Assembly: GCF_030704305.1 (NCBI RefSeq)
Contig: NZ_CP131935.1
Span: 2,728,001-2,792,000 of the forward strand
Direction: 5' to 3'
DNA: 64,000 nucleotides
Source: Massilia sp. R2A-15
GTDB taxonomy: Bacteria; Pseudomonadota; Gammaproteobacteria; Burkholderiales; Burkholderiaceae_D
The position numbers and the translations under genes were made by a program. Of the stretch, positions 1 to 64,000 are shown piece after piece (the stretch's first letter is position 1; every line of letters starts with the position of its first letter). The notes beneath the pieces are model-generated. The model saw nothing but the letters and a program-made list of their open reading frames with translations, was not told the origin of the DNA and did no database searches.

Positions 1-229
1 CTTGTGCAAGCTAGGACATGGACGACTACGCAAAATATTGTACTGCCCGGCGATGACGGCGATTCGGTTCAATCCAGCTGCCCAAGCGCTCTACGCGCGA
101 CTTCGAGCTGCTGGCAAAGGGGGTAAAGTCGCGTTGGTCGCAGTCATGCGCAAGCTGATCCATTGGATGATGGCGGTACTGAAGAGCGACGCACGCTTCG
201 ATCCAAAAATGGCGCTTGCAAAAAATTAG
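1..229 (+). CDS. IS110-family transposase, C-terminal part (cut by window edge)
   Basis: Seventy-five codons enter the window already open and end at a TAG. The residues after GHGRLRKILYCPAM, with the RAAGKGGKVALVAVMRKL stretch, match the end of IS110/IS116/IS902 transposases, DEDD-type enzymes that move circular intermediates by a site-specific recombination-like reaction. The N-terminal RuvC-like catalytic part lies upstream of the window, so it cannot be told whether the element is intact. IS110 elements usually lack terminal inverted repeats, and none is visible. The bases after the stop are repeat-rich and carry no further transposon gene. The family call is by remembered similarity and is fairly safe. 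Confidence 0.8.
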   Translation, partial: LCKLGHGRLRKILYCPAMTAIRFNPAAQALYARLRAAGKGGKVALVAVMRKLIHWMMAVLKSDARFDPKMALAKN

Positions 230-243
230 GGACCACAGTATCT

Positions 244-334
244 GCGCAGGGGAAACGCATGTGTTTCCCCCATGCTGAGCATGCCGATGAGGTAAAGCAC
301 GCTCAGTATGGGTACCTGCCTGCGCAGGTACGAC
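244..334. repeat. REP/BIME-like element, copy 1 (one arm degenerate)
   Basis: The right half, GCTCAGTATGGGTACC followed by TGCCTGCGCAGGTACGAC, is nearly identical to one half of the elements at 53101-53188 and 62579-62666. The left half (CTGCGCAGGGGAAACGC, then TTTCCCCCATGCTGAGC) is a diverged inverted partner. The whole is a head-to-head pair of nested palindromes, the arrangement of bacterial interspersed mosaic elements. Confidence 0.65.
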
Positions 335-353
335 GGCTTAACCTAACGGCATT

Positions 354-397
354 AGGGTCTGGTCCTGCGGAGCGACGGGGACACCGAGTCCCCATTT
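354..397. repeat. Composite palindromic repeat (type A plus type B)
   Basis: An arm GGGTCTGGTCC is followed by TGCGGAGCGACGGGGAC and then GAGTCCCC and a T run. Its reverse complement matches the composite copies at 34398-34441, 38492-38530 and 42825-42863 closely. On the plus strand the GGGGAC/GTCCCC-type hairpin followed by TTTTT resembles an intrinsic terminator downstream of the transposase. Confidence 0.7.
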
Positions 398-588
398 TTC
401 AAGCGGCGCGCTTTCACCCGCACCGCAGCTCCGCACTCAGAGGCAGCAGTTTCCGATAGAAATATTGCATCGCCACGACGATTCATGCGGCGATAACAGT
501 ATTACAATGATGGTATATATGCAGCGCCGTTCGCGCGCTGCCTCGGGCTGTTCAATAATTCGGCTGGCGTTATTCGAAAGGATAACCA

Positions 589-675
589 ATGGAAACAACG
601 GAACAATACTGGTTGGCCGCGAGACCACATGGCGCCGGCTGCGGTCGCGGCGCGCCGCTCAGCCCGGAAGGATAG
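589..675 (+). CDS. Possible 28-residue small protein
   Basis: ATG at 589 follows GAAAGGATAACC, a fair ribosome-binding site, and the frame METTEQYWLAARP... runs 28 codons to TAG at 673. The next small frame starts six bases after this stop, and the second gene's GGAAGGA ribosome site overlaps the end of this one. That spacing suggests a two-gene unit. The acidic and aromatic start and glycine/arginine-rich end match no family I recognise. It could equally be a leader peptide or chance. Confidence 0.3.
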   Translation: METTEQYWLAARPHGAGCGRGAPLSPEG

Positions 676-681
676 ATCGCC

Positions 682-906
682 ATGGCGGTGTTCCTTGTGC
701 TTGCGCTCGCCGGTGTGGCGCTGTTGCCCAATCACCCCCTGCTCTTCGTGGGCTACATCGTCATCCTGTTCCTTGCATTCCTCGTGCTTGCCGCCTGCGT
801 GGAAAAACCGGAGCGGCGCAGGTTCCAGCGCCGGCGCCGCCGGCCCGAAGGCATCGTCGTCAACGATCGCCGGGCGTCCATGGAAGCGGACTCTGCGCGA
901 AAATGA
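682..906 (+). CDS. Small membrane protein, 74 residues, function unknown
   Basis: ATG at 682 lies a few bases after GGAAGGA. Residues 2-16 and about 20-40 are strongly hydrophobic (LVLALAGVALL; FVGYIVILFLAFLVLAA) and are followed by a basic stretch rich in arginine (RRRFQRRRRR). This suggests one or two inner-membrane spans with a positive cytoplasmic tail. It is preceded at six bases by a 28-codon frame and followed at about 110 bases by the peptidase gene, which has its own start. No family recognised. The hydrophobic pattern and the ribosome site make it more likely real than the overlapping frames, but conservation is unknown. Confidence 0.45.
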   Translation: MAVFLVLALAGVALLPNHPLLFVGYIVILFLAFLVLAACVEKPERRRFQRRRRRPEGIVVNDRRASMEADSARK

Positions 907-1015
907 CCTGCCCGTGACGGTTCGTCAATCATCCTGTCCAAGCCGCAACAAACCTTGGTATCATGCCCGGCGGCCGGCGCCACGCCGGCATTTTTCACAT
1001 ATCGCCGGAGACAAG

Positions 1016-3061
1016 ATGAAATTACGACTGTTGGTATTGGGAGCCGCGCTGGCGGCAGGCGGCGCATTCGCCGCGCCGCGCGGGTTGACCGTGGAAGACC
1101 TGGCGACCATGGAGCGCGTGGGCAGCCCGGTGCTGTCGCCCGACGCGACCCGCGTGCTCTACACCGTGCGCACCACCGACATGGGCAAGAACCGCGGCCA
1201 TACCGACCTGTGGATGCTCGACCTGCGCACGCCGAACGCCGCGCCGAAGCGCCTGACCAGCGCCGACGCCAGCAGCAGCGATCCCGAATGGTCTCCTGCC
1301 GGCGACGCCATCTACTTCATGTCGCAGTCGCAGGTGTGGCGCATGCCGGCCGCCGGCGGCGCCGCGGCCAAGGTCACCGACCTGCCTGTCGATGTCGACA
1401 ACTTCCGCCTGTCGCCGCAGGGCGACCGCATCGCGCTCAGCCTGGCCGTGTTCCGCGACTGCGCCGACCTCGCCTGCACCGCCAAGCGCCTCGACGACAA
1501 GTCCAAGGTCAAGGCCAGCGGCCGCGTCTACGACCGCCTGTTCGTGCGCCACTGGGACACCTGGTCGGACCTGCGCAACAACGTGCTGTACTCGGCGCCG
1601 ATCGACGCCAGCGGCAAGGTCAGCGCCGCGCCGATCAGCCTGTCGGGCACCCTGGATGGCGACGTGCCGTCCAAGCCGTTCGGCGATCACGACGAATACC
1701 ACTTCAGCCCCGACGGCAAGACCATCGTGTTCGCCGCGCGCATCGCCGGCAAGACCGAATCGTGGTCGACCAACTTCGACCTGTATTCGGTGCCGGCCGC
1801 TGGCGGCACGCCGCAGAACTTGTCGGCCGAAAACAAGGCCTGGGATTCGAAGCCGATTTATTCGCCGGACGGCCGTACGATCGCCTACATCGCGATGGAC
1901 CGCCCCGGCTTCGAAGCGGACCGCTTCCACTTCATGCTGATCGATGTCGCCACCGGCAAGAAGCGCAAGCTGGCCGACAACTGGGACCGCTCGGTCGCCG
2001 ACTTCCGCTGGACGCCTGACGGCAAGGCGCTGCTGGCGACCGCCGACGACGTCGGCCAGCACCGCCTGTTCTCGATCGACGCGCAAAGCGGCAAGGTCAC
2101 GCCGCTGACCGGCAAGGGCTATGTCGGCGGCTTCGACATCGCCGGCGACACCATCGTCGTGAGCCAGGCCAGCCTGACTTCGGGCGCGCAGCTGTACAAG
2201 CGCAGCGTTGGTTCGGATGCGATGACGCAGCTGACCAACGTGAACGCTCAGGCGCTTGCCGACGTGCGCATGGGCGAGCCGGAGCAGTTCTCGTTCAAGG
2301 GCGCCAAGGGCGAGACGGTCTATGGCCACGTGATGAAGCCGTGGAATGCACAGCCGGGCCAGAAGTATCCGGTCGCCTTCCTGGTGCACGGCGGCCCGCA
2401 GGGCAGCTTCGGCAACAGCTGGAGCTACCGCTGGAATCCGCAGGTGTACGCGGGCGCCGGCTACGCCACCGTGTTCATCGACTTCCACGGGTCGACCGGC
2501 TACGGCCAGAAGTTCACCGACGCGATCAGCGGCGACTGGGGCGGCGCGCCGCTGGAAGACCTGAAGAAAGGCCTGGCCGCGGCCGGCGCCAAGTATCCGT
2601 GGCTCGACACCGGCAACGCCTGCGCGTTGGGCGCCTCGTACGGCGGCTTCATGATGAACTGGATCGAGGGTAACTGGTCGAACGGCTTCAAGTGCATAGT
2701 CAACCACGACGGCGTGTTCGACAACCGCGCGATGTACTATTCGACCGAGGAACTGTGGTTCAACGAATGGGAAAACGGCGGCAGCTACTTCGCCGCGCCG
2801 CAGAAGCACGAGAAGTTCAACCCCGTCAGCCTGGTCAACAAGTGGAAGACGCCGATGCTGGTGATCCACGGCGAGAAGGACTTCCGCATTCCGCTGTCGC
2901 AGGGCCTGGGCGCATTCACCGCGCTGCAGCGCCAGGGCGTCGAGAGCAAGCTGCTGGTGTTCCCGGACGAGAACCACTGGGTGCTCAAGCCGGCCAACTC
3001 GGTACTGTGGCACCACACCGTCATCGACTGGCTTGATGGCCACCTGAAGACGCCGAAGTAA
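1016..3061 (+). CDS. Secreted S9-family serine peptidase (prolyl oligopeptidase / acylaminoacyl peptidase type)
   Basis: This 681-residue protein starts with a signal peptide (MKLRLLVLGAALAAGGAFA), so it acts in the periplasm or outside. Residues about 30-400 carry repeated LSPDG/YSPDG/WTPDG motifs of a WD40-like beta-propeller. The C-terminal alpha/beta-hydrolase domain has the nucleophile in GASYGGFM (Ser541), the acid in HGEKDFRIP (Asp622) and the base in DENHW (His654), so the triad is complete. Such enzymes trim short peptides or N-acyl peptides. The start at 1016 was chosen because the signal peptide begins there; a longer open frame upstream has no signal-like start. A terminator-like palindrome follows the stop. 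The exact substrate is unknown. Confidence 0.9.
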   Translation: MKLRLLVLGAALAAGGAFAAPRGLTVEDLATMERVGSPVLSPDATRVLYTVRTTDMGKNRGHTDLWMLDLRTPNAAPKRLTSADASSSDPEWSPAGDAIYFMSQSQVWRMPAAGGAAAKVTDLPVDVDNFRLSPQGDRIALSLAVFRDCADLACTAKRLDDKSKVKASGRVYDRLFVRHWDTWSDLRNNVLYSAPIDASGKVSAAPISLSGTLDGDVPSKPFGDHDEYHFSPDGKTIVFAARIAGKTESWSTNFDLYSVPAAGGTPQNLSAENKAWDSKPIYSPDGRTIAYIAMDRPGFEADRFHFMLIDVATGKKRKLADNWDRSVADFRWTPDGKALLATADDVGQHRLFSIDAQSGKVTPLTGKGYVGGFDIAGDTIVVSQASLTSGAQLYKRSVGSDAMTQLTNVNAQALADVRMGEPEQFSFKGAKGETVYGHVMKPWNAQPGQKYPVAFLVHGGPQGSFGNSWSYRWNPQVYAGAGYATVFIDFHGSTGYGQKFTDAISGDWGGAPLEDLKKGLAAAGAKYPWLDTGNACALGASYGGFMMNWIEGNWSNGFKCIVNHDGVFDNRAMYYSTEELWFNEWENGGSYFAAPQKHEKFNPVSLVNKWKTPMLVIHGEKDFRIPLSQGLGAFTALQRQGVESKLLVFPDENHWVLKPANSVLWHHTVIDWLDGHLKTPK

Positions 3062-3072
3062 GCGTCAACGAA

Positions 3073-3099
3073 GGGGTCAGGTTCTGCGAACCTGACCCC
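3073..3099. repeat. Type A palindromic repeat after the S9 peptidase gene
   Basis: Arms GGGGTCAGGTTC and GAACCTGACCCC enclose a TGC loop, twelve base pairs without mismatch. On the plus strand the hairpin is followed by ATTTTCTT, so it probably ends transcription of the peptidase gene eleven bases upstream. Confidence 0.8.
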
Positions 3100-3125
3100 A
3101 TTTTCTTATGTGACGACGGATCGAT

Positions 3126-3638
3126 ATGAAACTGTTCTTCCTGCTGCTGTCGCTTGCAATTCCCGCCGCCGCCGATCCAATCGGCGAAATTGAAGGCGTC
3201 TACAAGGAACGTACTTCGTTCGAAGTCTTCTCGGAGGGTCCGGCGCACGTTCGCACGGGTGAAAACATCGTCGAAATCGTGCGGCAGGACCAATCGCACA
3301 TCTACTTCCGCGCCGAATACCTTTACAGGAATGGCCACAACTGTTCGATCTCGGGTATCGCGGCCGCCGAAAAAGGCGGGTTCGTCTACCGCGAACGTGA
3401 GTCGCTGCTTCCGAACGAGCCGCCGTGTACATTCACCATCCGGCGCGAAGGCGATGCTCTGACGCTGACCGACCGCCTGGCTACAGATGACGCGCGCAGT
3501 TGCAACGCCTACTGCGGCGCGAACGGCACCTTGTCCGCACTGTCGATGCCGATGAAAGCGCGCCGGCCCATACGGTATATGGATCGCCTGAAGAAGTCGC
3601 GCCAATACCAAGCCGCGCTTGAAGCCGCAGCCCATTGA
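3126..3638 (+). CDS. Secreted hypothetical protein, 170 residues
   Basis: A short signal peptide (MKLFFLLLSLAIPAAA) is followed by a mature domain starting DPIGEIEGVYKERTSFE. Cysteines occur as single or closely spaced residues (NCSIS, PPCTF, SCNAYCG), consistent with periplasmic disulphides. The repeated short strands (IVEIVRQD, HIYFRAEYLY, CTFTIRR, ALTLTDR) suggest a small beta-rich fold of the type found in lysozyme-inhibitor-like proteins, but no family is recognised. The gene is alone, between a terminator-like repeat and a palindrome-rich gap, and its own promoter is not obvious. Confidence 0.65.
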   Translation: MKLFFLLLSLAIPAAADPIGEIEGVYKERTSFEVFSEGPAHVRTGENIVEIVRQDQSHIYFRAEYLYRNGHNCSISGIAAAEKGGFVYRERESLLPNEPPCTFTIRREGDALTLTDRLATDDARSCNAYCGANGTLSALSMPMKARRPIRYMDRLKKSRQYQAALEAAAH

Positions 3639-3729
3639 AAAATCCAGAGGATGTTGAATGCCGGGGAACTGCTTTGGAAGAGGTTTGTTGAGATGATGAT
3701 GCCCGATTCCACTTCAGGCTGAAGCAGCA

Positions 3730-3791
3730 GTCGAACATGCATGTTCGACCTCCCGCGGGGCGAATAGTTCGCCCGGATCGTCGAGGTTCGA
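3730..3791. other. Cluster of three inverted repeats in a gap
   Basis: Within 62 bases lie GTCGAACATG/CATGTTCGAC (3730-3749, perfect, no loop), GGGCGAA-TAG-TTCGCCC (3758-3774) and GTCGA-GGT-TCGAC (3779-3791). The first and third share the GTCGA/TCGAC ends. They sit between the 3' ends of two convergent genes, so they are more likely RNA or repeat structures than operators. None is followed by a T run. Confidence 0.5.
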
Positions 3792-3816
3792 CAAATAGTA
3801 TCCGCATCGGACGAAT

Positions 3817-3843
3817 GGAGTCAGGTCCGGCGGACCTCACCCC
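3817..3843. repeat. Type A palindromic repeat between convergent genes
   Basis: GGAGTCAGGTCCG faces CGGACCTCACCCC, the family palindrome with two arm mismatches. It lies just beyond the stop of the minus-strand SDR gene and well downstream of the plus-strand hypothetical. Confidence 0.75.
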
Positions 3844-3860
3844 CGCCTTTGACGCCGCGG

Positions 3861-4928
3861 CTACGGTATGAGGCGCTCGTCGCGCAACTGAGCGAACAAA
3901 TCGAAGAACGATTCTTCGGTCGACTGGTAGCCGGTGAAGCCGAGCTTGCGGCTGCGCGCCATGTCCGTCATCACTTCGATTGGCCGGCCCAGGTCCAGGT
4001 CGGTGTGCCAGGCCGACGCGAGACGCCCAAGGTCTGCCTCGACCAGGCCGTGGCGCTGAGCCATGTCGCGCCACAGAGCCTGATCGGCCTGCATGGCTGC
4101 CTCCAGCGGATGAATGGTGCCGTCGAAGCCAGCCGCTTCGACGCCGAACCAATTCGCCAGCCGGCCCCACAGCCACTGCCAGCGAAACACGTCGCCGTTG
4201 ACGATGTTGAATGCCATGTTGTGCGCCGCCGGAGTATCGGCCGCCCATACCAGCTGGCGCGCCAGCTGACGCGCATCGGTGACGTCCGACAGCCCTTTCC
4301 ACTGCGCCTCTGAACCAGGCCACTGGAACGGCCGCCCCGTCTCCTTGCAGATCGAGGCATACACGGCCAGCGTGGTGCCCATGTTCATGGCGTTGCCGAC
4401 CGCCTTGCCGATCAGGGTGTGCGGGCGATGCACGTTCCAGCTGAAGCCATCGCGCGCCGCAGCGGCGTACACTTCGTCTTCCTGCGCATAGTAGAAATTC
4501 TCGATCGGCAGGCGTGGCTGCTCTTCGCGCAGCGGCGTCTCGGGCAGAGTGCCGGCGCTCGCATAGGCTTCGAACGGGCCGAGGTAGTGCTTCAGCCCCG
4601 TCACCAGCGCGACATGGCGTACCGACTTCTTTGGCGACAGCGCGGTGAGCACGTTGCGCACCATGGCGCCGTTGACCCGGATGTTTTCCACCTCCGTATC
4701 CTGGCGCAACCAGGCGGTGATGAAGACGTTGGTGGGCGCGACGCCGGCCAGCGCCGCTTCGAGATTGGCCGGGTCGAGCAGGTCGGCGGCCACCGGGCGC
4801 ACGCCCGGCACATCCTGCTGTGGCTTGCGCGCAAGGCCGTGCACTTCCCATCCATTGTCGATAAGTACAGTGGCAAGGTTGCTGCCGGCGATACCGCTTG
4901 CGCCTACTACCAGGGCGGTCTTGTTCAT
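3861..4928 (-). CDS. SDR-family NAD(P)-dependent oxidoreductase, PRISE (progesterone 5-beta-reductase)-like
   Basis: The 355-residue protein begins with a Rossmann nucleotide site (ALVVGASGIAGSNLA, residues 5-19). The PRISE-like traits are the ITAWLRQD segment, the LVTGLKHYLGPFE region and the ENFYYAQED motif, where the catalytic tyrosine sits in place of the usual YxxxK. The C-terminal half (VNGDVFRWQWLWGRLANWFG) is typical of this subgroup, which reduces activated C=C bonds of enones. The gene stands head-to-tail with the lysR gene, about 110 bases away on the same strand, but shares no visible promoter. The bacterial substrate is unknown. Confidence 0.85.
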   Translation of the reverse strand: MNKTALVVGASGIAGSNLATVLIDNGWEVHGLARKPQQDVPGVRPVAADLLDPANLEAALAGVAPTNVFITAWLRQDTEVENIRVNGAMVRNVLTALSPKKSVRHVALVTGLKHYLGPFEAYASAGTLPETPLREEQPRLPIENFYYAQEDEVYAAAARDGFSWNVHRPHTLIGKAVGNAMNMGTTLAVYASICKETGRPFQWPGSEAQWKGLSDVTDARQLARQLVWAADTPAAHNMAFNIVNGDVFRWQWLWGRLANWFGVEAAGFDGTIHPLEAAMQADQALWRDMAQRHGLVEADLGRLASAWHTDLDLGRPIEVMTDMARSRKLGFTGYQSTEESFFDLFAQLRDERLIP

Positions 4929-5038
4929 GGTCGGCGTCCGCTGCGTTGAAAATCGCTTAGTCTACCGCGATGTCTCACAACGCGGCGCGTGCGAAGACGT
5001 TCTTGAGGATAGGGCAAACGCGGAACCTGAGACGCAAA

Positions 5039-5935
5039 TCAGCGCGGCACGGCATCCTTCATCATGTCGTAAAAGTGCTGGGCGCCAGGCGACAGCACGC
5101 GCCCGGCGCGCCGGATGACGCCCAGCGAGCGCGTGATGCCCTCTCCCTTCAGCGCCACCGCACGCAGCACGCTGGCGCTGTCCGTCGGCATGGCCAGTTG
5201 CGGCACCACGGCGATACCGAGGCCGGCCTTGACCATTTCCAGCAAGGTCGACACGTGGCGCACTTCGAGCATGGAGACCAGCTGCTTTTCGCCTGGCGCC
5301 CTGGCGCGGTCCAGCACCATCCGGTTGCCGCTCGACTTGGCCACCGTGATGTAGGGATGCTTGCCGATGTCGTCCCACGTGACGCTGCGCCGCTTGGCCA
5401 GCGCATGGTCGAACCGGCAGGCCATCACGAACCGCTCCTGCAGGATCGGTTCGAAATCGATTCCCGGCTCATCGGCGCCCAGAAAGTTGATGCCAAAGTC
5501 CGACTCGCCGCGCGCCACGTTGTTCAGCACCGCATGCGCGCCTTCATCGATGATACGCAGCCGCGTGCGCGGGAACTGCAGGTGAAAACGCTGCATGATC
5601 GGCGGCAGGAAGTTATGCGCCACCGATGGCACGCAGGCCACCGTGACTTCGCCAAAACTAAGCGAAAGGTCGCCGATGTTATGCAGCGACGCCTCCACGC
5701 CCTGCAAGATCTCGACCGCGCGGCCGTAGAACTCGCGACCCACCAGCGTGAGCGCGACGCGCCGCGTGGTGCGCTCGAACAACTGGACGCCGAGCGCTTC
5801 CTCGAGCTTGCCGACGCGCCGCGACAACGCCGGCTGCGACAGGTTCAGCGCCAGCGCCGCGGCGCGAAATCCGCCCTGCTCGACGACCGCCACCATCGCT
5901 TGCAAGTCATCCAGATCGAATCGTAAGCGGTTCAT
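5039..5935 (-). CDS. LysR-family transcriptional regulator
   Basis: Residues 5-64 form the winged helix-turn-helix (LDDLQAMVAVVEQGGFRAAA, then LNLSQPALSRRVGKLEE), followed by a linker and a two-lobed effector domain (residues about 90-295). The length of 298 is standard. It is divergent from a binding protein and an MFS carrier, the usual arrangement for a regulator of a neighbouring uptake operon. A perfect TTGATGC-N7-GCATCAA inverted repeat with LysR-type spacing lies five bases before its start, which suggests autoregulation. The effector is likely the carboxylate handled by the neighbours; that is inference. Confidence 0.92.
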   Translation of the reverse strand: MNRLRFDLDDLQAMVAVVEQGGFRAAALALNLSQPALSRRVGKLEEALGVQLFERTTRRVALTLVGREFYGRAVEILQGVEASLHNIGDLSLSFGEVTVACVPSVAHNFLPPIMQRFHLQFPRTRLRIIDEGAHAVLNNVARGESDFGINFLGADEPGIDFEPILQERFVMACRFDHALAKRRSVTWDDIGKHPYITVAKSSGNRMVLDRARAPGEKQLVSMLEVRHVSTLLEMVKAGLGIAVVPQLAMPTDSASVLRAVALKGEGITRSLGVIRRAGRVLSPGAQHFYDMMKDAVPR

Positions 5936-5940
5936 GAGGA

Positions 5941-5961
5941 TTGATGCCGTGGACGCATCAA
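5941..5961. promoter_or_regulatory. Probable LysR operator (perfect inverted repeat)
   Basis: TTGATGC and GCATCAA, seven bases each, flank a seven-base spacer and contain a T-N11-A core. It sits between the divergent lysR and binding-protein genes, hard against the lysR start, as expected for an autoregulatory recognition site. Confidence 0.65.
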
Positions 5962-5985
5962 AAGTAAGGAAGGTTGCATTTTACT

Positions 5986-6007
5986 TTATCAATCCCGGTT
6001 CTGATAA
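5986..6007. promoter_or_regulatory. Second inverted repeat in the divergent promoter
   Basis: TTATCA and TGATAA are separated by ten bases, about 43 bases before the binding-protein start. It could be the activation half-site region for the divergent operon or overlap its promoter. The sequence differs from the upstream palindrome apart from the TC/GA core. Confidence 0.45.
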
Positions 6008-6049
6008 TGAAGGCGCAATCACCCCCACCATAAAAAATCAGGAGACACC

Positions 6050-6841
6050 ATGCGCGCCACCCTTCATTCGACTCTCACACGCCGCCTGTTCGCCGGCCTC
6101 GCCCTCACGCTCGCCCTGGGTGCGGCACGGGCCGAGACGGTGGAGGTGATGAACTCCGGCGGCTTTTCCGCCGCCTACAAAGCGCTGAAACCGAAATTCG
6201 AGGCGGCCAGCGGCCACACGCTGTCGACCGCGTGGGGCCCGTCGATGGGCAAGTCACCCGAAGCGATTCCGAACCGCCTCGCGCGCGGCGAGCAGGCGGA
6301 CGTAGTGATCATGGTGGGCTATGCGCTCGATGCGCTGATCAAGGAAGGAAAGGTCGATCCGGCCAGCCGCACCGACCTCGCCGATTCGCGGATCGGCATG
6401 GTGGTGCGCGCCGGCCACGCCAAGCCGGACATCTCGACGGTCGATGGCCTGCGCGCGGCAATGCTGGGCGCGCGCTCGATCGCCTACTCCGACAGCGCCA
6501 GCGGCGTCTACATCGAACGCGAGCTGCTCACCAGGCTGGGCATCGAGCAGCAAATGAAACCGAAGGCATACATGGTCGAGAAGACGCCGGTGGCCGCCCG
6601 TGTGGCGCGCGGCGATTACGAACTGGGCTTCCAGCAGGTCAGCGAGATCCTGCCGGTGGCCGGCGCCGAATTCGCCGGGCGCTTGCCGGAGGCGGTGCAA
6701 AGCGTGACCAGATTCGCCGCCGGCATCCCGGTCGGGGCACGCCATCCGGACGCGGCGCGCGAACTGATTCGCTACATGGCATCGCCGGCGGCGCGTGCCG
6801 ATGTGCTGGAAAGCGGTCTTGACCTGGTGCCCGCGCGCTGA
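6050..6841 (+). CDS. Periplasmic substrate-binding protein, ModA-like
   Basis: A signal peptide (residues 1-28, ending GAARA) precedes a domain of the ModA/bacterial extracellular binding protein type (VEVMNSGGFSAAYKALKPKFE; GEQADVVIMVGYALDALIKEGKV; KPKAYMVEKTPVAARVARGDYELGFQQVSEILPV). It probably binds a small anion or carboxylate in the periplasm. No ABC permease or ATPase gene is nearby; the next gene, 63 bases on, is an MFS carrier. ATG at 6050 follows CAGGAGACACC, a strong ribosome site. Molybdate as ligand is unlikely without modBC. Confidence 0.85.
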   Translation: MRATLHSTLTRRLFAGLALTLALGAARAETVEVMNSGGFSAAYKALKPKFEAASGHTLSTAWGPSMGKSPEAIPNRLARGEQADVVIMVGYALDALIKEGKVDPASRTDLADSRIGMVVRAGHAKPDISTVDGLRAAMLGARSIAYSDSASGVYIERELLTRLGIEQQMKPKAYMVEKTPVAARVARGDYELGFQQVSEILPVAGAEFAGRLPEAVQSVTRFAAGIPVGARHPDAARELIRYMASPAARADVLESGLDLVPAR

Positions 6842-6904
6842 CCGCGGCATCCCTTCCCCTAATTAATTCAAGCCGCGCCTGGCCGCGGCGTCACGAGGTT
6901 CCTC

Positions 6905-8215
6905 ATGCACTCCCCTTCTACAGCAACGCGCTCGCGCGTCGGCACCGTGCTGCGCGTCACCAGCGGCAACTTCATGGAAATGTTCGACTTTTTCCTGTTC
7001 GGCTTTTACGCCACCGCCATCTCCAAGGCCTTCTTCCCGGCCGGCGACGAGGTGGCGTCGCTGATGATGACCTTCATGACTTTTGGCGCCGGCTTCCTGA
7101 TGCGGCCACTCGGCGCGATCATCCTGGGCGCGTACGTCGACCATGTCGGCCGCCGCCAGGGCCTGATCGTCACGCTCGGCCTGATGGCGCTCGGCACCGT
7201 GCTGATCGCCTGCGTGCCCGGCTACGCCAGCATCGGCTACCTGGCGCCGGCGCTGGTGCTGGTCGGGCGCCTGCTGCAAGGCTTTTCGGCCGGTGCGGAG
7301 TTGGGCGGCGTATCGGTCTACCTGGCCGAGATGGCGACGCCCGGCAACAAGGGCTTCTACGTCAGCTGGCAATCGGCCAGCCAGCAGGTGGCGATCATCG
7401 TCGCCGCCGCGCTCGGGTATGCGCTGAACCTGTGGCTGACGCCATCGCAGGTCGGTACGTGGGGCTGGCGCATCCCGTTCTTCATCGGCTGCCTGATCGT
7501 GCCGGTGCTGTTCGTGATTCGCCGTTCGCTGCAGGAGACCGAGGAGTTCAAACAACGCAAGCACCGCCCAAGCTTGCACGAGATATTCAGGTCGATGCTC
7601 GACAACTGGGGACTGGTACTGGCAGGGATGCTGCTGGTGGCAATGACCACGGTCTCGTTCTACCTGATCACGGTGTACACGCCGACCTTCGGCAAGGCCG
7701 TCCTCAAACTGAGCACCAGCGATGCGCTGATCGTCACCTTGTGCGTGGGCCTGTCGAACTTCATCTGGCTGCCGATCATGGGCGCGCTGTCGGATCGCGT
7801 CGGCCGCAAGCCGCTGCTGATCGGCTTCGCGCTGCTGACGATCGCCTCCGCCTACCCGGCCATGAGCTGGCTGGTGCGCGAGCCGAGTTTCGAGAAGATG
7901 CTGGCGGTGGAGTTGTGGCTGTCGTTCCTGTATGCCAGCTATAACGGCGCGATGGTGGTGGCGCTGACCGAGGTGATGCCGGTCGAGGTGCGCACCGTCG
8001 GCTTCTCGCTTGCATATTCGCTGGCGACGGCGATCTTCGGCGGCTTCACGCCGGCGATCGCCACCGCGCTGATCGGCGCCAGCGGCGACAAGGGCGCGCC
8101 GGGACTGTGGATGACGTTTGCGGCTGTTTGCAGCGTGATCGCTACGCTGGTCTTGTACCGCAAGCGCGATGCACGGCTGGCCAGCGAAGCGGCGCCCGCA
8201 ATCCACGCTGCCTGA
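6905..8215 (+). CDS. MFS metabolite:H+ symporter (citrate/tricarballylate type)
   Basis: The 436-residue inner-membrane protein has about twelve hydrophobic spans. The loop motif appears twice (DHVGRRQGL after span 2 and [10 protein letters not shown] after span 8), and [15 protein letters not shown] is characteristic of the MHS subfamily that includes citrate, tricarballylate, ketoglutarate and shikimate symporters. The opening [16 protein letters not shown] is most like citrate/tricarballylate carriers. It follows the binding-protein gene closely and probably shares its transcript under the LysR regulator. A GAGG ribosome site precedes the ATG. Substrate assignment is only to the level of a carboxylate. 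Confidence 0.88.
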
Positions 8216-8234
8216 TGCAACGGGTCGGGGCGAT

Positions 8235-8262
8235 GGGGGTCAGGTCCGGCGGACCTGCCCCC
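8235..8262. repeat. Type A palindromic repeat between convergent genes
   Basis: GGGGGTCAGGTCCG faces CGGACCTGCCCCC (one arm mismatch) and is followed on the plus strand by GCTTTTG. It probably serves as the terminator of the MFS gene; the convergent marC gene ends eleven bases further on. Confidence 0.8.
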
Positions 8263-8272
8263 GCTTTTGTCG

Positions 8273-8869
8273 CTACAGAGTCTTGATGAACGCGCGCACG
8301 CCGCCCAGCAGCATCTCGACCGACATGGCGGTCAGGATCAGTCCCATCAGGCGCTCGAACGCGGTCATCACCTGCGGGCCGAGCGCTTTCTGCAGCTTCT
8401 CGGCGCTGAGGAATACCGCCAGCCACACCACCGCCACCGCGGCGAGCGCTGCGACGTGGATCATCACCTCGCCCATCGTCTCGCGCGAGAACAGCAGCAC
8501 CGTCGCCAGCGCGGACGGTCCGGCCAGCGCGGGAATCGCTAGCGGGACGATGAACGGCTCGCCTCCCTCGGTTCGCCCCAGCACGCCGTCCGGATGCGGG
8601 AACACCATGCGAATCGCGATCAGCAGCAGAATCACGCTGCCGCCGATGCGCAGCGATACTTCCGACAGCTGCAGCGCCGTCAGCAGGTGCCGGCCGAAGA
8701 ACATGAATACAAGCAGAACCACGAAGGCGATCGCGCATTCGCGCAGCACGATGCGCGGGCGGCGCGTGCGCTCGGTGCCGGCCAGCGCGCTGACGAAAAT
8801 CGGCACGTTGCCAAATGGGTCGGTGACGAGCAGCAGCAGGATGAAGGTTTGCAGGAAGGTCTGGGTCAT
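8273..8869 (-). CDS. MarC-family integral membrane protein
   Basis: About 198 residues with six hydrophobic spans. The DPFGNVPIFVSAL motif near residue 17 and PLAIPALAGPSALATVL near residue 110 are hallmarks of the MarC/NAAT family of inner-membrane proteins, whose physiological substrate is unsettled. ATG at 8869 was preferred over an in-frame TTG four codons upstream because family members start MxQxF. The gene is alone; it is convergent with the MFS gene and flanked upstream by two palindromic repeats. Confidence 0.88.
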   Translation of the reverse strand: MTQTFLQTFILLLLVTDPFGNVPIFVSALAGTERTRRPRIVLRECAIAFVVLLVFMFFGRHLLTALQLSEVSLRIGGSVILLLIAIRMVFPHPDGVLGRTEGGEPFIVPLAIPALAGPSALATVLLFSRETMGEVMIHVAALAAVAVVWLAVFLSAEKLQKALGPQVMTAFERLMGLILTAMSVEMLLGGVRAFIKTL

Positions 8870-8889
8870 GGGGCAAGTCAATTCAACAT

Positions 8890-8916
8890 GGGGTCAGGTC
8901 CGCGGGACCAGACCCC
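8890..8916. repeat. Type A palindromic repeat upstream of marC
   Basis: GGGGTCAGGTCC and GGACCAGACCCC form imperfect arms about a CGC centre. It lies twenty bases upstream of the marC start, with a second copy 21 bases further on. Confidence 0.75.
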
Positions 8917-8937
8917 GACATGCGGCAGTCGCGTACC

Positions 8938-8964
8938 GGGGTCTGGTCCGGCGGACCTGACCCC
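8938..8964. repeat. Type A palindromic repeat, second of a close pair
   Basis: GGGGTCTGGTCCG faces CGGACCTGACCCC with one arm mismatch. It lies between the marC promoter side and the terminator of the purA operon. Confidence 0.75.
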
Positions 8965-8985
8965 ATCTTGATGCGGCTGCCATAT

Positions 8986-9017
8986 AAAAAAAGCCAGAGC
9001 ATCACGCTCTGGCTTTC
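8986..9017 (-). terminator. Rho-independent terminator of the hisZ-purA operon
   Basis: On the minus strand AAAGCCAGAGC, loop GTGAT, then GCTCTGGCTTT runs into a T tract. It lies seventeen bases after the stop of the phosphoribosyltransferase gene and is the clear end of the long minus-strand block. Confidence 0.88.
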
Positions 9018-9033
9018 GCGGCACGGCGGCGCT

Positions 9034-9579
9034 CTACAGCGCGGCGCGGCCCTTCTTCATCCACGCGGCCAGCTGGTGCGGACGCAGGCCGTCGTAGTCT
9101 TCGAACGGCTGGTGGATCCACGGATTGTGCGGCAGCTCCTCGAGGAAGTAGTCCGGCATGATCGACGAGGTGCCCTTCACCCAGATGACAGCCGATTTCA
9201 CTTCGGTCACGCCGGCGAAATTTTCGCTCAGGTGCTTGGTGACCTTGTCGAGCGTGACGCCCGAATCGGCCAGGTCGTCGACCAGCAGGATCTTGCCGGC
9301 CAGCGGGCCCTTGGTCATCGTCATGTACTTGGCGATGTCGAGGTCACCGCGCACGGTGCCGGCTTCTTCACGGTACGAACTGGTCGACAGGATCGCCAGC
9401 GGCACGTCGAAGATGCGCGAGAAGACGTCGCCCGGACGGACGCCGCCGCGCGCCAGGCACAGGACCTGGTCGAACTTCCAGCCCGATTCGTACACCTTGA
9501 GCGCCAGGCGCTCGATCAGGCGGTGGTATTCGTCCCAGGAGACCCAGAGGTCCTTGTCGGTCGATGGTGGAGTGGTCAT
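9034..9579 (-). CDS. Cytosolic phosphoribosyltransferase (xanthine/hypoxanthine type)
   Basis: About 181 residues with the type I PRTase PRPP loop ILLVDDLADSGVTL (around residue 100) and the upstream CLARGGVRPGDVF segment. The enzyme transfers ribose phosphate from PRPP to a purine base, so it fits salvage next to purA. The start at 9579 rather than the ATG six bases upstream is chosen because GAGGA then lies six bases before it. It is the last gene of the operon, 27 bases after purA, before a strong terminator. Base preference is not shown by the sequence. Confidence 0.85.
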   Translation of the reverse strand: MTTPPSTDKDLWVSWDEYHRLIERLALKVYESGWKFDQVLCLARGGVRPGDVFSRIFDVPLAILSTSSYREEAGTVRGDLDIAKYMTMTKGPLAGKILLVDDLADSGVTLDKVTKHLSENFAGVTEVKSAVIWVKGTSSIMPDYFLEELPHNPWIHQPFEDYDGLRPHQLAAWMKKGRAAL

Positions 9580-9606
9580 GCTCATTCCTCTTCTGAAGTC
9601 GTGGGA

Positions 9607-12080
<2,474 letters not shown>

Positions 12081-12204
12081 GGGCTAGGAGCGGTAACGGG
12101 AGTTTATTAAATTTCGGGCAAGACGCGAAAACGGGCTCGCGCAAATGGAGCGCCGAACCATCAATTTTACCCGAAAATGCAAATCAGCGGCCAGCAAACA
12201 AAAA

Positions 12205-12231
12205 GGGCTCAGGTCCGCAGAACCTGAACCC
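12205..12231. repeat. Type A palindromic repeat (diverged)
   Basis: GGGCTCAGGTCC and the partner AACCTGAACCC form an imperfect copy between hflC and hisZ. It is one of two copies in this 208-base gap. Confidence 0.65.
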
Positions 12232-12254
12232 GGCGATTTCTAGTCGCGTCTTCA

Positions 12255-12280
12255 GGGTCTGACCCCGCGGGGTCAGACCC
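12255..12280. repeat. Palindromic repeat, perfect and loopless
   Basis: GGGTCTGACCCCG is followed directly by its exact complement CGGGGTCAGACCC. It lies eight bases beyond the hflC stop, so it may cap the hfl transcript, although no T run follows on the minus strand. Confidence 0.75.
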
Positions 12281-12288
12281 AGGTTTTC

Positions 12289-13185
12289 CTATTTCTTCGA
12301 TGGCGCCGGCGCAGCGGCGCCGCCCGGCGCGCGGAAGTACTTGAAGAATTCCGAGCCCGAATCGAGCACCATGACGTCGCCGCGGTTGCGGAAGGTGGCG
12401 CGGTAGGCTTCGAGCGAGCGGTAGAACTTGTAGAACTCCGGGTTCTTGCCGAACGCCTGGGCATAGATTTCGGACGCCTTGGCGTCGCCCTCGCCCTTGA
12501 TCTTTTCGGCGTCGCGGAACGCTTCGGCCAGGATCACGGTGCGCTGGCGGTCGGCGTCGGCGCGGATCTTTTCCGATTCGGCCGAGCCGGTCGAGCGCAG
12601 TTCGTTGGCCACGCGGGTGCGCTCGGCCTTCATGCGCTCGTACACCGAGTTGTTGATCTGCTCGACGTACTCGACGCGCTTGAGGCGCACGTCGACGATG
12701 CCCACGCCGATCTGGTTTGCCTCCGTGACGACCTTGCTGACGATCGCCTGCATCACCTTGCCGCGTTCGCCCGAGATCACTTCGCGCACGGTGCGCTTGG
12801 TGATCTCGTCGTTCAGCGCCGCCTTGATGATCTGGTTCAGGCGGTCACGCGCGCGGTTCTCGTCGCCGTTGAAGCTGACGTAGTACAGGCGCGGATTGGT
12901 GATGCGCCACTTGACGAAGGCGTCGACCAGGATGTTCTTCTTCTCGGCCGTGATGAAGCGGTCGGCGTCGGGGGTGTCGATGGTCAGGATGCGCTTGTCG
13001 AGCGACAGCACGTTCTGGAACGGCGGCGGCAGCTTGAAGTGGATGCCCGGCTCGCTGATCACTTCGCGCACTTCGCCCAGCGCGAAGACAATGGCATAGT
13101 GCTTCTGGTCCACCACGAACATGGTCGACTGGAGCAGCAGGAAGGCGAGAAAGCCGGTAACGAGAAGGGTGACGATGCGGTTCAT
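12289..13185 (-). CDS. hflC: HflC, regulator of the membrane protease FtsH
   Basis: The 298-residue SPFH/prohibitin protein has one N-terminal membrane span (residues 4-25) and a periplasmic SPFH domain starting VVDQKHYAIVFALGEVREVISEPGIHFKLP. With HflK it forms the large cage around FtsH. Coiled-coil sequence follows at about residues 170-240. Its ATG overlaps the hflK stop in TGATG, so translation is coupled. The end is alanine/proline-rich, as often seen in this order. Confidence 0.96.
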   Translation of the reverse strand: MNRIVTLLVTGFLAFLLLQSTMFVVDQKHYAIVFALGEVREVISEPGIHFKLPPPFQNVLSLDKRILTIDTPDADRFITAEKKNILVDAFVKWRITNPRLYYVSFNGDENRARDRLNQIIKAALNDEITKRTVREVISGERGKVMQAIVSKVVTEANQIGVGIVDVRLKRVEYVEQINNSVYERMKAERTRVANELRSTGSAESEKIRADADRQRTVILAEAFRDAEKIKGEGDAKASEIYAQAFGKNPEFYKFYRSLEAYRATFRNRGDVMVLDSGSEFFKYFRAPGGAAAPAPSKK

Positions 13186-14477
13186 CAGCGGGTCTCCCGG
13201 TCACGCGAATTGTCTCGGCCGCGGCTGTCGCGCTGGCGCACCTGTTCTGCTGTCTGCATGGTTTCCTGTGGCTGCGGCGCGGCGGCAGGCATAGGCTGCA
13301 CCGGACCGGATTTCGAGCCCGGGCCGCCGTCCTTGCCGGCGCTCTGGGCGATCAGTTTGTCGAGCGGGAGATACAGCAGGTTGCTGCCCGCCTTGGCGTC
13401 GACCATCACCTTGCTCGCGCTGGTGAAGATCTCTTGCATCGTGTCGAGGTACATGCGGTCGCGCGTGACGCCCGGCGCCTTCTGGTACTCGGTGAGCACC
13501 TGCGAGAAGCGCGCCGCGTTGCCGGTGGCGTTCTCGGTGACCTTGGCGCGATAGGCCTCGGCCTCCTGGGTCAGGCGGATCGCGTCGCCGCGTGAGCTCG
13601 GAATGACGTTATTGGCATACGCTTCGCCTTCGCTGCGGGCGCGGGCGCGGTCCTGGCCGGCCTTGACGGCGTCGTCGAAGGCGCCCTGCACCTGCTCGGG
13701 CGGCTGCACGCTTTGCATGGTCACGTTGGTGATCTGCGCGCCCAGGTTGTAGCGGTTGGCCAGGTCCTGCATCAGGCGCGTCGCGTCGAGCGCGACCTTC
13801 TCGCGCCCTTCGTAGAGCACGAAGTCCATCTTGCTCTTGCCGACCACTTCGCGGATCGCGGTCTCGGCGATCTGGCGCACCGTGTCGTCATCGTGCTCGC
13901 GGTTGGTGTAGATCCAGGCGACCGGATCCTTGAGTGTGTACTGCACCGCGAACTGGATATCGATGATGTTCTCGTCATCGGTCAGCATCAGCGATTCCTT
14001 GGTGTTCTTCGAACGCACCGAGCCGCGGTAGCCCACTTCGGCGGTGCGCACGGTCGACACGTTGACCGTCTCGTGCGCCTGGAACGGGTACGGCCAGCGC
14101 CAGTTAAAGCCGGCGCCGGTGGTGTGACTGAGCCTGCCGAAGGTGGTGACCACGCCGACCGAGCCTTCCTGCACGATGAAGGCGCCGCTGGCGAGCCAGA
14201 TGAACACGGCGATCGCGCCGACCACGCCGGCGGTGATGCCGGCGCCTTTCATGTCGGGACGGTAGTCGCCGCCACCGCCGCCGCCGTTGTTCTTCTGGCC
14301 GAACATGCGGTTCAGGCGCTGGTTGAAATCGCGCCACATCTGGTCGAGGTCGGGCGGACCTTCTCCCCCGGGCTTCTTGCCTTCTTGTTTTTTGTTGTCG
14401 CCTTCGGGCTTGTGGCCCCAGCGCGGATCGTTGAGCGACAACTTGACGCCGAGGCGCCTGATCAGGGAAACGAGCAT
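13185..14477 (-). CDS. hflK: HflK, regulator of the membrane protease FtsH
   Basis: About 430 residues. The cytoplasmic N-terminus has the family's NDPRWG motif followed by a glycine-rich run, then one membrane span (AGITAGVVGAIAVFIWLASG) and an SPFH domain beginning VQEGSVGVVTTFGRLSHT. It assembles with HflC and modulates FtsH proteolysis of membrane proteins. The start at 14477 lies one base after the hflX stop; the open frame reaches further upstream, but that part overlaps hflX and is not HflK-like. The C-terminus is glutamine- and arginine-rich and low in complexity. Confidence 0.95.
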   Translation of the reverse strand: MLVSLIRRLGVKLSLNDPRWGHKPEGDNKKQEGKKPGGEGPPDLDQMWRDFNQRLNRMFGQKNNGGGGGGDYRPDMKGAGITAGVVGAIAVFIWLASGAFIVQEGSVGVVTTFGRLSHTTGAGFNWRWPYPFQAHETVNVSTVRTAEVGYRGSVRSKNTKESLMLTDDENIIDIQFAVQYTLKDPVAWIYTNREHDDDTVRQIAETAIREVVGKSKMDFVLYEGREKVALDATRLMQDLANRYNLGAQITNVTMQSVQPPEQVQGAFDDAVKAGQDRARARSEGEAYANNVIPSSRGDAIRLTQEAEAYRAKVTENATGNAARFSQVLTEYQKAPGVTRDRMYLDTMQEIFTSASKVMVDAKAGSNLLYLPLDKLIAQSAGKDGGPGSKSGPVQPMPAAAPQPQETMQTAEQVRQRDSRGRDNSRDRETR

Positions 14478-14478
14478 G

Positions 14479-15660
14479 CTATCGTGGTCCGACGTTATTA
14501 GTGGTTTTATTCGTATCGGCGATGTCGGCGTCTTCCAACGCAAACGCCTCACCGGCATCGTCCTGCTCTTCGAAAAGACGGGTCAGACCTGGCGCGGCCT
14601 TCGCCGCTTCGACAATCGCCTCGCGCAGCAGGTCGAGGCCCTCGCCACTCTGGGCGCTGATAAAAACGCGGCTGATTTTATCATATTCATCACGTTCAAT
14701 CGCCGGCTCGAGGCCCGCCGCGTCGATCTTGTTCCAGACGAGGATCTGCGGAATGTGGTCGGCGCCGATCTCGCGCAGCACTTCGTTGACCTGGTCGATC
14801 TGCTCCATGCGCACCGGGCTGGCGCCGTCGACGACGTGCAGCAGCAGGTCGGCGTGGATGGTCTCTTCCAGCGTTGCGCGGAACGCGGCGACCAGCTGGT
14901 GCGGCAACTCGCGCACGAAGCCGACCGTGTCGGACATGACGACGTTGCCAACTTCCTGGCCAAGGTACAGGCGGCGCGAGGTGGTGTCCAAGGTGGCGAA
15001 CAACTGGTTGGCGACGTACACGCCGGCCTTGGTCAGGGCGTTGAACAGGGTGGACTTGCCGGCGTTGGTGTAGCCGACCAGCGAGACCGAGAAGGTCTGG
15101 CTGCGCCCGCGCGAACGGCGCTGGGTCTCGTGCTGCTTGCGCAGCTTGACCAGGCGCGCGCGCAGCATCTTGACGCGCTCGCCGATCAGGCGGCGGTCGG
15201 TCTCGAGCTGGGTTTCGCCCGGACCGCGCAGGCCGATACCGCCCTTTTGCCGTTCCAGGTGGGTCCAGCCGCGGATCAGTCGCGTGGCCAGGTGCTGCAG
15301 CTGCGCCAGTTCGACCTGCAGCTTGCCCTCGTGGCTCTTGGCGCGCTGGGCGAAGATGTCGAGGATCAGGCTGGTGCGGTCGAGCACGCGCACGTTCAGG
15401 CGCTTCTCGAGATTGCGCTGCTGGGCCGGCGACAGCGCGTGGTTGAAAATGACGATTTCGATGTTCTCGGCCAGGCAGGCCTGGCCGATCTCGTCGGCCT
15501 TGCCGCTGCCGACGAAGTAGGCCGGGTCGGGGCTGGAGCGCTTGGCGGTGATGGTGGTGATCGGTTCGGCGCCGGCCGAGCGCGCGAGCAGCGACAGCTC
15601 TTCCACGCTGGCGGCAAAGTCTCCAGCGCCGAAATCGATGCCGACTAGCGCGGCGCGCAT
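14479..15660 (-). CDS. hflX: Ribosome-associated GTPase HflX
   Basis: About 393 residues: an N-terminal HflX domain with GSGKADEI and the GIGLRGPGETQLETDRR segment, a coiled region, then a G domain with GYTNAGKSTLFNAL (G1), DTVGFVRELP (G3) and VWNKID (G4). HflX splits stalled or heat-damaged ribosomes. ATG at 15660 was preferred to the GTG two codons upstream. It is in the canonical hfq-hflX-hflK-hflC order, 39 bases after hfq. Confidence 0.96.
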   Translation of the reverse strand: MRAALVGIDFGAGDFAASVEELSLLARSAGAEPITTITAKRSSPDPAYFVGSGKADEIGQACLAENIEIVIFNHALSPAQQRNLEKRLNVRVLDRTSLILDIFAQRAKSHEGKLQVELAQLQHLATRLIRGWTHLERQKGGIGLRGPGETQLETDRRLIGERVKMLRARLVKLRKQHETQRRSRGRSQTFSVSLVGYTNAGKSTLFNALTKAGVYVANQLFATLDTTSRRLYLGQEVGNVVMSDTVGFVRELPHQLVAAFRATLEETIHADLLLHVVDGASPVRMEQIDQVNEVLREIGADHIPQILVWNKIDAAGLEPAIERDEYDKISRVFISAQSGEGLDLLREAIVEAAKAAPGLTRLFEEQDDAGEAFALEDADIADTNKTTNNVGPR

Positions 15661-15699
15661 ATGCACTCAGCCTGGGCCATGGCCGAACCGCCCGCGGCC

Positions 15700-15936
15700 T
15701 TACTCAGCTTCAGTCTCGAGGTTGAGGTTGACGGCGCGCGCTGGAACAACGGTGGAGATCGCATGCTTGTAGACCATCTGGGTAACCGTGTTACGCAGCA
15801 GTACGACGTACTGGTCGAACGATTCGATATGACCCTGCAGTTTGATCCCGTTGACCAAGTAGATCGAAACGGGAACGTGCTCTTTGCGCAAGGCATTGAG
15901 GAATGGGTCTTGTAACAGTTGCCCTTTGTTGCTCAT
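15700..15936 (-). CDS. hfq: RNA chaperone Hfq
   Basis: The 78-residue Sm-like protein contains [20 protein letters not shown] (Sm1) and [11 protein letters not shown] (Sm2 with the YKH RNA-binding triad). It forms a hexamer that pairs small RNAs with mRNAs. The short acidic tail NLETEAE is typical of betaproteobacteria. GGAG precedes the ATG by a few bases. The 142-base gap to der could hold its own promoter, as hfq usually has one. Confidence 0.98.
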
Positions 15937-16078
15937 AACAGCTCCGTGTGTTGTTGTATTTCAAAAGTTGGAGGCGACTCGGGCGATTTCAAGTGGGGGA
16001 CTGTATCTTTCCTAAGAGGCCAATAATGTCGATAAGCTACTGTAACCTGTTTTGCCGGTCTATGTCGTACGCCCGGCC

Positions 16079-17416
16079 TTATTTCTTTGCGAATGGATTC
16101 TTGCCCATGCGCAGTTCGATCCGCAGCGGCGTGCCGACCAGGTTGAATGTGTCGCGGAAGTGCTTTTCCAGGTAACGTTTGTACGGCTCGCCGATGGCGT
16201 CGAGCGCGTTGCCGTGGATGACGATGATCGGCGGATTCTGCCCGCCCTGGTGGGCGTAGCGCATCTTCGGACGGATCGAGCCCTTGCGCTTCGGCTCCTG
16301 CTTCTCGACCGCCTCGATCAGCGCGCGCGTCAGGCGCGGCGTCGACAGGTCGGCGGTGGCGGCGGCGTAGGCGGCGTCGACCGACTTCATCATCGGGCCG
16401 ATGCCGGTGGCTTTCAGCGCCGAGATGAAATGGGTCTTGGCGAAGGACAGGAAGTCGAGCTTGCGGTCGAGGTCGATCTTGATCTCGTCGCGCTCGTCGC
16501 TTTGCAGACCGTCCCACTTGTTGACGGCGACGACCAGCGCGCGGCCCGACTCCAGGATGAAGCCGGCGATGTGCGCGTCCTGCTCCGAGATGTCCTGCTG
16601 CGCGTCGAGCAGCAGGATGACGACGTGCGCTTCCGAGATCGACTGCAGCGTTTTGACGACCGAGAACTTCTCGATCGCCTCGAACACCTTGCCGCGGCGG
16701 CGGATGCCCGCGGTGTCGATCAGCGTGTAGTTCTTGCCGTCGCGCTCGAACGGCACTTCGATCGAGTCGCGCGTGGTGCCCGGCATGTCGAAGGCGATCA
16801 CGCGCTGCTCGCCGATCAGGGTGTTGACCAGCGTGGACTTGCCCACGTTCGGGCGGCCGACGATGGCGATCTTGATGCCGCGGTCGGCCGGCTCGAGTTC
16901 TTCCGCGTCCGGCGCGCGCGAGGCGAAGGCTTCGTTGAGCGCTTCCTCGACCAGGTCGGCGACGCCGTCGCCGTGCGCGGCCGAGATCACGTAGGGATCG
17001 CCCATGCCCAGCTCGTAGAAGTCGGCCACGACCGAGGTGTACTTCATGCCCTCGCCCTTGTTCACCACCAGCATGACCTTGCGGCCGGACTTGCGCAGGA
17101 AGTCGGTGATGGTCTTGTCGTGCGGCGTCATGCCCTGGCGGCCGTCGACGATGAAGATGACGACGTCCGCTTCGGCCACGGCCTGCTTGGTCTGCAGGGC
17201 CATCTGGTGCATGATGCCTTCCTTGGCGACCGGCTCGAAACCGCCGGTGTCGATGACCAGGAAGGGACGTTCGCCCACGCGGCCTTCGCCGTAGTGACGA
17301 TCGCGCGTCAGGCCGGGCAGGTCCGCCACCAGCGCGTCGCGCGAGCGGGTGAGGCGGTTGAATAAGGTCGATTTCCCGACGTTGGGGCGACCAACTAATG
17401 CTATTACCGGCTTCAT
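16079..17416 (-). CDS. der: Ribosome biogenesis GTPase Der (EngA)
   Basis: The 445-residue protein has two G domains in tandem, each with [10 protein letters not shown] (residues 8-17 and about 184-193), and a C-terminal KH-like domain ending in the lysine-rich GKNPFAKK. Der is needed for 50S subunit assembly. The start lies one base after the bamB stop. The order bamB-der is conserved across many beta- and gammaproteobacteria. Confidence 0.97.
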
Positions 17417-17417
17417 G

Positions 17418-18572
17418 TTATTCGACCGCGATTGCGGTCACGGTTCCATTCTGTGTTTGAAAAATAAGGTTCGAGCCAGCGACCAGCGGAGTGGCCGTTA
17501 CCGGGCTGCCGTCGGTTGCCGCGCGCGCCAAAAAGGCGCCGTCTTCGCGGGACAGGAAATGAATATACCCCTGATAGTCGCCGACCGCGACCGCGCGGCC
17601 GTACGAGACGGGGGTCGACAGGCGGCGGTAGCCCAGCTTGTCGTTCTTCCAGGCGCTCACGCCGCCTTCGCGGTTGAATGCCAGCACTTCGCCGCGGTCG
17701 CTCGAGGCGAACACGAAGCGCTGGTCGACGGCCACGCCCACTTCCGACGACAGTTCCTTGGTCCAGCGCGCATTGCCGGTGGCCAGGTCGAAACAGCCCA
17801 CGCGACCCTGGTAGGACACGGCGCAGACGTCGCCCTCGATGACGACGGGCGTGCCGCCGATGTCGGTGACGCGTTCGAGTTCGGTCGCGCCGCGCGCTTC
17901 GCCGACCGCGATTTCCCAGCGCGGAGCGCCGTTCGCGATGACCAGCGACAGCAGCTTGCCGCCCGGCTGGGCGACGATCACGTCCTTGCCGGCGATGACC
18001 ATGCCGGGCGAGGTGCGCAGCGTCAGCGGCGGCGATGGGCGCTGCACGGTCCACTTCTTCTCGCCGGTCTTGGCGTCAAGGCCGACGATGCGGTTGTCGA
18101 TCGAGCGCACCACCACCATGCCCTGCCCCACCACCGGCGCCGACAGCACCTCGCTGGAAGCCTGCGCGGTCCACAGCGCCTTGCCGTCCATGTCGAAGGC
18201 CATCACGGCGCCCTTGACGCCGCCGACGACGAACATGTTGCCGTCCGAGCTGACGCCGGCCGACAGCGGCTTGGCCGCCTTGATGCGCCAGGCCGCCTTG
18301 CCGCTGGCCGCGTCGACGCGCGCGATGGTGCCGTCGCCGGCGGCGACGATCAGGGTCGAGCCGACCAGCGCCGGGGTGAACTCGTAATTCTGCGACTTGC
18401 CGATGTCGAGTTTCCAGGCCGTGCGCACCGCCATCGAACCTTTCAGTTCGACCAGCGGCACTGGCACATTGCCTTTCGGCTTGGAGGCAAACGGGTTGAG
18501 CGAACTAATGGTGGAACAGCCGGCCATCAGGGCCAGCACACTCACGCCAACCAGTTTCTGGGTAATACGCAT
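17418..18572 (-). CDS. bamB: Outer membrane protein assembly lipoprotein BamB
   Basis: About 384 residues with a lipoprotein signal (LALMAGCS, Cys about residue 19) and an eight-bladed PQQ-type beta-propeller (repeats such as [15 protein letters not shown] and [15 protein letters not shown]). BamB is the periplasmic scaffold of the BAM complex that inserts outer-membrane barrels. The start at 18572 begins the lipoprotein signal; a longer open frame overlapping the preceding gene is not used. It lies between yfgM and der, as in other proteobacteria. Confidence 0.95.
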
Positions 18573-18628
18573 AGTCTTTAACCTTGTTCTTTGACTTGTT
18601 GTGGGTTCGGACGCGTCGCTTCGACGAA

Positions 18629-19285
18629 TCAGGCAGCGGCCTTTGCGTCGGCCGGCACGGTGCCACCGATCGACTCGAGCTTGATTTCGACCAGCTTGCG
18701 GCCAGGGTTTTTCTTGTCCATCGCGGCCAGCGCGGCGATGTAGGCGGTGCGCGCCTCGGCCAGCTTGTTCTGCGCGACCAGGATGTCGCCCTTGCGGTCG
18801 GCCACGGCGGCGGCGAACTGCGGCAGGAACTCGGCACCGAGCAGCTTCAGGCCTTCGTCGTAGGCTTTCTCGTCGAGCAGCACGCCGGCCATGCGCAGCC
18901 TGGCGATCGCCTTGTACTCGTCGCTGCCGTGGTCGACGACCCACTGCAGCTGGGCCTTGGCGGTCTTCATGTCGCTGGCGTCGAACGCGCCCTTGGCAGC
19001 GACCAGCGCGGCCATCTGCGCGTAGGCGGTGCTGGTGTATTTTGCTTCGATGTCGGCGGCGAGCTTCTGGGCGCGCGCATTGTCGTTGGCGGCGGCCGAC
19101 TTCTGCAGCTCGTCGTAGATGGCCGACGCTTCCGCGGCCTGGGTGCGCTGGTGGTAGTTCCAGAAATTCCAGCCGGCGTAGGACGCCAGGCCGATGATCA
19201 GCACCCAGCTGATCAGATTGCCGAACTTGTTCCAGAACGCCTTCAGTTCCGCCAATTGTTCTTGTTCTTCGAGATCGTATGCCAT
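18629..19285 (-). CDS. yfgM: YfgM-like TPR protein, ancillary SecYEG translocon subunit
   Basis: The 218-residue protein starts with an acidic cytoplasmic stretch (MAYDLEEQEQLAELKAFWNKFGN), then one membrane span (WVLIIGLASYAGWNFW) and periplasmic TPR-like helices (ANDNARAQKLAADIEAKYTSTAYAQM and on). YfgM, with PpiD, links SecYEG to periplasmic chaperones. It sits between hisS and bamB, the same neighbours as in E. coli. Confidence 0.92.
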   Translation of the reverse strand: MAYDLEEQEQLAELKAFWNKFGNLISWVLIIGLASYAGWNFWNYHQRTQAAEASAIYDELQKSAAANDNARAQKLAADIEAKYTSTAYAQMAALVAAKGAFDASDMKTAKAQLQWVVDHGSDEYKAIARLRMAGVLLDEKAYDEGLKLLGAEFLPQFAAAVADRKGDILVAQNKLAEARTAYIAALAAMDKKNPGRKLVEIKLESIGGTVPADAKAAA

Positions 19286-19315
19286 GGTCGTGTCAATATC
19301 AGTGTGTGGATGGGA

Positions 19316-20650
19316 TTAGTGGTGGTAGTGCACGTGATCGTGGTCGTGGTCGTCGCCGACGATCTGGTCGACCAGGTAGTCGACCACTTCGTCGAACGGC
19401 ACCGTGGCCTGCTGCTGTCCATCGGCAGTCGCGCGCATGGCCTTGACCGCGGCGACATTGTTGGCAATCTCGTCGTCGCCGAGGATCACCGCGAACGCCG
19501 CGCCGCTGCCGTCGGCCTTCTTCATCTGGCTCTTGAAACTGCCGGCGCCCGAAGCCGCCGCGCAATGTAGCACAACATCGAGGCCGGCATCGCGAATTCG
19601 CTCGGCCAGCACGAAGGCCTGCATCTGCGCCGCTTCGCCCTGGTGCACCATGTAGACGTCGCACTGGGACGGCTCGTTCGGCTCGCCCGCCGACTTCATC
19701 AGCTCGATCAGGCGCTCCATGCCCATCGCGAAGCCGACCGCCGGCGTCGGTTTGCCGCCGAACATTTCGATCAGCGGGTCGTAACGGCCGCCGGCGCACA
19801 CGGTGCCCTGGGCGCCCAGTTCGGTGGTGACCCATTCGAACACGGTGCGGTTGTAGTAGTCGATGCCGCGCACCAGGCGCGTGTTGACCGTGTAGGGCAC
19901 GTTGTTATGGTCGAGGATCTTCTTGACGCCTTCGAAGTGGGCCAGCGACTCGCCTTCGAGGTAGTCGAGCAGCTTCGGCGCGTTGTTCACCAGGTCCTGC
20001 ATCGCCGGGTTCTTGGTGTCGAGGATGCGCAGCGGGTTGGTGTGCAGGCGGCGCTTGGCTTCCGCGTCGAGCACGTCCAGGTGCTGCTCGAAGTAGGCGA
20101 TCAGGTCGGCGCGGTGGCGCAGGCGCTCGGCCGCGTCGCCGATCGAGTTCAGTTCGAGCTTGATGTTTTCCAGGCCCAGGTCATCCCACAGGCGGCGGCA
20201 CAGCATGATCATCTCGGCGTCGATGTCCGGGCCGGCGAAGCCGACCGCTTCGGCGCCGAACTGGAAGAACTGGCGATAGCGGCCGCGCTGCGGACGCTCG
20301 TGGCGGAACATCGGGCCCTTGTACCACAGGCGCTTCGGGCCGTCGTAGACCAGGTTGTGCTCGAGGATCGCGCGCACGGTGCCGGCGGTGCCTTCAGGGC
20401 GCAGGGTCAGCTTGTCGCCGTTCATCGAGTCTTCGAAGGAGTACATCTCTTTTTCGACGATGTCGGTGACGGCGCCGATGGCGCGCGCGAACAGGCCGGT
20501 CTCCTCGAGGATCGGCGTGACGATCTTCTGGTAGCCGTAGCTTTTCAGGATGGACTCAGTGGTGTTTTCCAGCAGCTCCCACAGCGGCGCTTCGGCCGGC
20601 AGGATGTCGTTCATGCCCTTCACGGCCACGATTTTTTCGGGTTTGCTCAT
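19316..20650 (-). CDS. hisS: Histidyl-tRNA synthetase
   Basis: The 444-residue class IIa synthetase charges tRNA-His. Motif 2 appears as [11 protein letters not shown] with [19 protein letters not shown], the histidine A loop as [15 protein letters not shown], and motif 3 as [10 protein letters not shown]. The anticodon domain follows from about residue 340. The last residues are a histidine- and aspartate-rich tail ([12 protein letters not shown]), an unusual but probably harmless low-complexity addition. The start directly abuts the ispG stop (TAAATG). Confidence 0.97.
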
Positions 20651-21910
20651 TTATTTTTTGCCGTAATTCGTTTGTACATAGTCCAGCACGATCTGCTGGA
20701 ATTCCTTGACGATGTTCTCGCCGCGCAGGGTGACCTTCTTCTGGCCGTCGACGAACACCGGCGCGGCCGGCGATTCGCCGGTGCCCGGCAGGCTGATGCC
20801 GATGTTGGCGTGCTTCGATTCGCCAGGGCCGTTGACGATGCAGCCCATGACGGCCACGTTCATGCCTTCGACGCCGGGATACAGCTTTTTCCATTCCGGC
20901 ATCTGCTCGCGCAGGTAGGTCTGGATGTCGTCGGCCAGCTCCTGGAAGGTGGTCGAGGTGGTGCGGCCGCAACCAGGGCAGGCAATCACCATCGGCGCGA
21001 ACTTGCGCAGGCCCATGGTCTGCAGGATCTCCTGGCCGACCACGACTTCCTTGGTGCGATCGCCGCCCGGTTCGGGCGTGAGCGAAATGCGGATGGTGTC
21101 GCCGATCCCTTCCTGCAGCAGCACCGACAGCGCCGCGGTGGAGGCGACGATGCCCTTGCTGCCCATGCCCGCTTCGGTCAGGCCCAGGTGCAGCGGGTAG
21201 TCGCAGCGGCGCGCCAGTTCGCGGTAGACGGCGATCAGGTCCTGCACGCCCGACACTTTGCACGACAGGATAATCTTGTCGCGCGCCAGGCCCAGTTCTT
21301 CGGCGCGCACGGCGTTCTCGATCGCCGACGTGATCAGCGCTTCGTACATCACCTGCTGCGCGGTCCACGGCTGCGCGCGCGCGGCGTTTTCGTCCATGAT
21401 GCGCGCCAGCAGCGACTGGTCGAGCGAGCCCCAGTTCACGCCGATGCGCACCGGCTTGTCGTACTGCGCCGCCACTTCGATCATCTGGGCGAACTGCGAG
21501 TCGCGCTTGGCGCCCTGCCCCACGTTGCCCGGGTTGATGCGGTACTTCGACAGCGCGCGGGCGCACTCGGGGAAGTCGCGCAGCAAGGTGTGGCCGTTGT
21601 AGTGGAAGTCGCCCACCAGCGGCACGTCGATGCCCATCTTGTCGAGCTGCTCGCGAATCGCCGGCACGGCGGCCGCCGCTTCCGGTCGGTCCACGGTCAG
21701 GCGCACCAGTTCGGAGCCGGCGCGCGCCAGTTCCTTGATCTGGATCGCGGTGCCGATCGCGTCGGCGGTATCGGTGTTGGTCATCGACTGGACGACGATG
21801 GGCGCGTCGCCACCCATCCACACCTTGCGGTCGCCGTGTGCAATCAAAACGCTGCGGCTTGCGCGCCGCGCGAGGGGGCCGGATGGAATCGCCAAATTCG
21901 AAGAAGACAT
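20651..21910 (-). CDS. ispG: 4-hydroxy-3-methylbut-2-en-1-yl diphosphate synthase
   Basis: About 419 residues. IspG reduces MEcPP in the non-mevalonate isoprenoid pathway using a [4Fe-4S] cluster, whose ligands are visible in CPGCGRTT and [11 protein letters not shown]. The N-terminal TIM barrel includes [10 protein letters not shown] and RINPGNVG. The start is ATG 21910, though an in-frame TTG lies two codons upstream. It is tightly packed between rodZ and hisS. Confidence 0.97.
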
Positions 21911-21926
21911 ATGCAATTAAATTCGA

Positions 21927-22889
21927 TTACTTGAGGTTCACTTTGGCAGCCGCGCCGGGTTGCGCAGGCAGGTCGAGCGCGGCGCCGCGCAGGGTCGCGC
22001 TGACGCCAGTTGGCTTGCCGACCACCAGCGTGACCGGCTCGGTGATGTCGAAGGTTTCGGTGCTGCCGGCCTTGACGACGCGCTTGATCAGCGGTGCGCC
22101 GTGAGCGCGCCTGACTTCGATCCACGAGTCTTCGCGCACCGCGATCACCAGGGCGTTGGCCGCAGGCGCCGGCGCCGCGGCTGCGGCAGGCGCAGTCACG
22201 GCGGCAGGAGCGGCTTCAGGCGTGACAGCGGGCGCCACGACAGGCGCAACGCCGGCCGACGGCGAACCGGCGGTGGCGGTGCTCGGCGGCGGCACGGAAA
22301 TGAGCGGCACCGAAGGATTGAGCAAGGTGGTCGGCGTGGCCGGCGCGCTGGCGACCGGCGCGGCAGGCGCCGCGTTATTCGGCTGCAGCACCGCGGTGGC
22401 CGATGCCGGCGTGGCGGCGGTCTCGCCCCGGTTCATCAGCTTGGCGACCAGGCCGAAATGCCAGGCCGCGGCAACGGCGCCGGCCAGCACGACGGCGGCG
22501 ACGATCGGCATGACCGGCAGCGCCGCGCGCTTGCCGTGGGTCGGGAAGCGCACTTCGGAGAACGATGCCTGCGTCTTGTGGCCGCGGATCGTAGTGCCGG
22601 TGGCGTCGCTCGGGCTGGGGGTGTCGAGCGGGATCTGCGCCACCAGCGGCGCCGCATCGAGCTTGACGATCTTGGCATAGGCGCGCACGAAGCCGCGCAC
22701 CACGGCCGGTCCCGGCAGCGCGGCGTAGTCGCCCGCCTCGAGCGCGACCACCTGGCGCACCGCCAGCTTGAGCTGGTCGGCGACCTGCTCGACGGTCCAT
22801 CCCATGGCCTCGCGTTGCGCCGCCAGCGTCTTGCCCGGCACGCCGTGGTTGTCGCCGTTAGCCGGCTGTTCTACCCACTCTGAACTCAT
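21927..22889 (-). CDS. rodZ: RodZ-like cytoskeletal membrane protein
   Basis: About 320 residues. A Cro-type helix-turn-helix (LAAQREAMGWTVEQVADQLK) near the start, a basic linker, one membrane span (residues about 137-158, VMPIVAAVVLAGAVAAAWHF), a long alanine/proline/valine-rich periplasmic spacer and a C-terminal DUF4115 domain (EDSWIEVRRAHGAPLIKRVV) give the RodZ layout. RodZ anchors MreB for rod shape. The start at 22889 is chosen because CAGGAACG precedes it; an upstream ATG at 22910 overlaps the pilW stop in ATGAATGA. The position between pilW and ispG supports the call. Confidence 0.88.
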   Translation of the reverse strand: MSSEWVEQPANGDNHGVPGKTLAAQREAMGWTVEQVADQLKLAVRQVVALEAGDYAALPGPAVVRGFVRAYAKIVKLDAAPLVAQIPLDTPSPSDATGTTIRGHKTQASFSEVRFPTHGKRAALPVMPIVAAVVLAGAVAAAWHFGLVAKLMNRGETAATPASATAVLQPNNAAPAAPVASAPATPTTLLNPSVPLISVPPPSTATAGSPSAGVAPVVAPAVTPEAAPAAVTAPAAAAAPAPAANALVIAVREDSWIEVRRAHGAPLIKRVVKAGSTETFDITEPVTLVVGKPTGVSATLRGAALDLPAQPGAAAKVNLK

Positions 22890-22902
22890 TGTCGTTCCTG
22901 TT

Positions 22903-23693
22903 TCATTCATCGAATGCACCGCGCTGCAGTGCCGCGTATTCCGGCGAACCGGGATGGTGGCGCCGCAGCATCGTCGCCATGCTGGCCTCGGACGCCTTGT
23001 CGCCCAGCTTGCGGTCGATCCGCACCGCCAGCCACAGCACCTCGGCCGACAAGCTGTCGAGCTTCGCATCCGCCTTGACGCGATTGATAAAAAATCCGGC
23101 GCGCTGCAAATCGCGCCGCTCGTAGTACACCCGCGCCAGTGCGGCGTTGGTGGCAGGATAATCAGGCTCGTAGCGCAAGGCGTCAAGCAGATAGCGCTCG
23201 GCGGCCTCGTAGTTCTTCATCTTGACGCTGCACGAACCGGCGTTGATCAGCGCCTTGACCGGCGACTGGTAGGTCGGGTTCTTCAGCGCCGACTCGAAGT
23301 ACGGGATGCCCTGAGCGCCGCGGTTGTGCTGGCACAGGAAGGAGCCGTAGTTGTTGGCCAGCTCCGGATTGCGCGGCGCCAGGCGCAGCGCGCGCTGGAA
23401 GCTTTCGTCGGCCAGCTTCTCCTCGCCCATGCGGTCGTAGATCAGCGCGCGCACGCCGTGGGCATCGGCAAAGTCCGGGCTGATGGCGATGGCCTGCTTG
23501 ACTTCGTCGAGCGCCACTTCCATCTTCCCGTCCTGGAAGTAGCCGACCGCCAGCTGCAGGCGGATCGAGGCGCGCTTGTCGGCCGCGGTCTGGTCGGACG
23601 CGGTTTTCAGGTCGGCGCTGCCGCCGCCCGGCCCGCCGCTGCCCGCGCAGCCGGCCAGCGCCAGCGCGAACAGGCACAGGGTCAGGGCCCGGT

Positions 23694-23697
<4 letters not shown>
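22903..23697 (-). CDS. pilW: PilW-like TPR lipoprotein (type IV pilus stability)
   Basis: About 264 residues with a lipoprotein signal ([13 protein letters not shown]) and five to six TPR units ([42 protein letters not shown] and on). PilW/PilF stabilises the outer-membrane secretin PilQ. The start is a TTG at 23697 that overlaps the rlmN stop in TTGA, and it is the only start that includes the whole lipoprotein signal. The order rlmN-pilW-rodZ is conserved in many proteobacteria. Confidence 0.88.
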
Positions 23698-24863
<1,166 letters not shown>

Positions 24864-24896
24864 GGTGTTTTCAATATCTAAAAAGTGATGCGAACC

Positions 24897-24929
24897 CCGC
24901 TCGCCGGGCCCGAGGCTTCAGGCGAGCGG
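24897..24929 (-). other. Intercistronic hairpin between ndk and rlmN
   Basis: CCGCTCGCC (24897-24905) pairs with GGCGAGCGG (24921-24929) around a fifteen-base loop. On the minus strand the stem is followed by TTCGCATCACTTTTTAG, so a weak terminator or a processing/attenuation structure that lowers read-through into rlmN is possible. Confidence 0.45.
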
Positions 24930-24949
24930 TTCTTGTTGCGTGCTGGCGA

Positions 24950-25363
24950 TTACTTCAGTTCTGGGAAGAAGTAAGCGATTTCTACTTTGGCAGCTTCGAC
25001 AGCGTCCGAACCGTGGACGGCGTTGGCGTCGATCGAATCGGCGAAATCGGCGCGGATGGTGCCTTTTTCAGCTTTCTTCGGATCGGTCGCGCCCATCAGG
25101 TCGCGGTGCTTGAGGACGGCGTTCTCGCCTTCCAGGGTCTGGATCATGACAGGGCCGGACACCATGAAGTCGACCAGATCCTTGAAGAAGCCGCGCTCTT
25201 TGTGAGCGGCGTAGAAGCCTTCAGCCTGTTCGCGCGACAGTTGGGTCATGCGGGCAGCGACGATCTTCAGGCCAGCGTTTTCGAAACGGCTGTAGATTTG
25301 GCCGATGACGTTTTTTGCAACTGCGTCTGGTTTGATGATCGACAGGGTGCGTTCGATAGCCAT
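24950..25363 (-). CDS. ndk: Nucleoside diphosphate kinase
   Basis: About 137 residues. The enzyme balances NTP pools by moving the gamma phosphate through a histidine, here in [12 protein letters not shown]. The N-terminal [18 protein letters not shown] is the family signature. The ATG at 25363 replaces a longer frame upstream that is not NDK-like. It heads the long minus-strand block; the 227-base gap upstream is AT-rich, with the adjacent bases around TATATGGTAAAATC likely to hold the promoter. Confidence 0.97.
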
Positions 25364-25590
25364 GTGTAAAAACTCCAATAAAAAGAAAGGTTTAAATCGA
25401 GAAAATAAGAACTCAATCAACCTTTGATTTTACCATATAAACCCCACCTGCCCTATATTGCACCGGCGGGCGCCGTAGTGATAGAGTGGCGCCAGCAATT
25501 CGATGCTGCACTGACGCAATTTTGCGCGCTTTTGCGCGTGCGTGCTATGCTTTGATCGAGCGACAACCCTAACCACGACTTGGAGTCATG

Positions 25591-26274
25591 ATGATCACCA
25601 ACCTGCAAAAAGGCTACGACCTGGCGGGAAGCACCCAGGCCATCCGCCATCGCGTGCTGCGCAACACCTACTGGCTGCTGGCGCTGTCGATGATCCCGAC
25701 CGTATTCGGCGCCTTCGTCGGCGTGCAGATGAACCTGCCGATGCTGACCGGCGCCATGGGCTTCATCATCTTCATGGCGATCGCGTTCGGCTTCATTTTC
25801 GCCATCGAAAAGACCAAGAACTCGGCCGCCGGCGTCGCCGTGCTGCTCGGCTTCACCTTCTTCATGGGCCTGATGCTCACGCCGATCCTGCGCCACACGC
25901 TGGGCTACAGCAACGGCGGCAGCCTGATCATGACCGCGTTCGGCGGCACGGCCTGCATCTTCGCCGTGATGGCAACCTGGGCCACGGTGTCGAAACGCGA
26001 CTTCTCGCTGATGGGCAAGTGGCTGTTCGCCGGCGTCATCGTGCTGATCCTGGCGTCGTTCGCCAACATCTTCCTGCACCTGTCGGCGCTGTACATCGTC
26101 ATTTCAGTGATGGCGATCGGTATCTTCTCGGCCTACATCCTGTTCGACGTGCAGCGCATCATCAACGGCGGCGAGACCAACTACATCACCGCCACGCTGT
26201 CGATCTACCTCGACGTGTACAACATCTTCGTGAATCTGCTGTCGCTGCTGGGCCTGGGCGGTAGCCGCGATTAA
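25591..26274 (+). CDS. Bax inhibitor-1 / YccA-family membrane protein
   Basis: About 227 residues and seven hydrophobic spans. The C-terminal part (FDVQRIINGGETNYITATLSIYLDVYNIFVNLL) contains the family's conserved aspartates, thought in BsYetJ homologues to gate a pH-sensitive calcium leak. Many bacterial members contact FtsH. The second ATG, at 25591, is preferred because GGAG lies five bases before it, too close for the first. The gene is single and ends in a strong terminator. Confidence 0.93.
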   Translation: MITNLQKGYDLAGSTQAIRHRVLRNTYWLLALSMIPTVFGAFVGVQMNLPMLTGAMGFIIFMAIAFGFIFAIEKTKNSAAGVAVLLGFTFFMGLMLTPILRHTLGYSNGGSLIMTAFGGTACIFAVMATWATVSKRDFSLMGKWLFAGVIVLILASFANIFLHLSALYIVISVMAIGIFSAYILFDVQRIINGGETNYITATLSIYLDVYNIFVNLLSLLGLGGSRD

Positions 26275-26300
26275 GATGCTTGAGTAGTCAAGTAAAGAAA

Positions 26301-26327
26301 AAGCCGACCCGCGGGTCGGCTTTTTTT
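26301..26327. terminator. Bidirectional rho-independent terminator
   Basis: AAGCCGACCCG and CGGGTCGGCTT form a perfect loop-poor stem with a T run on the right (plus strand) and an A run on the left, so it can end both the Bax-inhibitor gene and the convergent M20 peptidase gene. Confidence 0.9.
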
Positions 26328-26342
26328 ATGGGCGCCGGACGA

Positions 26343-27761
26343 CTATTGCTGCGCCAAGTTCTTACCAAGGCGATACAAGAACTCCAGTCCGTCGTACAGC
26401 GACTTGACACGGATATGTTCGTTGAGCCCATGGATGCCGTTCCCTTCGGCGCCGGCAAACATGCCGCTCACGCCATACGTCCAGATCCCGGCATTGTTCA
26501 GGTAGCGTCCGTCGGTGGTGGCCACCGACATCGTCGGGACCACAGGCACGCCCGGCCACATATCGTTGGTAATGAGCTCGACGGCATTCATGATGGCGGG
26601 CGTCATCGGGGGCGGCGGCGACAACACGGCCTCGCCCATCGGGGTGATCTTGATCTTATCGTCGGCCAGCACGCGCACGAGCGTATCGCGCACGGCATCG
26701 ACCGATTCCCCCGGCAGTACCCGGCAGTTGACCACAGCGCGGGCACGCTGCGGCAAAGCGTTGGTCGCGTGCCCGGCGTCGACCATTGTCGCCACACACG
26801 TGGTGCGCACCGTGGAGTTGTGCTCGGGACTGATGGTGTACAGGCGCTCCATCGCGTCACGGTCTGGCGGATCGCGCAGGATGGCCTTCATGTCGGCGGC
26901 GGTCTGTCCGGTTTCGATCTTCGACATGCGTTCATAAAAAAGACGGGTCGTGGGCGACAGCGTGAACGGAAAGTCGAACTTTCCCAGCCGCGACAGGCCG
27001 TCCGCCAGGTGATAGATCGCATTATCGCGCGGCGCGCGCGCACTATGGCCACCGGGGTTGGTCACTTCCAGCTGATAGCTCTGGAATACGCGCTCGCCCA
27101 CCTGGATGCCGTGGCGAACCGGCTTCTCGTTCTTGTCGAGCAAGCCGCTGCCGCCTTCGTTCAAGGCCAACTCGGCGTCGATGAGATTGCGGTGGTGCTT
27201 CAGCAGATATTCGAGGCCGTCGAACCTGGACGGGATAATCTCTTCGTCGCAGGTCAGCGCCAGGATGATGTCGCGCCTGGCGGCCAGATGCTCGCGCTTG
27301 TAGCGAATCATGTTTGCCACGAACACGGCGGCCATCGCCTTGTCGTCCGAAGACCCCCGGGCATAAAACACGCCGTTCTCTTCGATGAGCTTGAAGGGGT
27401 CGCGCACCCAGTCAGCGCGCTTTGCTTCCACGACGTCGACGTGCGCCAGTAACAGCAATGGCTTGCTCGCGCCGTTGCCCTTCAGGCGAGCGACCAGATT
27501 GCCCTTGGTCGGACCGCCGGGCGGCACGATAATTTGCATCTCGGAATCGCTGTAGCCACCGGCTTTCAGCCGCGCCGCCATTGCCGTCACCGCGATGGTG
27601 CAGCTCCCGGCGGAATCGGTCGTATTGATTTCCACCAGTTCCTGGTAGATTTCACGCAACTGCTTTTGTTCGGGGGTGAGCGGCGCGGTTTGCGCATGGC
27701 TGCTGGCTGAAACGATCGACCCCATCAGCAGCACGGCAATTCCAATTCCTGGAAATTTCAT
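26343..27761 (-). CDS. Secreted M20-family metallopeptidase
   Basis: The 472-residue protein has a signal peptide (residues 1-23, ending SSHA) and the M20 dizinc architecture: LLLAHVDVVEA (first ligand and Asp), a catalytic CDEE in LALTCDEEI, GRSSDDK-like ARGSSDDKAMAA, and HATNALPQ/EHIRV near the end. A dimerisation lid domain sits at about residues 220-340. It probably removes or cleaves terminal amino acids of short peptides in the periplasm. ATG follows GAGGAAG. The gene stands alone with no regulator nearby; the substrate is not evident. Confidence 0.92.
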   Translation of the reverse strand: MKFPGIGIAVLLMGSIVSASSHAQTAPLTPEQKQLREIYQELVEINTTDSAGSCTIAVTAMAARLKAGGYSDSEMQIIVPPGGPTKGNLVARLKGNGASKPLLLLAHVDVVEAKRADWVRDPFKLIEENGVFYARGSSDDKAMAAVFVANMIRYKREHLAARRDIILALTCDEEIIPSRFDGLEYLLKHHRNLIDAELALNEGGSGLLDKNEKPVRHGIQVGERVFQSYQLEVTNPGGHSARAPRDNAIYHLADGLSRLGKFDFPFTLSPTTRLFYERMSKIETGQTAADMKAILRDPPDRDAMERLYTISPEHNSTVRTTCVATMVDAGHATNALPQRARAVVNCRVLPGESVDAVRDTLVRVLADDKIKITPMGEAVLSPPPPMTPAIMNAVELITNDMWPGVPVVPTMSVATTDGRYLNNAGIWTYGVSGMFAGAEGNGIHGLNEHIRVKSLYDGLEFLYRLGKNLAQQ

Positions 27762-27853
27762 TTTGCTTCCTCAGGTGAGATGCAACGGCGCCGACGAAAA
27801 GCCAGCGAGGAAATGAACTTATCTCAACCTCACCGTTATTGCAATTAAATTAA

Positions 27854-29158
27854 TTATTTTGCAGGAAGCGCGTTGCCAAACTGCTGCGCCAGGCTGTGAT
27901 ACAGCGGCGATCGGCACACCAGCCTGGACGCGGCGCTGGCGATCACCGAGGCGCTCATCAGCGGCATCAGCATCTGGTGGCTGTTGGTCATCTCCAGCAT
28001 GATGATGAAGGACGTGACAGGGGCGCGGGTCACGCCCGACAGATAGGCCGCCATCACCATCAGCACCACCGCGCTGTGGCTGCCCAGCTGGGGCATCAGC
28101 GCCGCCAGGTTGTCGCCAAAGCCGGCGCCCACCGCGAGCGACGGCGCGAAGATTCCGCCCGCAATACCGCTCGCCGAGGTCAGCAAGGTCGCGGCGAATT
28201 TGGCGGCGCCGAAATACCACGGCAGCGCCGCGTTCGCTTCGAGCATCGTGCGGGTCGTTTCATAGCCGGTGCCGAACGCCAGGCCGCCGGACGCGATGCC
28301 GATGACGGCGACCAGCAGACCGCACAGCGCGGCAAAATGCAGGCGGCGCTCGCGCATCAGGGCGGCGGCGCGCGCCGGCAGGCGCACCGTGCAGGCGAGC
28401 ATCAGGCGACTGAACACGCCGCCCGCAAGACCGCCAGCCAGGCCGCATACCAGCACGGCCATCACGCCCGACGGCCACGCCAGGGTGGCGGCGCTCGATC
28501 CGAAGTAAGTGTAATTGCCCAGCACCGCCAGCGATATCAGGCCGGACAGGATCACCGTCACCAGGGTCGAGCTGTTGCCGTTGAAGACGTGCTTCTTGCT
28601 CAGTTCCTCGATCGCGAACATGATGCCGGCCAGCGGCGTGTTGAAGGCGGCCGCGATACCGGCCGCGCCGCCGGCGGTGATCAGGATGCGGCGCATCCGC
28701 GCGCCCTGGAACGGCCCCTTGCGGTAGAACGCATGCATGATCGAGGCGCCGATCTGCACCGTCGGGCCTTCACGTCCGACCGAGGCGCCCAGCACCAGCG
28801 CAGCCAGGGTCAGCAGCGACTTGCCGGCGGCGATGCGCAGCGACAGCAGATGGCTGGTTTTGGCCTCGCCCTCTTCCTCGATCGCGGCGATGGTTTGCGG
28901 TATGCCGCTGCCCTGGGCGCCGGGGAAGTAGCGCCGCGTCAGCCAGGCGATCAGCACGAAGCCGGCGGGCATATAGATCAGCGGAGCGAAGCGCCAGGCG
29001 GCGGTCAGGACGGCGTTCAGGCGGCCGGCGCGTTCGCTGCCCAGCGCCAGCCCGACCGCCATCGCGCCGACCAGCAGGGGCCCGAGCGTCCAGGCGGCGC
29101 CGCGGTGCCACAGGCGAAGGGCGCGGTCGATGCTGCGGCGGCTGAACGGTGAGAACAT
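27854..29158 (-). CDS. ClC-family chloride channel / H+ antiporter
   Basis: The 434-residue polytopic protein has the ClC anion-filter motifs GSGIP (residue ~84), GREGP (~128) and GIFAP (~346). The gating glutamate in GREGP and the glutamates of AGIMFAIEEL, the equivalent of the proton glutamate, are present, so exchange rather than pure channel activity is expected. There is no CBS domain. A minus-strand TATAAT and a perfect 16-bp palindrome precede it, pointing to repressor control. It lies head-to-tail with rlmD but with a separate promoter. Confidence 0.94.
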   Translation of the reverse strand: MFSPFSRRSIDRALRLWHRGAAWTLGPLLVGAMAVGLALGSERAGRLNAVLTAAWRFAPLIYMPAGFVLIAWLTRRYFPGAQGSGIPQTIAAIEEEGEAKTSHLLSLRIAAGKSLLTLAALVLGASVGREGPTVQIGASIMHAFYRKGPFQGARMRRILITAGGAAGIAAAFNTPLAGIMFAIEELSKKHVFNGNSSTLVTVILSGLISLAVLGNYTYFGSSAATLAWPSGVMAVLVCGLAGGLAGGVFSRLMLACTVRLPARAAALMRERRLHFAALCGLLVAVIGIASGGLAFGTGYETTRTMLEANAALPWYFGAAKFAATLLTSASGIAGGIFAPSLAVGAGFGDNLAALMPQLGSHSAVVLMVMAAYLSGVTRAPVTSFIIMLEMTNSHQMLMPLMSASVIASAASRLVCRSPLYHSLAQQFGNALPAK

Positions 29159-29200
29159 GGAGGGCGCGGCTTGCGCCCGCGGCTGAAATGGATTCGGACG

Positions 29201-29224
29201 ATTATATTACATTTGTCCAAATGT
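29201..29224 (-). promoter_or_regulatory. ClC promoter -10 with overlapping operator-like palindrome
   Basis: On the minus strand TATAAT (plus-strand 29201-29206) lies about 43 bases before the ATG. Just upstream, at 29209-29224, ACATTTG-TC-CAAATGT is a perfect inverted repeat that would cover the spacer. No good -35 hexamer is seen, so an activator or a repressor site is plausible. Confidence 0.5.
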
Positions 29225-29246
29225 ATTTCAGCGGTGCGATGAAAAT

Positions 29247-29263
29247 GGGGACTCTGCGTCCCC
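29247..29263. repeat. Type B palindromic unit after rlmD
   Basis: GGGGAC-TCTGC-GTCCCC is the half-element seen in the composite repeats. Read on the minus strand it is followed by ATTTTC, six bases past the rlmD stop, so it probably terminates rlmD. Confidence 0.7.
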
Positions 29264-29268
29264 GTCGC

Positions 29269-30606
29269 TTACGCCGCCGGCAATTCGAAGACGGCCATCG
29301 ATTCGACGTGAGAGGTGTGCGGGAACATGTTCACCACCCCCGCCTTCTTCAGCACGTAGCCGGCTTCGTGCGTCAGGATGCCGGCGTCGCGCGCCAGCGT
29401 CGACGGGCTGCACGAGACATACACGATCCGCTCCGGCAGCATCTCGGGATGGCTGGCGCGCAGGCCGGCAAGCGCCTGCGACAGCGCCATCGCGCCATCG
29501 CGCGGCGGGTCGATCAGCATGCGGTCGAACTTGCCCAGCGCGACCAGGTCCTCGGTCGTCACTTCGAACAGGTTGCGCGTCTCGAAGGTCGTCTTGTCGG
29601 ACAGGCCATTCTTTTTCGCGTTGTCGAGCGCGCGCTCGGTCAGCGCGGTGCTGCCCTCGATGCCGACCACTTCGCGCGCACGCGTCGCCAGCGGCAAGGT
29701 GAAGTTGCCCAGGCCGCAGAACAGGTCGGCCACGCGGTGCTGCGGTTGCACGTCGAGCAGGCGCAGCGCGCTCGAGACCAGCACGCGGTTGATGTGGTGG
29801 TTCACCTGGGTGAAGTCGACCGGCTTGAACGGCATCTTGACGCCAAATTCGGGCAGCGTGTAGAACAGTTCCTTGTCGAGCGGATAATACGGCGCGACCG
29901 TCTCCGGCCCCTTGGTCTGCAGCCACCACTGGATGTTCCACTGGTCGGCAAAGGCCTTGAGCAAGGTCTCGTCGGCCGGCGACAAAGGCGCCATGATGCG
30001 CAGCACCAGCGCGGTGACGCCCTCGCCCACCGCCACTTCGATCTGCGGCACCTTGTCGAAGATCGACAGCGATCCGATCAGCGCGCGCAGCGGCAGCAGC
30101 ATGGCGTCCACGTGCGGCGGCAGGATCTTGCACTCGCTCATGTCGGCGACGAACGCCGAGCGTTTCTCATGGAAGCCGACCAGCACCGTGTCCTTCTTGA
30201 CCACGTGGCGCACCGACAGGCGCGAGCGGTAGCGGTAGCCCCACGTCGGCCCGTGCATCGGGCGCATGATGGTCTCGGACTTGACCTTGCTGATATGCCA
30301 GAGGTTGTCCTCCAGGACGCGCTGCTTCATTGCGACCTGCGCCGACGGCTCCAGGTGCTGCATCGAGCAGCCGCCGCAGTTGTCGAAATGCGCGCACTTG
30401 GGGGTCACGCGCATCGACGACTCGCGGTGCAGTTCGGTCATGCGCGCCGCTTCCCAGTTCTTCTTTTTCTTGAACGTCAGGAAGCTCACGCGCTCGCCCG
30501 GCAAGGCGCCTTCGACGAACACCACCTTGCCCGGCGAACCGTCTTCGTTCTCGATGTGGCCGACGCCGCGCGCGTCCATGTCGAGGGATTTGATGTCAAT
30601 CTGCAT
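29269..30606 (-). CDS. rlmD: 23S rRNA (uracil-1939 C5)-methyltransferase
   Basis: About 445 residues. An N-terminal TRAM domain starts at residue 2; [4Fe-4S] ligands are visible in CAHFDNCGGC and SECKIL. The SAM-binding segment is VADLFCGLGNFTLPLA and the catalytic cysteine region is YVSCSPSTLARD. It makes m5U1939. The start is uncertain: ATGs at 30606, 30615 and 30636 are all in frame and none has a clear ribosome site. The one at 30606 places the TRAM domain at the N-terminus as in relatives. Confidence 0.94.
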   Translation of the reverse strand: MQIDIKSLDMDARGVGHIENEDGSPGKVVFVEGALPGERVSFLTFKKKKNWEAARMTELHRESSMRVTPKCAHFDNCGGCSMQHLEPSAQVAMKQRVLEDNLWHISKVKSETIMRPMHGPTWGYRYRSRLSVRHVVKKDTVLVGFHEKRSAFVADMSECKILPPHVDAMLLPLRALIGSLSIFDKVPQIEVAVGEGVTALVLRIMAPLSPADETLLKAFADQWNIQWWLQTKGPETVAPYYPLDKELFYTLPEFGVKMPFKPVDFTQVNHHINRVLVSSALRLLDVQPQHRVADLFCGLGNFTLPLATRAREVVGIEGSTALTERALDNAKKNGLSDKTTFETRNLFEVTTEDLVALGKFDRMLIDPPRDGAMALSQALAGLRASHPEMLPERIVYVSCSPSTLARDAGILTHEAGYVLKKAGVVNMFPHTSHVESMAVFELPAA

Positions 30607-30702
30607 ATCTGGCATAAAGGAAAATAGCGGCCGCATACCGGCGCCGGCGGGTGAATGTTCGGGGAAATAGTCGGTCGATGCGGGCGTTTCAGCCCGGGCG
30701 CA

Positions 30703-31719
30703 TCATAACAAGGAATCGCGCACCACGCCACGGGCGGCCATCGCCCGCTTCAGCTTGACCAGCGCTTCCTGCTGGATCTGGCGCACCCGCTCGCGCGTGA
30801 CGCCCATCTCCTCGGCCAGGGTTTCCAGCGTGGCCGGATCGTCGTTGTCGAGGCCGAAGCGGCGCATCACGACAATGCGCTGCTTGTCGGGCAGCTTGGT
30901 GAGCCAGTCGCGCACCAGCACGGTCATCTCGTGGTGCTCGGCGCGCGCGTCGGGGCTGTCGTCGGCCTCGCCGGGCAGCATGTCCATCAGGCTCGACTGC
31001 GGATCGTTGTCGAGCGGGGCGTCGAGCGAGGTGGCGTGCTCGGACAGCGCGAGGATGTCCTGCACCTCCTCGACCGGCCGGCTGACCAGGTGGGCGATAT
31101 CCTCGGCGGTGGCGTCCTTGCCGTTGTGGTGCTGGGCCTCGAGGTGGTATTTGGCGCGCAGCACCTGGTTCAGCTCGCGCACCATGTGCACCGGCAATCT
31201 CACCGTGCGCGCCTGGTTCATGATGGCGCGCTCGATGCTCTGGCGGATCCACCAGGTCGCGTAGGTCGAAAACCGGAAGCCGCGCTCGGGCTCGAACTTG
31301 TCGATCGCGCGCATCAGGCCGATGTTGCCCTCCTCGATCATGTCGAGCAGGACCACGCCGCGGTTGATGTAGTGCTTGGCGATCGACACCACCAGCCGCA
31401 GGTTGTGCTCGATCATGGTCTGGCGCGCGGAAAAGTCGCCGCATTTGGCCAGGGTGGCGAAGTGGACTTCCTGGGGCGCCGTCAGCAGCGGCCGGGTGCC
31501 GATCTGGTTCAGGTAATGCTGGGTGGTGTCGGTCGACAGTTCGGCCGCCAGCACCTTTTTCAGCTCGTCGACGCTGGCCAGCACCACTTCCGGATGGGGT
31601 GCCTCCTGGGTGTCGGAGTCGGCGCCCTCGTCCGGATCGCTCATGGTTTCGTCCAGCGGCCCATCCGGCAGTTCGTCCGGGCCCGAGTCGTCTTCCAGCT
31701 GGTGCGGCGGATGTGTCAT
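30703..31719 (-). CDS. rpoS: Stationary-phase sigma factor RpoS
   Basis: The 338-residue sigma-70-family protein has region 1.2 ([16 protein letters not shown]), region 2 ([46 protein letters not shown]), region 3 and region 4 ([19 protein letters not shown]). It lacks the long region 1.1 of RpoD. An acidic N-terminal extension of about 50 residues ([10 protein letters not shown]...) is longer than in E. coli. It is last in surE-pcm-nlpD-rpoS, the classic place for rpoS; in E. coli a promoter within nlpD drives it. Confidence 0.96.
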
Positions 31720-31740
31720 GGGCGCTTCATGGCATGAACT

Positions 31741-32658
31741 TTAACGGTTTGGCAGGAACCTCGACGGATCGACCGGCTTGCCCTGCTGGCGTATTTCAAA
31801 GTGCAGCTTGACCGAATCGGAATCGGAGTCGCCCATTTCGGCGATCTTCTCTCCCTTGTTGACGGTCTGGCCTTCCTTGACCACGATGGTGCGATTGTGG
31901 GCATAGGCCGACAACAAGCTGTTGCTATGCTTGACGATGACTAGATTACCATAACCGCGGATGCCGGAGCCCGCGTACATTACTTTTCCGGCGCCTGCGG
32001 CCATCACTTGCTGGCCGGGCTTGCCTGCGATGTCGATGCCCTTGTTCTTGCCTTCGTCGAAAGTGGCGACGATCTTGCCGTCGGACGGCCACATCCAGCT
32101 GAGCTTCTCGTCGTCGTCGGCGCGCACGATGCTGCCCGGGGCGATGCCAGCCGACGGATTGGTCACGGCCGCCTTCTCCACCTTCGGCTCCGGGCGCGCG
32201 TCCGGCTTGCCGTCGTCGTCCTTTTTGGCGTCGGCCAGCGCGCTGTCGCTGTTCGACTTCTTCTCGCCGCGCGGGGCGGTCTTCTTCGGCGCCGCCGGAC
32301 GGATTTCCGGCATCGTCACCGGCGCGGTCTGGATGGCGCCGGCCACGTGCTCGGGCGCGGTCAGGCGCAGCACCTGGTCGACCTTGATGTCGTCGGGATT
32401 GGCCAGGCGGTTCCAGGCCACCACGTCGCGGTAGTTCAGGCCGTGGTCGAGCGCGATGCGCAGCAAGGTGTCGCCGCGCCGGACGACGTAGCTGCCGCGC
32501 GCTTCCTCTTTCTGCTCGTCGGCGACGACCGGGGCGGGACGGGCCGCGACCGGCGCCGGGGCGCGGTCGATGATCGGCGCCCGGCGGCTCGCTGTGCTGC
32601 AGGCGCTGAGCAGGCAAACGGTGAGGGTCAGGAGGGCTAAGGGACTGGTTTGTTTCAT
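31741..32658 (-). CDS. nlpD: Murein hydrolase activator NlpD (LysM and degenerate LytM)
   Basis: About 305 residues: a lipoprotein signal (VCLLSACST), a LysM peptidoglycan-binding domain (YVVRRGDTLLRIALDHGLNY), a charged linker and a C-terminal LytM/M23 fold. The zinc ligands are gone: the first motif reads NKGIDIAG instead of HxxxD and the last reads VKLHFEIR with the first histidine lost. This is the state of NlpD, which activates amidase AmiC at the septum rather than cutting itself. It lies 21 bases upstream of rpoS. The ATG at 32658 is preferred among three near-adjacent ATGs. Confidence 0.93.
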   Translation of the reverse strand: MKQTSPLALLTLTVCLLSACSTASRRAPIIDRAPAPVAARPAPVVADEQKEEARGSYVVRRGDTLLRIALDHGLNYRDVVAWNRLANPDDIKVDQVLRLTAPEHVAGAIQTAPVTMPEIRPAAPKKTAPRGEKKSNSDSALADAKKDDDGKPDARPEPKVEKAAVTNPSAGIAPGSIVRADDDEKLSWMWPSDGKIVATFDEGKNKGIDIAGKPGQQVMAAGAGKVMYAGSGIRGYGNLVIVKHSNSLLSAYAHNRTIVVKEGQTVNKGEKIAEMGDSDSDSVKLHFEIRQQGKPVDPSRFLPNR

Positions 32659-32690
32659 TCTCATCATTGTGGGTATCGACGTTCTTGGGC

Positions 32691-33560
32691 TCAGACGGTG
32701 CCGGGACGCAGCGGCACGAAGTGGCAGCCTTCCAGCGTTTCACTCATCCATTCAGCCTTGCCGGTGCGGGTAATCAGTTGCAGGTGCTGTACCTGCGCGC
32801 CCACCGGCGCGACCAGCCGGCCGCCGATGGCGAGTTGTTCGAGCAGGGCGCGCGGCACTTCGAGGCCGGCTGCGGCCAATATGATACCGTCGAAAGGGGC
32901 GACCTGCGGCAGGCCAAGCATACCATCTCCGTAGTGCAAGCGCAGGTTAGCGATGCGCAGGGGCCGCAAATTGGCCTTGGCGAGCTCGTGCAGCGGCTTG
33001 ATCCGCTCGATCGAATACACTTCCCGGGCCACGCAGGAGAGCACCGCGGCCTGGTAGCCGCAGCCGGTGCCGATCTCGAGCACGCGCTGCAGCGGCCCGT
33101 CGTTGCGCATCACTTCGATCATGCGCGCCACGATGTAGGGCTGGGAAATGGTCTGGTTGTGGCCGATCGGCAGCGAGGCGTCGATATAGGCCTGGGCCGA
33201 CAGCGCCGGCTCGATGAAGGCGTGGCGCGGTACCGTTTCCAGCGCGCCCAGCACCACCCGGTCCTGCACGCCCTGCTTCGCCACCCGCAGCACCATGGCG
33301 CGGCGGATCGCGTCCGACACCATCAGGTCGGGCCGCGGCGCGGCGGGCGCGGCCGGCTGCGAGCGCTGCAGCGCGTCGCTGTGCGACTTCGACGGCGCCG
33401 CGCTCGCTTTCGGCGCCACGTAGGGCGTATGCACGGCGTTGCGGGTGGCCGTCTGCGGCGTGGCCACGCGCGCCGGCGCGTAGCCTTCGCGCTTGCGGTC
33501 GGCCGCGCCGGTCACCGACGACAGCGGCAAGGGGAAGGTGCTGTTCTTCGGCTCTTTCAT
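32691..33560 (-). CDS. pcm: Protein-L-isoaspartate O-methyltransferase with N-terminal extension
   Basis: About 289 residues, longer than the usual 210. Residues 1-75 are a low-complexity, alanine/proline/serine-rich extension; the enzyme proper starts near [18 protein letters not shown], with the SAM site [16 protein letters not shown] and the RHAFIEPAL segment. It repairs isoaspartyl residues in aged proteins. The start at 33560 overlaps the surE stop in ATGA, so translation is coupled. The extension keeps the frame and looks native, not a mis-called start. Confidence 0.93.
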
Positions 33561-34294
33561 GCCAGCTCCCCGGCCAGCTGGGCCAGCTGGGTCTTGTGGG
33601 TCAGGTCGACCTGCAGCGGCGTGACCGAGACCAGGCCGTTGGCCGTGGCGTGGAAATCGGTGCCCTCGCCGGCATCGCGGGTCGCGCCCGGCGGGCCGAT
33701 CCAGAAGATTTCGCGCCCGCGCGGATCCTGGGCGCGGATCACCGGCTCGGCCTGGTGGCGCCGGCCGAGCCGGGTCGCGGTGACCTTGCCCAGCTGTTCG
33801 TAGGGCAGGCACGGGATGTTCACGTTCAGCAGCCAGGGCGATTGCAGCGCGTCGAAGCGGCGCAGCACGATTTCGCGCGCCACCCGCGCGGCGGCGTCGA
33901 GGTGAGCCCAGCCGTGCTCGGCCTGAGAGAAGGCGATCGCCGGGATGCCGAACAGGAAACCTTCGGTGGCGGCGGCGACGGTGCCGGAATACAGGGTGTC
34001 GTCGCCCATGTTGGGGCCGTTGTTGATGCCCGAGACGATCAGGTCGGGGCGGTAGTCGAGCATGCCGGTGAGGGCCACGTGCACGCAGTCGGTCGGCGTG
34101 CCGTTGACGAAATAGAAACCGTTGGCCGCCTGCGTTACCGACAGGGGGCGGTCGAGCGACAGAGAATTCGAGGCGCCCGAGCGGTTGCTGTCGGGAGCGA
34201 CCACCACGATGTCGGCGACCGGCGCGAGCGCTTCGGCCAGGGCGTTGATACCGGGGGCGAGATAGCCGTCGTCATTGCTGATAAGTATTCTCAT
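33557..34294 (-). CDS. surE: 5'/3'-nucleotidase SurE
   Basis: The 245-residue phosphatase has the metal-binding N-terminus [16 protein letters not shown], the [10 protein letters not shown] motif and [10 protein letters not shown]. SurE dephosphorylates nucleoside monophosphates and is linked to survival in stationary phase. It opens the surE-pcm-nlpD-rpoS unit. Confidence 0.96.
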
Positions 34295-34339
34295 GCGGCA
34301 ATTTTACCTGAAGCTGGGGCCGCATCGACTGTAAAGATT

Positions 34340-34367
34340 GGGGGTCTGGTCCTGCGGACCTGCCCCC
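34340..34367. repeat. Type A palindromic repeat upstream of surE
   Basis: GGGGGTCTGGTCC and GGACCTGCCCCC form imperfect arms around TGC. It lies 45 bases before the surE start and about 100 bases after the TIR-operon end, next to a composite copy. Confidence 0.75.
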
Positions 34368-34397
34368 AATTTCGGCTTAGCGTTGGCTTGTGAATGA

Positions 34398-34441
34398 AAA
34401 TGGGGACTCGGCGTCCCCGTCGCTCCGCAGGACCAGCCCCC
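34398..34441. repeat. Composite palindromic repeat after the NTPase-TPR gene
   Basis: GGGGACTCGGCGTCCCC, then GTCGCTCCGCAGGACC and AGCCCC: the same composite as at 354-397 in the other orientation. It marks the 3' side of the TIR/NTPase operon, 25 bases past the stop. Confidence 0.75.
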
Positions 34442-34465
34442 TTCTCCGCTGCACGCCGTGGCCGG

Positions 34466-36742
34466 TCAGCCGCCCTTCGCTTCCATCAGCGCCCCTTCCA
34501 GCGACGCCACCTCGGCCTCGCCGTACGCGATGCGCGCGTCCTTGTCGCCCTGCATGTCGTACACCTGGCGGATCAGCGCACCTCCGCGCCGCCGCAAGTG
34601 CGGCGCCACGCTGGGCCGCAGCACGATCTTGCCCAGGCTGTCGGCCAGCTCGCGCGCTTCGGCGTCCCGCTGGTTGTCGATCAGGTGCTCGAGCTCCGCG
34701 AGCCTGAGTTCGAGGCTGTCGGGATCGGCGCCGCGCAGCTCGCGAAACGGCTGGCGCATCGCGGCCGGGACCGATTCGGCTTCATGCGGGCCGGCCGACA
34801 GCGCCGCCTGAGGGCGCGGCCCGCCCCCTTGCGCGCAGGCGGGGCCCGATTCGTCCTGCTGTCCCAGGCGCGCAGCAAGGCGCCGCTCGACGCTGGCCGC
34901 CTGCGGCGGCTCGACGCCGAAACGGCGCCGGTAGGAACGCGCCAACGCGGCATCGACTTCCTGCACGCCCTTGACGTCGCACTGGTCGGCCAAAATGTCG
35001 GCCAGCGCTTCGAGCGCCTGCAAGGTGTCGGGATGGTCGGCGCCGGCATGGCGCTCGCGCGCCCTCACCACGCCCTCCTGCAGCTTGCGCCCGTTGGCCA
35101 GGTCGCCCAGGCGCCGCAACACCAGCGCCAGCTGCTGGGTGCAGCGCAGGGTGTCGTCGTGCTCGGCGCCGAGCAGGCGTTCGCGCCCGATCAGCACCCG
35201 TTCGTATTTCATGCGCGCGAGCGTGAGCTTGCCGGCGCGCGCCAGCGTGCCCGCCTGCGCGTCCAGGCTGGCCAGGGTCATCGCGTGGTCCGGGCCGAAG
35301 CGCCGCTCCCAGGCCGCGCCCAGTTCTTCGTGCAGTTCGAGTGCGGCCGCAAAGTCGTTCAGGTCGGCCAGGGTGGCGGCCAGTTCGCCGCGCACCGCCA
35401 GGGTTTCCGGGTGGCCGGCGCCAAGCAGGCGCAGGCAGTCCTGCTCCAGCAGCTCATACAGGAATTTGGCTTCGTGCAGCTTGCCGGTCTGGCGCAGCAA
35501 GCCGGCAAGGCTGGCGCGGCTGGCGCGCGTATCGGCATGGTCGGGGCCTAGCAGGCGTTCGCGCAAGTCCGTGCTCTCCTTGAAGCATTCCTGCGCCTGG
35601 CGCTCCCTGCCCTGCCTGCGATACAGTTCGCCCAGTCGGCGCAGGTCGCCGGCCAGCGGCACCGACACCGCGGTGGAGATGCCGTCGGCCGACAGCGCGC
35701 GCGCGACGCCGACGCGCCCGAGCAGGCCGACTTCGGCGTGCGACTGCCACGGGAAATGGCCGTCGGCCACCCAGTCGAGCAGGGTCTCGAAGGTGCGCGC
35801 CAGCGAAAAGCGGTCGCCTTCGCGTCCGGCGCATTCGGCTAGCGTCTCGCCGCTGGCCATGGCGTTGGTCTGCTGCAGCTGCACTTCGTCCAGATAGCTG
35901 TCGAGCGAGATCCGGCTCACGCCGTAGGCCTCGCGCAGCAGCTTTTCCAGCGCGCGCTGATAGCCGCCGCCCTTGACGGCATCGCCGCGGCGCCATTGCA
36001 GGCGGCGCTCGCAGTCGGCGCTGTCGATCGAGCATGGCACCGGGTAGACCAGCAGCGGGCGCTGTTCGTCCTCGTGGCTGCAACGGTATTCGATGGCGCG
36101 ATTGACCACGCCGCACATGCCTTCCAGGCTGCGCTGGTTCGGCGTGAACAGGGCCACCAGCTTGCGCGGCAACAGCGTGGTGCAGATGCTGACGGCGGCC
36201 GAACGCCCGCTGCGCGCGTCAACCATGACGTGGCGGAAGCGCCGCGCCATATGCTCGCCAAAGCAGCGGAACAGGGCCGGGCAGGCGGCGAACAGGCCGT
36301 CCCAGTCCATCGCGCCGGCGCGCTCGCCGTAGCTGCCGTCGAAGCGGCCGGCGCGCATCAGGTACAGCGGGCGGCTCTGGTCGACCCGCGCGACGAACGG
36401 CTCCCAGTCGACCGCTTCGAGCACGGCGCGGGCCAGGCGCTCGTCGTCGCGGGCGCACTCGGCCTGGCTGCGCACCAGCATCTCGAGGTGCTCCTTCAGC
36501 GCCGCGAAATATTCGAGCAGGCCGGGACCGTCGCCGCCGGCGCCGAAGGCATGGTGCAGGCCGGGCGACTCGGTGTCCCAGTCGATCATCAGTACCGGCA
36601 CGGTGGCGTTGTTGCCCCCGGCCAGCAGCACGGCCATGTTTGCCAGCGCGCTGCTGCGCGCCGTTCCGCTCTCGAATGAATAGAACGTGGTCACGTCGCC
36701 GGGAGCGGGTATCGGCGGCAATGTAATGCGGTTGATTTCCAT
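34466..36742 (-). CDS. ParA/MinD-like NTPase (KGGVGR-variant) fused to TPR repeats, P-loop degenerate
   Basis: The 758-residue protein opens with a SIMIBI/MinD-like domain. The family pattern FYSFKGGVGRS reads here FYSFESGTARS (residues 20-30): the signature lysine, two glycine-type positions and the P-loop lysine are replaced. Other family motifs remain: MIDWDTESPGL (52-62) and HVMVDARSGRSAAV with LVALFTPNQRSLEG. From about residue 390, five kinesin-light-chain-type TPRs carry GxxHxxT caps (GPDHADT, GAGHPET, GPDHAMT, GAEHDDT, GADHPDT). AGGAG precedes the ATG, ten bases after the TIR gene, so the two are one operon. Related NTPase-TPR proteins pair with TIR-like proteins in conflict systems; function here is unknown. 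Confidence 0.85.
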   Translation of the reverse strand: MEINRITLPPIPAPGDVTTFYSFESGTARSSALANMAVLLAGGNNATVPVLMIDWDTESPGLHHAFGAGGDGPGLLEYFAALKEHLEMLVRSQAECARDDERLARAVLEAVDWEPFVARVDQSRPLYLMRAGRFDGSYGERAGAMDWDGLFAACPALFRCFGEHMARRFRHVMVDARSGRSAAVSICTTLLPRKLVALFTPNQRSLEGMCGVVNRAIEYRCSHEDEQRPLLVYPVPCSIDSADCERRLQWRRGDAVKGGGYQRALEKLLREAYGVSRISLDSYLDEVQLQQTNAMASGETLAECAGREGDRFSLARTFETLLDWVADGHFPWQSHAEVGLLGRVGVARALSADGISTAVSVPLAGDLRRLGELYRRQGRERQAQECFKESTDLRERLLGPDHADTRASRASLAGLLRQTGKLHEAKFLYELLEQDCLRLLGAGHPETLAVRGELAATLADLNDFAAALELHEELGAAWERRFGPDHAMTLASLDAQAGTLARAGKLTLARMKYERVLIGRERLLGAEHDDTLRCTQQLALVLRRLGDLANGRKLQEGVVRARERHAGADHPDTLQALEALADILADQCDVKGVQEVDAALARSYRRRFGVEPPQAASVERRLAARLGQQDESGPACAQGGGPRPQAALSAGPHEAESVPAAMRQPFRELRGADPDSLELRLAELEHLIDNQRDAEARELADSLGKIVLRPSVAPHLRRRGGALIRQVYDMQGDKDARIAYGEAEVASLEGALMEAKGG

Positions 36743-36752
36743 AAGACTCCTT

Positions 36753-37361
36753 TTATTTTTTTGGGAACGAGACTTCCGGCGGGTCGCGCCATTCTGGTGG
36801 GACAGCGGGAAGCACGAATTGGTTGCAATCGTGTCCGGAGAGCGTGCACTTTTTTAGAATCTGGTAGTGCTGCACGATGCGATCGACGATCTTCGCGATA
36901 TCGGGGAGAAAATCCAGGTTCGCTTTCAGGTCCGGCGTGGCCATCGTGAAACGCGAGAAGTCCACGTACATGCCGGACTCGGTGATCTGCGCGGGCAGTC
37001 CGTCCGGGTGGCGCGTCATCACCACCGGGATGATCAGGTGGCCAGGCAGGTCGTAGTGGCGGCGCCGCTCCTCTTCGAGCTTTTGCATGGCGGCGTATTC
37101 GCGGCGGGTGTAGGCATGGGCCTCATACTTCGGCGTGTAGATCATGATCATCGCCACGCTCTCGCACATGGCGCGGGCGATCTTGCGGTCGATGTCGTCG
37201 CCGCCGCCAAGCTGCTCGTGGTCGACGAACAGTTCGTCCTCGCGGTCGAAGTGCGGCTCGAGATAGCAGCGCAGCGCATCGGCCAGCGAGGTCTTGAAGC
37301 GGGTCATCAGGTCGTATTTGCCTTGGGCGTAACTGAAGAAACAGCCGTAGCGAATTGCCAT
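36753..37361 (-). CDS. TIR-like domain protein, partner of the NTPase-TPR protein
   Basis: About 202 residues. YGCFFSYAQGKYD (residues 5-17) is the TIR betaA/box 1; ELFVDHEQLGGGDDIDRKI (43-61) fits the BB-loop region; ESVAMIMIYTPKYEAHAYTRREYAAM (67-92) fits strand D and the helix with a glutamate (Glu88) where NADase TIRs keep their catalytic glutamate. The C-terminal hundred residues have no clear family. The start at 37361 has an excellent GGGGAGGT site five bases upstream; the longer frame lacks TIR-like sequence. It is first in a two-gene operon. NAD cleavage or signalling is inferred, not shown. Confidence 0.8.
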   Translation of the reverse strand: MAIRYGCFFSYAQGKYDLMTRFKTSLADALRCYLEPHFDREDELFVDHEQLGGGDDIDRKIARAMCESVAMIMIYTPKYEAHAYTRREYAAMQKLEEERRRHYDLPGHLIIPVVMTRHPDGLPAQITESGMYVDFSRFTMATPDLKANLDFLPDIAKIVDRIVQHYQILKKCTLSGHDCNQFVLPAVPPEWRDPPEVSFPKK

Positions 37362-37513
37362 ATCGACCTCCCCGTGAACAAACAGCCAACTGCGCACCAA
37401 GGACTGTAACAAGCTCATCCATTGCCACCTTGCGTCGGCGCAAATGGCCCGGAGCGGGCATAATGAAAAATCAAACGATCGTACTTTTTCAAACATCACA
37501 AGCGGAGACGGCA

Positions 37514-38488
37514 ATGAAAGCGGTGGTATGCAAAGCGTGGGGCCTGCCCGACACACTGGAAGTGCAGGAGTTGCCCGACCTGGCGCCGGGACCGGGCCAG
37601 GTGGCGATCGACGTGAAAGCGGCCGGGGTGAATTTCCCCGACGTGCTGATCATCCAGGGCAAGTACCAGGTGAAGCCTCCTTTGCCGTTCACGCCTGGCA
37701 ATGAGCTGGCCGGCGTGGTGCGCGCGGTCGGCGACGGTGTCGCGCACGTCAAGGTGGGCGACAAGGTGATCGCCTTCACCCAGCTGGGCGCCTTCGCCGA
37801 ACAGGTGGTGGCGCCGGCGCAGGCCGTGATGCCGATGCCGCCGGGGATGGATTTCGACACGGCGGCGGCGATCACCCTCACCTACGGCACCTCGCATCAC
37901 GCGGTGGTGGACCGGGCCGCGCTGAAGGCCGGCGAGACCATGCTGGTGCTGGGCGCGGCCGGCGGGGTCGGACTGGCGGCGATCGAGATCGGCAAGGCGC
38001 TGGGCGCGCGCGTGATCGCGGCCGCGTCGAGCGAGGACAAGCTGGCGGTGTGCCGCGCGCACGGGGCCGACGCCACCATCAATTACAGTGCGGGCGACCT
38101 GCGCGAGGCGATCAAGGAAGCCACCGGCGGCAAGGGGCCGGACGTGATCTACGATCCAGTCGGCGGCGCGTACGCGGAGCCGGCGTTCCGCTCGATCGCC
38201 TGGCGCGGGCGCTACCTGGTGGTGGGGTTCGCCAACGGCGAGATTCCGAAGCTGCCGTTCAACCTGATGCTGCTGAAAGGCGCCTCGGTGGTGGGGGTGT
38301 TCTGGGGCGACTTCGTGCGCAAGGAGCCGAAGGCGAACCTGGCGGCGATGCACCAGCTGCTAGGGTGGCTGGGCGAAGGCAAGATCCGGCCGCTCATTTC
38401 GAAGCGTTATCCGCTGGCCGATACGCACCTCGCGCTCGAGGACATGGCGGCGCGCAAGGTGACGGGGAAAGTGGTGATCGTGCCGTAA
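37514..38488 (+). CDS. NADPH:quinone oxidoreductase-family (zinc-less MDR) protein
   Basis: The 324-residue medium-chain dehydrogenase/reductase starts MKAVVCKAWGLPDTLEV. It has GVNFPDVLIIQGKYQVKPPLPFTPGNELAG and a Rossmann motif LVLGAAGGVGLAAIEIGKALGA at about residues 143-164. It lacks the zinc ligands of alcohol dehydrogenases, as usual for quinone oxidoreductases. GGAGACGGC precedes the ATG. It is divergent from the TIR gene across a 152-base gap; the two are probably unrelated in function. A composite repeat follows the stop. Confidence 0.9.
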   Translation: MKAVVCKAWGLPDTLEVQELPDLAPGPGQVAIDVKAAGVNFPDVLIIQGKYQVKPPLPFTPGNELAGVVRAVGDGVAHVKVGDKVIAFTQLGAFAEQVVAPAQAVMPMPPGMDFDTAAAITLTYGTSHHAVVDRAALKAGETMLVLGAAGGVGLAAIEIGKALGARVIAAASSEDKLAVCRAHGADATINYSAGDLREAIKEATGGKGPDVIYDPVGGAYAEPAFRSIAWRGRYLVVGFANGEIPKLPFNLMLLKGASVVGVFWGDFVRKEPKANLAAMHQLLGWLGEGKIRPLISKRYPLADTHLALEDMAARKVTGKVVIVP

Positions 38489-38491
38489 ATC

Positions 38492-38530
38492 GGGACTCGG
38501 GGTCCGCGTCGTTCCGCAGGACCAGACCCC
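38492..38530. repeat. Composite palindromic repeat after the oxidoreductase gene
   Basis: GGGACTCGGGGTCCGCGTC, then GTTCCGCAGGACC and AGACCCC, a diverged composite copy lying between convergent genes. It begins three bases after the oxidoreductase stop. Confidence 0.7.
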
Positions 38531-38539
38531 GGCGGTGAA

Positions 38540-39391
38540 TTATTTTTTGGGCAGGAAGGCCGTGCCGAGCACGCCGTTGTCGAAGCCGGTCGCGGCATCG
38601 CCGGTCGAGGCGTAGCGGTACAGCACGGCTGAATAGATGCCGGTCAGCGCGCTGTGAAACAGCAGGGTCGCCAGCACGGCAAAAACCGTCAGCACGATCA
38701 TCAGCAGCGCCAGCACGGGCAGCTTGAATACGGCGATGAAGACGGCAATCGCGATACCGCCCGCGGCGATCAGCCCCAATTGGATGATGCTGAACGCGAT
38801 TCCCAGCCCGGCCTGGCCGGCGACGTTCTCGCCCCAGGTGCGCTTGAACATGCCGGCGCTCTCCTTGACCGAGGCGATCGCGCCGGCGTCGCGCGCGACC
38901 AGCACCGGCACTACGAGGAAGGTGGCGAGGGTCCAGCCGGCGCCAACCAGGGCGGTGATCCAGCGGCCGAGGAAGCCGACCCGCTCCTCGATTGCGCGCA
39001 GGATCATGCCGACCGTGGCGGCGATGACCGCGTAGCCGAGGATGGCGCCGAAACGCGAATTGGCGATCCGCAGGCCATCCTTCACGGTCGGGGCGCCGCC
39101 GTCGAGGCGCATCAGCACGCAGCCGACCAGCGCGGCGTTGCAGTAGAAGATGACGAAATACTGGACCACGTAGAACAGGAAGGCGGCCGAATACAGCACC
39201 GGGGTGACGTCAGATTCGCTGCGGATGCCGTCGAACGCGCCCATGCCGAACAGCGGCAGCGCGAAACAGGCCAGGACCATCACGAGCGCAACGCCGGATA
39301 TCAGCGGGAAAACCAGCAAATGGCGGTCGGCCTTGAGCACCGTGGCGCTGGCCTTGAGCAAATCGAAACTGCGGGTGATGCGGTTGAACAT
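38540..39391 (-). CDS. DUF6159-family integral membrane protein
   Basis: The 283-residue protein starts MFNRITRSFDLLKASATVLKADRHLLVFPL, the usual opening of DUF6159 proteins, and has about six hydrophobic spans. The motif GAIASVKESAGMFKRTWGENV in the middle is also typical. No biochemical role is established. ATG follows CAGGAGCC. It is a single gene between repeat copies. Confidence 0.82.
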   Translation of the reverse strand: MFNRITRSFDLLKASATVLKADRHLLVFPLISGVALVMVLACFALPLFGMGAFDGIRSESDVTPVLYSAAFLFYVVQYFVIFYCNAALVGCVLMRLDGGAPTVKDGLRIANSRFGAILGYAVIAATVGMILRAIEERVGFLGRWITALVGAGWTLATFLVVPVLVARDAGAIASVKESAGMFKRTWGENVAGQAGLGIAFSIIQLGLIAAGGIAIAVFIAVFKLPVLALLMIVLTVFAVLATLLFHSALTGIYSAVLYRYASTGDAATGFDNGVLGTAFLPKK

Positions 39392-39493
39392 GGTGGCTCC
39401 TGTCCGGATCGATGGGGCCGCAAGTTGCCTTGCGGAACAGCCTGGACAGTATCACAAGATTGACGAATTGGCACCTTGATTTGGGGCAGAGAT

Positions 39494-39518
39494 GGGGGGG
39501 TCGGCACGACCAGCCCCC
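39494..39518. repeat. Short palindromic repeat near the dinG end
   Basis: GGGGGGGTCGG and the partner CGACCAGCCCCC form a shortened variant of the type A repeat, eight bases past the helicase stop on the minus strand. Confidence 0.6.
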
Positions 39519-39525
39519 ATTCGAA

Positions 39526-41550
39526 TTACTGCGGCGGCTTGAAGAAGTCGATGACGTCCTTCTGCACCCGGGTGCGCTTGAACGGCGGCAGGCTTTGCCA
39601 CACGCGCTTGCCGTACGACTTGGAGATGAGCCGCGGATCGCAGATCATCAGCACGCCGCGGTCGGTCTCGTCGCGGATCAGGCGCCCTGCCCCCTGCTTG
39701 AGGTTGATGATCGCCTCCGGCAGGGTGTGGTGCATGAAGCCGTTCATGCCCTGCTTTTCCATCACGTCGATGCGCGCGGCCAGCACCGGATCGTCCGGCG
39801 GCGCGAACGGCAGCTTGTCGATGATCACCAGGGACAGCGCCTCGCCGCGCACGTCGACGCCCTCCCAGAAGCTCTGGCTGCCCACCAGCACGGCGTTGCC
39901 GGCGTTGCGGAACGAGTCGAGCAGCTCGGTGCGCCCGCGCTCGCCCTGCACGAACAGCGGGTACTCGAGGCCGCGGTCGGCGAATTCCTTGCGCAATCGC
40001 TCGGCCACATGCTTGACCGCGCGAATCGTGGTGCACAGGAAGAAGGTGCGCCCGCCGGCCGCCTCGATCACCGGCAGCGCGCAGTCGATAACCGCGTCGG
40101 TGTAGCCCATCGCGTTCGGATCGGGCAGCCCGGTCGGCACATACAGGATGCCCTGCTGCTCGTAGTTGAAGGGACTCGGCCAGGTCTGCGCCGCCTCCCC
40201 CGCCAGGCCCATCTGGTCGGTGAAATGCTTGAAGTCGTTCTTCACCGCCAGCGTGGCCGAGGTGAAGATCCAGCTGCGCGGCGTGCCTTCGCGCTGGTTG
40301 TTGAAGATGGGCGCGATCGACAGCGGCGTCTTGTGCAGCTGCAGCGACGAGGCGAACGCTTCGACCCACAGCACGGCGTCGTCGCCCTCGACCATCTTGC
40401 CCTTGCCATCGGGCTTCCAGCCGTCCAGCGCCTGGCCCAATTCGACCGCGCGCACCCGGCACTGCTCGATGGTTTCGGCGCGCGCCGACTGGTCTTCCAG
40501 CACCTCGATCATCTCGGCCAGCTTTTCCTTGACCGTCTCGAGCGCCGGGAAGAATGGCGAGGACGCCGCGATCTGCGCCAGCGACATGCGCACGATGTCC
40601 TGCGGGAAGGTCAGGCGCAGGTCGCGGGCGGCCTTTTCGACCGCGGTGACGACCTTGGCCCAGTCCGGCCCCCCGCGCGCGTGCGCGAGGCCCTCGGCCA
40701 GCACGTCGCGGCACAGCTCGAGGATCTGCGAGGTCGACACGGTCTGGCCGAAGAACAGCGTGGCGGTGTCGGGCAGCTGGTGCGCCTCGTCGAAGATGAT
40801 GGTGTTGGCCGACGGCAGCAGCTCGGCCACGCCGGTGTCTTTCAGCGCCACGTCGGCGAAGAACAGGTGGTGGTTGACCACCACCACGTCGGCCTGCTGG
40901 GCCTCGCGGCGCGCCTTCATGACGAAGCAGTCCTGGTAATACTGGCACTCGGCGCCGACGCAGTTTTCGCGGGTCGACGTCACCAGGTTCCAGATGGTGG
41001 CGTTCTCGGGCACCTTGGACAGCTCGGCCTTGTCGCCCGAACTGGTCATCTTGATGAAGCGCGAGATCTCGCGCAGGTGGCCGACGTCGTCGCGCGAGGT
41101 CATGCGGCCGTTCTGCATGGTGCGCTCGAGGTTGTAGTGGCAGACGTAGTTCGAGCGGCCCTTGAGCAGTGCGATCGAGACCGGCGCGCGCAAGGCGGCG
41201 CGCACGGTCGGGATGTCGCGCAGGAACAACTGGTCCTGCAGGTTCTTGGTGCCGGTCGAGACGATGGTCTTGCCGCCCCACATCAGCGCCGGCACCAGGT
41301 AGGCGAAGGTCTTGCCCGTGCCGGTGCCCGCCTCGGCGATGAGGGTCTTCTGGTCGGCGATGGCCTGGGCAATCGCCTTGGCCATCTCGGTCTGCGAGCG
41401 GCGCGGGGAAAAACTGCCGACCGCGGGCGCGAGCGGGCCGCCGGCACTGAACAGGCGGTCGATCTCGGCGTCGAATTTGCCGACCGGCTGGGAGCCCTGA
41501 TCAGCGGCGCCGGGAAGCTGTTCGCCGGGCGCCTGGTTGGAATCGGTCAA
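39526..41550 (-). CDS. DinG/YoaA-type ATP-dependent DNA helicase
   Basis: The 674-residue XPD-like helicase has Walker A EAGTGTGKTFAYL (residues ~93-105), DEAH in IIFDEAHQL, motif V/VI near the end (VLVGSQSFWEGVDVRG; QGAGRLIRDETDRGVLMICDPR) and four cysteines of an iron-sulphur cluster in YVCHYNL, ENCVGAEC and DCFVMK. It unwinds 5'-3' and acts on R-loops or damaged forks. The start called here is a TTG at 41550 with no clear ribosome site, so a later start is possible. DUF465 lies 28 bases upstream. Confidence 0.93.
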   Translation of the reverse strand: MTDSNQAPGEQLPGAADQGSQPVGKFDAEIDRLFSAGGPLAPAVGSFSPRRSQTEMAKAIAQAIADQKTLIAEAGTGTGKTFAYLVPALMWGGKTIVSTGTKNLQDQLFLRDIPTVRAALRAPVSIALLKGRSNYVCHYNLERTMQNGRMTSRDDVGHLREISRFIKMTSSGDKAELSKVPENATIWNLVTSTRENCVGAECQYYQDCFVMKARREAQQADVVVVNHHLFFADVALKDTGVAELLPSANTIIFDEAHQLPDTATLFFGQTVSTSQILELCRDVLAEGLAHARGGPDWAKVVTAVEKAARDLRLTFPQDIVRMSLAQIAASSPFFPALETVKEKLAEMIEVLEDQSARAETIEQCRVRAVELGQALDGWKPDGKGKMVEGDDAVLWVEAFASSLQLHKTPLSIAPIFNNQREGTPRSWIFTSATLAVKNDFKHFTDQMGLAGEAAQTWPSPFNYEQQGILYVPTGLPDPNAMGYTDAVIDCALPVIEAAGGRTFFLCTTIRAVKHVAERLRKEFADRGLEYPLFVQGERGRTELLDSFRNAGNAVLVGSQSFWEGVDVRGEALSLVIIDKLPFAPPDDPVLAARIDVMEKQGMNGFMHHTLPEAIINLKQGAGRLIRDETDRGVLMICDPRLISKSYGKRVWQSLPPFKRTRVQKDVIDFFKPPQ

Positions 41551-41578
41551 AATGGAGTGTCAGTGAAGCGAAGACGGA

Positions 41579-41779
41579 TCAGGCCGGAACATCCGGCACC
41601 AATTGCATTTTCAACAGGGTGATATGGTCTTTCAGCTGCAGCTTGCGCTTTTTCAGGCGCCGCAGCTGCAACTGGTCGTGGTGGCCATCGAGCACCAGCA
41701 TATCTATGACCGCATCGAGGTCGCGATGTTCCACGTCGAGTTCGACGAGGCGGCGCTGGATTTCCTGGACATCTGGCAT
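41579..41779 (-). CDS. DUF465 (YdcH-like) small protein
   Basis: The 66-residue, all-helical protein MPDVQEIQRRLVELDVEHRDLDAVIDML... with LQLRRLKKRKLQLKDHITLLKMQL belongs to DUF465, short coiled-coil proteins of unknown role that are common in proteobacteria. It begins the short minus-strand pair with the helicase gene. Confidence 0.88.
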   Translation of the reverse strand: MPDVQEIQRRLVELDVEHRDLDAVIDMLVLDGHHDQLQLRRLKKRKLQLKDHITLLKMQLVPDVPA

Positions 41780-41930
41780 AGTGTGTTGTTCTCTACAGAT
41801 TTTTACAATTCCCTTTCGAGAGAAAGCGTGGAAACGCCTACAATCGAGCGCAGTAATTAGTTACCGCTTGCAACATTCGGTGGAATCAGTGCATAGTTTA
41901 ATCTACCCAGACGTTGCCGCCAACATAGAT

Positions 41931-42737
41931 ATGAATTCATACAAGATCGAAGCCGGAACAGCGCAACATATTGGAAACCGGCCGCAGCAGAACGACCGGG
42001 CCGCCGTATTTTCCGGCTCTCGCGCGCCGGGCTACATGCTGGCGGTGCTGGCCGACGGCGTGACCGGCGGCGCGGCCGCCTCCGAGCAGGTGCTGCACAC
42101 GGCCAAGCTGCTGTTCGACGAATTCAAGCCGGGCGACGCCCCCAGCGTGGAACGCCTGTCCGGCCTGCTGCGCGAGATCGTCCACGAGACCCACCTGGTG
42201 ATCAAGCTCAACGCCGTGGCCACCGGGACCGAGCAGCATTGCACGTTTGCCGCGCTGATCGTCACGCCGGCCGGCCAGGCGGTGTGGGCGCATGTCGGCG
42301 ATTCGCGCGTGTACCGCTTCCAGAAGGCCGAGTGCAAGATGCGCACCGGCGACGCCGGCTACATCGACTACCTGATGGAAACGGACCGGCTGCCGGCCGA
42401 GGCGGCGCGCAACCATCGCCATTCCAAGCTGCTGGTCAACGTGCTGGGCAACAGCCGCAAGGAGCCCTTCGTGGCGATCGGTAGCCATGAGGCGCTGAAG
42501 GCGGGCGATATCTTCCTGCTGTGCACCGACGGCCTGTGGCATTTCTTCACCGACGCCGAACTGGGCGCGGTGCTGGCGAAAAATTCGCCGCGGCAGGCGT
42601 CCGAGATGCTGATCAACAAGGCGGGCGAACGGGCCCAGGGCAAGGGCGGCAACTGCACGATGGCGATCGTCAAGCTGGTCGCGCCGCCGAAAGAGGCGCC
42701 TAACTACAAGGTGCAGAAGATGGGCCGCGCGGTCTGA
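41931..42737 (+). CDS. PP2C-family serine/threonine phosphatase
   Basis: About 268 residues. PP2C metal-binding motifs are HIGNRPQQNDRAAVF (residues 14-28), VLADGVTGG (~39-47), AHVGDSRVYRF (~121) and LCTDGLWHFF (~200). It removes phosphate from Ser/Thr proteins. No partner kinase or FHA protein is nearby. The start is uncertain: ATG 41931 has a weak ribosome site, while a GTG at 41889 follows GGTGGAATCA and would add 14 residues. A type A repeat follows the stop. Confidence 0.88.
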   Translation: MNSYKIEAGTAQHIGNRPQQNDRAAVFSGSRAPGYMLAVLADGVTGGAAASEQVLHTAKLLFDEFKPGDAPSVERLSGLLREIVHETHLVIKLNAVATGTEQHCTFAALIVTPAGQAVWAHVGDSRVYRFQKAECKMRTGDAGYIDYLMETDRLPAEAARNHRHSKLLVNVLGNSRKEPFVAIGSHEALKAGDIFLLCTDGLWHFFTDAELGAVLAKNSPRQASEMLINKAGERAQGKGGNCTMAIVKLVAPPKEAPNYKVQKMGRAV

Positions 42738-42741
42738 TGTT

Positions 42742-42768
42742 GGGGTCAGGTCCGCCGGACCTGACCCC
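42742..42768. repeat. Type A palindromic repeat, full-length and perfect-armed
   Basis: GGGGTCAGGTCCG (arm one) and CGGACCTGACCCC (arm two) share a single C centre. It begins five bases after the phosphatase stop. Confidence 0.8.
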
Positions 42769-42824
42769 GCAGTTGAAGCTGCCGCCAGCACATTCGCGTC
42801 ATCGTTTTCGACCGCGACAAAACC

Positions 42825-42863
42825 GGGACTAGGCGTCCCCGTCGCTCCGCCGGACCTGACCCC
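42825..42863. repeat. Composite palindromic repeat near the lipoprotein gene end
   Basis: GGGACTAGGCGTCCCC, then GTCGCTCCGCCGGACC and TGACCCC. It sits eight bases past the lipoprotein stop, with another copy some 60 bases away between convergent genes. Confidence 0.75.
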
Positions 42864-42870
42864 ATGTTCG

Positions 42871-43497
42871 TTACTTCGCCTCCGCAGCTTTCTCTTTCTC
42901 TTTTTCCTGCTTCTTCTCTTCAACCTTGCGCTGGCGCCGTTCCGACTCCGCCTTGCGCTTCTCGTAGGCTTCCACATTGGCCGCGCGCTTCGCGGCGCCC
43001 GCCCGCTCCTCGGCCTCGATCCGCTTCACCTTCGCCGTGTGTTCGGCGGCGCGGTCCACCTTCGCCGGCGGCCTGGGCGGCGCATCGGGCGGCGGCTGGT
43101 ACGGCGGCGCCGGCGGCTGGGCCGCTATCCTGGCCTCCTGTTCCTTGAACTCCTGCTCCGCCTTCGCCATCGCCTTGTCGCGTTCATCGACCCTGGCCTG
43201 GCGCTGGTAGCGTTCGGCCTCGTTCTCGATCGCGTGCAGCGCGGCGAGCGCGGTGCGGCGCTTCTCGCGCGCCTTGTCGAGGCAGTTATTGACTAGGAAT
43301 TTGGTATAGCACTGCTGCTCGCTGACGGCAAATTCGGCTTCGGCTCTCGCGCGCTCGCGCGCGGCCAGCGCCAGCTTACCCTGGGCTTCGGCCACCGAAT
43401 GGCTGGGCGGCGCCAACGGCGGCGGCGGCGAAGGCTTGACCGACGCGCAGCCGGCCAGCGCCAGCAGCACCATCAACAATGAAATCTGCCTGGTCAT
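42871..43497 (-). CDS. Coiled-coil lipoprotein, function unknown
   Basis: About 208 residues with a lipoprotein signal (LLMVLLALAGCAS, Cys 17). A long helical region rich in Ala, Glu, Arg and Lys follows (AQGKLALAARERARAEAEFAVSEQQ and on) with two central cysteines (QQCY, NNCL), then a proline-rich segment and a highly charged C-terminal coiled coil ending EKEKEKAAEAK. It resembles envelope proteins of the TolA/Lpp type only in composition. GGGGGAAG precedes the ATG. It lies 16 bases after zapE and may be co-transcribed with it. Confidence 0.75.
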   Translation of the reverse strand: MTRQISLLMVLLALAGCASVKPSPPPPLAPPSHSVAEAQGKLALAARERARAEAEFAVSEQQCYTKFLVNNCLDKAREKRRTALAALHAIENEAERYQRQARVDERDKAMAKAEQEFKEQEARIAAQPPAPPYQPPPDAPPRPPAKVDRAAEHTAKVKRIEAEERAGAAKRAANVEAYEKRKAESERRQRKVEEKKQEKEKEKAAEAK

Positions 43498-43513
43498 CGT
43501 AGTCTTCCCCCTG

Positions 43514-44611
43514 TTATGCAATCGCGTCGGCCGCGTCGCGCCGCGCCGACTCCATGTATTCGCGCGACTGCATTTCAATGATACGCGAGACGGTGCGGTG
43601 AAACTCGTTCGCCAGCATGCCTTCGGTGTACAGGTCCTCGGGCTCGACCTCGGCCGACATCAGCAGCTTGACCTTGTGGTCGTAGAACACGTCCACCAGC
43701 CAGGTGAAGCGGCGCGCCTCGGACGACTGGCCGGCCGACATCGCCGGGATCGACGACAGGATCACGGTGTGGAAGCGGCTGGCGATTTCTAGGTAGTCGT
43801 TCTGCGAGCGCGGACCGCCGCACAGGGTGGCGAAGTCGAACCAGATGATGCCGCCGGCCCGGCGCAAGGCGCGGATCTCGCGCTGCTCGATATGCACGCG
43901 CGGGTCTTCGTCGGCCGTCTCGGCGATCTTGGCGTAGGCCGTGCGCAGCGCCTGGTCGGCCGCGGCGCCGAGCGGCGTGTAATACGAATCGACCTGCTCG
44001 AGCGCGCGCTTGCGGTAGTCCACGCCGGCGTCCACGTTCATCACGTCGAGCTTTTCCTTGAGCAGCGCGATGGTCGGCAGCATGCGGTCGCGGTGCAGCC
44101 CGTCCGGGTACAGCAGGTCCGGGTCGTAGTTCGACGTCATGATGAAGGAGACGCCGTTGTCGAACAGGGCTTTGAGCAGGTTATACAGGATCATCGCGTC
44201 GGCGATGTCGGAGACGTGGAATTCGTCGAAGCAGATCAGGCGGTACTTCTTGGCGATGCGGCGCGCGACTTCGTCGAGCGGATCTGCCACGCCCTTGAGC
44301 TCATCGAGCTGGCGGTGCACGCCGCGCATGAATTCGTGGAAGTGCAGGCGCGTCTTGCGCACCACCGGCACCACCGAGTAAAAGCTGTCCATCAAAAACG
44401 ACTTGCCGCGCCCCACCCCGCCCCACAGGTAGACGCCGCGCGGGACGTCCGGCCGGTTGATCAGGCGCTTGAAGCTGGACGAGCGGCGGCCCTTGTACTC
44501 GACCCATTCGTCGTAGGCGCGCTGAAGCCGGTCCACCGCGCGCTGCTGCGCCTCGTCGGACTTGTAGCCGCGCTGGGCCAGCGAATGTTGGTAAAACTCT
44601 TGGACGTTCAT
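43514..44611 (-). CDS. zapE: Cell division protein ZapE (AFG1-like ATPase)
   Basis: The 365-residue ATPase has Walker A LWGGVGRGKSFLMD (residues ~62-75), Walker B LICFDEFHVSD and the sensor stretch SFIMTSNYDPDLLYPDGLHRDR. ZapE associates with the Z-ring during late constriction and is the bacterial member of the AFG1 family. It follows lpdA after a terminator; this position is common in betaproteobacteria. Confidence 0.95.
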   Translation of the reverse strand: MNVQEFYQHSLAQRGYKSDEAQQRAVDRLQRAYDEWVEYKGRRSSSFKRLINRPDVPRGVYLWGGVGRGKSFLMDSFYSVVPVVRKTRLHFHEFMRGVHRQLDELKGVADPLDEVARRIAKKYRLICFDEFHVSDIADAMILYNLLKALFDNGVSFIMTSNYDPDLLYPDGLHRDRMLPTIALLKEKLDVMNVDAGVDYRKRALEQVDSYYTPLGAAADQALRTAYAKIAETADEDPRVHIEQREIRALRRAGGIIWFDFATLCGGPRSQNDYLEIASRFHTVILSSIPAMSAGQSSEARRFTWLVDVFYDHKVKLLMSAEVEPEDLYTEGMLANEFHRTVSRIIEMQSREYMESARRDAADAIA

Positions 44612-44624
44612 GGATCTGCGGTAT

Positions 44625-44658
44625 AAAACAAAACGGGCCGGCTTGTGGCCGGCCCGCT
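44625..44658 (-). terminator. Rho-independent terminator of the OGDH operon
   Basis: On the minus strand GCGGGCCGGCC, loop ACAA, then GCCGGCCCGTTTTGTTTT. It lies 14 bases after the lpdA stop and ends before zapE, whose start overlaps the downstream side. Confidence 0.85.
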
Positions 44659-44671
44659 GAGGGAACTACAA

Positions 44672-46099
<1,428 letters not shown>

Positions 46100-46117
46100 T
46101 GTTTGATATTCCTAGTT

Positions 46118-46447
46118 TTATTCTTCGGGGACGAAAATCCACAGCAGCAGGTAGATCAAGAGGCCAAAGCCGAAGGTGACGGTAAACAGCACGAACACCA
46201 GGCGCCAGATCCACGACTCCATGCCGGACGCCTTGGCGAGGCCGCCACAGACGCCACCGAGCCAGCGGTCGGTGCGCGAGCGGCGCAATGCGCCAATCTC
46301 GCTGGCGAAGTCGCTGCCGGGCGCCGTCTTGTTCAGGTCCACGCCGGCGCCAAGCACCTTGGCCTTGGCCTGCTCATACTCGGCATCAGACAGCGCGCCG
46401 GCCTGGTGCAGTTCGTGCAAACGCTTGATTTCATCGGAGACACTCAT
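46118..46447 (-). CDS. SHOCT-PspC membrane protein inside the OGDH operon
   Basis: About 109 residues: an N-terminal SHOCT helix hairpin (DEIKRLHELHQAGALSDAEYEQAKAKVL, residues 4-31) and a C-terminal PspC domain (RSRTDRWLGGVCGGLAKASGMESWIWRLVF) with a membrane span ending LLIYLLLWIFVPEE. PspC domains belong to envelope-stress switches, but PspC itself is longer and there is no psp gene nearby. GAGGTGGTCGTA precedes ATG 46447. It lies 62 bases after sucB and 18 bases before lpdA. Confidence 0.88.
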   Translation of the reverse strand: MSVSDEIKRLHELHQAGALSDAEYEQAKAKVLGAGVDLNKTAPGSDFASEIGALRRSRTDRWLGGVCGGLAKASGMESWIWRLVFVLFTVTFGFGLLIYLLLWIFVPEE

Positions 46448-46509
46448 TACGACCACCTCTCAAAAACATGGTTGGCACGCGCTGCGGGCAGCGCGCTAAG
46501 GACGACCGG

Positions 46510-47763
46510 TTACAGGTCCAGCAGCAGGCGCGATGGATCTTCCAGCGTTTCCTTCATCGTGACCAGGCCCAGGACGGCTTCGCGGCCGTCGATGATGCGG
46601 TGGTCGTACGACATCGCCAGGTAGTTCATCGGACGCACCACGATCTGGCCGTTTTCGACGACGGCGCGGTCCTTGGTCGCGTGCACGCCCAGGATGGCCG
46701 ACTGCGGCGGGTTGATGATCGGGGTCGACAGCATCGAGCCGAAGGTGCCGCCGTTCGAGATCGAGAAGGTGCCGCCGGTCAGGTCGTCCAGGGTCAGCTT
46801 GCCTTCCTTGGCCTTGGCGCCGAATTCACCGATCTTCTTTTCGATGTCGGCGATCGACATCTGGTCGGCATTGCGCAGGATAGGCACCACCAGGCCGCGC
46901 GGCGAACCGACCGCGATACCGATGTCGAAGTAGCCGTGGTAGACGATGTCGTTGCCATCGACCGAAGCGTTGATGATCGGGTACTTCTTCAACGCGGCGA
47001 CGGCGGCCTTGACGAAGAAGGACATGAAGCCCAGCTTGACGCCGTGCTCTTTCTCGAACTTGTCCTTGTACTTGTTGCGCAGGTCGATCACCGGCTGCAT
47101 GTTCACTTCATTGAACGTGGTCAGGATCGCGTTGGTCGACTGCGACTGCACCAGGCGCTCGGCGATGCGGGCGCGCAGGCGGCTCATCGGCACGCGCTCT
47201 TCCGGACGGTCGCCCAGGCTGGCGATGGCCGGTGCGGCGACCTGCTGCAGCGCAGGCTTCGATGCCACGACGGTCAGCGGCGTCGGAGCGGCAGGCTTGA
47301 CGCCGGCGGCGACGGCGCTGAGCGCATCGCCCTTGGTGACGCGGCCGTCCTTGCCGGTGCCGGTGACCTGGCTGGTCGTCATGGAAGCTTCCGACAGGAT
47401 CTTGGCGGCGGCCGGCATGGCGATGTCGCCTTTCGACGCTGGCGATGGGGAATCGACGGCAGGCGCCGGCGCGTTCGGGGTGGCGACAGCCTTTACTTCC
47501 AGCGGGCTCACTTGCGCCGACGCTTCGGTGTCGATGATGGCGATGACTTCGCCAGCGACCACGGTGCTGCCGTCGCCCTTGATGATCTGGACGATGGTGC
47601 CCGCTGCCGGCGCCGGCAGTTCAAGGACCACTTTGTCGGTCTCGATGTCGATCAGGTTTTCGTCGCGCGCGACTGGCTCGCCGACTTTCTTGTGCCATGA
47701 AAGCATGGTCGCTTCGGCTACCGACTCCGACAGTTGTGGGACCTTGACTTCGATTTGTGCCAT
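46510..47763 (-). CDS. sucB: Dihydrolipoyllysine succinyltransferase (E2 of OGDH)
   Basis: The 417-residue E2 has a lipoyl domain with the lipoylated lysine in ETDKVVLEL (residues ~42-50), an Ala/Pro-rich linker, a peripheral subunit-binding domain (GRVTKGDAL) and a catalytic domain with [14 protein letters not shown]. It transfers succinyl to CoA in the TCA cycle. CGGAG precedes the ATG. A stable hairpin lies in the 59-base gap after sucA. Confidence 0.96.
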
Positions 47764-47793
47764 GAAAAAACTCCGTATTCTGTTTTGGGTGCT

Positions 47794-47816
47794 GCGCCCC
47801 GCTCGTGACGGGGCGC
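47794..47816 (-). other. Intercistronic hairpin between sucA and sucB
   Basis: GCGCCCCG and CGGGGCGC form an eight-base stem with a seven-base loop. No T run follows, so it is more likely a processing or stability element than a terminator; it could adjust E1:E2 expression. Confidence 0.5.
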
Positions 47817-47822
47817 GCCGTT

Positions 47823-50678
47823 TTATTTAGTGAGGATGAAGCCCTTGAGCTTGGAGAACGCGGTCTCCAGCAACTCCTTCTGCTGCGCGTAGTGCTTGTC
47901 GTAGTAACCGACCGCAGGCGAAGCCGAAGCCGGACGGCCCGCGTACGCGAGGCGCTGACCCGATTCCAGGCTTTCGAAGATGTTGTGCTGGATCTGGAAC
48001 CACGGACCCTGGTTCTGCGGCTCATCCTGCGCCCATACCAGCTCGGTGAAGTTCGGGAACTTCTTCAGTTCGGCCGCGAACGACTTGTGCGGGAACGGAT
48101 ACAGCTGCTCGACGCGGATGATGGCCACGTCGGAGGCGCCGCGCGTCTTGCGCTGCGCGACCAGGTCGTAATAGACCTTGCCCGAGCAGGCGATGACGCG
48201 CTTGACCTTCTTGCCGTCGATCTTCTCGTCCACTTCGCCGATCACGGTCTGGAACGCGCCCTTGGCGAGATCCGACAGCGGCGAGCCGGCGTCCTTGTTA
48301 CGCAGCAGCGACTTCGGCGTCATGATGACGAGCGGCTTGCGGAACTGGCGCACCATCTGGCGGCGCAGCAGGTGGAAGATCTGCGACGCGGAGGTCGGCT
48401 GCACCACTTGCATGTTGTTGTCGGCGCACAGCTGCAGGAAGCGCTCGAGGCGTGCCGACGAGTGCTCCGGGCCCTGGCCTTCGTAACCGTGCGGCAGCAT
48501 CATCACCAGGCCCGATGCGCGGCCCCACTTCACTTCGCCAGAGCTGATGAACTGGTCGATCACGACTTGCGCGCCGTTGGCGAAGTCGCCGAACTGCGCT
48601 TCCCAGATCGTCAGCGTGTTCGGTTCGGCGGTCGAATAGCCGTACTCGAATGCGAGTACCGCTTCTTCCGACAGCACCGAGTCGATGACGGTGAACGGCG
48701 CCTGGGTGTCGGACACGTTGCACAGCGGGACGTAGGTGCCCGCATCCCAGCGCTCGCGGTTCTGGTCGTGCAGCACGGCGTGGCGGTGCACGAAGGTGCC
48801 GCGGCCGGCGTCCTGGCCGGTCAGGCGCACGGCGTAGCCGGACGACACCAGCGAGGCGTAGGCCAGGTGCTCGCCCATGCCCCAGTCCAGGTTCATGTCG
48901 CCTCGGCCCATCGAGGCGCGGTCGGCCAGCACTTTTTCAACCAGCGAGTGGGCCTTGAACTGCTCCGGCACCACGGTGATGCGCGAAGCGAGGCGCTTCA
49001 GTTCCGTCATCGGCACGGCGGTGTCGGCGCTGTCGGTCCACTTCTTGTTCAGGAACGGCAGCCAGTCGACCGCGTACTTGTTCTTGAAGTTGGAGATGAC
49101 CGGATCGACGGTGTGCTTGCCGGCGTCCATCGCGTCGCGGAACGTAGAGACCATCTTGTCGCCGCCATCGGCCGGAATCACGCCCTGGGCGATCAGCTTG
49201 TCCGCGTACAGCTTGCGGGTGCCTGGATGCTGGCCGATTTTCTTGTACATCAGCGGCTGGGTCAGCGCAGGCGTGTCCTGCTCGTTGTGGCCCAGTTTGC
49301 GGTAGCTGATGATGTCGAGGACGATGTCCTTCTGGAACTGCATGCGGTAGTCGAGCGCGATCTGGGTCGCCAGCACGACCGCTTCCGGATCGTCGCTATT
49401 GATGTGCAGGACCGGCGCTTCGATCATCTTCACGACGTCCGAGCAGTACAGGGTCGAGCGCGCGTCGCGCGGGTCCGACGTGGTGAAGCCGATCTGGTTG
49501 TTGATCACGATGTGCACCGTGCCGCCCGTGCCGTAGCCGCGGGTCTGCGCGAGGTTCAGCGTTTCCATGACCACGCCCTGGCCGGCGAATGCGGCGTCGC
49601 CGTGCACCAGGATCGGCAGCACTTGCGCGCCGTCCTTGTCGCCGCGGCGGTCCATGCGCGCCTTGACCGAGCCTTCGACGACCGGGTTGACGATCTCGAG
49701 GTGCGACGGGTTGAACGCCAGCGACAGGTGGACCGGGCCGCCCGCGGTAGCGATGTCGCTCGAGAAGCCCTGGTGGTACTTGACGTCGCCCGACGGCAGT
49801 TCGTCGCCGTGCTTGCCTTCGAATTCTTCGAACAGGTCGGCCGGGGACTTGCCCAGGGTGTTGACCAGCACGTTCAGGCGGCCGCGGTGGGCCATGCCGA
49901 TGACGATCTCCTGCACGCCTTTTTCGCCGGCGCGCTGGATGGTCTCGTCGATCGAGGCGATGAACGACTCCGAGCCTTCGAGCGAGAAGCGCTTCTGGCC
50001 GACGTAGCGGGTGTGGAGGTAGCGCTCCAGGCCTTCGGCGGCCGTCAGGCGGTCGAGGATGTGGATTTTTTTCTCGGCCGGGAACGAAGGGGTCGAGCGG
50101 ATCGATTCGAGCTTCTCTTGCAACCAGCGCTTTTCGGCCGGGTCGCTGATGTACATGAATTCGGCGCCGATCGAGCGGCAGTAGGTATCGCGCAGGAAGT
50201 TGATCAGGTCGCGCAGCGACGCCGTCTCCTGGCCGAAGTAGGTATTGCTGATGTTGAACTGGGTGTCCATGTCAGCATCGGTGAAGCCGTAGAACGCCGG
50301 TTCCAGTTCAGGAATCGTCGGGCGCTCCTGGCGCTGCAGCGGGTCCAGGTTGGCCCACTGCGAACCGAGGTTGCGGTAGGTGGCGATCAGCTGGGTGACG
50401 GAGACGTTCTTGCGTCCCATGTCGGCGTCGGCGGCGGCGTGCACCACGCGGATCGGGCCCTGCTTCGCGCGCTCGGCAAACGAGGCGATCACGGATGCAT
50501 GGACGACGTCGGGTTTATTGGATCCATCGACCGCAGGCACGTTCTGCATGGAGTCGAAGTAGGCACGCCAATTGTCTGGCACCGAGCCAGGATTGTCGAG
50601 ATAGGCCTCGTATAACTCTTCTACGTATGGCGCATTGCCACCGAACAGATACGAGTTCGCTGTCTGTTGTTGCATCAT
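47823..50678 (-). CDS. sucA: 2-oxoglutarate dehydrogenase E1
   Basis: About 951 residues. Thiamine diphosphate binding is seen in [16 protein letters not shown] and the NNQIGFTT end of the motif; [13 protein letters not shown] and the C-terminal [11 protein letters not shown] segment are E1o hallmarks, and the N-terminus [13 protein letters not shown] fits the E2-binding start. ATG 50678 is chosen because AAGG lies eight bases before it; a GTG three codons upstream abuts that site. It heads the sucA-sucB-(PspC)-lpdA operon. Confidence 0.96.
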
Positions 50679-50834
50679 CTTGCTCACCTTTCGTTCGCGC
50701 TTCGCGAAATTGGCGGGTTAATCTAACCTTCCGCGACACGGCCTGACCGGTTAGCGGATCGCACATCAAGTTGTGGGGGAAGGACTGTAAAGCTTCGGAC
50801 TAAGCTGACTGCTCATCAGAATATAGCACGCGTT

Positions 50835-50862
50835 ATTATAAAGCAGCAGCCGATTGCGTGAA
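50835..50862 (-). promoter_or_regulatory. Putative sigma-70 promoter of sucA
   Basis: On the minus strand TTCACG, sixteen bases, TATAAT. The -10 is perfect. It lies about 155 bases before the sucA start, leaving a long leader; a second TATATT-like -10 follows closely. Confidence 0.55.
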
Positions 50863-50953
50863 AAAGAATGACCGGTTCTGCCGCGAAAAAATGCTGCGGA
50901 CGCCACGCTGTTGCCATTACACTCATGTTTTTCATGGTCGGAGAATTAACATT

Positions 50954-52441
50954 TTGCGCATTTCGATCGGTCACCGGCTGTTTGCCTCCGTGCTGCTGGC
51001 GATGCTCGCCGTGGCCGCCGCCGGCATCGCGCTGATGCGGCAGAACGTCACGGCCAGCTTCGGCGAGTACGCGCTGAACATCGAGCTGGACCGGCTCGGG
51101 GAATTGTCGGGGGCGCTGGCCAGGCAGTACAGCGATCGCGGGGGCTGGGACTTCCTGCCGCCATCGGCCGACGAACGGCGGCTGTGGATAGCGCGCGAAC
51201 TGGAGCGCCTGGACCAGCGGCGCTTCGACGTGGCACCGCCGCCGATCAACACCGGGGTCAGGTCCGGCGGACCTGACCCCATCTCTCCGCCGGCGCCTCC
51301 AGTGCCTCCCGCGCCGCCGCTGCCCCCGCTGCCGCTATCGGCGCAATCCACGCCAGGCCTGCAAGACCGCATCACCCTCCTCGACGCCCGCGGCGCGTAT
51401 CTGGCCGGCCGGCCGCTGGACTCGGGGCCGTCCGCGAAGCGCGCCATCGGCCCTTCATCTGCGCCCTTCGGGTTTCTGGCCGTGAGCCGGCCGCCGCGAC
51501 CGAGCGACGCGCTGGCGCGGGCCTTCCTGCGCGAGTTGAGCGACAGCCTGGTCTGGATCGTCGGCGCCAGCATCGCGCTCAGCGCTGGCGCCGCGATGCT
51601 GCTGGCGGCGCACTTTCGCAAGCCGATCGGGCGGCTGGCCGGCGCGGCGCGCGAATTGGCCGACGGCCGCTTCGACGTGCGCCTGCCGGCCGACCGCAGC
51701 GACGAACTGGGCGAACTGGCGCACAGCTTCAACCAGCTGGCGCACAAACTGGAAGCGGCCGAACAATCGCGCCGCCAGTGGGTGGCCGACACGTCGCATG
51801 AATTGCGCACGCCGCTGTCGGTACTGCGCGCCCAGCTCGAAGCGATCCAGGACGGCGTGCGCGCGGGCGATCCGGCGACGGTGGCGTCGATGCTGCGCCA
51901 GGTCCTGTCGCTCAACAAGCTGATCGACGACCTGTACGCGCTGGCGCGCTCGGACGTGGGTACGCCCTACTACCAGCGCATGGAACTCGACCTGTGGCCG
52001 CTGGCGCTGGAGCAGGCGACGGCATTCGAGGACAAGCTGGCCGGCGCCGGCCTGCGCTTTGCCGCTGGGGCGCCGCCCGCCGCCAGCACGGCGCTGGCCG
52101 ATCCGGAGTCGATGCGTCAGGTGTTAGCCAACCTGTTCGAGAACTGCGTGCGCTACACCGCGCGTGGCGGCACGGTATCGCTGCATGCGCGCACCGACGG
52201 TTCGGCAATCCATGTGACGCTGGACGACAGCGCCCCCGGCGTGCCGGAGGACGCGCTGGCGCGGCTGGGCGAACGCTTCTACCGGGTCGATGCATCGCGC
52301 AGCCGCGACAAGGGCGGCGCGGGACTTGGACTGGCGCTGTGCCGGCGCATCGTCGAGGACCAGGGCGGCACGCTGGCGTTCGCGCACTCGCCGCTGGGCG
52401 GCCTGCGGGTCGAACTGACGCTGCCGATGGTGAAGCCGTGA
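50954..52441 (+). CDS. Sensor histidine kinase (BaeS-like) carrying an in-frame palindromic repeat
   Basis: About 495 residues. A membrane span (LFASVLLAMLAVAAAGIALM) precedes a periplasmic sensor region, then a second span (SLVWIVGASIALSAGAAMLLAA), HAMP (RKPIGRLAGAARELADGRFDV), phospho-acceptor ADTSHELRTPLS (His282) and an ATPase domain with NLFENCVRYT and GGAGLGLALCRR. The genuine palindrome arms lie at 51254-51280 and translate exactly as nine codons, GVRSGGPDP (residues 101-109), followed by a long proline-rich run. The start is a TTG at 50954 with GGAG upstream and is uncertain. The next gene overlaps it in GTGA. Confidence 0.88.
   Translation: MRISIGHRLFASVLLAMLAVAAAGIALMRQNVTASFGEYALNIELDRLGELSGALARQYSDRGGWDFLPPSADERRLWIARELERLDQRRFDVAPPPINTGVRSGGPDPISPPAPPVPPAPPLPPLPLSAQSTPGLQDRITLLDARGAYLAGRPLDSGPSAKRAIGPSSAPFGFLAVSRPPRPSDALARAFLRELSDSLVWIVGASIALSAGAAMLLAAHFRKPIGRLAGAARELADGRFDVRLPADRSDELGELAHSFNQLAHKLEAAEQSRRQWVADTSHELRTPLSVLRAQLEAIQDGVRAGDPATVASMLRQVLSLNKLIDDLYALARSDVGTPYYQRMELDLWPLALEQATAFEDKLAGAGLRFAAGAPPAASTALADPESMRQVLANLFENCVRYTARGGTVSLHARTDGSAIHVTLDDSAPGVPEDALARLGERFYRVDASRSRDKGGAGLGLALCRRIVEDQGGTLAFAHSPLGGLRVELTLPMVKP
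51254..51280. repeat. Type A palindromic repeat inside the sensor kinase gene
   Basis: Arms GGGGTCAGGTCCG and CGGACCTGACCCC, thirteen base pairs around one central G, are as complete as the intergenic copies. It occupies exactly nine codons of the periplasmic region without breaking the frame. Confidence 0.85.
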
Positions 52442-53094
52442 GCGCGCGCCTGTTCATCGTCGAGGACGAGCCGGAACTGGCGGCGCTGGTCGCCGATTAT
52501 GCGCGCGCGGCGGGCTACGAACCCGTGCTGTTTGCCGACGGCGCAACGGCGCTGGCGGCGATCCGCGCCGGCGCACCGGACCTGGTCGTGCTCGACCTGA
52601 TGCTCCCTGGCCTCGACGGCCTGTCGGTGTGCCGCGAGGTGCGCGCGTTTTCCGACGTTCCGATCGTGATGGTGACGGCGCGGGTGGAGGAAATCGACCG
52701 CTTGCTCGGGCTCGATGCGGGCGCCGACGATTATCTGTGCAAGCCGTTCAGCCCGCGCGAGCTGATGGCGCGCATCAAGGCGATCCTGCGGCGCGCCGGC
52801 GCGAGGGACAGGACGATCGAGGTCGACGAACAGGGACTGCGCATCCTGGTGCATCGCCGGCCGCTGGAGCTGACGCAGACCGAGTTCCAGATTCTGGCGG
52901 CGATGGCGCGCCGGCCGGGCCAGGTGTTTTCGCGCGCGCAGCTGCTCGACCTGGCGCGCGAGGACAGCCTCGACGTCACCGACCGCGCGGTCGACAGCCA
53001 TATCAAGAACCTGCGGCGCAAGCTGGGCACCGCGCTGCCCGGTGTCGAGGCGATTCATTCGATCTACGGGCTGGGGTATCGGCTGGACTTATAG
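52438..53094 (+). CDS. OmpR-family response regulator (BaeR-like)
   Basis: About 218 residues: a receiver domain with the phospho-acceptor Asp53 (LVVLDLMLPG), the acidic pair at 9-11 (VEDEPE), the lysine in DYLCKPFSP, and a winged-helix effector domain (LTQTEFQILAAMARRPGQVFSR; VDSHIKNLRRKLG). The GTG at 52438 overlaps the kinase stop by the GTGA arrangement, so the pair is coupled. Target genes are unknown; the small secreted protein downstream is a candidate. Confidence 0.93.
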   Translation: MSARLFIVEDEPELAALVADYARAAGYEPVLFADGATALAAIRAGAPDLVVLDLMLPGLDGLSVCREVRAFSDVPIVMVTARVEEIDRLLGLDAGADDYLCKPFSPRELMARIKAILRRAGARDRTIEVDEQGLRILVHRRPLELTQTEFQILAAMARRPGQVFSRAQLLDLAREDSLDVTDRAVDSHIKNLRRKLGTALPGVEAIHSIYGLGYRLDL

Positions 53095-53100
53095 ATTGGC

Positions 53101-53188
53101 GTCGTACCTGCGCAGGCAGGTACCCATACTGAGCGCGCAGAACTCTACAGCCTTTTCAGCATGGGTTCCTGCCTTCGCAGGAACGACG
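53101..53188. repeat. REP/BIME-like element, copy 2
   Basis: GTCGTACCTGCGCAGG, a partner CAGGTACCCATACTGAG, a twenty-odd-base spacer, then the inverted half with CAGCATGGGTTCCTGCC and TTCGCAGGAACGAC. It fills much of the gap between the regulator and the proline-rich secreted protein. Confidence 0.75.
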
Positions 53189-53257
53189 ACGTGCGGCTCC
53201 ACAATCTCTCCACAATCGGGCGGCACACTGCTGTCATACCAAGCCCAAGGAGACATC

Positions 53258-53584
53258 ATGAAAGTCATCGCCCTGCTGCTACTCGCAGCGCTCAGCACCG
53301 CGGCCGGCGCAGCCACGCCCGGCGTCTATCATTACACCTGCACGGATAAAGGCGGCAAATGCCCACCTCCGCCGGTCCCGCCGGTGCCGCCGGTGCCGCC
53401 AGCACCGCCGGCCGCGCCGACATTGCCGGAAATCCCAGCCCAGGCGCATGCGGCCTGCGTCGGCAAGAATGCAGGCACATCGATCACGTATGTCATTTCA
53501 AAAGACGAAGTCATGACCGGCACCTGCGAAAGCGAAGGCGGCAAGATGCTGTTCATCCTGCGCTCGTATTCCAGGGCGGGATAG
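53258..53584 (+). CDS. Small secreted proline-rich protein
   Basis: About 108 residues. A signal peptide (MKVIALLLLAALSTAAGA) is followed by a cysteine-containing stretch, a VPPVPPVPP/APPAAP run and a C-terminal part with cysteines in AACVGKN and GTCESEGG, suggesting one disulphide. AAGGAGACATC precedes ATG 53258. The proline run resembles that of the kinase periplasmic region just upstream, so a shared environment or a regulated partner is imaginable; no family is recognised. Confidence 0.6.
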   Translation: MKVIALLLLAALSTAAGAATPGVYHYTCTDKGGKCPPPPVPPVPPVPPAPPAAPTLPEIPAQAHAACVGKNAGTSITYVISKDEVMTGTCESEGGKMLFILRSYSRAG

Positions 53585-53592
53585 AGAGAAAT

Positions 53593-53618
53593 GGGGTCCG
53601 GTCGCGGGACGAGACCCC
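53593..53618. repeat. Diverged type A palindromic repeat
   Basis: GGGGTCCGGTCGCGGGACG then AGACCCC, with mismatched arms, lies between the convergent secreted-protein gene and barrel gene; it follows the former by nine bases. Confidence 0.6.
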
Positions 53619-53623
53619 GAACG

Positions 53624-54583
53624 TCAGAAGACCTTGCCGACGCCGATCAGCAGCACGTCCGAATCGCGATGGTAGTCGGTGATCACGCGGCTCCAGCTCA
53701 ATTGCCCGCGCCAGTCGGGGGTGAACCGGTAGCGCATGCCGATCGTGGCGATCGGCACCAGGTGCGTTTTCGAAGGCTCGATCGCGCTGTCGCGGTTGAT
53801 CCGGTCGCGCATCAGGTAGCCGCCGCCGCCCAGTTCCAGCACGGTGCGGTCGGTGAACGGCCGCAGCAGCCATAGCTGCGCAGCGGCGCCCCGGCGTTCG
53901 ATCAGGCCGATGTGTCCCTCGTTCAGCGCGGTGACGCTCCACTCCATGTTCTGCGTGACCGTGTCGCGGTATTCGATGCCGTAGGCAGCCGCGCGCTCGG
54001 ACTCGAAACTGTTGACGATGGCCTGGCCGCCCTGCACCATCAGCAGCCGGTCGCCCTTCCTCTCGGTCTTTTCACGCTCGCGTTCAGGAACGTTTTTCAG
54101 TTCGTAGCCGACGCCGATCAGGAGGCTGTTCGAATCGCCCTCGCCATGCGTCTTGGTGTGGTTCAGGCGCATCTCGATGTAGCCGCGCTTTTCGAGGTGC
54201 CACTTGGCGCTCAGGCTCGACAGCGTGCCCCAGCCGTGCAGGTTGCGGTAGTCGCTGGCCGCCCCGAAGCCGGTGGTGGTGTCGAAATAATAGTAGGGAC
54301 CGAAGCCGACGGCGAACGAGGCGCCGTTCTCCGGCACCGGCGTATGCAGCCAGAACTGCGCGCCGAGGCCGTCGCGGTGATGCTTGCTCGGATGGCCTTC
54401 GTTGAGGTATTCCGCGCTGACCGAGGTCACTTCGTTCAGGCGCTGGGCGTACCCCAGTTCCACCCCGAACGAGCGTTCGTGCACCTTGTTGTTGTTGAGT
54501 CCGCCTGCAAGCAGGGAGGTGTCCTGGGCCGCGGCCGCGCCGCTGGCGAGCGCCAGTAAAATGACTAAGTTTTTCTTATGCAT
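53624..54583 (-). CDS. Outer-membrane beta-barrel protein with internal duplication
   Basis: The 319-residue protein has a signal peptide (LLALASGAAA) and alternates strands ending in aromatic residues; its last residue is phenylalanine (GVGKVF), the outer-membrane insertion signal. The two halves repeat each other: EYLNEGH / TALNEGH, GAQFWL / AAQLWL, and SLLIGVGYEL / VLLIGVGKVF recur about 155 residues apart. A charged spacer (PEREREKTERKGD) separates them. The arrangement suggests an eight-stranded unit duplicated or one larger barrel. Function unknown. AAAGGA precedes the ATG. Confidence 0.72.
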   Translation of the reverse strand: MHKKNLVILLALASGAAAAQDTSLLAGGLNNNKVHERSFGVELGYAQRLNEVTSVSAEYLNEGHPSKHHRDGLGAQFWLHTPVPENGASFAVGFGPYYYFDTTTGFGAASDYRNLHGWGTLSSLSAKWHLEKRGYIEMRLNHTKTHGEGDSNSLLIGVGYELKNVPEREREKTERKGDRLLMVQGGQAIVNSFESERAAAYGIEYRDTVTQNMEWSVTALNEGHIGLIERRGAAAQLWLLRPFTDRTVLELGGGGYLMRDRINRDSAIEPSKTHLVPIATIGMRYRFTPDWRGQLSWSRVITDYHRDSDVLLIGVGKVF

Positions 54584-54642
54584 GGGGTAAATCCTTTCCT
54601 GGTCGCCATCATGCCGTTTCCCGCGATATTCGGTCGCACGGA

Positions 54643-55542
54643 TCAGATCGTTTCACCCCTGGCCGACAGCAGCGCCGCCCAGGCCGGAATCGCATCGCGC
54701 CAGAACCCGTCCAGCGAGCCGGCTGGCGCGAGCGCCAGGCCAAGGCCGCGCGCCGCGTCCATCAAGGCCGCGACGGCGCCGGCTTCGTCGTGCGCCGTCA
54801 CCGCGGCCGCGCCGGTCTGCTTCGACAGCTTCTCGCCCTGTTCGTTGCGCAGCACCGGCACGTGCAGGTAGCGCGGCGTCGGCACGCCGAGCAGGCGCTG
54901 CAGATAGATCTGGCGCGGCGTCGAGTCGAGCAGGTCGGCGCCGCGCACGATGTCGGTGACGCCCTGCTCCGCATCGTCTACCACGACCGCCAGCTGATAG
55001 GCCCAGAAGCCATCGGCGCGCTTGAGCACGAAATCGCCCGCGTCAAGCGCGAGGTGGTGTTCCACCCTGCCGGCGAAGCGGTCGACAAACGAGACGGTGT
55101 CGTCGCCCGGCTCCGGCACGCGCAAGCGCAGGCTGCGCGTGGTCTTGCCGGCGCCGAGGCCGAGGCGGCAGGTGCCGGGATAGATCGCCGAACCGTCGGG
55201 CGCCGTGCCCAGGCGCGAATCGGCGATCTCGCGCCGGTTGCAGCCGCACGGGTACGCGTGCTCCCACAAGCTGTCGAAGGCGGCCTGGTAGAGCGCGCCG
55301 CGCCGGCTTTGCCAGACCACGTCGCCATCCCAGTGCATGCCGAGCCGCCGCAGCAAATCGAGCATGCCGTCGGCGGCGCCGGGCACGCTGCGGCCCTCAT
55401 CGACATCCTCGATGCGCACCAGCCATGCGCCGCCGTGGACGCGCGCGTCGAGGTAGCTGGCCAGCGCCGCCACCAGCGAGCCGGCGTGCAGCGGGCCGGT
55501 CGGCGACGGCGCGAAACGGCCGATATAGCGTGTTGACTGCAT
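54643..55542 (-). CDS. gluQRS: Glutamyl-Q tRNA(Asp) synthetase
   Basis: The 299-residue truncated GluRS paralogue has HIGH-like [13 protein letters not shown] (residues 11-23), zinc-type cysteines in YPCGCNRRE and GTCRL and KLSKQ as KMSKS-like motif. It lacks the anticodon-binding domain and glutamylates queuosine of tRNA-Asp. It starts one base after the stop of the NTF2-like gene. Confidence 0.93.
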
Positions 55543-55543
55543 C

Positions 55544-56035
55544 CTATTTGGCGGGGCCCTTCGCCTCGAATTCCTTGATCGTCTTCGTGACCGATTTCGA
55601 CACGTCGTTCGGCACCGCCATCGACAGCTGGTAGTGTTCGATCTCGAAACCGGTCGGGGTGCGGTGAATCACGCCAGTGGCCTGGCACACGCCCATCGAC
55701 GTGTCGAGCAGTTCGTCGAACCAGACGATGTGCTTGTCGGGCGTGCTGTAGACGTTTCGCCGGATCGGCTTCATCGCCCATCCCTTTTTCCGGTCGAAGT
55801 ACGGCTTCGCATACGCCTTGAACTCTTCCCTGTTCCACAGTTCGGTCTTGTCGGTGCCGATGTACACGCCGTCCTTGGCGATCTTGTCAAAGTAAGCCAT
55901 GCGCGAATTGGCCGCGTCGTCGTGCCAGCCGTCGACGAAGGCGTTGACCTGCTTGGTCAGGGCGGCATCGGCGGTTTCCGCGACGGCGGCGAAGCTGGAG
56001 AGGAAGAGGCAGAAAGCGAGGATCAGGCGTTTCAT
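55544..56035 (-). CDS. Secreted NTF2/SnoaL-like protein
   Basis: About 163 residues. A signal peptide ([20 protein letters not shown]) is followed by a fold of the nuclear-transport-factor-2/SnoaL type ([51 protein letters not shown] and on, with [11 protein letters not shown]). Such domains bind small molecules or act as simple hydrolases/isomerases. CGGAG lies five bases before the ATG; the upstream extension of the frame is not signal-like. It overlaps no gene and probably is co-transcribed with gluQRS. Confidence 0.85.
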
Positions 56036-56076
56036 ATCGGCTCCGGAAAAGTTGGTGCAGCCGTCGGCGACGGTGC

Positions 56077-56628
56077 ATGGGAGCAGATTGTACACCTCGC
56101 AATGTTGGCGGAAGTCATCCAGATTTTTTGGCAAGGTTGATACAAAGGCAGTTTCTTGCGGTAAAGTTCGCGGGAGGCCGCACCATCCCAGCGGCGGCCC
56201 GCCAGAGGATCGAAGCATGCAAGCGACAGTACCAGCGGCGCCGCCACCGGCGACAGAGGGAGCCCGCCATCGTCATTCGCGAGGACTGGGCGGCGCCCCC
56301 TGTCGCCGCGCCGGTCGCGGCGCCGGCCGCAGCGAAAATACCGCTGACTGATCCGGTCATCAAACAGGCCGTCAGCGCGACGCTTGCCGAAGTGCCCGAC
56401 CGGGACAGCGCGCCCGCCAACCGCCAGGCTGCCCTGCTCGCGCCGGTATTCAGCGACGACCGTCAAAATGAGGAATTCTCGCGGCAATTCGCCGACGCCA
56501 AAATTCCCTACTGCCTGGGAAATGGCGGGCTCAAGTTCCAGCCGCCAAAGATCGGACCGATCGCATTCGGCGGACTGCTGGCGATTCCGTTCGTGGTGGT
56601 GGCGAAGGTGCGCGGCAAGTGCAAATGA
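56077..56628 (+). CDS. Conserved-looking hypothetical with C-terminal hydrophobic segment
   Basis: A 183-residue frame. The N-terminal 60 residues are arginine-rich and low in complexity; the middle (IREDWAAPPVAAPVAAPAAAK) is a spacer; the C-terminal part ends CLGNGGLKFQPPKIGPIAF GGLLAIPFVVVAKVRGKCK-like, with one probable membrane-associated segment and two cysteines. I recall similar endings (CL...GL...FGGLLALPF..AKLRGKC) in Oxalobacteraceae hypotheticals. The start is unsure and might lie further downstream. It is divergent from the NTF2-like gene. Confidence 0.5.
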   Translation: MGADCTPRNVGGSHPDFLARLIQRQFLAVKFAGGRTIPAAARQRIEACKRQYQRRRHRRQREPAIVIREDWAAPPVAAPVAAPAAAKIPLTDPVIKQAVSATLAEVPDRDSAPANRQAALLAPVFSDDRQNEEFSRQFADAKIPYCLGNGGLKFQPPKIGPIAFGGLLAIPFVVVAKVRGKCK

Positions 56629-56689
56629 TTTTTCGTTCAGGCCTCCACGCGTTAGTGCGCGCTTTCATCCGCACCAATGACGATGCGGA

Positions 56690-56815
56690 CTACGGGCCCA
56701 ACCGGGTTTCTTCGAGAGCCTTGCGACGCTTGCTGGTTCGCGCGAGCGACCAGATGGCGACCCCACCGCCAACGAAACAACCAATTACTGTCAAAGCAAT
56801 CACAAACGTTTGCAC
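56690..56815 (-). CDS. 41-residue single-span membrane protein
   Basis: This frame begins with GTG at 56815, one base after the stop of the 132-residue membrane protein gene, and ends at TAG 56690. AAGGTGTGAG lies just upstream. The protein (VQTFVIALTVIGCFVGGGVAIW, then SLARTSKRRKALEETRLGP) has one clear membrane span and a positive C-terminal tail. Its position suggests translational coupling. Function unknown. Confidence 0.5.
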   Translation of the reverse strand: MQTFVIALTVIGCFVGGGVAIWSLARTSKRRKALEETRLGP

Positions 56816-56816
56816 C

Positions 56817-57215
56817 TCACACCTTCCTTCCAGCTGCACTGTCCAAGTCTTTGAATACAGAGTAGTTTAGCAAGAACGAGATACAAGCCAAAATCATCAC
56901 GCAGTATTTCAGCGGCAACTTCTCGACGACCATTGCCCCAACCAGATCAACCGAATACAGCACGCTGTAGAGCGCAACAAAAAATACCGCAACGCCGTTC
57001 TGCGCAGTTTTCCAGGACGGGTCGTCGGTCGAGAAATGGTCTAGCTCATTGATTGCCGAGATGTGCAACACCAAACCAAAAGCAACAAAATCGGACGCCG
57101 CAATCGCGTCAAGTGTGCCACGCCGCGTGACCAGCCAGGCAAACGCTCTTGACGCAATGGGGATAAGACCAACCAACACGGTGTACACGAGCCACCTGGT
57201 CCGTTTTTTGTGCAT
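56817..57215 (-). CDS. Hypothetical membrane protein, 132 residues
   Basis: Four hydrophobic stretches (LVYTVLVGLIPIASRAFAWLV; FVAFGLVLHISAI; VAVFFVALYSVLYSVDLVGAMVV; YCVMILACISFLLNY) give a likely four-span inner-membrane protein. The region is visibly less G+C-rich than its neighbours and uses more A/T-ended codons, so horizontal acquisition is possible. A 41-codon membrane-protein frame follows immediately. No family recognised. Confidence 0.65.
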   Translation of the reverse strand: MHKKRTRWLVYTVLVGLIPIASRAFAWLVTRRGTLDAIAASDFVAFGLVLHISAINELDHFSTDDPSWKTAQNGVAVFFVALYSVLYSVDLVGAMVVEKLPLKYCVMILACISFLLNYSVFKDLDSAAGRKV

Positions 57216-57387
57216 TGTCGGCCTCTAGGGATAAGTGCGATCGATCCTGGCGGAGAACTATCGAACAGCGATGCAGCATCGTCAACAGCCCACGTCAAGA
57301 CCTGCTCACTCTTCGTGGTGCGGCGACTAAATTGAGATCACAAATCGTGATTTCAAACGCTGAATCTCTGGGGAGCCAGATCAAAAC

Positions 57388-57416
57388 AAAAAAAAGCGAG
57401 CCGAAGCTCGCTTTTT
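57388..57416 (-). terminator. Rho-independent terminator after gltA
   Basis: On the minus strand AGCGAGC-TTCG-GCTCGCT, a UUCG tetraloop stem, is followed by an uninterrupted T run. It lies about twenty bases past the gltA stop and closes the sdh-gltA unit. Confidence 0.9.
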
Positions 57417-57435
57417 CATTGATACCGCGGACTGA

Positions 57436-58737
57436 TTAACGCTTGTCCATCGGCGGCACATCGCGCTTGGTCGCGCCGATGAACAGCTGGCGCGGACGGC
57501 CGATCTTCTGCTCAGGATCGGCGATCATCTCGTTCCACTGGGCGATCCAGCCGACGGTGCGCGCCATCGCGAAGATACCGGTGAACAGCGACACTGGAAT
57601 GCCCAGCGCCGACTGCACGATACCCGAGTAGAAGTCGACGTTCGGGTACAGCTTGCGCGACACGAAGTACTCGTCTTCCAGCGCGATCTTTTCCAGCGCC
57701 ATGGCCAGCTTGAACAGCGGGTCGTCGTGCAGGCCCAGCTCGTCGAGCACCTCGTGGCAGGTCTCGCGCATCAACTTGGCGCGCGGGTCGAAGTTCTTGT
57801 AGACGCGGTGACCGAAGCCCATCAGCTTCACGCCCGAGTTCTTGTCCTTGACCTTCTCGATGAAGGCCGGGATGTTCTCGACGCTGCCGATTTCCTTGAG
57901 CATGTTCAGCGCAGCTTCGTTGGCGCCGCCGTGCGCAGGGCCCCACAGGCAGGCGATGCCCGCTGCGATACAGGCGAACGGGTTGGCGCCCGACGAGCCG
58001 GCCAGGCGGACGGTCGAGGTCGAGGCGTTCTGCTCGTGGTCCGCGTGCAGGATCAGGATGCGGTCGAGCGCGCGCACCAGCACGTCGTTGACGACGTACT
58101 CTTCGCACGGATTACCGAACATCATGCGCATGAAGTTGGCGCTGTACGACAGGTCGTTGCGCGGGTACATGAACGGCTGGCCCATCGAGTACTTGTACGA
58201 CATCGCGACCAGGGTCGGCATCTTGGCGATCAGGCGGATCGCCGACACTTCGCGGTGGTGCGGGTCGTTGATGTCGAGCGAGTCGTGATAGAACGAGGCC
58301 AGCGCGCCGACCGTGCCCACCAGCACCGACATCGGGTGCGCGTCGCGGCGGAAGCCGCGGAAGAAGAATTGCATCTGCTCGTGCACCATGGTGTGCTTGG
58401 TGACGGTCTCGTCGAACTTCTTGCTCTGCGCGGCGTTCGGCAGTTCGCCGTTCAGCAGCAGGTAGCAGGTGTCGAGGAAGTCGCAGTGCTCGGCCAGCTG
58501 CTCGATCGGGTAGCCGCGGTACTGCAGCTCGCCCTTGTCGCCGTCGATGTAGGTGATCGACGAGTTGCAGGCGGCGGTCGACATGAAGCCTGGGTCGTAG
58601 GTGAACTTGCCGGTCTGGGCGTACAGCTTGCGGATGTCGATGACGTCCGGGCCGACGGTGCCCTTGTAGATCGGCATGTCGATGGCGGCGCTGCCATCGG
58701 AGAACGACAGGGTGGCTTTGGTATCGGAGATATTCAT
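57436..58737 (-). CDS. gltA: Citrate synthase
   Basis: The 433-residue type II citrate synthase condenses oxaloacetate and acetyl-CoA. Catalytic residues lie in [23 protein letters not shown] and [15 protein letters not shown]. The length and N-terminal beta domain fit the hexameric NADH-sensitive form of Gram-negative bacteria. GGAAG precedes ATG 58737; the longer frame overlaps the gap after sdhE. Confidence 0.97.
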
Positions 58738-58789
58738 GGCACTTCCTTCTTGGGTGCGGGACAACAAAATAAAAAAACGGACCGGGTTC

Positions 58790-59056
58790 CTACGCTTGCC
58801 GCAGCCGCGCGAGCAAGGCGCGCACCTGCGGCAGATCGACCTCGCCTTCGGGCTCGGCACGCGCGAGCAGCAGGTCCATCAGCGGTTGGTCCGCCAGGTC
58901 CAGCAGCCGCGTCAGCGCATCGACATCCTCGTCGCTCAGGTCGGCCTCATGCGCATCGAGGAAGCGCGTCAGGATCAGGTCGTTTTCGAGCAGCCCCCGG
59001 CGGCTGCGCCAGCGCAGGCGGGCGCGGTTGGCCGGGTCGGATTGATGCGTAGTCAC
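58790..59056 (-). CDS. sdhE: FAD assembly factor SdhE
   Basis: The 88-residue protein has the flavinylation motif RRGLLENDL (RGxxE) at residues about 19-27 and the [21 protein letters not shown] helices. It helps attach FAD covalently to SdhA. It starts with GTG and lies between sdhB and gltA, the order usual in betaproteobacteria. Confidence 0.93.
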
Positions 59057-59128
59057 ACTAGAGTCCGTTGTTGGGTCAACATCATACTCCGCCTGCCCGC
59101 GAAAGGCAGTACGGTAGTATTACTGTAC

Positions 59129-59839
59129 TTAAATGGCGCGACGCACCATCAGTTCCTTGATCTTGCCGATCGCCTTGTTCGGGTTCAACCCTTTCGGGCA
59201 AACGTCGACGCAATTCATGATCGAGTGGCAGCGGAACAGGCGGTACGGATCTTCCAGGTTGTCCAGGCGCGCGCCGGTCGCTTCGTCGCGCGAATCGGCG
59301 ATGAAGCGGTAGGCTTGCAGCAGGCCAGCCGGGCCGACGAACTTGTCCGGGTTCCACCAGAACGACGGGCATGAGGTCGAGCAGCAGGCGCACAGGATGC
59401 ACTCGTACAGGCCGTCGAGCTCTTCACGCTCGGTCGGCGACTGCAGGCGCTCTTTCTCAGGGCGGATCGAGTCGTTGATCAGGTACGGCTTGATCGAGTC
59501 GTACTGCTTGAAGAACTGGGTCATGTCGACGATCAGATCGCGGATCACCGGCAGGCCTGGCAGCGGACGCAGCACGATCGGCTGGGTCAGCTCGTTCAGG
59601 TTGGTGGTGCAGGCCAAGCCGTTCTTGCCGTTGATGTTCATCGCGTCCGAACCGCACACGCCTTCGCGGCACGAGCGGCGCAGCGACAGCGAGTCGTCAA
59701 CGTCGGACTTGATGCGCTGGAGCGCGTCGAGCAGCATCTTGTCGTTGTCCTGCAGTTCGACGGTGACGTCCTGCATGTACGGCTTGGCGTCGCGGTCAGG
59801 ATCGTAGCGGTAGATTTTCAGTTTTACGGTGCGTGTCAT
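59129..59839 (-). CDS. sdhB: Succinate dehydrogenase iron-sulphur subunit
   Basis: The 236-residue subunit ligates three clusters: [2Fe-2S] in CREGVCGSD (residues ~57-65), and [4Fe-4S]/[3Fe-4S] in CILCACCSTSCPS and CHSIMNCVDVCPKGL. It moves electrons from SdhA to ubiquinone. AAGGT precedes the ATG, ten bases after sdhA. Confidence 0.97.
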   Translation of the reverse strand: MTRTVKLKIYRYDPDRDAKPYMQDVTVELQDNDKMLLDALQRIKSDVDDSLSLRRSCREGVCGSDAMNINGKNGLACTTNLNELTQPIVLRPLPGLPVIRDLIVDMTQFFKQYDSIKPYLINDSIRPEKERLQSPTEREELDGLYECILCACCSTSCPSFWWNPDKFVGPAGLLQAYRFIADSRDEATGARLDNLEDPYRLFRCHSIMNCVDVCPKGLNPNKAIGKIKELMVRRAI

Positions 59840-59848
59840 GTTCTGACC

Positions 59849-61627
<1,779 letters not shown>

Positions 61628-61629
61628 GA

Positions 61630-61998
61630 TTACACGCTCCAGAGAATTTGTACTGCCCATGCGGCGCAGACGACCAGCCACACGATGGTGAGGATTTGCA
61701 GGGTCAGGCGCAGGCCGACCGATTTCACGTAGTCCATCCAGATGTCGCGCACGCCGACCCAGGCGTGGTAGAACAGCGCCGCGAAGGTGACCAGCGAGAA
61801 CAGCTTGAACCACTGGTGCGCGAACAGGCCGGCCCAGCCTTCATAGGTGAAGTTGTGGCCGGACAGGAAGGAGAACAGCAAGGTGAAAGTGTAGAGCGCC
61901 ATGACGATGGCGGTGATGCGCTGCGCCAGCCAGTCCTTCAGGCCGTAGTGGGCGCCGACGACCAGGCGTTTTGGGCCGATGTTGTTATTGTTAGCCAT
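61630..61998 (-). CDS. sdhD: Succinate dehydrogenase membrane anchor subunit SdhD
   Basis: The 122-residue, three-span anchor has the haem/quinone region [17 protein letters not shown], typical of SdhD. With SdhC it binds ubiquinone and haem b. It begins one base after the sdhC stop. Confidence 0.93.
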
Positions 61999-61999
61999 C

Positions 62000-62422
62000 T
62001 CAGAAGACTCCGAACAGTTTGAGGGCGGTGACGAAAGTGAGGAACAGGCTGGCCGCCAGCACGGTGGCCGCGCTCTTGCGAGCCGAGTCCTTGTCCAGGC
62101 CCATGTGCAGGTCCATGAACAGGTGGCGCAGGCCGGCGCAGAAGTGCTGGAAGTAAGCCCAGCACAGTGCCAGGATCACCAGCTTGACGAGGGGGTGCTG
62201 CGCGATGCCGGCGAAGTACTTGAAGGTGTCTTCCGAGAGCAGGCTCATCTGGAAGAGGTAGAGGATGACCGGCAGGGCCACGAACATTGCGAACCCGCTG
62301 ATGCGGTGCAGGATCGATACGACGCCGGCCAGCGGCAAGCGGTAGTTGCTCAACTCGGTAACGTGGATGTTACGGAATTGCGGCCGCTGTTTTTTTGGAC
62401 CTTCGCGCACGGCTTCGGACAT
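62000..62422 (-). CDS. sdhC: Succinate dehydrogenase cytochrome b556 subunit SdhC
   Basis: The 140-residue, three-span subunit has SILHRISGF (quinone-site serine and arginine) and the haem-ligand helix FCAGLRHLFMDLHMG. GGGAGG precedes the ATG by seven bases. It heads the minus-strand sdhCDAB-sdhE-gltA operon. Confidence 0.94.
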   Translation of the reverse strand: MSEAVREGPKKQRPQFRNIHVTELSNYRLPLAGVVSILHRISGFAMFVALPVILYLFQMSLLSEDTFKYFAGIAQHPLVKLVILALCWAYFQHFCAGLRHLFMDLHMGLDKDSARKSAATVLAASLFLTFVTALKLFGVF

Positions 62423-62473
62423 GAAACACCTCCCTTAAACTGACAGACAAAAAAGAAAACCCGCTATTTTCGA

Positions 62474-62505
62474 CGATTTATTGCATCGCAACAATATCTA
62501 AATCG
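62474..62505 (-). promoter_or_regulatory. Nested inverted repeats upstream of sdhC
   Basis: Outer arms CGATTTA (62474-62480) and TAAATCG (62499-62505) enclose TTGC-ATC-GCAA (62481-62491). It is 52-83 bases before the sdhC start in an AT-rich leader, a suitable place for a transcription-factor site. No clear promoter hexamers were found beside it. Confidence 0.45.
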
Positions 62506-62578
62506 CCGAACCTGAAAATTTTTCGGTAAACCCACTCATTTTAATCCCATCGGCCTCTCGCTGCTGACCTGCCAGAAT

Positions 62579-62666
62579 GTCGTACCTGCGAAGGCAGGTA
62601 CCTATACTGACTCAGCTCCCCTACTCACTTTCGCTCAGCATGGGTACCTGCCTTCGCAGGTACGAC
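62579..62666. repeat. REP/BIME-like element, copy 3
   Basis: GTCGTACCTGCGAAGG, then CAGGTACCTATACTGA, a short spacer, and the inverted half (CAGCATGGGTACCTGCC, TTCGCAGGTACGAC). This best-kept copy lies between the sdhC promoter region and the 3' end of the gntR gene. Confidence 0.8.
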
Positions 62667-62689
62667 GCGCCTGAATATCGGACCGATAT

Positions 62690-63487
62690 TTACGACAATT
62701 CGTTCTGGTAATGATGGTGCGCGGTCAGATAAAGCCCGCGGCGCAGTTCGACCGCCTTGTCGCCGTACGTGAACGACACCCGCTCGGCGCACAGCAGCGG
62801 CGTGCCCTCGCCCACCCCGAGCAGCGCGGCCGCGTCAGGCTCGGCGCCGACCGCGCGGATCTTCTCCGTGGCGCGGATCATGCGCGTGCCGAACTCGGAC
62901 TCGAACAGGCCGTACATCGGCCCCTTGTACTGGTCGAGGCGCTCGGCCGTCAGCCCCTTGAAGATGGCGCCAGGCAGCCACAGCTCTTCGAGGATGGTCG
63001 GCGCGCCGTCGAACGACATCAGGCGCTTGATGAAAATGACGGCGTCGCCCGCCTTCAGATCGAGCAGGCCCGCCACTTCGGGCGGCGCGCGCAGGCGCCT
63101 GACCTCGAGGATGCGGTTGTCGGGATGGTGCGGCACGCCTTCGTCGGGCACCAGCTTGAGGAAGCGGAAGTGGGCGCGCTCTTCATGGTGGGTCGACACG
63201 AACGTGCCCTTGCCCTGCCTGCGCATCACCAGGTTCTCGGCCGCCAGCTCATCGATCGCCTTGCGCACCGTGCCCTGGCTGACCTTGAAGCGGGCCGCCA
63301 GTTCGACTTCGCTGGGAATCAGTTCGCCCGGCTTCCACTCGCCCGATTGCAGGCTTTGCGTGAGCAGCGCCTTGATCTGCTGGTACAGCGGGCTGAAAGT
63401 CGGCAGGTTGCCGGATCCGCCGCCCTGCGCGCCAGCCCCGCTGGGCGTGCTCGCATCGTCGGTCGGCTGGGACGGGAGTGAATTCAT
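62690..63487 (-). CDS. GntR-family transcriptional regulator (HutC/UTRA type)
   Basis: About 265 residues: a winged helix-turn-helix (PLYQQIKALLTQSL; IPSEVELAARFKVSQGTVRKAIDELAAENLVMRRQGKGTFV) and a UTRA ligand domain from about residue 120. It is divergent from mdh and sits next to the sdh operon, so a carboxylate-responsive control of TCA genes is a reasonable inference. A perfect 16-bp palindrome lies in the shared promoter. The start at 63487 follows no strong site; a longer frame would cross that palindrome. Confidence 0.92.
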   Translation of the reverse strand: MNSLPSQPTDDASTPSGAGAQGGGSGNLPTFSPLYQQIKALLTQSLQSGEWKPGELIPSEVELAARFKVSQGTVRKAIDELAAENLVMRRQGKGTFVSTHHEERAHFRFLKLVPDEGVPHHPDNRILEVRRLRAPPEVAGLLDLKAGDAVIFIKRLMSFDGAPTILEELWLPGAIFKGLTAERLDQYKGPMYGLFESEFGTRMIRATEKIRAVGAEPDAAALLGVGEGTPLLCAERVSFTYGDKAVELRRGLYLTAHHHYQNELS

Positions 63488-63545
63488 AGACCGCGATTTC
63501 ACCACAATTGGGCTTTCCAGTCCAGCAATAACCCGAAAAATTAGC

Positions 63546-63561
63546 TGTCTTATATAAGACA
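63546..63561. promoter_or_regulatory. Probable GntR operator between gntR and mdh
   Basis: TGTCTTAT followed directly by ATAAGACA, a perfect 16-base palindrome. It lies 12 bases upstream of the mdh -35 and about 60 bases before the gntR start, so one bound dimer could affect both. Confidence 0.65.
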
Positions 63562-63572
63562 TATGATATAAA

Positions 63573-63601
63573 TTGACAGATGACTCTGCCGAGCCTACAC
63601 T
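63573..63601 (+). promoter_or_regulatory. Sigma-70 promoter of mdh
   Basis: TTGACA (63573-63578), seventeen bases, TACACT. The -35 is perfect and the -10 matches four of six. The transcript would carry a leader of about 150 bases before the mdh ATG. Confidence 0.65.
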
Positions 63602-63756
63602 CGCGGTCGATCCGGCTTGTGCACGCGCCGACCGCGGCCCCGCCGACGGTTGCTCGATGTGCAGTTTTGGTATGATTGCAGTTTTTCCCGGCCGACGCTC
63701 GGGAACAAGCGTATCCTCGGCTTCGACCGTTTTTCTTTCCCACTTTGGAGATTCTC

Positions 63757-64000
63757 ATGGCTAAAACCCCAATGCGCGTTGCCGTTACCGGCGCCGCCGG
63801 CCAGATCGGCTATTCCCTGCTGTTCCGCATCGCTAACGGCGACATGCTGGGCAAAGACCAGCCGGTCATCCTGCAACTGCTGGAAATCCCCGACGAGAAA
63901 GCCCAGAAAGCGCTCAAAGGCGTGATGATGGAAATCGACGACTGCGCATTCCCGCTGCTGGCCGGCATGACCGCGCACAGCGACCCGATGACCGCGTTCA
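63757..64000 (+). CDS. mdh: Malate dehydrogenase, N-terminal part (cut by window edge)
   Basis: ATG at 63757 follows TTGGAGATTCTC. The eighty-one visible codons begin [32 protein letters not shown], with the NAD-binding GAAGQIG, then [28 protein letters not shown], typical of the NAD-dependent MDH of proteobacteria. The C-terminal catalytic part is beyond the window. It completes the TCA set with sdh and gltA nearby. Confidence 0.95.

Follow-up and report, generated by a model that had tools for sequence, protein, structure and literature searches.

A clade-core TIR and MinD-like/TPR gene pair with a predicted CRP/FNR-type promoter element in Oxalobacteraceae

The TIR fold is known above all for its part in immune defence, and work on bacterial TIR proteins has, to our knowledge, dealt chiefly with effectors and with defence systems of scattered occurrence. 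In Massilia sp. R2A-15, a TIR-like gene is directly followed by a gene for a MinD-like/TPR protein, and the original prediction, made from the 64,000-nucleotide stretch of contig NZ_CP131935.1 analysed here (the window), placed the pair among candidate conflict or signalling systems. This raises the question of whether the two genes are a mobile conflict cassette or a resident part of the genomes that carry them, and what such a resident pair would do. We find that the pair is a single-locus, vertically inherited operon that belongs to the core of its clade and lies among housekeeping genes. The genes, and the two neighbours that mark the locus, are as follows.

36753..37361, minus strand: TIR-domain protein, 202 aa, ATG start (open reading frame, TIR_2 match, structural model and fold matches).
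34466..36742, minus strand: partner protein, 758 aa, with a MinD/KGGVGR-related domain (about residues 1-340) that has the degenerate P-loop ESGTARS, then kinesin-type TPRs (open reading frame, profile searches).
36653..36673, minus strand: codons of the degenerate P-loop E-S-G-T-A-R-S (residues 24-30), which replaces K-G-G-x-G-R-[ST] (coordinates computed from the open reading frame).
33557..34294, minus strand: surE, the downstream neighbour, then pcm, nlpD, rpoS and rlmD; marks the fixed locus (synteny).
37514..38488, plus strand: qor-like zinc-type dehydrogenase, the divergent upstream neighbour; it and surE delimit the ancestral empty site (Pfam, gene order).

Both open reading frames lie where they had been predicted, 10 bases apart with the TIR gene first, and each ATG is preceded by a ribosome site, GGGGAGGT for the TIR gene and AAGGAG for the partner gene. 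In a profile search the TIR protein scores 38.3 bits against TIR_2 (PF13676), above the gathering score of 28, and its AlphaFold model, built from 50 rows including six distant TIR segments, has a mean pLDDT of 86.6 and resembles solved TIR domains in a fold comparison; an earlier model from 16 close sequences (pLDDT 58.6) was set aside as poor. The glutamate predicted at the catalytic position is E88, within a TRRE motif. It aligns with the conserved glutamate of five listed structure chains (three different proteins) and is invariant in 254/254 aligned TIR orthologues, as are S10, Y11 and the loop G54-D55 (254/254 each), which suggests catalysis. From the fold and the invariant glutamate we infer an NAD+-cleaving or cyclising enzyme.

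The five kinesin-type TPRs foreseen in the partner are likewise present, with five TPR_12 stretches in Pfam and kinesin light chain as the best solved relatives of this part. The assignment as a KGGVGR-type NTPase did not survive: the motif is absent, ESGTARS stands in its place, and the protein reaches 73.9 bits against the KGGVGR-variant AAA ATPase model NF047398, below the cut-off of 90. Four KGGxGR orthologues tested against the same model score above it (119-123 bits), and one acidic relative falls below (70.8 bits). KGGxGR itself already has an arginine where MinD has its P-loop lysine; in ESGTARS the signature lysine is lost as well.

We surveyed this position in 134 fetched partners and the window protein. 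It is Glu or Asp in 75/75 partners of genera g1, g11 and g18 (the Massilia/Telluria side) and Lys in 22/22 partners of g5 (Janthinobacterium), while the 38 partners of g40 (Duganella, Pseudoduganella, Rugamonas) comprise 32 with Lys, 3 with Gln and 3 with Arg; the genus names are approximate, given a Massilia record in g40 (L308) and a Herbaspirillum record in g18 (L276). In a midpoint-rooted protein tree of TIR plus SurE (128 rows), g1, g11 and g18 fall together in a group of 69 (support 0.93), with g5 and g40 set apart (59 rows, support 0.99), so the acidic change fits a single event; going by the wider family, KGGxGR would be the ancestral state. Partner length varies, owing to the TPR part, between about 350 and more than 900 aa. 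Among frames that end in a stop and whose motif was recognised, partners of at most 430 aa make up 6/42 in g18, 4/36 in g40 and 0/40 in g1, g11 and g5 together. One of the six in g18 is L109, in which an early stop, possibly an assembly error, interrupts the partner and the TIR gene is intact. The partner frame runs on upstream in 12 loci (1 in g11, 10 in g18, 1 in g40), whose motifs were read separately from the length survey.

TIR orthologues were found in 163/392 genomes sampled from the family, in 5/44 genera, and an order-wide sample gave a TIR match in 5/300 genomes, one of the matches being weak and the other four coming from this same family, the Massilia sp. R2A-15 genome itself among them. 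The five Oxalobacteraceae genera cover Massilia, Telluria, Duganella, Pseudoduganella, Rugamonas and Janthinobacterium, and genus by genus the gene is present in 5/5, 36/40, 17/17, 57/62 and 74/74 genomes, with one locus per genome; the total of 189/198 counts a few partial TIR genes. Seven of the nine misses were inspected. Six have surE beside dinG or qor with the pair absent, which is true loss (one of them, L234, retains a TPR remnant), and the seventh is a locus that ends at a contig edge; the remaining two misses are incomplete genomes (88% and 82%). The pair is thus dispensable, as the six clean losses show. The original prediction had listed a core gene with a known housekeeping role as counting against it: core to the clade the pair is, but no known role was found.

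The two genes are not far apart in relatives, a point on which the prediction had asked for a check. They stand side by side in 134/135 fetched orthologous loci, more than chance would give, the exception (L211) keeping an open TIR frame and the promoter palindrome described below with no partner found, and among 80 named records chosen for TIR the partner is present in 79, the other being cut by a contig end. The gene order dinG, (DUF6159), (qor, divergent), TIR, partner, surE, pcm, nlpD, rpoS, rlmD fits, as far as the contigs reach, all 132 loci covered by 14 listed orders (of 135 fetched), and the partner and surE are on the same strand in 128/128 placeable loci, with a median gap of 94 bp. 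The gap exceeds 400 bp in 8/128 loci. Nine genomes of other genera, picked as TIR-less, lack the pair beside surE; three show the empty site directly, with the starts of qor and surE 104-110 bp apart, and three of the nine have no dinG or qor match in the stretch fetched. Neighbours with Pfam matches are mostly housekeeping-type genes, and no TIR relatives were found among 50,697 phage records, 72,556 plasmid records and viral contigs. The typical conflict or defence-island setting that had been suggested does not apply to this single fixed locus, and a mobile conflict cassette is rejected on distribution, synteny and the absence from phage, plasmid and viral collections.

Selection on the two genes was compared in disjoint pairs of moderately related genomes. 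On the acidic P-loop side (28 pairs) the median dN/dS is 0.079 for TIR, 0.252 for the partner domain and 0.092 for SurE, and on the KGGxGR side (22 pairs) it is 0.074, 0.112 and 0.085, respectively; these values supersede an earlier run with overlapping pairs (partner 0.41 on the acidic side and 0.108 on the lysine side). TIR is as constrained as SurE on both sides, and the partner is relaxed.

Two further features lie upstream of the TIR gene.

37430..37443, minus strand: inverted repeat of 14 bp, TTGCG-N4-CGCAA, conserved in the clade and lying 69-82 nt ahead of the TIR start; putative binding site for a CRP/FNR-type activator.
37403..37408, minus strand: -10-like hexamer TACAGT, 35 nt past the palindrome start (anchored promoter comparison, coordinates computed).

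The palindrome TTGCG-N4-CGCAA is the sole exact match in the window, where 18/100 shuffles give at least one. Across the loci, TTG[CT]G-N4-C[AG]CAA lies no more than 200 bp from the TIR start in 113/134 and nowhere else in their 1,482,487 bp; the looser TTG-N8-CAA is found in 130/134, whereas its frequency in the remaining sequence of the loci predicts 0.044 per 200 bp. The palindrome also occurs where no qor match is present, and in L211. Such a site occurs in 1/15 empty-site loci, 5.5 kb from surE, and the 400 kb examined of the own genome hold one further site, outside any evident promoter. The loci are related by descent, and the upstream flank gauges neutral drift. Once TIRs more than 90% alike had been removed, 51 non-redundant promoters remained, of which 48 carry TTG-N8-CAA where it is expected. 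This comparison was anchored on TTG and CAA, whose 2.0 bits hold by construction, but the unanchored inner G (TTGyG) and C (CrCAA) reach 1.42 and 1.85 bits, compared with 0.16 bits in the upstream flank. A -10-like TAGAGT/TACAGT follows at a fixed distance, with 1.4-1.7 bits at five of six positions (48 promoters). A consensus promoter scan, which requires a -35 box, gave no promoter-like match here, and a terminator scan gave one terminator-like match compared with 2.3 expected by chance.

Class-II CRP/FNR activators have their site centred about 41.5 bp before the transcription start. If transcription is assumed to start 7 nt past the hexamer, at about 37396, the palindrome is centred at about -40.5 to -41. 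Palindrome and -10-like element at fixed spacing correspond to the pattern of NnrR, a CRP/FNR-family regulator of alphaproteobacteria, for which PMC1274295 gives the consensus ctTTGcgnnnncgCAAag ahead of denitrification genes. The promoters of the NnrR regulon have the same palindrome consensus, ctTTGcgnnnncgCAAag; they serve denitrification genes in alphaproteobacteria (PMC1274295), whereas here the element precedes a TIR operon in betaproteobacteria.

A second regulatory input is suggested by RNA-seq of strain HH01 published in 2016, in which, according to PMC5080296, the 'TIR domain containing protein' Jab_2c19720 is lower in a quorum-sensing mutant, with a log-fold of -2.29 in the JAI-1 synthase mutant. 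The same source assigns Jab_2c19720 to the core genome shared by all strains except J. sp. Marseille and lists a JAI-1 motif in its promoter and an empty qRT-PCR column. Going by this core-genome class, Jab_2c19720 is probably the ortholog of the TIR gene studied here. For strain HH102, the quorum-regulated genes given there include no TIR gene, and the authors state that, violacein aside, no shared homologues are regulated in both strains (PMC5080296). The quorum link is therefore not general. Nor is the strict JAI-1 motif TTGAN6/7TCAA, which occurs in 6/135 upstream regions (350 bp); in 3/38 g40 loci it lies 166-168 nt before TIR.

Taken together, the same chromosomal place and the conserved promoter in most sampled species point to a resident regulated switch more than to a mobile defence cassette; the output of such a TIR module may be physiological or immune. 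We propose, with a probability of roughly 45%, a chromosomally fixed, regulated TIR signalling operon, in which a CRP/FNR-activated TIR enzyme is gated by its MinD-like or pseudo-MinD TPR partner. Going by the operator and the -10-like element, the TIR promoter would be activated by a CRP/FNR-family protein when a physiological cue is sensed, for instance low oxygen, nitric oxide or some metabolic signal of this kind; quorum sensing probably matters too in at least one strain. The TIR protein, to judge by fold and invariant glutamate, would then cleave or cyclise NAD+. Operon and domain make-up suggest that the TIR protein is regulated by the MinD-like/TPR protein, whose TPRs may recognise a variable ligand and whose MinD-like domain, of KGGxGR descent, may hold or release the TIR protein. 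On the Massilia/Telluria side, where the signature lysine is lost, this domain would act as a pseudo-NTPase scaffold. More tentatively, this entire environmental clade could use the TIR enzyme as a physiological module and not for phage defence, switched by CRP/FNR (and by quorum sensing in some strains) and gated by a MinD-derived partner; the Massilia/Telluria partner would then be a P-loop-less sensor, and TIR/NAD+ chemistry would serve regulation.

Of the other explanations, a domesticated immune sensor-effector fixed in the clade survives best, although we regard it as somewhat unlikely. The TPR protein would sense an invader and release the TIR protein to deplete NAD+, leading to abortive infection. 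TIR, MinD/ParA-like and TPR components recur in the conflict systems described in PMC7159879, and a conserved effector with a faster-changing partner of variable TPR length fits a sensor in an arms race. In addition, three KGGVGR genes elsewhere have a HEPN, AbiV-type HEPN or MqsA-like open reading frame upstream (two of the three matches below the Pfam cut-off). However, retention in 189/198 genomes as one copy at one locus, with no mobile carriers found, speaks against an immune role, as does a palindrome of the type used by a physiological regulator. PADLOC models match both proteins only partially, none over full length (PDC-M28B with 28.5 bits over partner residues 17-65, PDC-S66 with 14.5 bits for TIR).

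It is less probable still that the TIR protein is a non-enzymatic adaptor, forming with the MinD-TPR protein a scaffold that serves signalling or localisation close to the envelope or the cell pole. TIR folds can also act as pure scaffolds, many TIR domains do so, and MinD-like proteins localise complexes, which gives this idea general precedent, but an adaptor does not account well for invariant E88, S10, Y11 and G54-D55. A toxin-antitoxin-like pair, in which the TPR protein neutralises a toxic TIR, would suit the tight two-gene operon and is nevertheless very improbable: L211 keeps an open TIR frame and the palindrome with no partner found, L109 has an intact TIR despite the early partner stop (with the caveat on assembly given above), and mobile carriers were not found. 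That the P-loop loss marks a dying pair is hardly credible, because, for all the relaxed partner, the short TPR part in several species, the six clean deletions and the TPR remnant in L234, TIR dN/dS is about 0.08 and like that of SurE on both sides, the partner domain is still at about 0.25 and the promoter palindrome is kept.

A single-copy TIR in 189/198 genomes with a conserved promoter would be a natural case in which to study TIR/NAD+ in normal physiology. The clade also offers a natural experiment: KGGxGR partners and partners with an acidic pseudo-P-loop occur beside equally constrained TIR proteins, so that natural partners can be compared to learn what nucleotide binding does in TIR control.

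Among the closest known systems is FxSxx-COOH, which had been named in the prediction. The likeness is there, in that the TIR protein matches FxsC (NF040588) with 40.1 bits and the NTPase-TPR protein matches FxSxx-TPR (NF040586) with 112.3 bits. These matches are significant but far below the cut-offs of 130 and 300, and membership is rejected. As had been noted from the sequence, no radical-SAM, protease or kinase gene is found among the neighbouring genes identified, and the ten window open reading frames between 38540 and 55542 (short peptides left out) have no radical-SAM, peptidase or FxSxx precursor domains. In contrast to FxSxx-COOH, with its radical-SAM and peptidase genes, the present pair is proteobacterial, has a fixed locus and its own conserved promoter element, and in the window carries a degenerate P-loop. 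The Thoeris type III model ThcB4 gives 17.5 bits, below its cut-off of 220.

A TIR/KGGVGR pair may also exist outside this clade. A search for intact KGGxGR around 30 loci with FxsC-like TIR matches (flanks of about 1.5 kb) found none, although the present pair accounts for two of the 30, and partners with a degenerate motif like its own escape the search expression. Starting from 30 loci with high-scoring KGGVGR domains, the motif was found in 16, of which 14 have an open reading frame ending within about 400 bp upstream; Pfam searches of seven open reading frames near KGGVGR ATPases (four of those 14 and three others) gave 0/7 TIR matches.

PMC7159879 describes MinD/ParA-like domains, predicted to be inactive, in conflict systems of the vWA-MoxR/VMAP and peptide-processing types that also contain TIR and TPR parts, so the kind is already known in print. 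Those systems are multi-gene and preponderant in multicellular prokaryotes, and the main text of PMC7159879 does not name Massilia, Duganella or Janthinobacterium. Apart from PMC5080296 and this general survey, the open-licence papers that we found do not treat the gene pair, and in that literature we found no report of the clade-core two-gene form, of P-loop loss with TIR kept or of the NnrR-type promoter element. The partner has the same domain as the KGGVGR ATPases of NF047398, with the signature lysine replaced here by an acidic residue. Compared with bacterial TIR NAD+ hydrolases and the TIR of the SPARTA short-Argonaute system, the protein described here is a stand-alone TIR that has a MinD-like/TPR partner and is core to its clade.

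Beyond dinG, as seen from the gene pair encoding the TIR protein and its MinD-like/TPR partner, the window carries this gene:

41619-42737, PP2C-type phosphatase gene with a GTG start

A gene of this type occupies the same place, past dinG, in many of the loci fetched from other genomes. The pair itself is also present in a record titled Herbaspirillum sp. SJZ107 (L276), which corresponds to a genome of the Massilia/Telluria-side genus g18 and for which the name Herbaspirillum may be out of date. In a Janthinobacterium-group genome (L211) the TIR gene (6489-7091) and the promoter palindrome are retained and the partner gene is missing, and at another locus (L234) the pair is lost and a TPR remnant of the partner persists between surE and qor.

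The palindrome, TTGCG-N4-CGCAA, a predicted CRP/FNR-type activator site upstream of the TIR gene, has only one further occurrence in the 400 kb scanned of the window's own genome (L394:7368-7381), where it is overlapped by a poorly defined ORF of 180 aa.

Some Massilia/Telluria partners (L112, L133, L135 and L136) carry low-complexity insertions in the MinD-like domain, of the RPDVARPDV and QFQSPQFQ types, located 3' of the DWD motif. The distance from the called end of the partner to surE exceeds 400 bp in eight loci (L099, L109, L112, L114, L120, L126, L130 and L155), reaching 3.8 kb, because the partner frame ends early or DNA has been inserted.

Unrelated KGGVGR ATPase genes (L356, L367 and L379) are preceded by ORFs that are AbiV-type HEPN-like, MqsA-antitoxin-like or HEPN, and among the Pfam matches of these ORFs the HEPN of L379 is the sole one above its cut-off. 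Together, each ATPase and its upstream ORF possibly represent other two-gene conflict systems.
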